From the IMG/VR virus record IMGVR_UViG_3300030102_005041, positions 1-46,660 of that record: 46,660 nucleotides of DNA. One strand, 5' to 3'. A model generated the notes under the pieces. It was not told the DNA's origin, did not search any database, and was given only the letters and a program-made list of their open reading frames with translations. The translations under genes and the position numbers were made by a program. Source of the DNA: a virus. Within the stretch, counting starts at the first letter, position 1. The number at the start of each line of letters is the position of its first letter. Shown here one piece after another: positions 1-46,660 of this stretch.

Positions 1-414
1 ACATCTGTTTCTATTATCTTCGTTGTTAACATAACTAACATGTAACCAGTTTGGGTTTTCATTTGTACCAAACTCCCATATTAACTGATCAAAGTTTAAG
101 TTATCTTTTATCCAATAATACATATCAGCATTAGACATGTGACCAAATGTATCGTCAATATCCATTGCTTGTCCGCTCATATGCTGTGACTTTTTAGCGC
201 CGCCGATAGCTTTATTAAGCTTAGGTCCACGATAAAAAGAATTTATCTTTATAGGAGCTCCTACATAAGCTCTAAGAGGTTCAAATATTTTTTCAGCTGT
301 AATCTTCATAGCAGCTAAATGCTCTTCAGTAGGCGTGTTATCTATACCACGTCTTTCCGCTGTTCTGCTATATATTCCTTCGCGGTAACTTACGTGTTTA
401 CTTATTTTATCCAT
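1..414 (-). CDS. Endolysin, M15-type zinc peptidase (C-terminus beyond window)
   Basis: This is a putative peptidoglycan-cleaving endolysin of the peptidase M15 (D-Ala-D-Ala carboxypeptidase-like) family. The 138 visible residues contain the family's zinc signature: S76-x-H78-x-x-G81-x-A83-x-D85 (SQHMSGQAMDID), followed by WLHVS with the third metal ligand at H125. There is no signal peptide, so export would depend on a holin. The frame opens with ATG at 414-412 and runs off position 1. Since M15A phage enzymes are usually about 130-150 residues, only the extreme C-terminus is probably missing. The start overlaps the end of the upstream small gene by 8 bases. The gene is last in the visible late operon, behind several envelope-directed genes, which fits a lysis role. 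The motif is seen directly; the substrate is inferred from the family. Confidence 0.88.
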   Translation of the reverse strand, partial: MDKISKHVSYREGIYSRTAERRGIDNTPTEEHLAAMKITAEKIFEPLRAYVGAPIKINSFYRGPKLNKAIGGAKKSQHMSGQAMDIDDTFGHMSNADMYYWIKDNLNFDQLIWEFGTNENPNWLHVSYVNNEDNRNRC

Positions 415-640
415 TTTTCTTTCTACCTTTTCTAGCCTTACCTTTTATAGCATCATCTATATCTCCAAGTTGATTACCAACTTCTTTAATAGCGTCTGCT
501 ACATCAGCTAATTCTTGAGCTGTAAGCTTATATCTTTTTTTAATTTCTTGTACTGTAGCTATGGCTTTTTCATCAATTGTAGTTTTGCTCCATAAAGCAG
601 CCCACATATCTTTCCAGTATTGTTTAGTTAATTTCCACAT
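407..640 (-). CDS. Small helical protein of unknown function
   Basis: This 77-residue protein is not recognised. The N-terminus is rich in tryptophan (MWKLTKQYWKDMWAALW) and looks amphipathic. The middle (about residues 22-65) is charged and helix-prone, with heptad-like spacing of hydrophobic residues, and the tail is a basic run, KGKARKGRKKNG. There is no signal peptide and no full-length membrane span. It lies between the thioredoxin-fold gene (3 bases upstream) and the endolysin gene, whose start it overlaps by 8 bases, so it is translated within the lysis-proximal operon. An accessory lysis or membrane-associated role is possible from position only. No function can be given from sequence. 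Confidence 0.7.
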   Translation of the reverse strand: MWKLTKQYWKDMWAALWSKTTIDEKAIATVQEIKKRYKLTAQELADVADAIKEVGNQLGDIDDAIKGKARKGRKKNG

Positions 641-643
641 AAT

Positions 644-1054
644 TTAAAATTTATCTGCCGTGTTTATTTTATCTATTGTTTGTTGTATTTCTGGTAAATC
701 TGTTGGCAGTAGCAAATCTAAACCAGCTTTAAAAACTTTTTCTTTTACTCCATTTTTAAAAATAATTAACGTAGGAGCCATACGTATACGATATTTCTTT
801 TTAGCTTTAGGTGCTTTAGCAATATCTACTCTATAATATTTAGCGTTTTTTATTTTATTCCAATCACTAAAACAATTATCTTTATTAAATTCTGCCCAAA
901 ACTCTATAACAATTGTATCAAAATTATTTTCACCAAAAGAAGAAACTTGTGCTATTTTTTGTTCAAAATCTTTGTCATCGATCCAGTATTTATCTGGAAC
1001 ATTAGCTTGTGTAAATGCGTAAAATGGTATTAAAAGTAAAATTAAGTATTTCAT
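644..1054 (-). CDS. Exported thioredoxin-fold protein lacking the CxxC site
   Basis: The 136-residue protein begins with a clear signal peptide (MKYLILLLIPFYAFTQA), so it should reach the periplasm. The mature part keeps the thioredoxin layout: a central strand IVIEFWAEF at about residues 48-56, and a cis-proline segment MAPTLIIFKNG followed by a short strand and a final helix. Where thioredoxins carry WCxxC the sequence reads WAEFNKDNC, so the redox pair is absent and only a displaced cysteine remains. It is therefore unlikely to be a disulfide reductase and may be a binding or chaperone-like relic. It starts with a TAATG overlap on the stop codon of the membrane protein upstream. The fold assignment is a motif-based inference; the loss of CxxC is seen directly. 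Confidence 0.75.
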   Translation of the reverse strand: MKYLILLLIPFYAFTQANVPDKYWIDDKDFEQKIAQVSSFGENNFDTIVIEFWAEFNKDNCFSDWNKIKNAKYYRVDIAKAPKAKKKYRIRMAPTLIIFKNGVKEKVFKAGLDLLLPTDLPEIQQTIDKINTADKF

Positions 1055-1347
1055 TAGTTATCTTTTTGTATCTCGTATATTCTTTCATCGAGTTTATCTA
1101 GTTTATCTAAAATCATTTCAACATCTTCTTGCGTGTCCATAATTGTTTGACGTATTAACTCATCCTTTAAATCGTATTCTACACGATCTATAACAGGTTC
1201 TGGTAGTGTCATAGCTAAAGCTATATCTGCTTGCATTATAAAATACATGCTAGCTAGTGATACTACGCCCCCGCATATAAGCCCTATAGTTTTAAGATCT
1301 AAGGTAACTTTAGTGTCTTCTCCTATTTGTGGTGGTATTTTTGCCAT
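1054..1347 (-). CDS. Single-span membrane protein with C-terminal coiled coil
   Basis: This 97-residue protein has one hydrophobic segment (about residues 19-43, LKTIGLICGGVVSLASMYFI), preceded by a short polar N-terminus. A strongly charged helical tail (about 57-97) follows, with leucine/isoleucine heptads such as EMILDKLDKLDERIYEIQ. The topology suits a holin-like, spanin-like or antiholin-like protein, or a membrane anchor. Its position three genes before the endolysin supports a lysis-linked role, but a better holin candidate exists at 32758-33228. Both ends are TAATG overlaps with neighbouring genes, so it is tightly coupled to the barrel protein upstream and the thioredoxin-fold protein downstream. 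The membrane span is clear; the function is inferred from context. Confidence 0.72.
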   Translation of the reverse strand: MAKIPPQIGEDTKVTLDLKTIGLICGGVVSLASMYFIMQADIALAMTLPEPVIDRVEYDLKDELIRQTIMDTQEDVEMILDKLDKLDERIYEIQKDN

Positions 1348-2531
1348 TATTTAAGTGTTACATTTACGCCGAAGCTTGTGTTAAATATTTCTCTATCCCA
1401 GAATTTTACATATTCAGCTTCTGCGAATAATCCTAATGTTTTCCATATTTTCCAACCAAACATTACACCACCTTGTATATCTTGCCATTGTTCTAGTTCT
1501 GCATCTTCTTTTAAACCACCTTTACCCCAGTTGTTTCTATTTAAATAGCTAAAGTCAACATCACCTTTTAAATATTTATGATAAGGTAATATTAAATTAC
1601 CGTAAGCATGTAGCCAAAAATTATTTTGGTAGTGATAAAAATCAAAACCAACAATAGGCGCTATTTCACCAAAAGGATCTAATAAATCCCACTGCTCGTT
1701 ATTATATCGTAACATTAAATCACCAAATACTGTATTTCTAAACTCTAAATCAGAGTCAGCAACTCTGTTACCAGCAGGATCAATCCAATACCAATCAGAT
1801 CTTTCATTACCAAACTCATCTTCTTCAGTAAAAAATATGTCATCATATCCATATAAAAATCCTAGTTCGTACCAGTAGTTAGCAGGATATTCTTGACCAT
1901 TAATTGTTTGAGTTTCGTTTAACCATATTTCTATAGGATTATAACCAAACGCTTGCTCATGTGTTCTATATATAGCTCCAGCAGATATACTAAACTTATT
2001 ACCTATAGGTAAACGTAGCCTAGCTTCTGCAGACTGATACTTAAAACCAACGTTACCAGCTTGTCTTTGCTCTGCTTTTACAATATGGTATTTACCTGTG
2101 TGTCTTATAAAATATCTAGAGTTTTCAAACTCATCACCACGTTGTCTTTCTTTTTCATAGTGAAATAAATATTCTAAACCTTGTACAGCTGCAGTTGGCG
2201 CAGACAAAGCTATATTGTTTTCTGTACCATTGTAAAAGTTAGGTTTATTTTCGTAGCCAAATCTTGCTAGCTTACGTATACCAAAACCAAGTCTATAATC
2301 ATTTGGAAAATAATCTGTAACATCAATTACTTGTGGAATATCATATAAGTTACCATCAGCTGGAGGTCTTACGAAATAATCTTTACGAGGTGTTTCAAAT
2401 GAGTTTTTAGTATTACCAGCAGCATATATACTAGAATACTTAAACACATTGTCATATAACTTCTTAAATAGTTGAGCGTCTGCATTTATGCTATACACGC
2501 ACGTTAGCAGCGTTAAAAATATTTTTTTCAT
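1347..2531 (-). CDS. Secreted outer-membrane beta-barrel-like protein
   Basis: The 394-residue product begins with a signal peptide (MKKIFLTLLTCVYSINADAQ) typical of Bacteroidota exported proteins. The rest is rich in aromatic residues, with alternating polar/hydrophobic strands and Asn/Asp/Gly turns, for example AEARLRLPIGNKFSISAGAIY, FWLHAYGNLILPYHKYL and a final strand FNTSFGVNVTLK. This is the look of an outer-membrane barrel. The last residue is Lys, not the usual aromatic. I recall similar proteins in uncultured marine phages, but no function is known to me. Phage use could be receptor masking, altering the outer membrane before lysis, or a virion component; none is shown. It sits between the virion-protein block and the endolysin and overlaps the next gene by TAATG. 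Confidence 0.75.
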   Translation of the reverse strand: MKKIFLTLLTCVYSINADAQLFKKLYDNVFKYSSIYAAGNTKNSFETPRKDYFVRPPADGNLYDIPQVIDVTDYFPNDYRLGFGIRKLARFGYENKPNFYNGTENNIALSAPTAAVQGLEYLFHYEKERQRGDEFENSRYFIRHTGKYHIVKAEQRQAGNVGFKYQSAEARLRLPIGNKFSISAGAIYRTHEQAFGYNPIEIWLNETQTINGQEYPANYWYELGFLYGYDDIFFTEEDEFGNERSDWYWIDPAGNRVADSDLEFRNTVFGDLMLRYNNEQWDLLDPFGEIAPIVGFDFYHYQNNFWLHAYGNLILPYHKYLKGDVDFSYLNRNNWGKGGLKEDAELEQWQDIQGGVMFGWKIWKTLGLFAEAEYVKFWDREIFNTSFGVNVTLK

Positions 2532-2540
2532 TGTTTTGTT

Positions 2541-2795
2541 TTATGATACGTTACTTTTTGAACTTCTACGTCTACCCATACCAACTTTTTTCTTAGCGCG
2601 TATAACTTTACTACGCTCAGCTTTAGTCATTTGACTCCAAGTTTTAGGTGATTTGCTGTTAACTCTACGTGATGGTCTACAAACTTTTGTACGTTTGTTT
2701 TTAGAAGATCCACAAGGATTACCTTTTTCGTCTTTCCATTTTTCTTTAAACCAGCGTTTAAGAGCTAATCCTGACTTTGTTTTTCTAACAGCCAT
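2541..2795 (-). CDS. Small basic cysteine-containing protein (DUF5872-like)
   Basis: This 84-residue, very lysine/arginine-rich protein contains the pattern LKRWFKEKW, then NPCGSSKNKRTKVCRPSRRV, then KTWSQMTKAERSKVIRAKKK. From memory this matches a family of unknown function called DUF5872, found in phages and also in large algal viruses. The two cysteines, 15 residues apart (CGSSKNKRTKVC), could bind a metal or nucleic acid, but there is no classical zinc-finger pair. It is one of a set of tiny basic proteins in this phage and may condense or coat DNA or RNA. Its start overlaps the stop of the next small gene upstream by TAATG. The family name is a recollection and not a search result. Confidence 0.72.
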   Translation of the reverse strand: MAVRKTKSGLALKRWFKEKWKDEKGNPCGSSKNKRTKVCRPSRRVNSKSPKTWSQMTKAERSKVIRAKKKVGMGRRRSSKSNVS

Positions 2796-2926
2796 TACTT
2801 TTTACTTTTATTGCCCCAATTTTTAGCACCGACTTTACGGCATTTAGCTATAGCACCACTAGCATAAGCTGATGGAAAAACTTTATATCTTTTTTTTACT
2901 TTGTGGTAACACGCGTCTTTTGGCAT
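2795..2926 (-). CDS. 43-residue basic protein of a widespread viral family
   Basis: This very short gene starts with ATG at 2926-2924 and ends with TAA at 2797-2795, whose last base is shared with the next gene's ATG. The product contains the blocks ACYHKVKKRYKVFPSAYASG and AIAKCRKVGAKNWG, ending in a Lys-rich tail. The pattern of two cysteines, YKVxPSAYASGA and KCRKVG is one I recognise from many phage and large-virus proteins, sometimes as a domain inside a larger virion protein. That conservation makes a real gene very likely in spite of its size. The function is unknown; nucleic acid binding or virion cargo is plausible. It sits between the giant ejection protein and the DUF5872-like gene. 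Confidence 0.8.
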   Translation of the reverse strand: MPKDACYHKVKKRYKVFPSAYASGAIAKCRKVGAKNWGNKSKK

Positions 2927-2930
2927 AATA

Positions 2931-5900
2931 TTATCTTTTAATTAATTTTCTTTTAATAGTTTTTCTTTTAAAACCTCCGCTGTTTCTACTTTTTAAATTT
3001 CTGTCTTCTTCGTCTTCTATTCCTAATTGCCAGTCAGACCAACCAAGAATCATAGCGGTTCTTTGCCAATGTTCTACGTCTTGACCTAAAGCATCATTTA
3101 TATTTTGAGTTTTTATTAGCAACCTATCAAGCGGTAAATTTGTCGTAGCTGAAATAACTTTTGATCCAGCTTCCATAGCTGGGTTGTCTATGCTAAAATT
3201 TCTAAACTCGTCATCTTTAGCAAACTGTATCGCTCTACCCGCAGAAGCTATTTTTCTAAACTTAGACTGTACAGGTGGAGCTATACCTAAAACATCTAAA
3301 GATGCTTTTTCATATTTAGGTTGACTTTTTTGTGATTCTTTATATATTCTAAGTCCAGCGTCTTTAACAGCCGCAACCGCAGCACCATAAAAGCCCATAC
3401 CTCTTAACAAAGAATTAGACATACCGTTTGCTACATCTATAGTTTTTTCTTTTGTTTTTTCTTTTAATTTTTCATCGTCTTCATCGTCTCCGAAAGCTAA
3501 TGCAAATACACCTTGTTGTAAAGCGTTAAATAATAAATTCTGTGCAAAAGTATAGTAAACAATCTTAGATATATTAGTCTTTGCATCTCCTCGGCCGTTT
3601 TTAAGGTCTAGAGCAGACTTTTTTATTATTCTAGCGTACTGAGATGGCGTATTAGCAAAGGCAAGTATTAAACGGCCTAATGAACCAGCTTGTTGTTGGC
3701 TAATTTTATCAGGTCTACTTGACTGTTGACTTTCTTCCGCAGTTTCTCTAAAATCTTCAAACGCTTTTCTTTGAGCTTCAGCAGTTTCAAAACCTTGTTT
3801 TTCGTAAGTTTTAACTCTATTGCGATAAAACGTAGCTCCTCCAGAAGCAATAGCAAAGCTATCAGCTAGCTGTGTAGGTGTAAAACCAACTCTTAATATT
3901 TCGTTTATAACACCTCTAACACCACCTTTTTTTGCCATTTCAGCTATATCAGCTTCGTTAACTTCCATACGTAAACCATCTCTTCTTGATACTAAAAAGT
4001 CAGAATTAAAAAGCTGTACAAAATCTTTCCAGTATTGTTTTTGATTAGCAAAAGCTTTACCTGCGGCAAATATGTTGTTGTCTTTAAAATTTATAAAGTT
4101 TGTAGCTGAAAGAGTTTGAAGTACAGCAGATCTAGTGTTAAAAAACATTATAGCACCAACAGATCCGTTAATCCAGTCTGTAAATCTACCTGTTAAGCTA
4201 TCCGTGCCATAAGTTCTATTTCTACCAGTTTTCATACGCAAAAGCATGTTTTCCATAGCTTTACGATATTGAGTTCCATAAGCAGCTTCTAGTTTATTCA
4301 TATTTTCTTTAGAAAAAAGTACATCAACATTAGCTTGCCATTGCTGTAGGTGCTTAGCTCTTTTAGTAGTATTTATTCCTTGTAATAAATCTGTAGTTAT
4401 ACTACCACTTACCCAGTTTTGATCTGGTTTTACGTAGCCGTCACCTTTATTTATATTTATAAGTTGATTACCAAACTTAACAAGATCAGGAGAGTTTTTA
4501 ACTTCTTTAAGTAACTGCCTTAATTCACCTTTAGTAAGACCAGGTACTTCCATACCTTGCTTAGACCATATATAAGCTCTAACGGCTTGTTCTCTCGTAA
4601 AACCTAAACCACCAGATATTTCTTTTCTTAAATTTTTAGGAACAATACCTATTTGTTTTTTAATAGCTTTATAATCGTTTATTAAAGCTATTCTTTCAGA
4701 AGTTACTCTATCCATTGCTTTAGCGTAAGGTTTTAATAAAGTTTCTTGATAAAAAACTAAATCTGCATCACCTTGTTTACCTTTACCTAATGTTTTATAT
4801 AATAAACCTACAAAATCTTCTGCTGATGGTGATATAAATAAATCAAACTTACCTTTTTTAGCACCTTGAATTTTAGCTGTAGACTCTCCTACTTTTGTTT
4901 TTGCACTAATACCAACAGATCTTTCAATTATTCTATTAAACTCTGCATTTAATCTATTTTCTCTTGATGCGCTAAAAGGAACGTTATCACCATAAACGCT
5001 TTCTGCAAATAAAACTCTTTGGTCTCCATATTTTTGCATTAACTTGATAACTTCAGGGTGTTGCATACGATTTTCACCAGTATGTCTTAAACCTAAATTA
5101 TTAAGCAAATTGTCTAGTTCTTTAGTTACAATATTAACTCTAGATTTTTCATAAAAACTATTAAGCTCTTCAATAGTAATTTTACCATCTAAAGCATCTA
5201 CTGTTTTTAAATATAAATCATTAGCAGTTGTTTCATGTTCTAATACAACTTCGTTTCTGCCTTTTAATATTTCACCTTTAGGTCCTAATATTTGAAGTCC
5301 AGGTCTAGATACTTTTCTACCAACACCTCTTTGATCTACAAACATAAGTTTTATATATGCTTTGCCTTTTTCAACTTGACCAGTTTCAATAAAATATTCA
5401 ACTTGATCTAGCATGTGTTCTCTAGCTTGTTGAGCTTCAGCTTCAATAGCTAATCTTGAATTTTCAAAGTTTGTTTTAATAAATTCAGTTTCTAAATAGC
5501 CATCAATTTTAACACCGTCTGCAGTTATTATATTTCTACCTTGTTTGTCTTTGCTAAGTTTTATTCCAAATTTACTAATATCAACGCCAGATTTTTTTAA
5601 TACTTGTTCAACAAATTGATCGTTTCTATTTATAAAAGGTAGTCCTCTAAAAGTTCTTATTTGTCTAGAGTGATTTTTTATCCAATCAACAATTTCTTGT
5701 TTAGTATCACCAGGCTTTGCTACAATATTTTCTAATAATTCTTTACTAGCTTCAAAACCTAATGTTTTAGTTTCAGTATCACTAAGCTCTCTTAGTTTAC
5801 TTACTATTTCTAAATATGATTTTTTATTAATACCATCATATTTTTTAGCACTAGCATTTATTATTTCTTGTAAAGCTATTTTAGACTCATTAGTGACTAG

Positions 5901-8900
5901 AAACTTACTTGCTACTTGGTAAGCATCATCTAAAATCTTTTTAGTACTAAAATCTTTATCTATACCTTGCTGTATTTTTTCAGAAAATCTATCAACTAAA
6001 GCATCTTCAAGAGGTAATGATTTATCACCTTGAGTTTCATATAACTCTTTAAACAACTTACGTTGCTCATTAATCATTGTTCTTTGCTCTTTTCTACTTC
6101 TTGAAAAATCAATATTAGGATCTACAATTAGCTTTTGTGCAGCTTTAGCTATTTCCTGCGTAGTCATGTCTATAGCTTTCATTACGCCAGGAGACTTTTC
6201 TTTAGTTAAAGTAAAAGTTATAGCGTTTACAAAAGCATCTTTTCTAGTACCTTTTAGACCAGATCTTTTTCCTTCAGCCGTAACAGCAGGTGGATTAAAA
6301 AACTCTCTAACTTGTTCAGGTGTTGGTTTTAATCTTTCGTAGACAGTAGGACCTTGTTTTTCATTTTCAACGTATAGCTCTTCGCCTTTATTTATAGCTT
6401 CGTCTATTTCTTTTTGAGTAGTTAAGCGTTTTTTAACTTTAGTAAATATTTTATCTTCTGGAGCTAATCTTCTTTCAAGTTGCACTAAAACACCTATAGG
6501 CAGATTTTTACTACCAAATAATGTTTGATGATTTTCTTGTAAAAAACTATTTAAATCTTTTAGTTTGTTTTTTACTGGTTTAAAAGCTTTTTCTTGGCCA
6601 GCTTGTTTTACAAACAACTGAAAGCCTTTTTCAAAAACATCTGGTCTTTCTCCTTCAAATATCTCAAAAGTATTTGTTTCTATAAAATCTTCTAAAGATT
6701 GATCAACAAACTTTTCACCACCTATTGTAAGTTCTTCAGCTATAACAGATTTAGGTCTTTCGTATGCAGATCTTTTAAAACCTAAATCAATTGCGTCTTC
6801 TATATTTCCAGAAACTTCAAAATCAACAGCTGTACCATCTTCTCTTTCAATAGTATCTTCAAATCTTTCTCTTTTAAAGTTTTTCTTTGATGTAGCTGTA
6901 CCTATTTTTCTTTCTAAATAAGAATTTATATAAGCATCAAGATCTTCGTTTTTAGCTGGATCAAAGTTTTTAACATGCTTAATTAGCTCAGGTCTTGTTT
7001 GCTCAACAATAGCTTCTATAACTTTTGCCATATTTAAACCGCCATCTTCTCTTAAAAACTCTTTTCTTTGATAAGTAGGTGTTTCGAATATAGCTGGATT
7101 TTTACTTTTTAATCTAAGTACAACATTACCAATAGTTTCATTATATTGATCTACTATGTCAGATATTACTTTACCTTCTCTTTCACTCATTCTACCTAAA
7201 TCAGCTTCCATACGATCTGCAATTTCATTTTTGCCTTGATCACGCATGTTTTTTATAGCTTGTAAAAAGTCTTTTTGTCTTTCTGTTTCTCTGTTTTTAA
7301 TTTTAATAAGATCTTCACCTAAGTCATTTACTTTTTCTTTTCTAGATGCAGATAAAGTTGGATTTTCTTCTTTGTAAACTTCTTTAGCAGCTTTTTCAGA
7401 ATTATCTTCTATAAACTTAATAGCTGTATTTTCAGCAGCTTTTTCGCCTTTTGCAAAACCTCTAAGCATTTCAAACATGTTTTCACCTGTTTCTGAGCTA
7501 ATCTCTAAGTTTTTGAATCCAGCTTTTCTAAGTCCTGGTATTAATCCTGTAAGTCCAGATCCTAACTTTTCGCTAAATTGTATTCTCTCTACATTAATTA
7601 GCTCGCCTAATACAGTTAAGTTTTCTTCATACCATTTTTCTTTAGGTTGTGAAACGTCATATCTAGCAGCAACTTCTTCGTTTAATAAACGTTTTTGAGA
7701 AGGTGTTAGTCTATCTAATATGTCATCAATAATTTTTACACCTTCAGTTGTTACATTTCCTGAAGCATCTTTTAAACTACCTTTTAAAACAAAATGTATA
7801 TCTTCATGTAACGCGTCTGTAACACTTCTTTGTTTTAAAGCTTCTTCTTTGTTTATTACTCTTTGGCCGTTTGTAGTAAAAAATCCTAACTCTTTTGTAG
7901 CGTCAGCTGGTTTATTTGGAAAGTTTTCATTATAAAGTTTTTGAAACTCTTGAGGTGTTTGCGCTTCTATTGGAGCATCAGCGCCTATTCTTTTAGCTCT
8001 TTCTTGTGCTTCTTGTATTTTTCTACCATAAAGAGTTGCAGTGCTATTATCTAATCTTTCTTGTAGTTTTAAATATAAGTCACCTGTTTCTTTGTAAGAC
8101 TCATACTCTTTTTTCATTGAAGCAATATCCTTACTAGGTACAACTAAACTTTCTTGGCGTTGTATGTCTAAAAATAAATTAACTTTTTTAGTAATAAAAT
8201 CATAAGCAGCTTTTCTATCAGCTTTGTTATATGTTTTATATTCAGCAGAATTATTTAATATATTATCTATAGCTGTGTTTCTGTCAAAAGCACTCTTAAA
8301 AGCTCTGTATTGATCTGTATTTGGCTTTATACCAAGCTCTAAAAGCATTTTAGCTTCTGGTATTTTAGCTAATTTAGCAGATTCTGCAGGCGTTAACTTA
8401 TTACCGTTTCTAAACTTTCTAGATATTACATATATATCTTTATCTGTTGGAAAGGTTTTATCACCATATCTATCGACAGAACCTCTATTTAGTTTTATTT
8501 CAGCTTTGGCTAGGTTTATTTCAGCTTGAGTTGATAATATTTCGTAGTTGTTATTTAATTCTGTTAAAAGTTCGTTTTTTTGTTCTGTATTAAGCGCAGG
8601 ATTATCTAGTATTTCTTTTTGCTTTTTTTGAGCCGACAAAGCAAGATCATCTAAAACACCTTCAAAATCTTTTGTTTCTACATTTTCAAATTTTTCAGGT
8701 TTTACGTCAAAATATTCAGCTGCTTTAACAGATCCTTGCGTTCTGTTTTGCATTCTTAATATATCGTTACCCATGTCTCTTATGAAGCCACCTCTTACAA
8801 AAGGATTTTGCTGACTAGCTCCTAAAATTCTCATTTTATAAAATTCAGCTAAAAAATCTTTTGTTTTAAACTCATAATCTTCATAATTAGTAGTCATAAA

Positions 8901-11105
8901 CTTAGCAAATTCAAACGAAGTTGCACCAGCAGCAGCGCCTACAGCTCTGTTTATTTGATTAGTTGCCCAACTAGATTTACTTATATACTGCATAAAAGGA
9001 CTAAAAAACTTACCTACTCTATTGCTTTTCATTAGCATATCTGTAAAAGAGTTACCTACACCTAAAGAAGCAGCAAACTTAGGATCAAAATCTCTAGCAC
9101 TACCACGCGCTGTAGTTACACCTTCTGTAAGTTCTGTGGTAAGTTTAAATATAGCTGTTTCTTCAGCTGCAAAAACGCCAGTTTTTAGTGCTTGTTGTAC
9201 AGCTTTATTTGCTGTAGGCATTTTTTTAAGAAAAGTTGAGCCGTTTATAGTATTTTTTATAACTTGACCAGTTTTGTTTATAACATTACCACTTATTTTT
9301 CTAGTTAAATAAAGCTCACCTACAAACTTAGCTAAATGTGGAAAACCTCCAGAAACTAATTCTGCACCACTTTCTTCTAATGCTTCAGATATAAATCTTT
9401 CATCTTCAACTGGTTTGCCTGAAGCGTCTTGTGTTGTACGAACGTAATCTATTTCTTTTAATCCATCAATAAAAGCATTGTTTATTGCAACTCTATTTTT
9501 TGATGAAGCTTGTATTGATGTTCCACTAAATGCATCTAAAGTACCTTGTACAAAAGCTGTAGTATCAAAATCAAAAAATCCAGGAGCTTCTTTAGTTAAA
9601 GGATCTTGATTTAACTGTATAGCCTTGTTTAAAACAATATATTGCTCAAGAGCCTTGTTGTAAGCTGTAGCAACCGGATGATTACCAGCAATTTTTGTTA
9701 TTTGTTTAGGTATTTGTCCTTTTTCAGATATTAGTTCAGCTATACGAACATCAGCACCTAAAGTAGTTGTAGAAATCATTTGTTCACCTAAAACTTCTTC
9801 AGTTGCAGGTAAATAACCAGGCATCCCACCTTCGCTTGCAAACCCAGCTAATTTTTCTGGAAGACTTCTATCTTCACCAATAGCATCACGGCCAATAGCA
9901 GCAACATCGCCTGATAAACCTACAACTTTAGCATAAGCATTTACAAGTTGATTTTTTAAATCATCTAATTCTGTATTATCAGCTAAATCTTGAGCTTTAG
10001 CATTTATTAAATCGTTTTGTTCTTGCTGCTCTTCGCTTAGTTGATCATAGTTAACTAACTGTCCAGTTGTAAAGTCATATAGTTGATCTTGTCCGCTATT
10101 TATTTTTTCTTTTAAACCTTCAATTTGCTCATTAATATTTTCAATTTTAACAGGATCCTTTTCTGTTGCTAATTTGTCGTTTAAATCAGATATTTGCTTT
10201 TCAATAGGTGTTAAAAATACTTTACCACTTTTTAACACACCTTCAGGTGTAAAATTAAAATTATTTTTAGCTTGATTTGTTACTGTATTTTCTCTTTGAA
10301 GTCTAGCGTCTTGTATATTTACTATATTTAAGCCAGGAAATTTTTCTAATAAAGTATCGTCGTTTTCATAGTCTATAGCGTAAAAATTAGAATAATCACT
10401 TGGTCTTTCTGATTTTCCTCTTCCTAAGCTAACATCAAGTTGACGTATTTGTTGATATATATCATTTTGATCAACATCAAAATCACCAAATGTAGGTATA
10501 TTTGTAAATTGACCTACAAGACTAGTTCTATCTCTAAGAGTAGACATGTTTTCATAATCAGGAAATATAGTTGTTCTACCTTGTTTTAAGGCAAAGTTAT
10601 TTAATACTTCATTTTGTTGTGCTCTTTGTTCTATACTACCATTTGCCCAAACGTTAATACCTAAAGTATCGTTTAACTCTTCTTTGCTGCTTTCTTCTTT
10701 GGTTTTTATAAACTCTTCAAACTCTTTTTCCTTAACCTGTTTTTGTATACTAACAGGCATAGTGCTTTTTATTTTTTCACCAGTTAAAGTATCTGTGTCT
10801 AAAATATCTTGAGTTTGTTGCAACATAAGCGGATCAAACTCAACTTCAGGTTTATCTTCTACCGGTGGGTCTTCAGTTTGAGGTGAATCCAAAAAAGTAT
10901 CTTCCAAGCTGAAGTCCGTATCTTGTTGTAGTGCTGGTTGAGGTTCTACAGACGCTACATCCGCACTCGCTGCACCGTCTTCTTGAAAATTTTCATCATC
11001 AGTATTTTGATTTTGGCTTTCTTCAAAATCCATAACTTTTAAAGCTATTTGATGTTCTGATAAACCTTGTTTTTTTAAGCTTGCAATATATTCTTCTAAA
11101 GTCAT
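2931..11105 (-). CDS. Giant virion/ejection protein with HExxH peptidase motif
   Basis: This 2,724-residue protein is the largest here and follows two smaller ejection-type genes, the place held by gp16 in T7. The N-terminus is a short helix (MTLEEYIASLKKQG) and then an acidic, Gln-rich disordered region. Residues 1100-1104 are HEDIH, within a hydrophobic frame typical of zinc metallopeptidases. Much of the rest is charged and helical. The C-terminal part (about 2300-2550) has the conserved block SVGAIMFFNTRSAVLQT ... FANTPSQYARIIKKSALDL and hydrophobic helices, which I recall from large polyvalent proteins of marine phages. Likely roles are crossing the host envelope during DNA entry and processing partners. 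No lysozyme or transglycosylase motif was recognised. The virion role is inferred; HExxH is seen directly. Confidence 0.85.
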   Translation of the reverse strand: MTLEEYIASLKKQGLSEHQIALKVMDFEESQNQNTDDENFQEDGAASADVASVEPQPALQQDTDFSLEDTFLDSPQTEDPPVEDKPEVEFDPLMLQQTQDILDTDTLTGEKIKSTMPVSIQKQVKEKEFEEFIKTKEESSKEELNDTLGINVWANGSIEQRAQQNEVLNNFALKQGRTTIFPDYENMSTLRDRTSLVGQFTNIPTFGDFDVDQNDIYQQIRQLDVSLGRGKSERPSDYSNFYAIDYENDDTLLEKFPGLNIVNIQDARLQRENTVTNQAKNNFNFTPEGVLKSGKVFLTPIEKQISDLNDKLATEKDPVKIENINEQIEGLKEKINSGQDQLYDFTTGQLVNYDQLSEEQQEQNDLINAKAQDLADNTELDDLKNQLVNAYAKVVGLSGDVAAIGRDAIGEDRSLPEKLAGFASEGGMPGYLPATEEVLGEQMISTTTLGADVRIAELISEKGQIPKQITKIAGNHPVATAYNKALEQYIVLNKAIQLNQDPLTKEAPGFFDFDTTAFVQGTLDAFSGTSIQASSKNRVAINNAFIDGLKEIDYVRTTQDASGKPVEDERFISEALEESGAELVSGGFPHLAKFVGELYLTRKISGNVINKTGQVIKNTINGSTFLKKMPTANKAVQQALKTGVFAAEETAIFKLTTELTEGVTTARGSARDFDPKFAASLGVGNSFTDMLMKSNRVGKFFSPFMQYISKSSWATNQINRAVGAAAGATSFEFAKFMTTNYEDYEFKTKDFLAEFYKMRILGASQQNPFVRGGFIRDMGNDILRMQNRTQGSVKAAEYFDVKPEKFENVETKDFEGVLDDLALSAQKKQKEILDNPALNTEQKNELLTELNNNYEILSTQAEINLAKAEIKLNRGSVDRYGDKTFPTDKDIYVISRKFRNGNKLTPAESAKLAKIPEAKMLLELGIKPNTDQYRAFKSAFDRNTAIDNILNNSAEYKTYNKADRKAAYDFITKKVNLFLDIQRQESLVVPSKDIASMKKEYESYKETGDLYLKLQERLDNSTATLYGRKIQEAQERAKRIGADAPIEAQTPQEFQKLYNENFPNKPADATKELGFFTTNGQRVINKEEALKQRSVTDALHEDIHFVLKGSLKDASGNVTTEGVKIIDDILDRLTPSQKRLLNEEVAARYDVSQPKEKWYEENLTVLGELINVERIQFSEKLGSGLTGLIPGLRKAGFKNLEISSETGENMFEMLRGFAKGEKAAENTAIKFIEDNSEKAAKEVYKEENPTLSASRKEKVNDLGEDLIKIKNRETERQKDFLQAIKNMRDQGKNEIADRMEADLGRMSEREGKVISDIVDQYNETIGNVVLRLKSKNPAIFETPTYQRKEFLREDGGLNMAKVIEAIVEQTRPELIKHVKNFDPAKNEDLDAYINSYLERKIGTATSKKNFKRERFEDTIEREDGTAVDFEVSGNIEDAIDLGFKRSAYERPKSVIAEELTIGGEKFVDQSLEDFIETNTFEIFEGERPDVFEKGFQLFVKQAGQEKAFKPVKNKLKDLNSFLQENHQTLFGSKNLPIGVLVQLERRLAPEDKIFTKVKKRLTTQKEIDEAINKGEELYVENEKQGPTVYERLKPTPEQVREFFNPPAVTAEGKRSGLKGTRKDAFVNAITFTLTKEKSPGVMKAIDMTTQEIAKAAQKLIVDPNIDFSRSRKEQRTMINEQRKLFKELYETQGDKSLPLEDALVDRFSEKIQQGIDKDFSTKKILDDAYQVASKFLVTNESKIALQEIINASAKKYDGINKKSYLEIVSKLRELSDTETKTLGFEASKELLENIVAKPGDTKQEIVDWIKNHSRQIRTFRGLPFINRNDQFVEQVLKKSGVDISKFGIKLSKDKQGRNIITADGVKIDGYLETEFIKTNFENSRLAIEAEAQQAREHMLDQVEYFIETGQVEKGKAYIKLMFVDQRGVGRKVSRPGLQILGPKGEILKGRNEVVLEHETTANDLYLKTVDALDGKITIEELNSFYEKSRVNIVTKELDNLLNNLGLRHTGENRMQHPEVIKLMQKYGDQRVLFAESVYGDNVPFSASRENRLNAEFNRIIERSVGISAKTKVGESTAKIQGAKKGKFDLFISPSAEDFVGLLYKTLGKGKQGDADLVFYQETLLKPYAKAMDRVTSERIALINDYKAIKKQIGIVPKNLRKEISGGLGFTREQAVRAYIWSKQGMEVPGLTKGELRQLLKEVKNSPDLVKFGNQLININKGDGYVKPDQNWVSGSITTDLLQGINTTKRAKHLQQWQANVDVLFSKENMNKLEAAYGTQYRKAMENMLLRMKTGRNRTYGTDSLTGRFTDWINGSVGAIMFFNTRSAVLQTLSATNFINFKDNNIFAAGKAFANQKQYWKDFVQLFNSDFLVSRRDGLRMEVNEADIAEMAKKGGVRGVINEILRVGFTPTQLADSFAIASGGATFYRNRVKTYEKQGFETAEAQRKAFEDFRETAEESQQSSRPDKISQQQAGSLGRLILAFANTPSQYARIIKKSALDLKNGRGDAKTNISKIVYYTFAQNLLFNALQQGVFALAFGDDEDDEKLKEKTKEKTIDVANGMSNSLLRGMGFYGAAVAAVKDAGLRIYKESQKSQPKYEKASLDVLGIAPPVQSKFRKIASAGRAIQFAKDDEFRNFSIDNPAMEAGSKVISATTNLPLDRLLIKTQNINDALGQDVEHWQRTAMILGWSDWQLGIEDEEDRNLKSRNSGGFKRKTIKRKLIKR

Positions 11106-11116
11106 ATCTATTTAAT

Positions 11117-13102
11117 TTAATTTTGACGTGTTTTTTTAACAGCTTTTAAGTAGTTTATTAATTTTTCTTTTTGACTATTTCTTAACGTAGCTGCTGGCCC
11201 GCCGCTACTGTATACGTATCTTCTAATACCGTCTATGTCAATTTCATCTATTCCTTTTAAAGCTTCATTTGTTTTTGCTTCTAAAGATCTAGTATATTCA
11301 CCAACTCCATATAACTTTTGTATGCCGTCTATATCTAGTTGTTGTACAGCTTGATTTTCTCTTATTTCTGTTTTAGCTGTAGTTCCAGTACCAAACTCAC
11401 CTTCATCTATTTTATTTAAAACACTTTCAATTTGTTCTGTTCTATTTATATCATCTATTGTTATGCTGTCTGTCTTTTCTCCTTTATTATAGAATATTTG
11501 CATTTCAACTTTAGGCTTATAATTTGCTTTTTCATCATCACTTAACTTGTCGTAATCTTCTTGGCTAGTTATAACTTTGTTACCCACATCGTCATTACCT
11601 TGGTAACCAACAAATTCATATTTAAAATCTGTTATGAAATTAGAAGAACCACCTATTGTTTTATTCTTTAAAAAGTCAGCCATTTTAGGCGCAAATCGTT
11701 TAGTTAATTTAGAGCCTATGCCTCTGCTTTTTAAATAATTTTCTGCTTTATTAGATGTTTGTACGAAATCTTTAAATCTACCCCCAAAGTCATCACCACC
11801 AAGTCCTGAACCTGAACCTGAACCTGAACCTTTTGTTTTTGTTTCAGGTGAATCAGAGACAGATCTAGTAGGATCTAATATAGCGCGCTGATATTGATTT
11901 GTTTCTTTATTAAACTCGTAGCTACCAGTTCTTTTTAAATACTCGTTTTCTAATGATGTTTGTATAATTTTATCAACATTAGTTTTTACATCTTCTTTTG
12001 CTTGATCTAAAGTTAAATTATTATCATCAGCATATTTTTGCATACCTTCTTTAGACTGCAAAGCAGCTAATGTTCCTTTAGCTAAACTAGTATCACCTAT
12101 GTCGTTTCTTTTTAAAGCTCTAACTAAATACGAAGCTCTTAATTCTTCATAGTCACCATCGTTGATAGTTTGCGTAGCAAAAGTCGTAGCATTTCTTCTA
12201 TTTAAATCGTCAGTTTCTGTAGTAATCATTTTACCAGTTATTTTAACTGATTTTCTGTTTTTGCCAGATCCTTCAAATCTTGTAATAGAGTTTGTTCCAT
12301 CTTCACCTATAGCTCCAGTTGTATTTTGATCTACAAGAGGATTATTTTTAATATAACCAGTAGTTTCTTTACCATAATCAGCTTTTATAGCTAATTTATT
12401 TTGTATATTAGCTGCAGACAAATCAGATAAATTTACTTCAAAATTACCATATTGACTACCTTTTACAGTTAAAAAAGTAGTAACTTCTCCGTATTTGTTT
12501 TTTCTTGTTTCATAACTTAAAGCTTCTGGGTTTGTATTATTAACTTTAGCTAATTCGTTAAAAGTTAAAGGCTTTACTTCACCGTTTTCGTCAGTATAAG
12601 TGTTATTACCTATTTTATAATTACTAGCTTCTATGTCATAAAGATCTGTTTTTTGAGACTCAGTTAAAAAGTTATTTAAGTTAGCTACGTCACCTGAAAA
12701 CGTTGTTAGCTGACCCATTATATCTTTCATAGTTTGAGTATCATTTCTTTTAGCAGCTTGTAAATAATCATTTCTTAAATTACCTTTAAGCAAACCTAGT
12801 GTTTGAGCTCTTAGAGCTGAGTTTTTCTTAAACTCAATAGGATCTGTATCAGAAGTTTCTATTAACTCTGTTAATTTAACAGCATCAAATTCTTTTTGTG
12901 CTGCTGCTATTCTAGTATCTTGCTGCTTTTTTTCAATTAAACCAGGAGTTATACCAGCTGCAAAACCTCTTTGAAAAGCTCCGTAATCTTGTATACCTTC
13001 TACTGGTGCTTCGTAGCTCCCAGGTGTAGTTACTGTTCTATTTCTGTTTCTTTCTGGAACTGATAACCCAGCTTCAGCAAATAATTGTTCTAATGTTGCC
13101 AT
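11117..13102 (-). CDS. Internal virion (ejection-type) protein, gp15-like position
   Basis: The 661-residue protein is mostly polar and helix-prone, with no signal peptide and no membrane span. It starts MATLEQLFAEAGLSVP and has a region resembling other ejection proteins (about residues 45-60, FQRGFAAGITPGLIEKK). Around residues 424-433 lies a (Gly-Ser) linker encoded by four tandem CCTGAA hexamers at 11805-11828, separating a C-terminal region (about 440-661). It stands between a gp14-like gene and the giant protein, with short gaps of 17 and 11 bases, in the same order as T7 genes 14-15-16. An internal or ejected virion role is inferred from position and composition. I did not recognise an enzymatic motif. 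Confidence 0.72.
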   Translation of the reverse strand: MATLEQLFAEAGLSVPERNRNRTVTTPGSYEAPVEGIQDYGAFQRGFAAGITPGLIEKKQQDTRIAAAQKEFDAVKLTELIETSDTDPIEFKKNSALRAQTLGLLKGNLRNDYLQAAKRNDTQTMKDIMGQLTTFSGDVANLNNFLTESQKTDLYDIEASNYKIGNNTYTDENGEVKPLTFNELAKVNNTNPEALSYETRKNKYGEVTTFLTVKGSQYGNFEVNLSDLSAANIQNKLAIKADYGKETTGYIKNNPLVDQNTTGAIGEDGTNSITRFEGSGKNRKSVKITGKMITTETDDLNRRNATTFATQTINDGDYEELRASYLVRALKRNDIGDTSLAKGTLAALQSKEGMQKYADDNNLTLDQAKEDVKTNVDKIIQTSLENEYLKRTGSYEFNKETNQYQRAILDPTRSVSDSPETKTKGSGSGSGSGLGGDDFGGRFKDFVQTSNKAENYLKSRGIGSKLTKRFAPKMADFLKNKTIGGSSNFITDFKYEFVGYQGNDDVGNKVITSQEDYDKLSDDEKANYKPKVEMQIFYNKGEKTDSITIDDINRTEQIESVLNKIDEGEFGTGTTAKTEIRENQAVQQLDIDGIQKLYGVGEYTRSLEAKTNEALKGIDEIDIDGIRRYVYSSGGPAATLRNSQKEKLINYLKAVKKTRQN

Positions 13103-13119
13103 TTATTTAATATTAAAAT

Positions 13120-13986
13120 TTATTGGTTTGGATTAGGTAATGGATTACCAAAAACTCCGCCCATAGAGAAAATACCTGGTGGAATACCTCCATAACCAGA
13201 TGGATCAAACTGCGTGTTAAAACTTTGATTTAAAGGACCAAAGTCAATAGGATCATTTTTAATTGACGTAGATAATGAAGCTAATTGTCCGCCTATACCT
13301 GTCATGTCTACAGATCCTGCAAAATCAAACTTGTCACTGCCAAGATCTATACCAGTTTTTTTCCCAAAGTCAAACCCACCTGTTAAAGCCATCCCGCCTA
13401 TACCTCCTAAAGCTTGACCAAGCATTTGGTTTGCGCTACTTGAAGCTGCTGCAGCTTGTTGTGATGCAGCCCCAGCTAACGAAGATAATCTATTTAATTT
13501 AGCTGTCTCTCTTTGTTCTGTAGCACCAAAAACAAATTGTTTTCCTTTAACTTCAGCATCAGCAAGTTGACTTTGTAGTTGAGCTTCACCTTGAGCTCTA
13601 AGTCTATCGTTTTGAGCTTCTTGTTGTTGTATACTAGCGGCTATACCTTGTTTACTTTGTAACGCGGCTTGTGCAAGAGCTGTAGCACCACCTGCTCCAG
13701 AGCCTGTAGCTCTAAGAGTGTCAAGCGTACTAGCTAAAGATAAATCAGTTTGCTGTGCTTGCATTTGAGCTGCTTGATCAGCTACTGTTAAATTAGCAAA
13801 AGGATTACTAAGCATATCTTTAACACCTTCATAAGGGTTTATTATATCTTGCCTCTCATCTTCAAGCTTAGCTATTTGTTTCATTAAACGTCTTTGTCTT
13901 CTTCTTGCTTTACGAGCAGCTCTACCAGCGCCTATACCGCCAATAAGACTACTTCCTATACCTATTAATGCTGCTGGGAATGCCAT
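13120..13986 (-). CDS. Internal virion protein, gp14-like
   Basis: The 288-residue protein starts with a glycine-rich hydrophobic segment (AALIGIGSSLIGGIGAG, residues 4-20), followed by a strongly basic stretch (RAARKARRRQRRLMK). A long Ala/Gln-rich helical region follows (about 70-200), including AALQSKQGIAASIQQQEAQN, and the tail is rich in Gly and Pro. This composition is typical of the small ejected membrane-active protein in podoviruses (gp14 of T7 and counterparts). It is first of three consecutive ejection-type genes. The likely role is forming part of the channel across the outer membrane at DNA entry. The assignment rests on composition, size and gene order; sequence identity to T7 is not claimed. 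Confidence 0.75.
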   Translation of the reverse strand: MAFPAALIGIGSSLIGGIGAGRAARKARRRQRRLMKQIAKLEDERQDIINPYEGVKDMLSNPFANLTVADQAAQMQAQQTDLSLASTLDTLRATGSGAGGATALAQAALQSKQGIAASIQQQEAQNDRLRAQGEAQLQSQLADAEVKGKQFVFGATEQRETAKLNRLSSLAGAASQQAAAASSSANQMLGQALGGIGGMALTGGFDFGKKTGIDLGSDKFDFAGSVDMTGIGGQLASLSTSIKNDPIDFGPLNQSFNTQFDPSGYGGIPPGIFSMGGVFGNPLPNPNQ

Positions 13987-13992
13987 AATTTA

Positions 13993-15840
13993 TTAATATA
14001 ATGATTGTTCATAATTAAAACCTACCGAAAACAGTTCAGCATGTTTTGATTTGTTTGATTTTTTGTTGTTATCTACAGGTTCGTGTTCTAAAGTTGTTTC
14101 TGCAAAAAAGCCTTTAACACCTGTTGATTTTAAAGCACTTATACCAGTTACAGTAGAGTTATCTTTAATTATTACATTAGCGTAATATTTCTTTTCTAAC
14201 GGCACGAAACCTGCAAATTTTACTGCGCCTTCTTGTGAGTATCTACCTGTTATGTTGCCTGGTATTGGATATGCTTCGTAGTCTACAGCGTCTTCAGCTG
14301 GAGATCTAAAGTCAATAACTTTCCAGTTATTAGTACCTTCGTAGTTAACTGTTTTATAATGTTTAACAAGTGAAGGATTTTGATTACTTATTATAGTAAC
14401 TGTACTAGGTTGAAATACACTATAAAAAGTATTTTTCTGCGTGTTATCATAGTGTTTGTATAAATCAGCACCGTTCCAAGTATAAAAATTACTAGCTATA
14501 CTACCACCAAAAGCAGGTTTATAAGTAAAAAACGAAGTCCAACCATTAACTTTATCATCAAAAGTTAAAGTTTTAAATCTTGTTTTAGGTTGTAACACAT
14601 TAATTCCAAACTGAGTATCAGGTATAAACTCTATTGTTTCGTTTGCAGCAACAATAAGATTAGCAGATATTGTTATATCAGTAGCAGCTAAACCTGTAGC
14701 GTCTACAGAATTTGTAACAAGAATAATTTTATTACCAGTGTTATCACTTTTTACGCGCATGCCTGGTACAATATTTATATCTGCTTTTTTAATTTTAATA
14801 ACTTTTTCTCTAGAAGACTCAGAAGTAGTAGAAGTTACTTTACTTACATGTGTTTGTTTGTTTTGGTTTACATCAGAAGTAAGCCCAAGGCTTAAAACGT
14901 AAGACTTAGTATGCATATCATACATACCTAAAACACTGTTAGATATTTTTAAATGCTTTCTAAAAAAGCTTTTCATACCATATGATGATATTTCTGTAAT
15001 ACCGTCTCTAGATAGCCTTAAAACAGCAGATCTGTCTCTGTCTACAAAGTATTTTCTAAAACCATAAACAGCAAAGCTTTCAGGATCTGTACCAATACCA
15101 AACTCACCTAAATAAGGTTGTATTTGTCCAATAACAATTTTACCAGATGTAGATATAGATGCGCCTTCAGCTGTAAATATAGCGTCTTTATCTATTAAAG
15201 CATTATGCACTTTATTTTCTTGAAATATAAGCATATTAGTATCTTCTGCATAAAGTTTTTGTATAGATCCATATGCAGAGTCAACAGCTTTAGTTATATT
15301 TTCACCTATAGAAAACTGATTTGTATCGTTTACACTTGTTCTAGAATTAAATATTCCAGAATATATCATAGCATTTTTTCTATGATTTCTATCATATTTT
15401 TTATCAACTAAATATGCTTTAGCACCAAAGTCTACAGTTTTTTCATTAAAACCACCTTTTATTCTAGACTCTTCCACGTGCCACTCTTTATTAGCTGCTA
15501 AGTCTTCAGGTACACCGCTAGAATCAACCGGATAAGCCGTTGCTCTTGATATTGTTAAAGTAACACCTTTTTCTATTTTTCTAGCAGGATTTATAGTTAA
15601 AGTAGTACCAGCAACACCTGTTATTTCAGTTGTTTCTTCAATACCAGGACCATGTATAAGCATTTGAGGCGATATTGCACTGTTAGATGCAGTAAGCTCA
15701 ACGCTAGTGCTAGCAGCTAAAGCTGTATTAGGCGCCGATACACCATCATTAGTAGCATTGGCAACTACAGCTGTAGTAACTATTGGCTCTTGTCTTAATA
15801 TAAAGGTGTTAAAATATTTTATTTTTAATGATATAGGCAT
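13993..15840 (-). CDS. Tail nozzle/stabilisation protein, second component
   Basis: The 615-residue protein has an N-terminal beta-rich section with Thr/Ala/Val repeats (to about residue 100). A more conserved core follows (about 125-310), with blocks such as IKGGFNEKTVDFGAKAYLVD, GSIQKLYAEDTNMLIFQENK and DRDRSAVLRLSRDGITEIS. I remember these blocks within large single tail-nozzle (gp12/P22 gp10-like) proteins of marine and crAss-like phages. Here they form a separate gene directly after the 1,696-residue nozzle gene, so the nozzle may be made of two polypeptides. It would be part of the tail tube below the adaptor ring. The core similarity is from memory, and the split interpretation is an inference. 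Confidence 0.72.
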   Translation of the reverse strand: MPISLKIKYFNTFILRQEPIVTTAVVANATNDGVSAPNTALAASTSVELTASNSAISPQMLIHGPGIEETTEITGVAGTTLTINPARKIEKGVTLTISRATAYPVDSSGVPEDLAANKEWHVEESRIKGGFNEKTVDFGAKAYLVDKKYDRNHRKNAMIYSGIFNSRTSVNDTNQFSIGENITKAVDSAYGSIQKLYAEDTNMLIFQENKVHNALIDKDAIFTAEGASISTSGKIVIGQIQPYLGEFGIGTDPESFAVYGFRKYFVDRDRSAVLRLSRDGITEISSYGMKSFFRKHLKISNSVLGMYDMHTKSYVLSLGLTSDVNQNKQTHVSKVTSTTSESSREKVIKIKKADINIVPGMRVKSDNTGNKIILVTNSVDATGLAATDITISANLIVAANETIEFIPDTQFGINVLQPKTRFKTLTFDDKVNGWTSFFTYKPAFGGSIASNFYTWNGADLYKHYDNTQKNTFYSVFQPSTVTIISNQNPSLVKHYKTVNYEGTNNWKVIDFRSPAEDAVDYEAYPIPGNITGRYSQEGAVKFAGFVPLEKKYYANVIIKDNSTVTGISALKSTGVKGFFAETTLEHEPVDNNKKSNKSKHAELFSVGFNYEQSLY

Positions 15841-15856
15841 ATTATACTATTACTTA

Positions 15857-18800
15857 TTAATCTTGTTTTCTACATAGAAAAACTCTAACTAAATCAAGTC
15901 CTTCTAAAACTTGACCATCAAAAATATTATTACCCCATGTTGCTTCGGGTAATGACATTTCATATAAAACATTAAATGTTATATTGTTTAAATCTAAAGT
16001 GTCTTTTGCTTTGATTATTATATTATTTTCAGACTGTGCTCTTTCTTGTGGTTTAGCTATTCTCTCTGTTTCTTCTGTTCCACCATCTCCGTAAACTTTA
16101 CAAGAACCTGTTGAAGCGTTTTGTCCATTACCATAGAAACCAAAACCAGGTTCTGTTGGTGTAAAAAATAATTCGTTTGGATCTACAACAGCAACATCAG
16201 ATAAAAGACTTATACTTTCCTGGTGGCTATTACCTGTGCCATCAATATCACAACCTGTAGTAACCATATCTTCTATTTGTGAAGAAGTAACTTCACCGTT
16301 ATCAGATATTTGACCTCTTCTAGTTATATATATACCACCGTGACTTTGTGCTAGCCAATGGTTAAAACAAACTGTAGTTCTAGCGTCAAAGATACCGCTT
16401 GTTAGTGCAGGTATTCCTTGAAAAGTTTTAATGTACTTATTTATTTCAAAAGTGCTAGTATTAGAATTTACTTTAACAGCATAAGCTACTTTTTCAAGAC
16501 TTGGACCAGAAGTTTCATTACCTTCTCTTGTTCTATTAAAAGAAAATAAAAACACACCTACATCGTTTATATCTAAATTAAGCATACCTTCTGCTATTTG
16601 TTGTGAAGTTCTAGAGTGTGTCCAATAATTATTAAAGTTATCGTTTATACCTGTTGCAATAGTTGATTGAGTTGCTGAACCAGTTACTGTAGCCGGAGCT
16701 GTTGTATAAGTGTAGTCAGTAGATTGACGAAATATATCACCAAGAGGCGTTTCATTTACAGTTATTTCACCGTCAGTAAAAGTTGTAACACCTTCACTAG
16801 CTTCTAAAACTACTAAACCACTATTTATATTTATTGTAAATATGTGATCAGTAAACTTACCACCAACGCTTGAATCAGCTTCAGCTGCTCCATTTTTTAA
16901 GTTCTCATCGTCAGAGTCTAAAACTCTAACACTAACAGTATAGCTAGCTTGACCTCTAAACAATTCGTTTAAAGTTATTTCACCAGTTTGATTATTTAAT
17001 CTTAACTCAGGTATAACATAGTTATTGTTATTAATATCTCTAAGTGCATTAAAAGAATTAACTTGCAAATATGTTCCATTAGGATTTTCTTGACCAATAC
17101 CTGTGTTAGATATAGTTACAGTACCATCTGAGCTTTCTATATAACCACTTGAAAACGTGTTTGTACTTCCTCCATTGTTTGAATCAACAAAAAACAAACC
17201 TAACTGTGAAGCATCTGTATCTACATCAACATGACCATTATTAGCTGTTATTGTGTGAAAAGGTGTAGAGCTAGGCGCTGCAACTCCACCAAAATTACCA
17301 TTAGTAATAACAGGTGTTACATTTTCTAATTGCAAACCGTTTACAACTATGTTTTCTACTTCATCTGACTGATTAGTAACTTTAAATATAAAGTTATATT
17401 CTACAGGATATTGATCTGGATAATAAACAAAGTTACCTGTACCAGTTTTTGGTCTTAACTTATATTTATTATCGTCTGTGTCAAGTATAACTTCAAATCT
17501 ATCAACATCAACTATTTGTCCAGCGCCATTACTGTTTACGTGAAATATACCTTGTTGTTGTAATATTTCAACTGTAGATATTTGATTTGCAGCTGTACCA
17601 AACGTTAATTCATTGTCAAACTGATCTATTAGTTTTAAAGTAGCTATTTTATTGTTAGTAAAAGCACCAACAGAATTAAAATACTGAACACCTTCTGAAA
17701 AGTTTTTATCAATTAACTCTATAGATTTTACAGTTGTTGGAAAAGCAACAGCTTCATTTAACTCGTGTATTAAACCTGCTGTTGAAGTTTCATAGTATAT
17801 ATCTAACGCAGACTCAAAAGGTTTTGTTTCTAATATAGATATTTTATCTTGAGCGTTATATTTGTACTCATAATATCTTACAGCTAAAGTTGTTGGATTT
17901 TCATCTGCTTTAAATCCTAAAAACACTTCATCAATTTGTCCATCACAAGTAACTTCAAAAACGTTACTGCTTTTTTCATATTTTATTATCTTAACAAGAT
18001 CTTTATTTTTACCTTTTAAATAATTACCTATTTGAAAACTATCAGCATAAGCAGAGTGATTACCTGAATTGCTATCTTCCCAAGTTAATAATTTACTTTG
18101 TTTTTTAAGTTTAAGTTCGCCAGCAGTACCTGTGTGACTTATATTTTGAACATTACCTGTAAACCCAGTATTAACTTCTTTACCTACGTTAACAGTGTTA
18201 TTACCATAAGGTAATTGAGCTACTAATGGATTTTTACTTGTTTCATATATAAATGCTAATGAGTCATCATTGTCATTTTTAAGACCTTGTTCGCTTGTAG
18301 TACCTATACTTATAACGTCTAGTACGCCTGCATCGCTTTGCGAGCTTGTAGCGTTGTCAGTAGAACTTGGTATTACTTTAGGATATATTATATTTTTACT
18401 AGTACTTAAACCAACTTCTTGTGTGTTAGCAAACTCTCTGTCTCTTGTAATTTTATTTATACTATCACCTATAATAGGTACATAAGTTTTATCTTGATCC
18501 GTACCGTTATCAAAAGTTATAATATTAGGTGAATAAACGTTGTAATACTCTTGTTCAGGTTGTTTTACAACAACTCTATATGAATACCAACCATGTGGTG
18601 TTATATTGTATTTATAAAAACTGTAAGTCTCAGGATTATTGTAAGTAGGAGAACTTATTGAACCTGTGTAGTTTTGATAAAGTAAAGACGCTGGGCCTTC
18701 TGTAAATATATTAAAACCTTGATCAAAAGGAGGTGAGCTGCTTGCTTCTGTTATTCCAACTATTTCAACAAAATCACTGTCTTGTCCTTTTAAATAATCA

Positions 18801-20947
18801 CCAACACTAAAAGCGCTTGTTGTAGCAAATCCTGTTATTAATAAATGATATACGTCTCCAAAAGTCGAATGATTAACCAGTGTTTGGTAAGGCGTAACAG
18901 TCATTGTTAAAGGCGAGTTATTATTTGTAGTACCACTGTTAGCCACTAAAATAGGCTCTGAACTACCTAACAATGCACCTTGATATATGCTTTCTTGCAC
19001 ACTAGTAAACTGAAGTATTTCACCTGTGTTAAAATCTAAAATATATTTATTTATAACAGTTACACCTGGAGTAGGTACGCTATAACTTAATCTATGATAA
19101 ACTTCAGTATAACCTGTTAAAACCGTATTAAACGTAGCATCTAAATAAAAGAAGTCAGTTTCTGAAGCGTTAGGTATACCTGTACTAGAATAATAAAACA
19201 AATCACCTATAATTCCACTTATATAAACTGAAGAAGAAAATAAAGTTTTATAAACACTATTTGTATAAGTTATTGTAGAACCTACGTTATTTATAGGTAT
19301 AAAAGTCCCTCTAGCATAAGGATTAGGTATAGCTTCGTTAAAAGTTATAGTTAACGCATCGCCACAATAAGAACCATTACCTGGCGAGCTGTTAGATATC
19401 ACACCTCCACTAGAGTTATTATTACCAGAATCACCTGAGTCCCAAGAACTACTATTAAAATTTTCATCTTTAGCTTTAACTTCAATAGAGCTATTACCAT
19501 TTATAGAAGTTAATACTGGTGATTGTCTTCCAAATTTATCAGATAAAACTACACCAACCTCATAAGTTCTTCTTTGTTTTATAGAGTGAAAAGGATATTC
19601 TTTATGTAAATAGTAATTATTAAAATCTGCGTTACCAGCAAAATTATCAATATCATATTTATGATCTAAACCTACAGAAAAATTTAAACCTGGAGCTCCT
19701 AAATTTTTATTAGGCAGCTTTCTATTTTCTATGTAATTACCATAAACAACTCTATTAGAAACTATCTCTTGTGCTTTAGCTGCTAATGGTACATTATCAT
19801 ATACTCTTGTTGATTGATTTTGAGGCAGTGTTTTATAAGGCAGAGTTGATTTATATTTATAAGTGTAAACTCCAGTACTACTATCTGCGTCTTGTAAACT
19901 TTTTAACTCTACAGCTCTTATTAGATTATTATCAGACTCTTTAAATAGTATTTCAATAGCATTTATATCTAAATCTGTTCTAATTTTCTTTGAAGGTAAT
20001 ATAATATTTAAATCTACAGCGGTAACATCATTAACCATACCATCGCCAACACCATTGTTATCTTGAAAATACACTTCACCTTTTCTAAATATTTTCTGTA
20101 AATCAGTACCGTTATAGCTAGTAGTTTTTGGAATAAAACATATTTGCGTAAAAGGCGCTATTGTAGAATATTCACCGTCTATAAATCTATATCTATATGA
20201 AAATCTAACAAATTTTTCTCTTAAAAAGTCTTCTGGAAAGTTATTTTGAGAGCTTAACTCCATTGTAGATGTACCTTCTGTACCTGAAGTTGGAACATTA
20301 CCATTTAAAGTTGTAGTATTGTAATCTAATAACAACGGTGGCATAAAAGGCGCAAACTTAGCTACGCTAATTTTTATTTCATCATTATAATGCTGTGGAT
20401 TGTTTGCAGCTATAGATACATTTATTTTTCTAGGTTGATTTAAACCGTCTGTAAAAAACAATAAATCTTCTAATAAATTAACACCAGTTATTCTATGTGT
20501 TTTACTAAAGTTTAAATAAAGCCCAGAAACTAGCTTTGTAATTGTAGGTAAACCAGATCCGCTAGCGTTTGTAGCTACAAATATACCACAAAACAAATCA
20601 TTGTTATTAGTAGCCTGATCTGCAGTTGATGGTCCGTCTTCGTCACCAACTAAACCTTGAAGCCCAGCGTCAGGACAAGTATAATTTGTAACAAAATAAA
20701 ATATTCTATTATCTTTTTCGTCAAAAAAACTACCAATAGTTTCTAAGTTACTATACTGCAAAAACTCTGTGTCTAAGTTTTTAACAATAGAATTACCAAC
20801 TACGTTTTGTATTGAACCTACGTCAGAGTCTTCAGATGTTGTAACTTGTATATTTTGTGCACTACGGTATTCTCCATTAGGTAAAACTCTACTATCAATA
20901 TCTTGATTCATTTTACCTTGAAGAAACGTCTTTTTATCTTCAGCCAT
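15857..20947 (-). CDS. Large tail nozzle protein with inserted adhesin-like domains
   Basis: The 1,696-residue protein opens with the characteristic nozzle start FLQGKMNQDIDSRVLPNGEY and then NIQVTTSEDSDVGSIQNV, known to me from gp12/gp10-like tail proteins of podoviruses, including crAss-like phages. The first half (to about residue 500) has conserved blocks such as RKINVSIAANNPQHYNDEI. The second half holds beta-sandwich material: around residues 1180-1390, VTPVITNG and TGEITLNELFRGQASYTVSV ... VRVLDSDDEN resemble cadherin- or Ig-like repeats. These could contact host glycans or shield the tail. It lies 3 bases after the adaptor gene and 16 before the second nozzle gene. The tail role is well supported; the adhesin-like insert is a pattern-based inference. 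Confidence 0.82.
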   Translation of the reverse strand: MAEDKKTFLQGKMNQDIDSRVLPNGEYRSAQNIQVTTSEDSDVGSIQNVVGNSIVKNLDTEFLQYSNLETIGSFFDEKDNRIFYFVTNYTCPDAGLQGLVGDEDGPSTADQATNNNDLFCGIFVATNASGSGLPTITKLVSGLYLNFSKTHRITGVNLLEDLLFFTDGLNQPRKINVSIAANNPQHYNDEIKISVAKFAPFMPPLLLDYNTTTLNGNVPTSGTEGTSTMELSSQNNFPEDFLREKFVRFSYRYRFIDGEYSTIAPFTQICFIPKTTSYNGTDLQKIFRKGEVYFQDNNGVGDGMVNDVTAVDLNIILPSKKIRTDLDINAIEILFKESDNNLIRAVELKSLQDADSSTGVYTYKYKSTLPYKTLPQNQSTRVYDNVPLAAKAQEIVSNRVVYGNYIENRKLPNKNLGAPGLNFSVGLDHKYDIDNFAGNADFNNYYLHKEYPFHSIKQRRTYEVGVVLSDKFGRQSPVLTSINGNSSIEVKAKDENFNSSSWDSGDSGNNNSSGGVISNSSPGNGSYCGDALTITFNEAIPNPYARGTFIPINNVGSTITYTNSVYKTLFSSSVYISGIIGDLFYYSSTGIPNASETDFFYLDATFNTVLTGYTEVYHRLSYSVPTPGVTVINKYILDFNTGEILQFTSVQESIYQGALLGSSEPILVANSGTTNNNSPLTMTVTPYQTLVNHSTFGDVYHLLITGFATTSAFSVGDYLKGQDSDFVEIVGITEASSSPPFDQGFNIFTEGPASLLYQNYTGSISSPTYNNPETYSFYKYNITPHGWYSYRVVVKQPEQEYYNVYSPNIITFDNGTDQDKTYVPIIGDSINKITRDREFANTQEVGLSTSKNIIYPKVIPSSTDNATSSQSDAGVLDVISIGTTSEQGLKNDNDDSLAFIYETSKNPLVAQLPYGNNTVNVGKEVNTGFTGNVQNISHTGTAGELKLKKQSKLLTWEDSNSGNHSAYADSFQIGNYLKGKNKDLVKIIKYEKSSNVFEVTCDGQIDEVFLGFKADENPTTLAVRYYEYKYNAQDKISILETKPFESALDIYYETSTAGLIHELNEAVAFPTTVKSIELIDKNFSEGVQYFNSVGAFTNNKIATLKLIDQFDNELTFGTAANQISTVEILQQQGIFHVNSNGAGQIVDVDRFEVILDTDDNKYKLRPKTGTGNFVYYPDQYPVEYNFIFKVTNQSDEVENIVVNGLQLENVTPVITNGNFGGVAAPSSTPFHTITANNGHVDVDTDASQLGLFFVDSNNGGSTNTFSSGYIESSDGTVTISNTGIGQENPNGTYLQVNSFNALRDINNNNYVIPELRLNNQTGEITLNELFRGQASYTVSVRVLDSDDENLKNGAAEADSSVGGKFTDHIFTININSGLVVLEASEGVTTFTDGEITVNETPLGDIFRQSTDYTYTTAPATVTGSATQSTIATGINDNFNNYWTHSRTSQQIAEGMLNLDINDVGVFLFSFNRTREGNETSGPSLEKVAYAVKVNSNTSTFEINKYIKTFQGIPALTSGIFDARTTVCFNHWLAQSHGGIYITRRGQISDNGEVTSSQIEDMVTTGCDIDGTGNSHQESISLLSDVAVVDPNELFFTPTEPGFGFYGNGQNASTGSCKVYGDGGTEETERIAKPQERAQSENNIIIKAKDTLDLNNITFNVLYEMSLPEATWGNNIFDGQVLEGLDLVRVFLCRKQD

Positions 20948-20950
20948 CTA

Positions 20951-22078
20951 CTAGTTTTTAATTATTTTCGATTTATTTCTCATAACCTGAGCTATTTGCT
21001 CAAGTTTAATATTAGATAACCTTATCTTAGCGTTTCTAAGCGCTGCTCTTCGTTCTTTTTTGTATCTTTGTACTATATACTCAGATATGTTTCTTTTAAC
21101 CGCTAAAACGTTATATGCGATGTGTTTGTATAAAGCTTCTTCAGCTAGTTTATTTACTTTCATTTCAGCGTCTGTACCAAGTCCATCTGATACGTATTCT
21201 AATACAATTAACTTTCCAGATAAATCACTACTAAAATTAAAAGTACCTTTTCTTTCGTTTATTGTAAAAAACCCGTTAATTTGTGTTGTCTCTGGATTTA
21301 AACCATATCTTTGACCATAATCAGCTCTTACATAATCTCTTGTAGATCTGTAATCACTATCTTCTGGACCTATATCTCCAGTTATATTGCTAGTGTCAAA
21401 TGAACTCCATCTATCTTTAGTAACTGAACTTGTTTCAACAGCACTTCCATTGATGTCAAAAACATAATTAAAGTTTTCATCTTGTAGCAGTGGTTGTGAC
21501 GGAGTAGTTGTTAATGTTGTTGGGTATATAATTCTTTTAACGCCTGAACTATCTATGTAGCAAATTTTAACATAATTAACATAGTCTTGAGGCATTGCCA
21601 TAGCTAAAGATGGTCCTAATTCTATTTCTTGAGATTTTATAGTTTTTAAAACATCATAGCTAAATTCTTGTAACCCTCTTTTAGCGTGAAATACAACATC
21701 AGACTTAGACACATGATCTATAAGCTTACCATCACCAACATAAGCTATCATAAAATTGTCTACAATATCTTTTATAGAAGTGTATTGATATGTTCCAAAA
21801 TCAAAATCTAATAATTGTACTAAAACAAAACCAGCATCATTACTTTCTAAAAACTGTTGAGCAGCTCCAGTAAATGTTATAGTAGATCCTGAAATAGTAA
21901 AATCAAAAGTCTCTTGATTAGTAGATCCAACAGATCCATCGTTTGTAAAAGCTCTTACCTGACTTGTTGTAGGTAAAGGATCAAACGTTAATGTAAAAGA
22001 AACTGTAGAACCATCGGCTATAAGCGTTTGGGTGCCGTTGTAATAATTTTCTTCAGTTACTGTTCCTAATAGTCCCAT
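20951..22078 (-). CDS. Tail adaptor (gp11/gp4-like) protein
   Basis: The 375-residue protein has an added N-terminal beta domain (about residues 10-95), then an adaptor core. The core begins YTSIKDIVDNFMIAYVGDGK, continues with HAKRGLQEFSYDVLKTIKS and a MPQDYVNYVKICYID strand, and ends with a long helical segment (about 300-375) rich in Arg/Lys. I recognise this layout from the head-to-tail adaptor or ring proteins that bind under the portal in P22- and T7-type and crAss-like podoviruses. The gene lies between a ring-type protein and the large nozzle, with 1- and 3-base gaps, which is the expected site. The extra N-terminal domain is unusual compared with short T7 gp11 (about 200 residues). 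Confidence 0.78.
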   Translation of the reverse strand: MGLLGTVTEENYYNGTQTLIADGSTVSFTLTFDPLPTTSQVRAFTNDGSVGSTNQETFDFTISGSTITFTGAAQQFLESNDAGFVLVQLLDFDFGTYQYTSIKDIVDNFMIAYVGDGKLIDHVSKSDVVFHAKRGLQEFSYDVLKTIKSQEIELGPSLAMAMPQDYVNYVKICYIDSSGVKRIIYPTTLTTTPSQPLLQDENFNYVFDINGSAVETSSVTKDRWSSFDTSNITGDIGPEDSDYRSTRDYVRADYGQRYGLNPETTQINGFFTINERKGTFNFSSDLSGKLIVLEYVSDGLGTDAEMKVNKLAEEALYKHIAYNVLAVKRNISEYIVQRYKKERRAALRNAKIRLSNIKLEQIAQVMRNKSKIIKN

Positions 22079-22079
22079 A

Positions 22080-22802
22080 TTATTGTTCTAGTTGAGTTGT
22101 ACTTTGTTCTTCTTGCATAGCCGTTTGTATAACTAGTGGATCTTTTATAGTTACACCAAAATGTCTAAGTATACTTAATATTAAATCAGGTTCATCAGAT
22201 GAGTGTAACCTAAAATTACTGCTTGTTAAAGAGTCATAAGTATATATTGGTGTACCAAAACTTGTAGTATCAGCCGTAGAGTTCCAAATCGGATCAGCCG
22301 GTCTGCCTACGTAATATAATCTAACACTTGTTATTGTGTCTGGAAAAACATATAGTCTGTCCGCGGAGTAATAATACATTGGAAAAGTAGTTGACGGAGC
22401 TGTCAATTTAGATGAAAACAAAAACGGTAGCTTAGATTTTTCTACGCGCTCTATGTCTGTTAAAGTATCAGTTGTTGTTAAACTAAGCGTTGCGTAAATG
22501 TTTGATATAGGATAGTTAGGCACATTAAAATATCCAGAACTTTCAACAGTCAAGTTTGTAAAATCACAAAAAGGATCAAGCTTGTCCATTATTTTTCTAG
22601 GTATATCACCATAACCTTGAGCACCTCTACCACTTGTTTGTTTAGCTACAGCTTGATTATATTCATAAAAAGCTCTATCTAAAAGCTCTATTTGAGCTAC
22701 TGGTGCAATTTTGTTAAAATTATCTGGTGTCATATAACCACTACCTTTCTTGTTTAATATTGAAAGAACAGTAGTATATACTTTGTTTACGTCAATCGCC
22801 AT
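22080..22802 (-). CDS. Head-tail ring/tail tubular protein A-like
   Basis: The 240-residue protein starts MAIDVNKVYTTVLSILNKKG and then has GYMTPDNFNKIAPVAQIELL. I recall this opening from the ring proteins at the portal-tail junction of crAss-like and marine podoviruses. The middle is beta-rich (about residues 80-200, with SKLPFLFSS and YYYSADRLYVFPD), and the C-terminus is helical and Gln-rich. There is no signal or membrane segment. It is the first tail gene after the second hairpin and the 272-residue gene, and its stop is 1 base from the adaptor start. Its probable role is to connect portal and nozzle. The exact ring number is not resolvable here. Confidence 0.75.
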   Translation of the reverse strand: MAIDVNKVYTTVLSILNKKGSGYMTPDNFNKIAPVAQIELLDRAFYEYNQAVAKQTSGRGAQGYGDIPRKIMDKLDPFCDFTNLTVESSGYFNVPNYPISNIYATLSLTTTDTLTDIERVEKSKLPFLFSSKLTAPSTTFPMYYYSADRLYVFPDTITSVRLYYVGRPADPIWNSTADTTSFGTPIYTYDSLTSSNFRLHSSDEPDLILSILRHFGVTIKDPLVIQTAMQEEQSTTQLEQ

Positions 22803-22823
22803 ATTTTTATATTTATTATAGTA

Positions 22824-22851
22824 GTATAGCCACTATTATTAGCGGCTATAC
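22824..22851 (-). terminator. Strong intergenic hairpin before the ring-protein gene
   Basis: On the minus strand this segment folds into a 12-base-pair stem (GTATAGCC-G-CTA with one G-U pair) closed by a four-base ATAA loop. It is followed by A/T-rich sequence without a clean U-run. It sits in the 66-base gap between the 272-residue gene and the ring-protein gene. It may be a weak terminator, an mRNA processing site or a stabilising hairpin. The structure is read directly; the function is open. Confidence 0.6.
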
Positions 22852-22868
22852 CACATATAATAGTTACG

Positions 22869-23687
22869 CTATTTTAGCTTTTTTTCTATTGATTTAAAAA
22901 TTTCTACACCTTCGTCTGTCTTTAAAAACGCTGCAAAAGCAGAATACGGATTTTCATCAAAAGGCACAGTCATTAATTTTTTATCATTTGATCCCCATGT
23001 AAAAGTTCTTTGATCTTGAGATAATTTAATAATTCCCATGTTAGCAGCTTTAATACTTAAGTTTCTAAGCTCTACATTTTCATCATTTACTAAGTTTAAA
23101 AACAAAACTGGATTTTGTCTAGCAAACAAATATAAATCTCTTTTTAATTCAGAAGAGCTCATATTATCCACTTGAGAACCAAGTTCAACTCTTAATATAG
23201 CCTCAGCTTGGTCAACGCCAATAGCCACAGCTGTATTTAAAGCATCCATTTCAGTTTCAATACTTACTAAATCTTCTTTAGCTTCTGCTACATCATCTCT
23301 CTCGTTGTATACTATTCCTTTTTTAGGGTGATATATTGAAAGTAATTTTTGTAATGCTTGATCAGATTTAGGAACAAATAAAACTCCGTCTTCAAAAATA
23401 ATGTGAGATAAAATAGCATTACCGTCTTGTTCATCAACAAAACAAGATCTTTGGTTTCTCGCGTATCTTATTTCTCTATTGTAATTTTTTTCTGGATCAA
23501 ACCATAACAAAGGTTTTCTAGGTGTTGATTTAGAAGTTAAAACATATGTTAAAGGATTTGAGTCTCCTCTTAAATAATATTGTCTGTCTTTAACTTCCCA
23601 TTGTGGTTTTTTTGGTGTTGTAGTTTTTTTAACTACGGGCTGAGGTGCAACCTCAACAGTTTCTTCTGCTTGAGCTTTTTTAGCCAT
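22869..23687 (-). CDS. Conserved structural-module protein, function unknown
   Basis: The 272-residue protein has a disordered Ala/Pro/Lys N-terminus (residues 1-28), then a compact domain with YYLRGDSNPLTYVLTS, KPLLWFDPEKNYNREIRYAR and NQRSCFVDEQDGN. Helices at about 125-235 follow, with LGSQVDNMSSSELKRDLYLF, and then RTFTWGSNDKKLMTVPFDEN near the C-terminus. I remember closely similar proteins from uncultured marine phages, always near the capsid gene, but no function. Its isolation between two hairpins suggests separately controlled expression. A 21-base leader identical to that of the scaffold gene lies immediately before its start. It could be a virion component or an assembly factor. 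Confidence 0.75.
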   Translation of the reverse strand: MAKKAQAEETVEVAPQPVVKKTTTPKKPQWEVKDRQYYLRGDSNPLTYVLTSKSTPRKPLLWFDPEKNYNREIRYARNQRSCFVDEQDGNAILSHIIFEDGVLFVPKSDQALQKLLSIYHPKKGIVYNERDDVAEAKEDLVSIETEMDALNTAVAIGVDQAEAILRVELGSQVDNMSSSELKRDLYLFARQNPVLFLNLVNDENVELRNLSIKAANMGIIKLSQDQRTFTWGSNDKKLMTVPFDENPYSAFAAFLKTDEGVEIFKSIEKKLK

Positions 23688-23688
23688 G

Positions 23689-23709
23689 ATATAATATAAT
23701 TAAATAGTT
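23689..23709 (-). repeat. Leader repeat, copy 1 (before the 272-residue gene)
   Basis: This 21-base A/T-only-but-two tract begins one base upstream of the ATG of the 272-residue gene. It is identical to 26770-26790 upstream of the scaffold gene. The match extends through the same distance from the start codon, then stops. It may be a shared translation leader, since no Shine-Dalgarno sequence is present. Confidence 0.65.
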
Positions 23710-23718
23710 TATAAAAAT

Positions 23719-23752
23719 AAACCTAAAGGCGCCATAAAGACGCCTTTGGTTT
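23719..23752 (-). terminator. Hairpin terminator after the capsid genes
   Basis: The arms AAACCTAAAGGCG and CGCCTTTGGTTT pair over 12 bases with a single bulged T and a 9-base loop. Read leftwards, the hairpin is followed by an A/T tract containing five consecutive T residues (ATTTTTAT). It lies 17 bases beyond the stop of the small gene that follows the major capsid gene, and 32 bases before the next start. T7 has its T-phi terminator at the same point, after gene 10. A partial intrinsic terminator limiting tail expression relative to capsid is the likely role. Confidence 0.75.
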
Positions 23753-23768
23753 ACATTAATTAATTGAT

Positions 23769-24125
23769 CTATGCGTCAATTGCTAGTGCACACGCCGTAA
23801 TGTCTGGGTCAGCAAATACGCCTCCCAAAGCGTCTGCAACAACTATAAATCCGCTATTATCAGCAAAACTTGCAGCGTTAATAGCTTTGCAAATTGAGTT
23901 AATAACTTTTTTATGTGTGTTAGCAGTAATCGTTAAGTCAACTCTATCAACTTCGTTTGCAGTAGCTGAGTTACTGCTTGAAGGTTTAAAGTTCATACCT
24001 AGCGATGTTCCGTCTGTAGCGCCGTTTGCTATTGTAAATCCAATAAATCTACTTAGTGGAATACAAGCAAAATCTCCAGCTGCATCGATAGCATCTCCGT
24101 CTGAAAAATACAAAAATTTATCCAT
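23769..24125 (-). CDS. Small capsid-associated protein, possible decoration protein
   Basis: The 118-residue protein is rich in Ala, Gly, Ser and Asp with few lysines. It begins MDKFLYFSDGDAIDAAGDFA and has a helix KKVINSICKAINAASFADN (about 72-90). There is no export signal. It follows the major capsid gene directly (26 bases) and precedes the terminator hairpin, so it is expressed at capsid level. Composition and place suggest a head decoration or minor capsid protein. An antisense frame of similar length (23764-24135) covers the same bases, but the minus-strand reading fits the operon and the start context. I do not recognise a family. Confidence 0.68.
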   Translation of the reverse strand: MDKFLYFSDGDAIDAAGDFACIPLSRFIGFTIANGATDGTSLGMNFKPSSSNSATANEVDRVDLTITANTHKKVINSICKAINAASFADNSGFIVVADALGGVFADPDITACALAIDA

Positions 24126-24151
24126 TTTTTTTTAGTTTTTAAAAGTTAATA

Positions 24152-25585
24152 TTATGATTCTTTTAACATCACGAAGTTATTAGCTCCTTGAACCACTAAA
24201 CATCTTTCAGATAAATAATGTACTTCCATTACGTCATCTCCAGTGTATGAAGCAGATCCAACAGAACCAGTTACCCAAGACTTCATTCTTCGGTCATCAG
24301 TTTGTGAAGCTCTGTATCGTACGTGTAAGAAAGGACGAGTCATGTTTTTACCAAGTGTTTGGTCGTAAACTGTAGAAGTTCCAGCAGGAATTAAAATTCC
24401 AGAAACATCTCCAAAACCACCACGAGCAGCAGCATCATTTAAGTATTTCCAGTCAGACTTGTAGAAATCGTAAGATCCTCTACGGAAAGCTGAGAAACCT
24501 AAGTTTAATGCCATATCAGCGTCGTTGTTGAACACTCCAAAAGAAGCACCACCTTGATAGTTAGCGTTTAATCCAGCAACCATATCATCTATAGTAAGAG
24601 CTAAATCACGGTTAACATAAAGCATGTTTTCTTCAATAGCACCTTGCTTATCTAGATTTTTTAATAATAAATCATAGTCACCAAGAGTAGCTAAATCTTC
24701 AAATACATTACCACGAGCTTCAACAGCAGCAAAAAGACCTTCAGTACCAAATCCTTCACCAGCAATACCTAAATCAGTATCAACAGTTGAGCTTCCTGGA
24801 ACACCTTTAACAGATTCTATTAAAGTTGTTTCTAAATAATCTTCAAAACGCAGTCTAGTTTCGCCAGCAGCTTTTAAATACCAAGAAAAACCTACTTGAC
24901 CAGCTTCATCAGTTGTTTCAACCCATCCAATCTGAGCAGTGTCAGATCCGTGAATCTTAAAGTGATCTTTAATGATTATTGGACGGTTGTCAAATTTAGT
25001 GAAAGTTGGCTTAAGTTCTCCTACCATAGAAGAAGTTCCTTTAGCAAACTCAGAACCTACAACAAATACGTTACATCCTAATCCATCAGAACCAAAGTCA
25101 GCAGATAAAGTTGCAGTTTTGTAAGGTTTTACGTTAAAAGTTTGTCCACTTGTTGCAGAAACTCTACAATAGTTAGTTTTTAATCCAGTCGCAGAGTCTG
25201 TTAAAATTACAGTAGCACCAACACGTACAGAGTTAGTGTAGTCAGATCCTAAAGTAACAAGACCTGAAGAAACTGTTGTAAGAACACAAGTTTCGTTTCC
25301 ACCAGCTTTGTGCTTGTATGCTAAGTGTAATCTATTTTGCTCAGACCAAACTATTTGATCAGATTGCATAGGCATTTCAGCGCCTACCATTTGTAAAAAT
25401 CCACCAATTGTACGGTTTCCGTATCTTTCGATTTCTTCTTCGTACAGCTCTGGTAAATATTGCTGAGCCCATCCTTGTCCAGCTGTGTTAGCTAGATCTA
25501 AATAGTTCCCAGTACTTACTGTTTGGCTTGGTGAGCCAGTCAAGCTGAAGCTTCCACCCAAACCTAAAGAGGTATTAAATCCCAT
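24152..25585 (-). CDS. Major capsid protein
   Basis: The 477-residue protein lacks charge-rich coils and reads as a HK97-type capsid subunit of the crAss-like/marine type. Supporting blocks are WAQQYLPELYEEEIERYGNR near the N-terminus, MPMQSDQIVWSEQNRL, RFEDYLETTLIESVKG in the middle and the C-terminal DVMEVHYLSERCLVVQGANN. I recognise these from major capsid proteins of related phages. Its codon use is less AT-biased than its neighbours, as expected for a highly expressed gene. It follows the scaffold gene by 19 bases and precedes the small capsid-associated gene and the terminator. No protease gene was found nearby, which is consistent with a scaffold-driven assembly. The identification is strong by pattern and position. 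Confidence 0.88.
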   Translation of the reverse strand: MGFNTSLGLGGSFSLTGSPSQTVSTGNYLDLANTAGQGWAQQYLPELYEEEIERYGNRTIGGFLQMVGAEMPMQSDQIVWSEQNRLHLAYKHKAGGNETCVLTTVSSGLVTLGSDYTNSVRVGATVILTDSATGLKTNYCRVSATSGQTFNVKPYKTATLSADFGSDGLGCNVFVVGSEFAKGTSSMVGELKPTFTKFDNRPIIIKDHFKIHGSDTAQIGWVETTDEAGQVGFSWYLKAAGETRLRFEDYLETTLIESVKGVPGSSTVDTDLGIAGEGFGTEGLFAAVEARGNVFEDLATLGDYDLLLKNLDKQGAIEENMLYVNRDLALTIDDMVAGLNANYQGGASFGVFNNDADMALNLGFSAFRRGSYDFYKSDWKYLNDAAARGGFGDVSGILIPAGTSTVYDQTLGKNMTRPFLHVRYRASQTDDRRMKSWVTGSVGSASYTGDDVMEVHYLSERCLVVQGANNFVMLKES

Positions 25586-25604
25586 TTTTTTGTTTTTTTA
25601 AATT

Positions 25605-26768
25605 TTATCGTTTAATTTTTACTTTCAACCTCGAACTATTATCACCGCCTAATACTTTAACTTTCATACCACCAGCATCAACAACTTGGTTTACTTTTCT
25701 AGCACCCATGTCTATATTTTTTGATTTAATGGCTGTTTCTTTAATAGCATCAGCCTTACCTTGCTCATAAAAATGTTGAACTATTTTATCAATATTTCTA
25801 CCAGCAAATAAAGCTCTATGATAACCAGCAGCGTTTTGCATCATATTATTTTCATCTAAGAACTCCTTAACGAAATTAGATATGTCACTCTGGTAATCCT
25901 TAACAGCAGCCGCGTCTTTTACATTGTACCTATATTTTTTGTCTCCAACTCTAAAATCAAAACCTTTGAAGTTTTCGTTAAAAACATTATTGGTAGTTTG
26001 CTCAAATTGCTTATACTGCTTTTGTTGGATCTCATTGGCAGTGGTTTGTTTTTGGTTATATTCGTTATAAAAGTTAATAGCCTCTTGCTGATCTTTAGAC
26101 AACTTAGAAGTTAACTTAACTTCTTTGTAGTATTCGTCTTTTAAATTAGTAAGAAACTTTTTAGCTTTCGCAACTTCTTCTTTAAGAGCCAACTTCTTTT
26201 TTCTAATATCTCTTTGCTCATCAAGTTCTTCATCATATGAAAAACTATCTTCAATTAAAAAGTTAATCTCATCATTATCAAGGTGAGACTTAGTTGACTT
26301 ATAATATTCTTTTAATAATGTATTGTTATCTACATTTGTATAGTCCGCGTTTAATCTTGCGTAATCTTCTATACTTCCACCAGTATCTTCCATAAACTTT
26401 ACCAGACTTTCAATGTTTTCTGGTAGTTGTCTTTGTTCTTGTACTGGTTGTTTTTCTTCTACAACAGGTTGCTCTACAACAGGTTGTTCAATAACGGGCT
26501 CTTCTTCTGTTATCTCTTGTATAACTTTTTCTTCGGCCGGCTCTTCGTTATTTTCTTTTTCCGGTTGCTCTTGTGCTTGCACCCGCACTTCTTCTTTATC
26601 ATCTGTTTCTGTTTCTTGTTGATCAGTTTTTTTAATTCTACTTAAATCAACTTTAAAAGTTCCATCAGCTTTTCTTTCTACCGCTGGAGCTTCTTTTTGT
26701 TCTTGTTCGACTTTTGGTTGTTCTTGTGTTTCAACAACCTCTTCAATAACTTTGTTTTCTTCTGACAT
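25605..26768 (-). CDS. Scaffold-like protein
   Basis: This 387-residue protein is acidic and low in complexity at the N-terminus. It has many Glu/Gln/Pro/Val repeats such as EEPVIEQPVVEQPVVEEKQ (about 90-110), then a long charged helical centre (about 160-260), and a basic C-terminus ending LGGDNSSRLKVKIKR. These traits match scaffolding proteins that bind the capsid inner surface through a basic C-terminus. It is placed between portal and major capsid genes, as gene 9 is in T7. The 21-base leader repeat precedes its start. No protease signature is visible. The role is inferred from position and composition. Confidence 0.75.
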   Translation of the reverse strand: MSEENKVIEEVVETQEQPKVEQEQKEAPAVERKADGTFKVDLSRIKKTDQQETETDDKEEVRVQAQEQPEKENNEEPAEEKVIQEITEEEPVIEQPVVEQPVVEEKQPVQEQRQLPENIESLVKFMEDTGGSIEDYARLNADYTNVDNNTLLKEYYKSTKSHLDNDEINFLIEDSFSYDEELDEQRDIRKKKLALKEEVAKAKKFLTNLKDEYYKEVKLTSKLSKDQQEAINFYNEYNQKQTTANEIQQKQYKQFEQTTNNVFNENFKGFDFRVGDKKYRYNVKDAAAVKDYQSDISNFVKEFLDENNMMQNAAGYHRALFAGRNIDKIVQHFYEQGKADAIKETAIKSKNIDMGARKVNQVVDAGGMKVKVLGGDNSSRLKVKIKR

Positions 26769-26769
26769 A

Positions 26770-26790
26770 ATATAATATAATTAAATAGTT
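26770..26790 (-). repeat. Leader repeat, copy 2 (before the scaffold gene)
   Basis: This copy matches 23689-23709 at all 21 bases and lies at the same one-base distance from the ATG. Just upstream of it is a 6-bp stem at 26791-26806 (AAGGTA/TACCTT), so a structured element precedes the scaffold gene. Confidence 0.65.
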
Positions 26791-26806
26791 AAGGTATTAT
26801 TACCTT
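26791..26806. promoter_or_regulatory. AAGGTA-TACCTT inverted repeat before the scaffold gene
   Basis: The sequence AAGGTATTATTACCTT forms a 6-bp inverted repeat with a four-base spacer. It covers the stop codon of the 76-residue gene and the start of the gap before the scaffold gene. The 13 bases TTAAGGTATTATT recur at 45837-45849 in the divergent control region. It could be an operator or a small hairpin; there is no direct evidence for either. Confidence 0.35.
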
Positions 26807-27030
26807 GGCTCAAATTGCTCTAAGCCAAATCCACCTAACGTGTCCATACCAGCAGACTCAAAATTTTTAGGTGGTGAATTTGTTTTTCTTTGATTTATAA
26901 GCTCACTTTGTTGTGTAGCTTGTATTTTAGTTCTTTTGTCTTTACGATCTTCTTTGAACTTATCTTTTTCTTTAGCAATAGCTACTTGACCTTGTTGTAA
27001 TTGTCTGTTTATTTCAAACTCATATTGCAT
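26800..27030 (-). CDS. Small polar protein between portal and scaffold genes
   Basis: The 76-residue protein has a long charged helix (EINRQLQQGQVAIAKEKDKF, and Lys/Gln-rich to about residue 45) and a flexible Gly/Pro C-terminus. It starts with TAATG on the portal stop codon, so its translation is coupled to portal. No membrane span, export signal or family is recognised. A minor head or assembly role is plausible only from location. Confidence 0.65.
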   Translation of the reverse strand: MQYEFEINRQLQQGQVAIAKEKDKFKEDRKDKRTKIQATQQSELINQRKTNSPPKNFESAGMDTLGGFGLEQFEPR

Positions 27031-29201
27031 TAACTTTCCATTTTAGCTATTTCAAGTTGAGACTTCATTTGCTCTAATTGCATTTTAGACTCTACAAGAG
27101 CTTGTTCTTTTTGCATTTCTGCAGCTTGAGCAGCTTGAGCAGCTTGAGCGTTTGCTTGACTTTGAGCTTGTATATTTTGTTGAGCTTGCTGCTGATCAAT
27201 ATCCTGTTTTTTCTTACGTCTTATTTTAAGAAGTTGATTAGCTAATTTTAAGTTTCTAACTTCTCTTATATCAATAGCATCTTCTAAATATATTTGTCCA
27301 GACTGCAAAGCTACTTGTATGTTATTTTCAAGCATAGCTTTTTCTTCTTCGTCTGGAGCTAATTCTAAAAATATTCCAAAATCATGTAAATACAAGTTAG
27401 ACATTTCTTCTAAAGTAGATACATTAAATTTACCTAGTGTTTTTATAAAAGACTCTTTAGTAGGTGAATATTCTATAACATCAGAAACACGCATTGCAAT
27501 ACACTCTGCCATTGATAGGGTTATATACAAGCTTGACTGCAATAAGTGTCTAGTTGCTGTGTTAGAATTAGCAGCAGCTAATTTTTGTAAACCTACTAAC
27601 GCGTTTGCATCTGGCATACTTCCGTCTCTAGCTTCGTTTAAACCAGTTACATCTCGCATCATTTGTAAGTAATAATTGTATGTGCTAATAAGAGAAGATA
27701 TTTTATTATTACCTCCACTTGTGTTTATTTCTCTAATAGGCAATCCACCTCGATTCATGTCACCATCTTGTGTCATTGATCTACCGATAACAGAACCTGT
27801 TTGAAAATACATGTTTAATGCTTCAGCAGGATTGTAATTAGTACCATTACCTAAATCAACTTCAGCTAATCCATCAGCATCAAGATAAACACCATCTGGA
27901 ACCATTTTAGATAATACTTGCTGTAGTTTTAAGTGAGTTATTTGTATCATATCTGCAAAGTTAGTCATACGACTTACTAAGCTTTCTATACGACCTTCAT
28001 ACATACGCGGTGCACACACAGCATAACTCATTTGAGCTTTTGTTGTGTCTGCTTTTGGTCGCATCATATTTCTTTTTAGCTCCCACTTTAAAATATCTTT
28101 AGAGCCTACAACTTTAACACCTTCGTATATAACTTCAATAGCTCTATCAACTTTTTCAAAATCTTCTGAAGCAGGTGGATTAAATGTGTCGTTTTTTTCT
28201 ATAGCCTTTTTACCACCTGTGGCTGTAGTTTTTATTTTGTGAACTTGATTAGCATATGTTTTATATTCAAAATATAATACAGTTACACTATTTTCTTCAT
28301 CTCTTTTAGTGTTGTATCTACCGCTATTGCTATAATAACCGTTATAACCTTTATACTCTTCTAGCTGTGAGTCTGTAAGCTCAGGAAACTCTTTTTTAAG
28401 TTCGTTTAAATAAATTTCTTTTACTTCACCTATGTAATATATATCGTCAAAATAAGGTGAATTAGTATTAGAATAAACTAAATCAGCAGGATCTACATAT
28501 TCTACTTTAATACCTTCTGCTTTATTAAAAGAACTTTTAGCAGCACCTATACCAATAACTGTTAAATCATTATTTATTCTTCTAGATATTTGTTCGTATT
28601 TATTTTTATCAAAAATACTATTTATAGCTTCTTCTTCTGCTATTTCTACAGCTTGCTTATAATCTAGCTGCATGTGTAATTCTAATTCTTCTGTTGTTTC
28701 TGGTAGATTAGCTTGATCTGTTTGATATATATCTAAACCCATTTGAGCAGCAACAGCGTCGTTAAATGGTTTAGCAACCATGTCTTCAGCTATTCTAGTA
28801 ACATAATCTGTTCTTTCTTTTATAGAAGCTGGATCTTGAGAATATGCTTTTATATTGTAAGCTCTATCCGCCATACCATTTACTACAATATCTACAAACT
28901 TAGGTATAATAGGTACAGGTTTCCAGTCTAAATTTAAGTAAGATAAATCACCGTTTACAGATAATTCATCTTTATATTTTCTAACAGATTGTTCTCCTCT
29001 AGCGTATAACCTTAACGAGTGAAACGATCTTCTACTAGTAGCGTATCTACCAGCACCGTTTTTATCGTTATAGCCATCTTTAGTGTTAAACCACTCTTGC
29101 TCTATAGCTTTACCAACTTTACTGCCATATTCTAGAGACATTTTCTCTAAATCACTAACAGCTTGGCTAGGGAAAGAACTTTTTATAGCTTTATTAACCA
29201 T
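27030..29201 (-). CDS. Portal protein
   Basis: The 723-residue protein is the expected size of a podovirus portal. It has the order of conserved blocks I associate with portals of crAss-like and marine phages: SLRLYARGEQSVRKY and PVPIIPKFVDIVVNGMADRA near the N-terminus, VEYVDPADLVYS in the middle, and LISTYNYYLQMMRDVTGLNE followed by the helical stem region. The C-terminus (about 645-723) is a Gln/Ala-rich barrel-like coil. Portals form the dodecameric DNA gate at one capsid vertex. The gene lies between terminase (4-base gap) and scaffold genes. Tandem repeats of GCAGCTTGA near 27120 encode the Ala/Gln stretch. Confidence 0.87.
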   Translation of the reverse strand: MVNKAIKSSFPSQAVSDLEKMSLEYGSKVGKAIEQEWFNTKDGYNDKNGAGRYATSRRSFHSLRLYARGEQSVRKYKDELSVNGDLSYLNLDWKPVPIIPKFVDIVVNGMADRAYNIKAYSQDPASIKERTDYVTRIAEDMVAKPFNDAVAAQMGLDIYQTDQANLPETTEELELHMQLDYKQAVEIAEEEAINSIFDKNKYEQISRRINNDLTVIGIGAAKSSFNKAEGIKVEYVDPADLVYSNTNSPYFDDIYYIGEVKEIYLNELKKEFPELTDSQLEEYKGYNGYYSNSGRYNTKRDEENSVTVLYFEYKTYANQVHKIKTTATGGKKAIEKNDTFNPPASEDFEKVDRAIEVIYEGVKVVGSKDILKWELKRNMMRPKADTTKAQMSYAVCAPRMYEGRIESLVSRMTNFADMIQITHLKLQQVLSKMVPDGVYLDADGLAEVDLGNGTNYNPAEALNMYFQTGSVIGRSMTQDGDMNRGGLPIREINTSGGNNKISSLISTYNYYLQMMRDVTGLNEARDGSMPDANALVGLQKLAAANSNTATRHLLQSSLYITLSMAECIAMRVSDVIEYSPTKESFIKTLGKFNVSTLEEMSNLYLHDFGIFLELAPDEEEKAMLENNIQVALQSGQIYLEDAIDIREVRNLKLANQLLKIRRKKKQDIDQQQAQQNIQAQSQANAQAAQAAQAAEMQKEQALVESKMQLEQMKSQLEIAKMES

Positions 29202-29205
29202 TTAT

Positions 29206-31416
29206 TTAAATTATTTTTGATCTAAATCCTTTATTGTCGTACCTTTTTATACCAAGGTTTATTTGTATTGTTTCTCTTTTTTGCGTTGGAGAATAAAGAT
29301 TTTTATTACACGCCATTATCGCTAATCCTGAACTAATAGAAGCATCGTATTTTGTCCTATTATTTATATCAAACTTTGCCCAGTCTTCAAGAGTTCTATT
29401 AAAATACATACTACCATAGCCTTCATCGTTTTGACCTACATATTTTTCAATATAAGATTCAATAGCAGCAGCATGTGATTGTTTCATGTCTACAGAAGAA
29501 TTTGGTATACCACCTATTTCTTTTTCTGTAACTGATAATTTATTATATACTTTATCAGGTCTGTTCATACTAAAACCTCTATAACCTCTTCTTTTAAAAT
29601 GATATAAAAGTCTAGGTTTATTATTTTCTGCTAATATAGGCATACCATAAAATACGCAAGCCATGAGTACATCTTCAAAAAATATTTCAGCGGTTTGAGG
29701 TCTCGCAACATATTCTAAAAAAAATTGATTAGAAGGCGCTTCGTCCATATTAAACTTTGTTAAACCATGTAAAGCTCCATTAGAACCTATACCGTCAACA
29801 GTACCTGATATATCGTAGCTATCACAACCAAAAGCACCAATGTGCTCATTAGCTGGATATTTAACTCCGTTTTTTAAATTAATTCTATTTTGCATTTCAA
29901 ACTTAGGTACCCAAGATATTTTAAACCTACCATTGTTGTTAGGCATAAATTCTACTGTAGAATCTTTAATACCATTTTTCCATTGAAATGAACCTTTTGT
30001 TACTAGCGTTGAATTTATTAAATCATCATTGTAATCTATCTGCTCATATATTTTAGTTAGATTAAACAAAGATTGTTTAGCTTCGTCTCTAAAAGCGTGA
30101 CTTTCAGTTCTTGGAAACTGTCTATAAAATTCATTTAAACTGTCTTGATCGTTTTTTAAACCTTCAACTTCGTTTTGCCAATAATCAATTACACCTTGCT
30201 TTATTTTATCCCCAGCCGCATCGAGTACCGTTTGGTTTGGAGTCTCGAAGACAGGTGTTCCATACATATCAATATATCCTTCGTAGTTCCATTCCATAGG
30301 TATGAACAAAGAATATAATCCTGAAGCAGTCTGTCCATTGCGGTTTCTTTTTGTAACGTCTGAGTCATAATAAAGTTTTTTAAAGTTATCACCGCCTTTG
30401 TCTAATGAGTTACTAGTAGAACCCATCATACATTTACCTATTATCTTACTACCTAATCTTAACGTCGTTTTCGTGACACGCCAGTTGTTGAGGATGTTGT
30501 TCGGCTTTTCCCACTTGCCGCTCTCATCATGGACGAGGAGTTTAAGTTTCTCACCGTCATACGAGTTGTCGCCTGTGTTTTTCCAATCGATCGTTGTGTC
30601 AAGCCCGTCGAGTTCTTGTAACTTCTCGTTTGTCTCAAGTTTTTTACGGGTAAACTTTGAGGCTGGTACCCTGTACGCCAGCTCTGTCTTTGGACGGTCC
30701 ATTCCGTCCTGAATTGGTTTGAAAAAGAAGGGGTAATTAACCGATATCGGTACCACCTTGTCTGTAAACATCTTCTTTGCGTCAGGACCAGACTTTGATA
30801 ATATCCCAAATCTAGAGTCGCTTGATATGGTTGCCATATTAACACATTCTCCCGAGGCCATAAATGAAAACCCAGAACGCCTGTTCTTAAGGTAGCACAT
30901 ACCATAGGATCTGTAATCGGCCTTACAAGCCTCCCAGAATATGTAAAATAATCTGTTTGATTCACGGAAGTCTGGTGCTCCCACGTCGATTTTACTCCAC
31001 TGCAAGTACATGTAATGAGTACCAGTAATGTAAGTAGGAATATCTTTGTTATAAAACCAAAAACCTTCCTCTCTATAGGTAAACTCATTATCGATGTAAT
31101 CATACCATTTTTCTTTAAATTCATTTGGGTATTGTTCCCAGTCAAAAACAGATTTTATTCTACTTAATACTTTTGGATATTCAGTGTATTCCCAAGTATT
31201 TGTTTTAAACTTTTTAACATTAACAGGTTTTGGTAAAGCTATTTTAAGATTTTGTATTTCAATTACTTCACTTATTTCACCTGTTTTAGATATAACAACC
31301 ATATCATAGTCTTCGTTATATCCATAATCCCATTTTTTATACCTATTGTTTTTGTTTAATGTTTTAGGTTTTATGTGATCATTTAATGTTTTTACAAGAG
31401 TTTGCTCGTAACTCAT
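29206..31416 (-). CDS. terL: Terminase large subunit, ATPase and nuclease
   Basis: The 736-residue packaging motor has a divergent Walker A region (LKNRRSGFSF, residues 176-185) and a Walker B at LKLLVHDES (D297-E298). The RNase H-like nuclease part begins at IGAFGCDSYDISGTVDG, with acidic residues D532, D535 and D541. The gene overlaps the putative small terminase by an ATGA junction and precedes portal. About 30440-31010, which encodes the ATPase core, is much richer in G+C than the rest: 30481-30720 has 115 G+C of 240, against 15 of 60 at 30001-30060. The reading frame stays open through this island. This suggests recombination with a foreign terminase, or an assembly chimera. Confidence 0.9.
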   Translation of the reverse strand: MSYEQTLVKTLNDHIKPKTLNKNNRYKKWDYGYNEDYDMVVISKTGEISEVIEIQNLKIALPKPVNVKKFKTNTWEYTEYPKVLSRIKSVFDWEQYPNEFKEKWYDYIDNEFTYREEGFWFYNKDIPTYITGTHYMYLQWSKIDVGAPDFRESNRLFYIFWEACKADYRSYGMCYLKNRRSGFSFMASGECVNMATISSDSRFGILSKSGPDAKKMFTDKVVPISVNYPFFFKPIQDGMDRPKTELAYRVPASKFTRKKLETNEKLQELDGLDTTIDWKNTGDNSYDGEKLKLLVHDESGKWEKPNNILNNWRVTKTTLRLGSKIIGKCMMGSTSNSLDKGGDNFKKLYYDSDVTKRNRNGQTASGLYSLFIPMEWNYEGYIDMYGTPVFETPNQTVLDAAGDKIKQGVIDYWQNEVEGLKNDQDSLNEFYRQFPRTESHAFRDEAKQSLFNLTKIYEQIDYNDDLINSTLVTKGSFQWKNGIKDSTVEFMPNNNGRFKISWVPKFEMQNRINLKNGVKYPANEHIGAFGCDSYDISGTVDGIGSNGALHGLTKFNMDEAPSNQFFLEYVARPQTAEIFFEDVLMACVFYGMPILAENNKPRLLYHFKRRGYRGFSMNRPDKVYNKLSVTEKEIGGIPNSSVDMKQSHAAAIESYIEKYVGQNDEGYGSMYFNRTLEDWAKFDINNRTKYDASISSGLAIMACNKNLYSPTQKRETIQINLGIKRYDNKGFRSKII

Positions 31417-31688
31417 TTTGATCTACCTTCAGCAAAACCTTTAAAAGTTCTTTCTTGTTTAACTTCTTTTGGTTTTTCATTTAACATCTCTTCTTCTTGC
31501 TGTATTCTAGTAAGTATTTCAAACGCATCAAATATAGCTAGTTTTTTTGTAGCAGCAGCGTTTTTTAATCGATCAGCAGATATATCGTCATCTGAATCAA
31601 CTATAGGTTCTTTAGCAACCTTAATAAGTTCTTCCACAGCCTTTTGTCCAGCTTGGATTATATTCAACTTCGTCTCCTTTGTATTCAT
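31413..31688 (-). CDS. Putative terminase small subunit
   Basis: The 91-residue helical protein (about residues 5-70, with an acidic turn DSDDDIS) has a basic, flexible C-terminus ending GFAEGRSK. It overlaps the large terminase start by 4 bases, the usual place of the small subunit, which recognises DNA and regulates packaging. No helix-turn-helix is obvious. It also begins 68 bases inside the end of the 207-residue gene upstream. The assignment is positional, supported by size and helical content. Confidence 0.55.
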   Translation of the reverse strand: MNTKETKLNIIQAGQKAVEELIKVAKEPIVDSDDDISADRLKNAAATKKLAIFDAFEILTRIQQEEEMLNEKPKEVKQERTFKGFAEGRSK

Positions 31689-32244
31689 ATTTAATTGTAA
31701 TGTCTTTTGTTTTCATACGATATAATCTGCACTCATCAATAACAAACTCGTATTCACTATCAGGACTAAACCCAACTATATCACCTTCGTTTATTTTAAA
31801 AGCTTCTAACGAACTATTACCGTATTTTAATATACCAACGCGAGTTTTTTCTTTTAATCCACTAGAAAAAGCTTTTTGAGTTTCAGCTATTGGTTGTATA
31901 AAACAATAATCCATAGGTGATTTCCAGCAGTTTTTTCTTTTATATAAAAACACTTGATCGTGATAACAAAAATAAAGATCTTCTTTAAAATATGAGCTAC
32001 TGTTTTTTTCAATACCTCTTACGTTGTAAAATCTTCTAAACACATTATGATGAACTATAACTTCATCTCCAACTTTAATGTCAGTTTTTCCAACTAAAGG
32101 TATAGATTTTACTACACCTACACGATTAACAAATTTATGATCGTCCATAGTAGTATTAACTATAAGCTCTTTACCACTGACGTTTACTTTATTTACATAC
32201 CTACCGTTTTTAGGCTGTATAATAAAGTTATATAAACTTTGCAT
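31621..32244 (-). CDS. Tandem GroES-fold-like protein
   Basis: This 207-residue protein appears to have two GroES-like halves. Half 1 (about 25-105) has RVGVVKSIPLVG then DIKVGDEVIVHH and then DLYFCYHDQVFLYK. Half 2 (about 115-190) has TRVGILKYGN, FKINEGDIVGFSP and then CRLYRMKTKDITIKYE. Each recalls the GroES order: a G-x-V strand, a VKVGD-I-V-F strand, and an i-d-n-e-e-y/L-i-m-x-x-x-D-I strand. The phage also carries separate GroEL and GroES genes 2-4 kb upstream. It overlaps the following small gene by 68 bases and starts on a TAATG with the 75-residue gene. A co-chaperonin-like role is an inference; another beta-barrel adaptor is possible. Confidence 0.6.
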   Translation of the reverse strand: MQSLYNFIIQPKNGRYVNKVNVSGKELIVNTTMDDHKFVNRVGVVKSIPLVGKTDIKVGDEVIVHHNVFRRFYNVRGIEKNSSSYFKEDLYFCYHDQVFLYKRKNCWKSPMDYCFIQPIAETQKAFSSGLKEKTRVGILKYGNSSLEAFKINEGDIVGFSPDSEYEFVIDECRLYRMKTKDITIKYEYKGDEVEYNPSWTKGCGRTY

Positions 32245-32471
32245 TAATACTCTAAATTATATTCTATTGATATAGCCATGTTGGAGTTAAACTTTTTCCA
32301 AGGTATGACTTCGTTATTTTTTTTTATATATATGTTGTACGATCCATCTTTTTGATCGTGAAGTATATCAGATATGCAATGACCTCCGTAGACTTGTTGG
32401 CCTACGGAATAATGCATTGCTTCATTTTTATAATCTGTACCTATACTTATTTTTCTAATTAGCTTCGCCAT
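32244..32471 (-). CDS. Small conserved phage protein of unknown function
   Basis: The 75-residue protein begins AKLIRKISIGTDYKNEAMHY, followed by GQQVYGGHCISDILHD, a strand NIYIKKNNEVIPWKKFN and an end SNMAISIEYNLEY. I remember this pattern from small proteins near terminase genes of marine phages, but no function. It is mostly beta and has no membrane segment. It overlaps the coiled-coil gene upstream by 17 bases and ends with a TAATG into the tandem GroES-like gene. Confidence 0.7.
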   Translation of the reverse strand: MAKLIRKISIGTDYKNEAMHYSVGQQVYGGHCISDILHDQKDGSYNIYIKKNNEVIPWKKFNSNMAISIEYNLEY

Positions 32472-32700
32472 CTTCTTCAGCTATTTCGTAAGATCCGTCT
32501 TCTAGGCTAACATTTATCTTACCGTATTTTTCTTCTAACTCTGTAGCAAACTTTCTTGAATCAGATGCTATTTGTGCGAAGGCATGAAGCAGTTCATGTT
32601 TTTGTGCTTCAGCAAAACCAATTTGATTTAACAACTTTGCTTTTTCAGTTTCTTGCGATTTTAACTGATCAAGCTCTTTTTTTTCAATTTTTTTACTCAT
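32455..32700 (-). CDS. Small coiled-coil protein
   Basis: The 81-residue protein is an almost unbroken charged helix to about residue 60 (KKELDQLKSQETEKAKLLNQ, EAQKHELLHAFAQI), followed by EEKYGKINVSLEDGSYEI. I have seen the helix plus YGKxxxxxxDGxY tail in other phage proteins without a function. It is the first gene after a 57-base A/T-rich gap that separates it from the holin-like gene. It overlaps the next gene by 17 bases. A dimerising assembly or regulatory protein is possible. Confidence 0.7.
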   Translation of the reverse strand: MSKKIEKKELDQLKSQETEKAKLLNQIGFAEAQKHELLHAFAQIASDSRKFATELEEKYGKINVSLEDGSYEIAEEDGEAN

Positions 32701-32757
32701 TTTAATTTGATTTAATTATTATTTAATTTACTATATACTAATTACTTATAATACAAT

Positions 32758-33228
32758 TTATTTACTTTTAAACATACTTGTAGCTTTTTCTGTCGTTCGT
32801 CCTCCAAAATAAGCTAAAACTACCGCCATCATAACTTTTTCAAAAGTATCGTTCCATGTAACACCTATATTAAAAGGTATTGACTCAACACTGTCTAATA
32901 TGCCAGCAAGTGAAAAAATAGTTATACACCACACTAGAACCAATGGTCGTACATTTTTACTAAGCCAAGAGTCAGATGTGGCGTCTGCTTGCCAACGATT
33001 TGTTATAGCTTCTATTTCTTTATTTTGTTGATCGTATATTAGTTGTTGTAGTTTTATTTTATCTTCATTAGAAACATCTGCTTTAGTTATTTCAGCTATA
33101 GCTTCTTTAGGACTTACAACACCTTGTAAAACTTGACCAAGTGCTGGGTTTATTACACCTGCAGCACCTAACAATAATTTACCTACTGTCGTGTCTTTAA
33201 ATTTTTTCTTTTTATCACTCATTACCAT
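32758..33228 (-). CDS. Holin-like membrane protein (GTA three-TM holin family)
   Basis: The 156-residue protein matches the layout of the gene-transfer-agent-type holin family. An N-terminal glycine-rich amphipathic segment (about 14-38) is followed by a charged helix ending ITNRWQADATSDSWLSKN. Two strong membrane spans follow, at about 93-111 (VRPLVLVWCITIFSLAGIL) and 131-143 (VMMAVVLAYFGG), and then a short RTTEKATSMFKSK tail. Holins permeabilise the inner membrane so that endolysin reaches peptidoglycan. The endolysin is over 32 kb away at the left end, so lysis genes are dispersed. An alternative start at the third codon (Met3) is possible. Confidence 0.8.
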   Translation of the reverse strand: MVMSDKKKKFKDTTVGKLLLGAAGVINPALGQVLQGVVSPKEAIAEITKADVSNEDKIKLQQLIYDQQNKEIEAITNRWQADATSDSWLSKNVRPLVLVWCITIFSLAGILDSVESIPFNIGVTWNDTFEKVMMAVVLAYFGGRTTEKATSMFKSK

Positions 33229-33494
33229 TTAACTTTATTAGCCCAATAAGCTGCGCTCATTTTACCTTTAGCTATATTTTTTCTATGTCTAGCTTTAAAG
33301 CTTTTACGTCTTGCTTTTTGTTTAGCTGATTCACCTTTTTTAGGTTTACCTGCTGTTGTTACGCCTTGCTGACCAAATCTTATAATTTTTTCTACACCTC
33401 CAGAGCAAGCTTTAACAACATGAGATTTTGTCCTATGCTTTGGTGTTCTTCTAGGCTTATTACAAGCCATTTTACTTTTTATTAGCTTACCCAT
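33222..33494 (-). CDS. Small basic protein of a common phage family
   Basis: This 90-residue lysine/arginine-rich protein contains ACNKPRRTPKHRTKSHVVKA, CSGGVEKIIRFGQQG, and a C-terminal block SFKARHRKNIAKGKMSAAYW. I recall nearly the same pattern from proteins of many tailed phages, with no known function. Two cysteines and strong positive charge would suit nucleic-acid binding. It overlaps the holin-like gene start by 7 bases. It belongs to the group of tiny basic proteins in this phage. Confidence 0.78.
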   Translation of the reverse strand: MGKLIKSKMACNKPRRTPKHRTKSHVVKACSGGVEKIIRFGQQGVTTAGKPKKGESAKQKARRKSFKARHRKNIAKGKMSAAYWANKVKW

Positions 33495-33500
33495 AACTAT

Positions 33501-34082
33501 TTAGTATACTGCTACAATTTCATCAGCTGTAGTAGCAAAAGCAAAAACTCTGTCTACAGAAAAAGGTAAAAATGTACCAGCAGGTACGTTTTCAAACAAA
33601 GTAGCTCTATATACTTCATAGTTTTGACTAGTTCCTGAAAAAGCTGTTGAATCTGTAGAAAAGCTAGCGTTCATACACTGTATGCTTGTTGCTGCTAAAA
33701 CAGCTTTAACAAAAAATGCAGTATTTGCAGTTGTGTTTAAAACAACATCTAATTTTTGTATAAAATCAGTTCTATCGTTTTGTGTAGTAAAACTTTTAGT
33801 ATCATCTAACAACGTAGTATTTCCACTACTATTTGTGCCTGAAACTATAATATCACTTTGCTGCGAAAGCAATACACACACATTTCCAGTAGTCCCAATA
33901 TAAAGCCCAGCGTTATCGTAAGCTGTTACAGTTGTTAGTTGAGATAAGTTTTTTTCATTATCTAAATGATTAACGTGCCCGTTTTTTAGCACTGCTGCTC
34001 TAGAAACAGTTATAACGCCGTTTTTTTCTCTGTAAGTTGCGTGATGTTTATCTTGAACATCAACAATATCTCCGTATGCCAT
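33501..34082 (-). CDS. Possible virion surface/decoration protein
   Basis: The 193-residue protein is rich in Thr, Ser, Asn and Val with alternating strands and few helices, as in head decoration or fibre domains. Landmarks are MAYGDIVDVQDKHHATYREK at the start, a middle FTTQNDRTDFIQKLDVVLNT and the end PFSVDRVFAFATTADEIVAVY. It has no signal peptide and no recognised enzyme motif. It lies between a winged-helix-like gene and the small basic gene. The strongly A-rich upstream bases (AAAAAAATAAAAAATG-type) suggest good translation. The structural role is an inference from composition. Confidence 0.6.
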   Translation of the reverse strand: MAYGDIVDVQDKHHATYREKNGVITVSRAAVLKNGHVNHLDNEKNLSQLTTVTAYDNAGLYIGTTGNVCVLLSQQSDIIVSGTNSSGNTTLLDDTKSFTTQNDRTDFIQKLDVVLNTTANTAFFVKAVLAATSIQCMNASFSTDSTAFSGTSQNYEVYRATLFENVPAGTFLPFSVDRVFAFATTADEIVAVY

Positions 34083-34093
34083 TTTTTATTTTT

Positions 34094-34540
34094 TTATCTA
34101 GTTTTATCTTTATTAATTAGTTTAATAGCTTTTTTCATTACTTTATCTGTATACGTTTGACCTTTCATTATAGGATTTCTTCGTATACTTATAGGCAAGT
34201 CTTCTTCGCCTAATAATATTTTATATATTCTATTTATTAAAAGTTTACACTTAACAGATGTTTTGTATAAGCTATATTTTTGTGTTGTATTATTTTTATG
34301 TCTCCAAACAATTATCCAACCTTCTCTTACTAATCTTTGCCATCTTCTTTTATCCCAAGAATACGTATAAGTACCATTTAAAAAATCTTGACGTGTAAAT
34401 AAATCCATACAATCAAAATATATTAAAAGCTCAAGATCAGCATCGTTTAATTTATTTGTTTTACAAGCCCACTTTCTTATTATTCTATAGTGTTTAAAAA
34501 GACCTATTTCTCTTATGTCTTTAGCTTCTAATTGTCTCAT
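34094..34540 (-). CDS. Winged-helix-like DNA-binding protein
   Basis: The 148-residue basic protein has a region (about 22-90) that looks like a winged-helix fold: helices ACKTNKLNDADLELLIYFDC, FTRQDFLNG and WDKRRWQRLVREGWIIVWRH, then strands TTQKYSLYKTS. The block DLELLIYFDC followed by RxxWxRLVxxGWI is familiar from phage MarR-like regulators. It may control late transcription or bind DNA in assembly. Its start overlaps the end of groES by an ATGA junction, and its stop is 11 bases from the next start. The DNA-binding fold is probable; its target is unknown. Confidence 0.6.
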   Translation of the reverse strand: MRQLEAKDIREIGLFKHYRIIRKWACKTNKLNDADLELLIYFDCMDLFTRQDFLNGTYTYSWDKRRWQRLVREGWIIVWRHKNNTTQKYSLYKTSVKCKLLINRIYKILLGEEDLPISIRRNPIMKGQTYTDKVMKKAIKLINKDKTR

Positions 34541-34797
34541 AATACAATAACAACATCTGGTTGTCTAATAACAAGATAAAACTTGTCTTCAACTTCTACA
34601 CCAAAACCAGCATTTTTATCATAATAAACAGTATCACCGTCTTTTACACCTTCAACTAAATTTCCGGCTGACTTAATAATACCTTTACGATATCTAACAT
34701 CTTCTTTTATTTTATCTGTTAAAAGTAACCCACCTTTTGTTTTAGTAGGTTTTTCTTTTATTTCTTCTACAACTAAAAATATACCTACTGCTCTCAT
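34537..34797 (-). CDS. groES: GroES-like co-chaperonin
   Basis: The 86-residue protein fits the size of a GroES. It has a mobile-loop segment KTKGGLLLT near residues 20-28 (compare E. coli KSAGGIVLT), a strand YRKGIIKSAGN, the signature VKDGDTVYYDKNAG and a C-terminal strand DKFYLVIRQPDVVIVL. It would cap the chaperonin ring made by the adjacent GroEL. It overlaps groEL by an ATGA junction and is translated after it, the reverse of the usual groES-groEL order in bacteria. The mobile loop carries the hydrophobic LLL contact residues. The assignment is strong because of the neighbouring GroEL. Confidence 0.9.
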   Translation of the reverse strand: MRAVGIFLVVEEIKEKPTKTKGGLLLTDKIKEDVRYRKGIIKSAGNLVEGVKDGDTVYYDKNAGFGVEVEDKFYLVIRQPDVVIVL

Positions 34798-36338
34798 AAC
34801 TCTCTCATGTTGCTAATTACACAATCAGTAGATAATATTGTAGTTGCTACAGATACAGCGTTTTTTAAAGCTGTTTTAGTTACTAGCACTGGATCTATAA
34901 TACCAGATTTAACCATATTAGCTGGTTTGCCAGTTACCACATTTATACCCCAACCTTTTTTGTTAAGCTCTTCAAAGCTTATACTAGCGTTGTTTAGTAT
35001 TGTTTTATAAGGTGCTTTTATAGCTTCTATAAATATTTTTTCACCTTCAGTTTTACAGCTTAAACTATTAGCTGCATTTAATAAAGCTACACCTCCACCT
35101 GGAACTATACCTTCTTTTATTGCAGCTTTTGTTGCGTGTATCGCGTCATCAACTCTGTCTTTCTTTTCTTTTAACTCAACATCAGAGTTAGCACCTACAG
35201 TTATAACTGCTACATTACCAGATAAAACGCCTAAACGTTCTTGTAGTTTTTCAGTTTTTAAACCAGGTGCGTTTGTGTTAATTTGATCTTCAATTGATTT
35301 AATTCTTTCTTTAGCAACTTCAGAAATATTAGATATTTTTAAAACTGTTGATTTACTGTCTGAAACAGCACTATCACATTCACCTAACATATCTGGAGTT
35401 ATAAGATCTACATCATCGCCGTATTCTTCGTTAATATGAACAGCTCCAGTAACAGCAGCAATATCATCTAAAAAATCTTTTTTCCAGAAACTAAATCCTG
35501 GAGGCGCAACAACGTTTGCTTTTATGTTACCTTTTATTTTATTCATAACTAAAGCGCTCATAGGTTGTTTATCTAATTCACCTATAATTAAAATGCTTCT
35601 GTTATTTTCAACAGCATATTCTAATACTGTTTGTATTTTTCTTACAGTTGTTATTTTAGAAGAAACTAATAATACTAAAGGTTTTTCAAGAGTAACATTT
35701 TGTTTTGTCACATCTGTTACAAAGTTTGGGTTTGCAAAACCTTGATTTATCTGAGAACCTGAAACAAGTTCTACGCTAGTTTCTTCAGATTTAGTATCAG
35801 TGTCCATAAGCACAACACCGTTTTTACCAACCTTTTTAAAAGCATCACCAATTATGTAGCCAAGGTTTTTATCGTTATTTGACGATATGCAAGCAACTTG
35901 GTCAATCATATCACCTTCAACAGGTATTGATACTTTATTTAAATACTTTATAGTTTTATCGTAACATTTTTGTATATCTTCTTTTATGTTACGTAAAGAT
36001 TGTTTATGGTTTTTAGCTTTATCTATAAAAGCATGAGCTAAAACTGTAGCTGTTGTAGTACCGTCTCCAGCTTCGGTTACAGTTTTTCTAGCAGCCTCTT
36101 TTATTAATGTAGCACCAATATCTTCTACAGCATCGTGTAGATTAACTGAGTTAGCTACAGTTACACCGTCTTTTGTAATTAACGGTCGACCCATAAAGTC
36201 TTCTAATATAACACACTTACCGCTAGCTCCTAATGTAGAGCTAACGGCTTGTGTTAATTTTGTAATACCATTAAACACTTTTTCTTGAGCATCACTGCCA
36301 AAGTTTAAGTGCTTCACTATTTTTTGTGAGTTTTGCAT
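34794..36338 (-). CDS. groEL: GroEL-like chaperonin
   Basis: The 514-residue protein aligns along most of GroEL. ATPase residues are intact: KDGVTVA (D57), GDGTTTATVL (D92) and EKKDRVDDAIHAT with D398, plus VPGGGVALL near 412-420. The usual phosphate-loop TLGPKGRNV reads TLGASGKCVI. The apical part differs from E. coli at substrate sites: GFANPNF for GYLSPYF, and KIQTVL for EMLPVL. The C-terminus stops at ISNMREL and lacks the GGM tail; the full protein is about 30 residues shorter than E. coli GroEL. It probably folds phage virion proteins such as the capsid or giant proteins. Phage chaperonins are rare but known. Confidence 0.93.
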   Translation of the reverse strand: MQNSQKIVKHLNFGSDAQEKVFNGITKLTQAVSSTLGASGKCVILEDFMGRPLITKDGVTVANSVNLHDAVEDIGATLIKEAARKTVTEAGDGTTTATVLAHAFIDKAKNHKQSLRNIKEDIQKCYDKTIKYLNKVSIPVEGDMIDQVACISSNNDKNLGYIIGDAFKKVGKNGVVLMDTDTKSEETSVELVSGSQINQGFANPNFVTDVTKQNVTLEKPLVLLVSSKITTVRKIQTVLEYAVENNRSILIIGELDKQPMSALVMNKIKGNIKANVVAPPGFSFWKKDFLDDIAAVTGAVHINEEYGDDVDLITPDMLGECDSAVSDSKSTVLKISNISEVAKERIKSIEDQINTNAPGLKTEKLQERLGVLSGNVAVITVGANSDVELKEKKDRVDDAIHATKAAIKEGIVPGGGVALLNAANSLSCKTEGEKIFIEAIKAPYKTILNNASISFEELNKKGWGINVVTGKPANMVKSGIIDPVLVTKTALKNAVSVATTILSTDCVISNMREL

Positions 36339-36367
36339 TATATTAAATTAAATTTGATTAAAAAATA

Positions 36368-36655
36368 CTACTTAAATGTTTTAACTACTTTAGGTCCTTT
36401 TAAATAGTCAAGCTTTTTTGTATAATGCTCAACTGAGCTGTCTATTGCTTGCTCAGCACCTTCAATAGTTTCTCGACGAGTAACGTCGATCCAAGTCTCT
36501 TTATTAGGGTCTTGGTACTCGGTTTGATAAAATCCATTAGGCAACTGTACTATACGCCAATTGGCTTTTTCAGATACATGCTCCCATAGTTTTTTGGTTT
36601 CATCGGAAATTTGTGGTTGACTAGTCCACGTATTAGTCGAATAATAAAACGTCAT
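36368..36655 (-). CDS. Small protein upstream of groEL, unknown function
   Basis: The 95-residue protein begins MTFYYSTNTWTSQP and has helix-strand patterns KLWEHVSEKANWRIVQLPNG, FYQTEYQDPNKETWIDVTRR and a helix ETIEGAEQAIDSSVEHYTKK. The order alpha-beta-beta-beta-alpha might give a small RNA-binding-like fold, but no signature is certain. It lies 29 bases before groEL and 50 bases after the basic 99-residue gene. No export or membrane features are seen, and no family is recognised. Confidence 0.68.
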   Translation of the reverse strand: MTFYYSTNTWTSQPQISDETKKLWEHVSEKANWRIVQLPNGFYQTEYQDPNKETWIDVTRRETIEGAEQAIDSSVEHYTKKLDYLKGPKVVKTFK

Positions 36656-36692
36656 AGTTTTTGGTTTAATTGTTATTATTTGGTTTGCACTT

Positions 36693-36705
36693 ACCCGTGC
36701 CGGGT
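36693..36705 (-). terminator. Small GC-rich hairpin after the 99-residue gene
   Basis: ACCCG-TGC-CGGGT makes a perfect five-base-pair stem with a three-base loop directly beside the stop codon of the 99-residue gene. No T-run follows in the leftward direction. It is GC-rich in an AT-rich setting, and may slow or end transcription before the small gene and groEL. Evidence is limited to the structure. Confidence 0.3.
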
Positions 36706-37005
36706 TTATTTTTTGGCTTTATGTTTTTTTCTTATAGCCTCTTTACCTCTTTTAGCTATAGCTGCTTGTTGTTTTTTACCAGCAACTCTAGCTCTTTGTT
36801 CTAATACAGTTAATATTTGTATTTTTCTAGCAAATGGTTTTTTAATTCTTTTTACTTTAGCTACAGTAGCTCTAGCATCTGCAGGGGTTTTAAACTTAAT
36901 ACTTACTGTATCTTTTGGGTTTTCATCAGTATATAAACGTCTTCCACTGCCTTTTGGTTTTTTGCCAGTACCTTTTTTAGGATCTGGTTTTCTTTTAGCA
37001 GGCAT
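36706..37005 (-). CDS. Basic protein of a recurrent viral family
   Basis: The 99-residue protein is strongly basic. The N-terminus PKKGTGKKPKGSGRRLYTDE is followed by a small conserved domain NPKDTVSIKFKTPADARATV, AKVKRIKKPFARKIQILTVL and EQRARVAGKK. I recall this arrangement from marine phage and algal-virus proteins without function. A nucleic acid role is likely from charge only. It begins with a TAATG overlap with the 49-residue gene and is part of a run of five small basic genes. Confidence 0.73.
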   Translation of the reverse strand: MPAKRKPDPKKGTGKKPKGSGRRLYTDENPKDTVSIKFKTPADARATVAKVKRIKKPFARKIQILTVLEQRARVAGKKQQAAIAKRGKEAIRKKHKAKK

Positions 37006-37154
37006 TATTTTTTATGTACTTTCTGCATTGGAAAATTAAAAGACTGGCTAGCTCCTTTATGTGGCTTATATCCGCCAGCAGGATTTTTCATTAACTTAGG
37101 CATGCCTTTTCCAGACTTCATCCAATGATACCCTTTAGGTGCTTTTACTTTCAT
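37005..37154 (-). CDS. 49-residue Lys/Gly-rich protein
   Basis: This short gene is read from ATG at 37154-37152 to TAA at 37007-37005, which shares its last base with the next ATG. The product starts MKVKAPKGYHWMKSGKGMPK, followed by LMKNPAGGYKPHKGAS and ends QKVHKK. It is basic and rich in Gly, Lys and Met, with aromatic residues spaced by Gly. It fits exactly in the gap between two other small basic genes, with one-base and one-base separations, and has an A/T-rich upstream. The tight fit supports a real gene. Function is unknown. Confidence 0.75.
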   Translation of the reverse strand: MKVKAPKGYHWMKSGKGMPKLMKNPAGGYKPHKGASQSFNFPMQKVHKK

Positions 37155-37155
37155 A

Positions 37156-37332
37156 TTATTTCTTTTTATTCGTTTGCATATTAATAAACCAGTTGGCTAA
37201 CTGTTTGTCTCTAGCAGTAGCGTTTTTTCTAGCTTTAAGCTTTTTAGCTTTAGCTATAGTTACATCTCCACCGTATAACTTACTTATTCTAGCTTTTAAA
37301 ACACCTCTATATGTTTTTCCTGGTTTTTTCAT
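37156..37332 (-). CDS. 58-residue basic protein
   Basis: The gene runs from ATG at 37332-37330 to TAA at 37158-37156 and overlaps the 81-residue gene by 4 bases. The product starts MKKPGKTYRGVLKARISKLY, then GGDVTIAKAKKLKARKNATA and ends RDKQLANWFINMQTNKKK. The C-terminal LANWFI helix resembles the LATWLIKSR segment of the 81-residue neighbour, so the two may be distant relatives. It is strongly basic and lacks cysteine. The close packing within the small-gene run supports it. Function is unknown. Confidence 0.76.
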   Translation of the reverse strand: MKKPGKTYRGVLKARISKLYGGDVTIAKAKKLKARKNATARDKQLANWFINMQTNKKK

Positions 37333-37574
37333 TTAGTTTTAGAGCCTAGTCTTTTATTAACTATATTTCTAGTAGTTACCATTTTTTTAGCATAACTAGG
37401 TCTTTTTTTTCTATTAAAAACGATCTGTTGGTTTAAACTACCTATAATAGCTTTTTTGTTTTTGCGTCTAGACTTTATAAGCCAAGTAGCAAGACTTGAT
37501 GGTGATAGTTTTTTAAACTTACCTTTAGCATCAGCATATTTAGAGTCTTTCCAAGTTGGTCGTTTTGCAGCCAT
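37329..37574 (-). CDS. 81-residue basic protein with LATWLI segment
   Basis: This lysine/arginine-rich protein begins KRPTWKDSKYADAKGKFKKL, has a helix SPSSLATWLIKSRRKNKKAI, then IGSLNQQIVFNRKKRPSYAK and KMVTTRNIVNKRLGSK. I remember a similar motif in large algal viruses and phages, with no function. It overlaps the 58-residue gene by 4 bases and follows the Met/Lys-rich gene by 27 bases. A DNA-condensing or virion-packaged role is possible from its charge; no enzymatic residues are visible. Confidence 0.74.
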   Translation of the reverse strand: MAAKRPTWKDSKYADAKGKFKKLSPSSLATWLIKSRRKNKKAIIGSLNQQIVFNRKKRPSYAKKMVTTRNIVNKRLGSKTK

Positions 37575-37601
37575 AATTAATATAATATATTTGCAGCGTT
37601 T

Positions 37602-38075
37602 TTATTGATTTTTCTTTGCTGCTTGCTTTCTAATATTTTTAATAACTATTGCAGGTATTGAATCTGATGTTCTAGCTCTTTCATCTAAATTAACATTTCG
37701 ATATGTATCCATACCTTTAAAAGGATTAGGCTTCATGTTTGTTTTTTCTTTGTAAGCTTTTTGATATTTATTTAGCTTGTCTTTTTTCTTTTCATCATCA
37801 CTAACCATTTTAGGTCCATCATGATATTTTGTTGGCTTGTACATTTTAGCATGATCCATTTTAGGTACTAAAGCCCCAGCCATTTCTTGAGCCATTTTTG
37901 GGAAGTTTTTATCATCTACCATTTTTGGCATAGCCATTTTAGCTCTTATATCCATCATTTTAGCTTTTCCTACGTATTGTAGTTCAGGGTTTTTTTCTGC
38001 TAAAGCTTTTAACCCTGCTGATTTAGGTTTTCCGTACATTTTAGGTTTTTTTTCTGAGTGTCCGTATCCAGGCAT
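37602..38075 (-). CDS. Met/Lys-rich low-complexity protein
   Basis: The 157-residue protein contains many Met, Lys and Pro residues in repeated small patterns: KPKMYGKPKS, AKMMDIRAKMAMPKM, ALVPKMDHAKMYKP and GPKMVSDDEKKK. It has no membrane or signal segment. The end is a charged stretch, ARTSDSIPAIVIKNIRKQA. It seems largely disordered. The regular KM spacing suggests repeat-driven evolution. It lies 5 bases from the HExxH gene. The function is unknown; a virion or nucleic-acid-binding role is possible. Confidence 0.7.
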   Translation of the reverse strand: MPGYGHSEKKPKMYGKPKSAGLKALAEKNPELQYVGKAKMMDIRAKMAMPKMVDDKNFPKMAQEMAGALVPKMDHAKMYKPTKYHDGPKMVSDDEKKKDKLNKYQKAYKEKTNMKPNPFKGMDTYRNVNLDERARTSDSIPAIVIKNIRKQAAKKNQ

Positions 38076-38080
38076 AATAT

Positions 38081-38455
38081 TTATTTTTTGCGTTTATATA
38101 TTTGTTTTATTTTTTTTTCAACTGTTGCTTCCCAAGGAAGATCTCTTCTTCTAGTATCAATATGTTTCATAGGTATTGTTATCATTTTATTACTACCTTT
38201 AGGTTTATATTGATATTTGTTTGTATCAAATTTTAATACACCATCACGTATTTGTTGAAGATGTAGTCTCTCGTGCATTACAGCTTTTGCTTTTTGACGA
38301 GCGCTAAGATTTTTATTAATGTTTATAACACCGTTCATGTCTACCATACCCCAGACATTTTTAGGCATTTTGCTTTCAAAAACTATAGATTTTTGCTCAG
38401 AGTGCTCAGCGTTAAAGCCAAGCACTTCTGGTATAGTTTTCATTTTAAAAGCCAT
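38081..38455 (-). CDS. HExxH zinc-peptidase-like protein
   Basis: The 124-residue protein carries H61-E62-R-L-H65 in the helix KAVMHERLHLQQI, the classical zinc-metallopeptidase signature. Farther on, DLPWEATVEKKI offers E109 as a possible third ligand. A strand GVININKNLSARQKA precedes the helix, as in minimal gluzincin-type folds. The small size implies a compact domain. It lies between the fibre gene (4 bases) and the Met/Lys-rich gene. It may process a virion or host protein, but the substrate is unknown. The motif is seen directly; the activity is inferred. Confidence 0.72.
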   Translation of the reverse strand: MAFKMKTIPEVLGFNAEHSEQKSIVFESKMPKNVWGMVDMNGVININKNLSARQKAKAVMHERLHLQQIRDGVLKFDTNKYQYKPKGSNKMITIPMKHIDTRRRDLPWEATVEKKIKQIYKRKK

Positions 38456-38459
38456 GTTA

Positions 38460-40679
38460 TTATGTGTTAGTTACTGCACTAGCACCAAATACTTCAGCAA
38501 GCCAAACTTCAGCTGCGTTAGAATCTCCTGATCCTAAACAAGTTACTCTTACAACAGTGCCTAAAGACGCGCTGTTTGGTATAGTTAAAGTATCTCCAAC
38601 AGTATCTGTTATAGAAGTAGCACCGTTAAATCCATACATAAAAAACTTATCATTCCCATCAGTTCCGCTGGTATTTATTGTTATAGTTTTACTAGCATTA
38701 ACGGCTTTAGTACATACAAAAGTATAAGTAATACCAGCTTTATTTGCGCTATCAATAACAGGTAAGTTAAATACAATATTATTAGTATCTGCATCACATT
38801 GTATAATAGCACCAGATTCATTAGCTGTTAAATCAACTGTTTTATCTCCAGAGTCAGCAGTAACTGATAGTACTGGTTTTTTATAACCAAAACCATAACC
38901 AACAGCTGTCATATCTGTATCAGAAAGAGTAGCTCCTCCGTCAAAAACTCTAGCACAGTCGTTACCGTCAAACTGTCTAAATCTAACATCTTGTGAGTCT
39001 TGACCAGAGCTAATGCCTTGAGTATAAACATTGCTAAATGTATAAGTAGCAGATCCTAAAGTAACACTGTTATCAGCGCCTGGTTCAATAGCCGTTACAG
39101 ATCCATTACCTAAAGTAATTTTATTATCACCGTGACCAGCAGCGCCATTACCTATTACTGTTTGATTAGCTGCTCCAACTGCAGAAAAAGATGTGTTATA
39201 TCCTATAGCTGTATTTCCAGATCCTGTTGTTACGGCATCTCCAGATAAAGCTCCAATAACTGTGTTTTGTACGCCTGTTGTAATATCATTACCAGAGTTA
39301 TAACCAACACCTACATTGTAAGTATCAGTAGCTCCACTTGGCTCTTGGTTTTGTAAAGCTAAAGTACCAATTGCAACAGCTTTACTTCCATCTATGCTAG
39401 CATTTAAACTTAAATAACCTAAAGATACATTGTCAGATCCTGTTTCGTTTGAAGACATAGAATCTGCTCCTATGCCAACATTTTGTGAACCAGTAATTGT
39501 AGCTTTACCTGAATCGTATCCAAAAAATGAGTTTTGTGATCCTGTTGTTATTGAAAATCCTGACTTGTAACCTACACCAGTATTATAAGCATTAGCAGTA
39601 CCGTTTTGATTATATAATGCTTGATAACCTACCGCTACAGATCTTCTACCTGTTGTATTCGTGTCTAAAGCTTCAGCTCCAACAGCAACGTTGTCAGCGC
39701 CTGTTGTAGTAGCTGTTCCCGCTAAAGCCCCAACAAAAGTATTATTACTAGCTGAAGTTATATCTTTACCGGCGTTTGCTCCTATATAAGTACCTTTATC
39801 TCCATCTGTAGCACTTCCACCTGCTTCCGCACCTACAGCAGTATTATATTCTGGAATATCACTGCCGTCAGTATTAAGAAGTTTAAGAGCTTTAGCACCT
39901 ATAGCTGTATTGTAATTACCAGTTGTATTTGTTTCTAACGCATCGTGTCCAAAAGCAGAGTTTTCAGAACCTGTTGTAATGCTTTGACCTGCGTGATATC
40001 CTACTAATGTTGTTTTACCTGTAGTTGTTGTTATAGATTTACCAGCTTCGTAACCAATTGCAACTAATTGACCTGCTGACGTTGTAGCCCCAAGAGCATT
40101 ATATCCAATAGCTATATTAGAATCACCAGTAGTTATAGCGTCTAAAGCTGTTGTTCCGAACGCTATATTAAATTGAGCTGTACTTGTTGTCGAACTAGGA
40201 TCGTTGCCTACGTATATAGAATTATCTTCAATCAATACATCTGATAAATCATTTAGACTTAAAGTGTCCCAAACAGGTGTGCTACCACTACCAGCAGACT
40301 TTAAGTATTGTCCTGCTGTACCTTCAGCTCCATCAAAACTAACAGTGCCTGTTACGGCTAAATTTACTAGTGATGTTGCTCCTGTTACTCCTAATGTACC
40401 GCCTACTGTAGTATTACCTGTTATAGCCGCAGTTCCACTGGCTGTTATATTTGTAAATGCACCAGTAGAAGCACTACTAGCGCCAATTGCAGTGCCATCA
40501 ATAGATCCACCGTTAACGTCTATAGTTGAGAAAACAGTAGTTGGCGATATTGTTGTTGCAAGATACGTCTGAAGAGTACTAATAGGTATTTTTTTAGTAG
40601 TACCATCTTTTTCTGTACCTAAAATAAATTCAGTACCGTCAATACTGCTATCAATATTATAAGTGCTTATTCTAGCCAT
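38460..40679 (-). CDS. Tail fibre protein with YadA-head-like repeats
   Basis: The 739-residue protein starts with an anchor-like segment MARISTYNIDSSIDGTEFIL. It then has beta structure and a long series of repeats (about 165-540) of the form TGxxNxAxGxxAL, for example GADNVAVGAEALDTNTTG and GSDNVSLGYLSLNASIDG, like left-handed beta-roll head repeats of trimeric adhesins. The C-terminus (about 560-739) is a Gly/Ser/Thr-rich domain. It is likely a trimeric receptor-binding fibre. The N-terminus resembles that of the 229-residue fibre protein, suggesting a common virion attachment site. The fold is inferred from the repeats, which are seen directly. Confidence 0.82.
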   Translation of the reverse strand: MARISTYNIDSSIDGTEFILGTEKDGTTKKIPISTLQTYLATTISPTTVFSTIDVNGGSIDGTAIGASSASTGAFTNITASGTAAITGNTTVGGTLGVTGATSLVNLAVTGTVSFDGAEGTAGQYLKSAGSGSTPVWDTLSLNDLSDVLIEDNSIYVGNDPSSTTSTAQFNIAFGTTALDAITTGDSNIAIGYNALGATTSAGQLVAIGYEAGKSITTTTGKTTLVGYHAGQSITTGSENSAFGHDALETNTTGNYNTAIGAKALKLLNTDGSDIPEYNTAVGAEAGGSATDGDKGTYIGANAGKDITSASNNTFVGALAGTATTTGADNVAVGAEALDTNTTGRRSVAVGYQALYNQNGTANAYNTGVGYKSGFSITTGSQNSFFGYDSGKATITGSQNVGIGADSMSSNETGSDNVSLGYLSLNASIDGSKAVAIGTLALQNQEPSGATDTYNVGVGYNSGNDITTGVQNTVIGALSGDAVTTGSGNTAIGYNTSFSAVGAANQTVIGNGAAGHGDNKITLGNGSVTAIEPGADNSVTLGSATYTFSNVYTQGISSGQDSQDVRFRQFDGNDCARVFDGGATLSDTDMTAVGYGFGYKKPVLSVTADSGDKTVDLTANESGAIIQCDADTNNIVFNLPVIDSANKAGITYTFVCTKAVNASKTITINTSGTDGNDKFFMYGFNGATSITDTVGDTLTIPNSASLGTVVRVTCLGSGDSNAAEVWLAEVFGASAVTNT

Positions 40680-40702
40680 TTTTTTATTTTTTATTAATTA
40701 TT

Positions 40703-41038
40703 TTACCAAGGCACATCTTTTGTTACAGATGTTGGTGTAATTTTTTCTGTTATCAAGTTATCGAGATTAGATTTAAGTTGATTAACATCTAAGTTTTCTA
40801 TTAGCCAAGCTTCAACGTCTGACTGCGTTAATTCATCAAAAGCTGTAAAATCTTCAGAGTTTGGTTCATCTATTTTTGCTACACCAATTACTGTAGACTT
40901 ATAAGCATTGTTGTTTGAGTCTGTTTGATTAGATGTAGCTGTATATGAATAATGTACGTTATAAACAACATTTGAAAGTGAGTCTTGTGTTGGACGTACG
41001 TCAAGTTTATTTATTGTCCAAGCGTATGTGTTAGCCAT
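40703..41038 (-). CDS. Small protein between fibre genes
   Basis: The 111-residue protein begins MANTYAWTINKLDVRPTQDS and has SNVVYNVHYSYTATSNQT, then a helix FTAFDELTQSDVEAWLIENL and DVNQLKSNLDNLITEKITPT, ending KDVPW. The pattern is familiar to me from phage proteins of unknown function (DUF7936-like, by memory only). It overlaps the S74 fibre gene by 8 bases, so it may be a fibre-assembly factor, hinge or minor fibre. No enzymatic motif is visible. Confidence 0.65.
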   Translation of the reverse strand: MANTYAWTINKLDVRPTQDSLSNVVYNVHYSYTATSNQTDSNNNAYKSTVIGVAKIDEPNSEDFTAFDELTQSDVEAWLIENLDVNQLKSNLDNLITEKITPTSVTKDVPW

Positions 41039-43013
41039 TATTTTCTAGTGTTTGTATTCTTGTTTCTAATTGTTCTATTTTTGTTATTGCTTCTTTTAAA
41101 GCCGCAGTTAATATAGGAACTAGCTTTGCTTGATCAATGCCTTGATAAACTGCATTGCCATTTGAATCAACAGCATCTTTTTCTCCTTCTACAGCTTCTG
41201 GAACAACAGTTTGAGCTTCATGTGCTAAAAAACCATCAACAACTTGAGTACTACCTATAAAGTTAAATCTTTTAGGTTCTAATTGTTTTACTTTATTTAT
41301 TCCATTAGTAATATTTACTACATTTTCTTTTAACCTATAATCTGAAGAAGTATTATATGCAGTTGCAAAATTACTAACAGTTATAGATCCTCTTTCACCA
41401 CTATTACTATAAAAACCTACAGCTTTAGCAGGACTACTACCTTGATTTGATCTTGTTAATCTTAACAACTTAGAATCTGTATTATCTAAAGTTGCTGACA
41501 TTTCTATTAAACTACTTGGTGAGGTAGTTCCTATGCCTACATTAGTATTATTAAAAATAGTTTTTTGACTAGCTGAATCAATTTCTATAAATGATTGATT
41601 TTCACCTCCATCTATATCACCTATTTTGTATATATATGTACCGTTATTTATACTTAAGCCTGTTTCATTTCCATCACCTACTATAAGTCCATTTTGACCA
41701 TTAACGTGTAATTTAGCACTTGGACTAGTGGTACCAATACCCACATCACCTGTTATTATACTATCACCTGTAGTGCTAACTCCTGCACTTGTAGTTTCAA
41801 ACTTTTTACTATTGTTGTAATACAAATCAACGCTTCCGTTAAAATTACAATCAACATATGTTTCACCATTAGCAGATTCTAATAATAAATTACTTGCTTG
41901 TATTTTTAAATCTCCAGATCCATTATCTAATATTACACTATAAGGTGATCCAAAGTCTGTATGACCTATTATTAAATCTCCAGTTCCAGTAGATCCAAAT
42001 CTAGCATAAACATTATCATTGAATTTAAGATCACCAGTCATTGTTCCGCCAGTTGTAGGTAAACCACCAGAAACATCTTCCCAAGCTATACCAGAGCCAG
42101 TTGATGTTAGTACTTGACCGTCTGATCCTTGCGCTGTTGCTATTTTAAGGTTTGTTAAATTTACAGTACCGTTTACATCTAGTTTTTCGCTAGGGCTAGC
42201 GGTACCAATACCTACATCACCTGCGTTTGTTATAGTCATTTTAGTGGTCATAGAACCACCGTTGCTAGTTGCAAAATTAAGATTATGAGTATTATCAGCA
42301 CCATTTCTTATTGTGCCTATAGTACCAGCAGTATAACCGTCATAACCATTACCACCCATTCTAAAAGTAATCTTAGGACCAAACCCATCTGCAGCAGTGC
42401 CACTAGTCATCATACCAATATCTACTACTGAATATTGAGCGTTAGTAAAACTACTATTATAGTAAAATTTAGCTACACCATCTGTACCTATAACTTGTAA
42501 CGCTCTACTAGGGCTAGTAGTTCCAATACCTACGTTTCCCGGGTTTGAAAAATAAGCATGAGTGCTATCACCGTTTAATACTAAATAATTAGTTGTTCCT
42601 CCAGAACCGTTATCTGTTTTAAATATAATATCACCATCATCATTGGTGTTATCAATAATCAAATCACCTGTAATAGTCCTTAAATGTGTATCTGTACCAT
42701 CGTGAAAAAATCTACCATCTGTTGCACCTCCAACATCTATTCTTACATTATCGATAGCTCGTAAGTTTTTGCTAATAACAATAGCTGGACTGCTACCATC
42801 AAACCTCATGTATTGAGTTGTTCCACCGCTATCGTCGTCGCATTTAATTATAATATCAGCGTCGTCTGCGTTTTGTGTAATTTCTAAATCGCCAGTAGAA
42901 TTTTCAACAAAAGACTTTGATCCATTGTGATATATCTGTAAATCATCACTGTCGCCGAAAGATGCTTTTATATTATCTTCAGAGTTTACTTTACTTAAAA
43001 ATTTTATTGACAT
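41031..43013 (-). CDS. Tail fibre/spike with S74 self-cleaving chaperone domain
   Basis: The 660-residue fibre begins MSIKFLSKVNSEDN and contains Gly/Asp-rich beta repeats. Four copies of VGIGTTSPS-type segments are present (for example NVGIGTTSPSRALQV and NVGIGTTSPSSLIEM). The C-terminal 104 residues form a peptidase S74 intramolecular chaperone: S557-DYRLK562-EN, followed by LEPKRFNF, GFLAHEAQTVVPEAV and a coiled coil. This domain trimerises the fibre and then releases itself using Ser and Lys. It is therefore a secreted-surface receptor-binding protein of the virion. Residues of the Ser-Lys dyad are present. It overlaps the small 111-residue gene downstream. Confidence 0.88.
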   Translation of the reverse strand: MSIKFLSKVNSEDNIKASFGDSDDLQIYHNGSKSFVENSTGDLEITQNADDADIIIKCDDDSGGTTQYMRFDGSSPAIVISKNLRAIDNVRIDVGGATDGRFFHDGTDTHLRTITGDLIIDNTNDDGDIIFKTDNGSGGTTNYLVLNGDSTHAYFSNPGNVGIGTTSPSRALQVIGTDGVAKFYYNSSFTNAQYSVVDIGMMTSGTAADGFGPKITFRMGGNGYDGYTAGTIGTIRNGADNTHNLNFATSNGGSMTTKMTITNAGDVGIGTASPSEKLDVNGTVNLTNLKIATAQGSDGQVLTSTGSGIAWEDVSGGLPTTGGTMTGDLKFNDNVYARFGSTGTGDLIIGHTDFGSPYSVILDNGSGDLKIQASNLLLESANGETYVDCNFNGSVDLYYNNSKKFETTSAGVSTTGDSIITGDVGIGTTSPSAKLHVNGQNGLIVGDGNETGLSINNGTYIYKIGDIDGGENQSFIEIDSASQKTIFNNTNVGIGTTSPSSLIEMSATLDNTDSKLLRLTRSNQGSSPAKAVGFYSNSGERGSITVSNFATAYNTSSDYRLKENVVNITNGINKVKQLEPKRFNFIGSTQVVDGFLAHEAQTVVPEAVEGEKDAVDSNGNAVYQGIDQAKLVPILTAALKEAITKIEQLETRIQTLENNG

Positions 43014-43035
43014 AAATTAGATTATTATTTAAATA

Positions 43036-44847
43036 TTAAGCGTAAGCTACAGATCCAGCAGTTGATCCTTTAGCAGAAGTAATTATAACTTCAATATCAT
43101 TGCTAGGAGCAGCGCCAAAACTTATTTTTACTTTACTAGTAGAAGCAGTATCTGATTTATCTGTTCTAGCAACATCTGCAAAAACTGTTTCTTTAGTGCT
43201 TGAATCAAATAATTGCACAATTACGTCTTCTGTTCCAAGAGAGTGTGTTATCTCTGCATATAAGTTACTAGTAAAGTTACTATCAGATACATCAATAGTT
43301 GCGTGTACAAATCTAGAAGCTAAGGTGTCAGGTGTTACAAACTTAGCTGTATTAGTACCTGTTTGAACTTCTGCAGCACTTGCAGCAGAATCAGCAGTAG
43401 CACCATCAGCTACGTTAATCATAGTTCTAACATTAGCTGGTGTAATTTCTTCTATAACACCTGCTCCTGATGAATCTCTACCTAATATTCTATTTGTAGC
43501 AGATACATTTTGTATTTTAGCATATGTTACTTGATCATCACCTATATGCGCTGTATCTATAGAGCCGTCAGTGTAGTGTTCAGAGTCAATAGCGTTATCA
43601 GCTATTTTAGCGCCTGTTACAGCGTCAGCATTGATTTTTGCAGTAGTAACGGCGTTACTATCTATTTGACCTGCTGCTACAGTATTTAATAATGCTAAAG
43701 CTCCAGTTGCACTACCATTTATTGTTATAGCATCAGCTTCAAGAGTTCCGTCTACATCTACGTTGCCTGATATGTCAAGATTAGTAAATATAGATGTTCC
43801 TGGAGCTTCTATTAAATGTGAAAAAACAAACTTATCACTTGTAGCGTTCCAAAGTAAAGTAGCATCATTAGAAGCATCAACAGCATCTTGTATTGTAATA
43901 CCAGCTCCGTCTGCAGTTGAACTAGAGTCTCCTGATGACTGGTTTAATGTTATGTTTTTATCTTCAACATTTAATGTACCTACGTTTGCTGATATTGTAT
44001 CGCCCGATACAGTTAAATCACCTGTTACAACTAAATCATTACCAATTGTAACAACATCATTGCTATCACCAATTTGTACTGCGTTAGAAGCAAAACCACC
44101 AGCTAATCTAGTTTTTAAGTTTGCTACGGACACATCGTCATTATCATTAGCAGTCATATCATCAACAACTAAATCAATTGTTCCATCACCATCTTGATAT
44201 GTAGCGGTTATTCTTGTTTCAGTATTACTACTAAACATTGCTCCAACAATATCTTGAACTTGCTCTGTACTAAGCTGAGTATCAGTAGCTGTAATTGTTA
44301 AAGTATCACTTGACATTGCTGTAGTAACATTTGTACCGCCTGCTATTGTCAATGTATCACCTGGAGTCATACCTGTAGAACCACTATCACCAGCTACTGT
44401 TAAATCAGAAACAACAAAATCTAATGTACCGTCTCCGTCTTGATAAGTTACTGTAATACCAGTTTCGGTATTTCCAGTTACCATGCCGCCAACAAAATCT
44501 TCAACTTGTTCTTCGCTTAGCTGTGTATCTGTAGACGCTATAGTTACAGTGTCAGTTCCTGCTGTAGTTGTTATTGTAACGTTAGATCCAGCTGCAAAAG
44601 TTAACGTATCAGTAGCACTATCTGCCACTACATTAGATTGACCAGATACAGCTATTGTAGTAAATGCGTTACCAGAAGAGTCTAGTGAAACCCACTCGCT
44701 ACCGTTATAATATCTTACAACATTTGATGAGCTGTTGTAGTAAATTTGACCAGCTTCTGAAGTTGGATTACTACTGCTTATGTGCAGTTTTGCGTTTCTC
44801 AACTCATTATCATCAATGTCAAGATGGTTTAAAAATTGTATTGCCAT
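43036..44847 (-). CDS. Large fibre-like beta-repeat protein
   Basis: The 603-residue protein starts MAIQFLNHLDIDDNELRNAK and has a low-complexity Thr/Asp/Gly/Ala composition. An imperfect repeat occurs twice: DTQLSEEQVEDFVGGMV ... TYQDGDGTLDFVV (about residues 108-145) and DTQLSTEQVQDIVGAMF ... TYQDGDGTIDLVV. There is a Val/Gly/Thr coiled beta region, a section of ADAVTGAKIADNAID helix-like motifs, and a C-terminal domain with EITHSLGTEDVIVQLFDSST. It has no enzymatic motif. It is likely a fibre or adhesin component expressed with the S74 fibre (22-base gap). Role inferred from composition and gene order. Confidence 0.78.
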   Translation of the reverse strand: MAIQFLNHLDIDDNELRNAKLHISSSNPTSEAGQIYYNSSSNVVRYYNGSEWVSLDSSGNAFTTIAVSGQSNVVADSATDTLTFAAGSNVTITTTAGTDTVTIASTDTQLSEEQVEDFVGGMVTGNTETGITVTYQDGDGTLDFVVSDLTVAGDSGSTGMTPGDTLTIAGGTNVTTAMSSDTLTITATDTQLSTEQVQDIVGAMFSSNTETRITATYQDGDGTIDLVVDDMTANDNDDVSVANLKTRLAGGFASNAVQIGDSNDVVTIGNDLVVTGDLTVSGDTISANVGTLNVEDKNITLNQSSGDSSSTADGAGITIQDAVDASNDATLLWNATSDKFVFSHLIEAPGTSIFTNLDISGNVDVDGTLEADAITINGSATGALALLNTVAAGQIDSNAVTTAKINADAVTGAKIADNAIDSEHYTDGSIDTAHIGDDQVTYAKIQNVSATNRILGRDSSGAGVIEEITPANVRTMINVADGATADSAASAAEVQTGTNTAKFVTPDTLASRFVHATIDVSDSNFTSNLYAEITHSLGTEDVIVQLFDSSTKETVFADVARTDKSDTASTSKVKISFGAAPSNDIEVIITSAKGSTAGSVAYA

Positions 44848-44849
44848 AG

Positions 44850-45539
44850 TTAGTTCATGTATGCTTTACCGGATTCAGCTCCAGCAAATGTTATTGTTAA
44901 GTTGTTTTTGTCCGTGTAGTTTACGTCGCCATAACCTTTTTTACCTGATGATAAAACTACTGTTACAGACGGAAATTTTTCTAAATTATGCGCTATAGAC
45001 CATGTGGCCGATGCAGAATTTTGTGTATGTGCAAAATGTTTATCGCTTGTTGCGTCTAAAACAAAATTTGCTACATCATAATGTTTTTGATCAGTTAATG
45101 TACCGTTACCTCCTATGTAACTTAACTGTAGTGTATAAAAACTAGCAGTATCAACTGCATAAGATGTTATTTTATAATGACCAAAGCTTGATATTTGATT
45201 TTGTTCAGATATTAATATATCAGAGCCTACTAGATATTCTAAAAAACTAGTTACAACCTGACCGCTAGTATCTGAACTATGTATTTGAAGGCTTGTCACA
45301 GCTGAATAAGCTGTACCGCTTGCTACACCGTAAAAATTACCAGCACCTGCTTCACTGCTGTCAGACTCAAATTTATACGTCATTTGAGCTGATATTGATA
45401 TTTTACCTTTTTCTGTTAAATATTTTGCAACATCACTGGCTAGAAAATTACGAGTTTTTCTCCCTGGCGTTGAGCTTCCAATAAAGGAGTCATTGTCTTG
45501 TATTGTAGTATCGTTAATATACGAACCTAGTCTAGCCAT
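44850..45539 (-). CDS. Short fibre-like protein with anchor domain
   Basis: The 229-residue protein starts MARLGSYINDTTIQDNDSFI, then a strand-rich middle, and ends with a typical fibre C-terminal domain, ATWSIAHNLEKFPSVTVVLS ... NLTITFAGAESGKAYMN. Its first 40 residues parallel those of the 739-residue fibre (MARISTYNIDSSIDGTEFIL), so both probably attach to the same virion site. The final domain resembles the end of the 603-residue fibre protein. Gaps to neighbours are 2 and 7 bases. A short fibre or adaptor is likely. No catalytic residues are visible. Confidence 0.73.
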   Translation of the reverse strand: MARLGSYINDTTIQDNDSFIGSSTPGRKTRNFLASDVAKYLTEKGKISISAQMTYKFESDSSEAGAGNFYGVASGTAYSAVTSLQIHSSDTSGQVVTSFLEYLVGSDILISEQNQISSFGHYKITSYAVDTASFYTLQLSYIGGNGTLTDQKHYDVANFVLDATSDKHFAHTQNSASATWSIAHNLEKFPSVTVVLSSGKKGYGDVNYTDKNNLTITFAGAESGKAYMN

Positions 45540-45546
45540 TTATATT

Positions 45547-45786
45547 TTATTTACAATTATTTATTCTAGTACCTCTACCGTGGCCGCTTCTGTTCGCTTT
45601 CATTGAAACAAAACGTTTTTTAGTGTGGTCGTAGTCTTTACCTTCTATGTTTTTACCAGCTTTTATAGCTTTTCTGCGCTTTCTTTGGTTTTCTGCACGC
45701 ATTTTCTTACGTCGAGGGCTATTTGCAGCTGCTAGATCTCTCTTGCGTTTAGCTGCAAGCGCTCTTTTTGATAATTTTTGCGGCAT
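45547..45786 (-). CDS. Small basic protein, first gene of the leftward late operon
   Basis: The 79-residue protein is highly basic (KRALAAKRKRDLAAANSPRR, KKMRAENQRKRRKAIKAGKN) and ends in a conserved block GKDYDHTKKRFVSMKANRSG, HGRGT. I recall the DHTKxxFVSxKxNRGxxGxGT block from small phage proteins with no clear role. There is a His/Asn arrangement that hints at an HNH-like or nucleic acid-binding element, but it is too short to claim. It is the first gene downstream of the divergent control region, so it probably has strong expression. Confidence 0.74.
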   Translation of the reverse strand: MPQKLSKRALAAKRKRDLAAANSPRRKKMRAENQRKRRKAIKAGKNIEGKDYDHTKKRFVSMKANRSGHGRGTRINNCK

Positions 45787-45834
45787 TTTTTACTGTTTTA
45801 ATTACATTTGTACTAATTACACGGTTATTTATAG

Positions 45835-45917
45835 TTTTAAGGTATTATTTTTTACTTAATTTTTTATTAGTGTGACAATAGGGTATTACTTATATACCTT
45901 AAAAGCCTTATGTCACA
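45835..45917. repeat. Nested inverted repeats with GGTAT/ATACC core
   Basis: TTTTAAGGTAT (45835-45845) pairs perfectly with ATACCTTAAAA (45894-45904). TGTGACA (45871-45877) pairs with TGTCACA (45911-45917). A further GGTAT at 45882-45886 faces ATACC at 45894-45898, and TAGGGTAT (45879-45886) pairs with ATACCCTA (45961-45968). The arms could be protein-binding sites or fold as hairpins. It lies 49 bases from the first leftward gene. Confidence 0.6.
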
Positions 45918-46007
45918 TTTTTTAACTAAAAAGTTGTTGCTAATTGTGAGTATTTGCTCTATACCCTAACTCGTTGACTACCAGCCAGTTACGAAAACGC
46001 CTTTTTT

Positions 46008-46087
46008 GGCCCCATGGGCCCCCCTGTTAAGGCCCCCTAGGCCATATTTTTAGGTTTTGGCCCCCCTGGCTAGCCCCGTAGGCCCCA
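46008..46087. repeat. GC-rich GGCCCC palindrome cluster
   Basis: An 80-base island of G+C-rich sequence stands in an A/T-rich region. It contains several GGCCCC-like copies, a 10-base direct repeat GGCCCCCCTG (46017-46026 and 46059-46068, 42 apart) and three palindromes: CCCATGGG (46011-46018), CCTAGG (46036-46041) and GGCTAGCC (46068-46075). No coding or RNA gene signal is visible. A protein-binding site, origin element or structured transcript is possible. Confidence 0.65.
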
Positions 46088-46107
46088 GATGATGTATAGC
46101 ACAACTT

Positions 46108-46125
46108 TAATACGACTGCACATAG
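46108..46125 (+). promoter_or_regulatory. T7-RNA-polymerase-promoter-like sequence
   Basis: TAATACGACTGCACATAG shares the first ten bases of the T7 promoter consensus (TAATACGACT) and the ATAG at the initiation end, 14 of 18 positions. It points right, towards the gene at 46289. No T7-type RNA polymerase gene is in the window, and no second copy was noticed. It may be a single-subunit polymerase promoter or coincidence. Confidence 0.3.
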
Positions 46126-46171
46126 ATAATATAATAAAATTAACTATGCTACTTATAAATAAATATTAAAC

Positions 46172-46199
46172 CAAACTTAGTAAAAATTTATAAAGCAAA
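46172..46199 (-). promoter_or_regulatory. Putative Bacteroidota-type promoter, leftward
   Basis: On the minus strand a TTTG (46199-46196) is followed after 16 bases by TAAGTTTG (46179-46172), matching the TAnnTTTG -7 box of Bacteroidota. The usual spacing is slightly longer. It would start a leftward transcript with a leader of about 370-380 bases to the first late gene. It supports a Bacteroidota host but is not proof. Confidence 0.35.
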
Positions 46200-46288
46200 T
46201 TAAAAAAACACAATTTAAATACTAACACTATTAGATAATATAAATGTAAATAACTTTTAAAAATAATAATAACTTAAAACAAATAACT

Positions 46289-46516
46289 ATGCAAACTTTA
46301 AAATCAAAACGCTTCGTAATTCGCAAATCACTAATTGGCAAAAATCAAATCATTGAAGTAACTTTCAAAAATGGCAAAAAAGCAAAGTATAATCATGACC
46401 TCGCTTACAACATAATGCAAAGCAAACTAAATACTATGCCTTGCTTTGAAAAATACAAAAGCTATACAAGTAGCACTTCAATACCAGTAATTCTACGTGA
46501 CAAAGTAATACTTTAA
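46289..46516 (+). CDS. Small rightward protein of unknown function
   Basis: The 75-residue basic protein starts MQTLKSKRFVIRKSLIGKNQ, with a strand pair IIEVTFKNGKKAKYNHDLAY, then a helix and an end STSIPVILRDKVIL. The beta hairpin may be an SH3- or Tudor-like element, but this is weak. It is the first gene to the right of the divergent region, and a clear terminator hairpin follows it. The start has the A-rich upstream AAACAAATAACT typical of this genome. It likely belongs to the early or middle genes. No family is recognised. Confidence 0.7.
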   Translation: MQTLKSKRFVIRKSLIGKNQIIEVTFKNGKKAKYNHDLAYNIMQSKLNTMPCFEKYKSYTSSTSIPVILRDKVIL

Positions 46517-46529
46517 TCACTTATAAACT

Positions 46530-46560
46530 AAGAGCAGTAGTGCAATACTCTGCTGCTCTT
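46530..46560 (+). terminator. Intrinsic terminator after the 75-residue gene
   Basis: AAGAGCAGTAG and CTGCTGCTCTT pair over 11 bases (one G-U pair) with a 9-base loop TGCAATACT. The right arm runs into a short T-run (CTTTT). It lies 13 bases after the stop of the rightward 75-residue gene and before the next rightward start, so it probably ends or attenuates that transcript. Confidence 0.75.
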
Positions 46561-46602
46561 TTAAACACTTAAACAAATAATCACCTTTAAAAACTAAATA
46601 AA

Positions 46603-46660
46603 ATGAGAAAATTTCATCATAATAAAGTAATCAATGTACTATCTAACGTAGTAGTTTACT
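46603..46660 (+). CDS. Start of another rightward gene (cut by window edge)
   Basis: ATG at 46603-46605 opens a frame with no stop to the end of the window (MRKFHHNKVINVLSNVVVY). The preceding bases AAAACTAAATAAA resemble the A-rich leaders of other genes, and a similar CTTTTAAAAA-type stretch occurs before both rightward genes. Only 19 residues are visible, so no function can be given. Its place after the terminator fits a second short gene on the right-hand side. Confidence 0.5.
   Translation, partial: MRKFHHNKVINVLSNVVVY

Follow-up and report, generated by a model that had tools for sequence, protein, structure and literature searches.

In tailed phages, control regions for divergent early and late transcription, represented by the lambda-type promoter-operator, combine divergent promoters with a palindromic operator that is shared with the regulator's own gene. 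Plasmid Rep proteins likewise regulate their own expression by way of an inverted operator. Where origin DNA is AT-rich, its opening is favored by GC-rich flanks, as illustrated by P1 plasmid oriR (reviewed in PMC5043065). In flavobacteria, sigma-A promoters carry a -7 box of the form TAnnTTTG (PMC9723704).

The locus analyzed here lies in a 46,660-nucleotide stretch of viral DNA, hereafter the window, which comprises positions 1-46660 of a 48,790-bp IMG/VR virus scaffold. Its terminase, portal, and capsid genes identify the virus as a tailed flavobacterial phage, and the group to which it belongs consists of uncultured marine flavobacterial podoviruses. Flavobacterium phage elemo (Elemovirus), Cellulophaga phi38:1 (Pervagoviridae), Maribacter phage Panino, and the uncultured podovirus MW202828 are distant relatives. 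A phage-encoded GroEL, found in the leftward arm of the window at 34794-36338, is common to the elemo, phi38:1, and MW202828 phages. The window is coded almost wholly leftward, and at its right end a rightward early arm begins. The features of this divergent region are as follows.

45547-45786, minus strand: first leftward gene, of the structural arm, encoding a 79-residue basic protein (PHROG 6437)
45872-45916, no strand: 45-bp imperfect inverted repeat GTGACAATAGGG...GCCTTATGTCAC, the presumed operator of a 206-residue helix-turn-helix (HTH) protein, conserved in relatives
45934-45968, minus strand: promoter-like core element of the leftward unit, present once per genome; the family consensus lies around GnAACAC...CCCTATATTTnTAACAA
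45992-46007: conserved spacer of A/T tracts on the left side of island A, CGAAAACGCCTTTTTT (AAAAAAGGCGTTTTCG on the minus strand)
46008-46024, no strand: island A, GGCCCCATGGGCCCCCC, the GC island conserved across the family, with a plus-strand T-tract ahead of it at 46002-46007; aligned in 46 loci
46031-46043: island A', GGCCCCCTAGGCC, an extra module confined to the window lineage (window, L102, L103)
46059-46086: island B, GGCCCCCCTGGCTAGCCCCGTAGGCCCC, a second module lying some 50 bp to the right of island A and kept in a subclade
46100-46134, plus strand: early-type promoter repeat, copy 1 (CACAACTTTAATACG...TAGATAATATAA)
46209-46243, plus strand: early-type promoter repeat, copy 2
46289-46516, plus strand: first rightward gene, encoding a 75-residue protein that is a conserved neighbor in 55 viral loci

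The GC-rich block of the window

A first-pass annotation had singled out positions 46008-46087 as an 80-base cluster of GGCCCC-type repeats, and closer analysis bears this out. GGCCCC occurs five times in the window, each time within the block and on the plus strand, as against a mean of 1.29 in shuffled sequences, none of which (0/100) reached five. As computed on the window sequence, the block contains 52 GC in 80 positions (65%). This makes it the richest 80-mer of the window, the next separate one having 43, and the highest value reached when the window was simulated 100 times with a first-order Markov model was 48. The three palindromes that had been reported begin exactly at 46011 (CCCATGGG), 46036 (CCTAGG), and 46068 (GGCTAGCC), and the 10-base direct repeat GGCCCCCCTG is present at 46017 and 46059, a spacing of 42. 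The placement of the block between divergent transcription units was likewise correct, as it occupies the intergenic region between the leftward gene at 45547-45786 and the rightward gene at 46289-46516. The extreme contrast with A/T-only flanks was overstated: the flanks are AT-rich, but their GC content is 38% in the left and 23% in the right 80 bp, and an AT stretch (46044-46058) lies inside the block itself.

Two further assemblies, L085/L102 and L086/L103, have the same block with a few substitutions and C-run indels, and the block is therefore no read-level artefact. The annotation had proposed a search for the motif at the same place in relatives, and equivalents are present at 46 related loci, as well as at the 30 loci inspected in further genomes. 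C runs are error-prone, and their indels vary among the two assemblies and the window, yet against the independent assemblies and these equivalents, an origin of the block in chance or in misassembly is so improbable that it can be set aside. The block is thus a real feature, far from chance, with the proviso that its C-run lengths depend on the assemblies and are uncertain in their exact values.

The CATG- and CTAG-centered palindromes fall within the modules listed above, of which island A' sits between islands A and B in the window lineage. Island B is found in eight further loci (L104, L105, L107, L108, L109, L113, L115, and L130), and the exact pattern of island A plus its T-tract matches only six viral contigs, all in the island-B subclade. 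In the spacer at 45992-46007, minus-strand alignment columns A34, T43, and T44 are conserved in 94% of 34 sequences, so that the conserved element reaches past the left edge (46008) originally assigned to the block. The ancestral part of the block is island A with its flanking tracts, and the block as a whole is an expanded version, specific to its lineage, of a GC island shared across the phage group. A G-quadruplex was rejected as the conserved principle: several G-runs are present only in the window subclade, and most relatives have one.

A search with the block pattern also picked up a look-alike cluster, GCGGCCCCCTAGGCCCCCTCTATTAGGCCCCCTCGGCCCC, near the end of an unrelated viral contig of 56% GC (L101:247-320). 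Given the GC content and unrelated context of this contig, and a rough estimate that a collection of this size should yield a few matches by chance, the resemblance is probably due to chance, and a shared element was discounted.

The conserved element and its probable regulator

The gene for the 75-residue protein, immediately right of the block, was found in 55 viral loci, and the intergenic region of related loci contains a 45-bp inverted repeat with the consensus GTGACAATAGCC...GGCTTATGTCAC. The 46 sequences having this repeat, window included, were aligned with MAFFT; they represent fewer than 46 independent lineages, as the populations from which some of the contigs derive are closely related. 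In the aligned loci, the 45-bp inverted repeat is followed by a core that is conserved and, beyond this, by a C-rich island with flanking T-tracts. The island is present in 46 of 46 loci, with at least 10 of 12 positions GC in 83% of them versus 5% of shuffles, and it has a base polarity on the plus strand, where C and G stand at 382:157.

The distance between the conserved TTA of the core and the island is 72.9 ± 1.0 bp across the 46 loci (range 71-75), the TTA columns being those defined by MAFFT, with nearly no gaps between TTA and island. About 28 columns of this interval are without any conserved base. The distance from repeat to core is variable (16.8 ± 6.7), as is that from the island to the early promoter, which ranges from 53 to 647 bp. 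The constancy of the core-island distance, set against the variability on the early-promoter side, therefore implies that the island is part of the leftward unit.

Scored with a position weight matrix, the best core match in the window reaches 26.7 bits and the runner-up 11.9, and the divergent site scores 27-40 bits in all of five genomes, the window among them, with values of at most 12 elsewhere; this matrix was derived from an alignment to which the window and some of the five genomes contributed, and the independent evidence is the following model search. A model built from the sequence of core and island alone was run on 36 further genomes, which were picked solely for encoding the 206-residue regulator and none of which is among the contigs used for the model. 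A site was found at E ≤ 1.4e-4 in 34 of the 36; of the other two, one gave a weak match (E 0.18) and one gave none. Only one of the 34 genomes (G017) had a second match below 1e-3. Nearly every genome of the group thus has the element, almost always in a single copy. At the 30 model-hit loci that were inspected, the island has 9-12 of 12 positions GC, for example GGGGGCCCGG and GGTGGGGCTGG (strand-corrected), and in the 23 loci where the repeat pattern was recognized, the island end lies 86.5 ± 3.1 bp from the repeat. Together, island, core, and repeat are a single-copy, putative control element of approximately 150 bp that is shared across this phage group.

Several further observations concern the early region. 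An additional inverted repeat of this kind, lacking a GC island, lies upstream of a copy of the 75-residue gene in the early region of a number of loci (L104, L105, L107, L108, L110, L112, L117, L119, L120, L135, L136, and L152-L154). The 75-residue gene occurs twice in several genomes (G009, G011, G012, G014, G015, and G016), and contigs ending within about 150 bp of it include L106, L109, L114, L119, L127-L130, L133, and L146; in G000, an N gap (46661-46670) is located near this gene. In the window and its relatives, an early promoter-like motif, TTACAAACAAAATACGA...GATAATATAAATG, clusters near the beginning of the rightward arm, within its first kilobases, and is unlike the flavobacterial sigma-A promoter.

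The 45-bp repeat also links the divergent site to a second gene. At 61 of 80 loci encoding the 206-residue protein, a copy that satisfies the strict pattern covers the start codon of its gene (GGCTAATGTCAC), and nearly all of the other loci have the repeat with a decayed left arm. These copies (L179-L258, for example L184:2463-2507; also G007:50480-50524) have the same orientation to transcription as the divergent site read leftward. Because the repeat covers the regulator's start codon in this orientation, it is probably the operator of the 206-residue HTH protein, through which the leftward genes would be controlled. The occurrence of the same operator at the regulator's own gene is as expected of an autoregulated promoter-operator, and the protein may repress or tune both its own gene and the leftward arm.

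A DNA-binding domain is indicated by a C-terminal HTH in the 206-residue protein, which gives a weak but repeated signal: its HTH_23 match has E = 5.7e-4, below Pfam's own cut-off. The AlphaFold model has a pLDDT of 88, and the HTH part alone resembles known regulators (DtxR/IdeR-type winged HTH). The protein has no Pfam match above cut-off and no PHROG match; PDB sequence and fold searches gave no confident relative, and the fold search returned weak local matches, mostly to transcription proteins, with no initiator among them. No tblastn match to the gene was obtained in any of 50,697 phage records, and in bacterial genomes it was found on four short MAG contigs only, with no clear prophage. 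The gene adjoins one for a sigma factor and has Erf, exonuclease, and primase-helicase genes nearby. L085/L102, the close relative of the window, encodes the regulator (L184).

Possible functions of the element

The reading that we prefer, and hold to be about evenly balanced between right and wrong, is that the GC island serves as a fixed upstream element of a single leftward promoter-operator. Read leftward, the unit would consist of an A-tract, the G-rich island, a further A-tract, some 73 bp (about seven helical turns), the core (CCCTATATnTnTAACAA-like), about 17 bp, the 45-bp inverted-repeat operator, and the structural genes. Polymerase, probably with the phage-encoded sigma factor, would engage at the core, and the repeat would be bound by the 206-residue HTH protein that also controls its own gene. 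The island could act as an activator site or as a stiff barrier, in the latter case shielding the core from torsional stress that arises at the divergent early promoters. The first-pass annotation had offered three interpretations of the block, namely a replication origin, a site bound by a phage protein, and a hairpin-forming transcript. A protein site appears to fit best, with the island as a fixed part of an element beside a very probable operator.

A core that is not repeated is unusual for a general late promoter, and no copy was found before the HTH gene or other late genes. If it is a promoter, one long operon would have to follow from it. A host sigma-A promoter was discarded as an explanation of the core, as the -7 box TAnnTTTG is present in only 3 of 34 cores; recognition by the phage sigma factor could account for this mismatch.

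The principal rival is that the element is the phage origin of replication, which we regard as a serious but less probable possibility. According to this proposal, the repeat would bind an initiator, namely the autoregulated 206-residue HTH protein, the AT-rich repeat and core region would melt, and the stiff GC island would confine the opening. The anatomy of the element would suit an origin too. In favor of this reading, there is essentially one copy per genome, the intergenic region that holds it is among the few large ones, the autoregulation pattern is initiator-like, and GC-rich flanks favor the opening of AT-rich origin DNA (PMC5043065). Against it, searches for DnaA boxes and iterons revealed no cluster and no array, respectively, and thus neither the initiator boxes nor the iterons of an iteron/DnaA-type origin; the fold search with the HTH protein pointed mostly to transcription proteins rather than to an initiator; and the repeat is also present at island-free sites.

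A switch in GC skew had been suggested as a further check on an origin. The cumulative minimum does lie at the divergent region or within about 2.3 kb of it in five relatives, with G004 as an exception, but it has no diagnostic value. In elemoA, the groEL gene is on the opposite strand within the plus arm, and its skew is reversed (-0.293, as compared with +0.14 to +0.28 for the arm). The skew minimum is uninformative on replication because GC skew follows gene strand, and it was accordingly withdrawn as origin evidence.

A further proposal, which we think rather unlikely, is a new type of composite phage control/origin element, where the A-tract-flanked G-tract, about seven helical turns from the core, would be a torsional barrier or an architectural element. 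Its length, GC content, and strand polarity would then be kept as much of its sequence drifts, and it could be multiplied, as in the window lineage.

It is improbable that the GC island is a mere boundary, terminator, or polymerase block separating early and late transcription. The island does sit between divergent units, and in some relatives a plus-strand C-run followed by a T-run is terminator-like, but no stem-loop terminator was found in the block, and a terminator would not require a fixed 73-bp spacing to the core. Folding of the block gave z = -0.41 on both strands, which supports no RNA fold, RNAalifold on 34 relatives returned 0 pairs, and an Rfam search matched no family. Structured RNA was rejected on the fold z-scores and the lack of a single conserved pair, and the suggested hairpin-forming transcript is not supported.

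Even more doubtful is a packaging (pac/cos) or recombination site, for which the uniqueness of the element per genome and the many group contigs that end just right of the 75-residue gene could be cited, as the terminase genes are far away, the contig ends lie outside the block, and they are better accounted for by the duplicated 75-residue gene and the variable early region.

Comparison with known systems

A limited check of the open literature found no previous report of an element of this kind in the group, and we know of no prior account of arm switching or replication start in a group that is abundant in the viral contig collection (at least 600 stretches matched in a terminase search) and whose regulator has no match in the 50,697 phage records. 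The repeat, core, island, and 73-bp spacing define a precise, testable cis-element, together with a likely regulator.

Among described phages, the Pervagoviridae and Elemovirus members phi38:1 and elemoA resemble the group in having homologous terminase and capsid genes and two divergent gene arms. Neither elemoA nor MW202828 was found to have the 45-bp repeat, and it was not seen in the inspected divergent-region sequence of phi38:1 and Panino. The sole C5+ run of the elemoA genome (NC_055852.1, position 19929), a possible distant counterpart, falls in its divergent region and, with gene order as the reference, lies on the opposite strand.

The core is A/T-rich and TATA-like when read leftward, in which it resembles flavobacterial sigma-A promoters (PMC9723704). 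It differs from them in that TAnnTTTG is confined to those three cores, whereas positions C83, C92, A96, and A103 (alignment A2) are invariant. With P1 plasmid oriR-type origins (PMC5043065), the element shares an AT-rich stretch near a GC-rich stretch, a site for a possibly autoregulated protein, and its single copy. In contrast to these origins, it contains one large inverted repeat rather than iterons or DnaA boxes, the fold search gave no initiator, and its core and island are held at a fixed distance of 73 bp.

The lambda-type control regions are similar in their divergent promoters, in a palindromic operator shared with the regulator gene, and in the pairing of a phage regulator with a sigma factor. 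Unlike in those regions, the regulator here is without a Pfam match above cut-off or a PHROG match, the operator overlaps the regulator's start codon, and a GC island lies upstream at a fixed distance.
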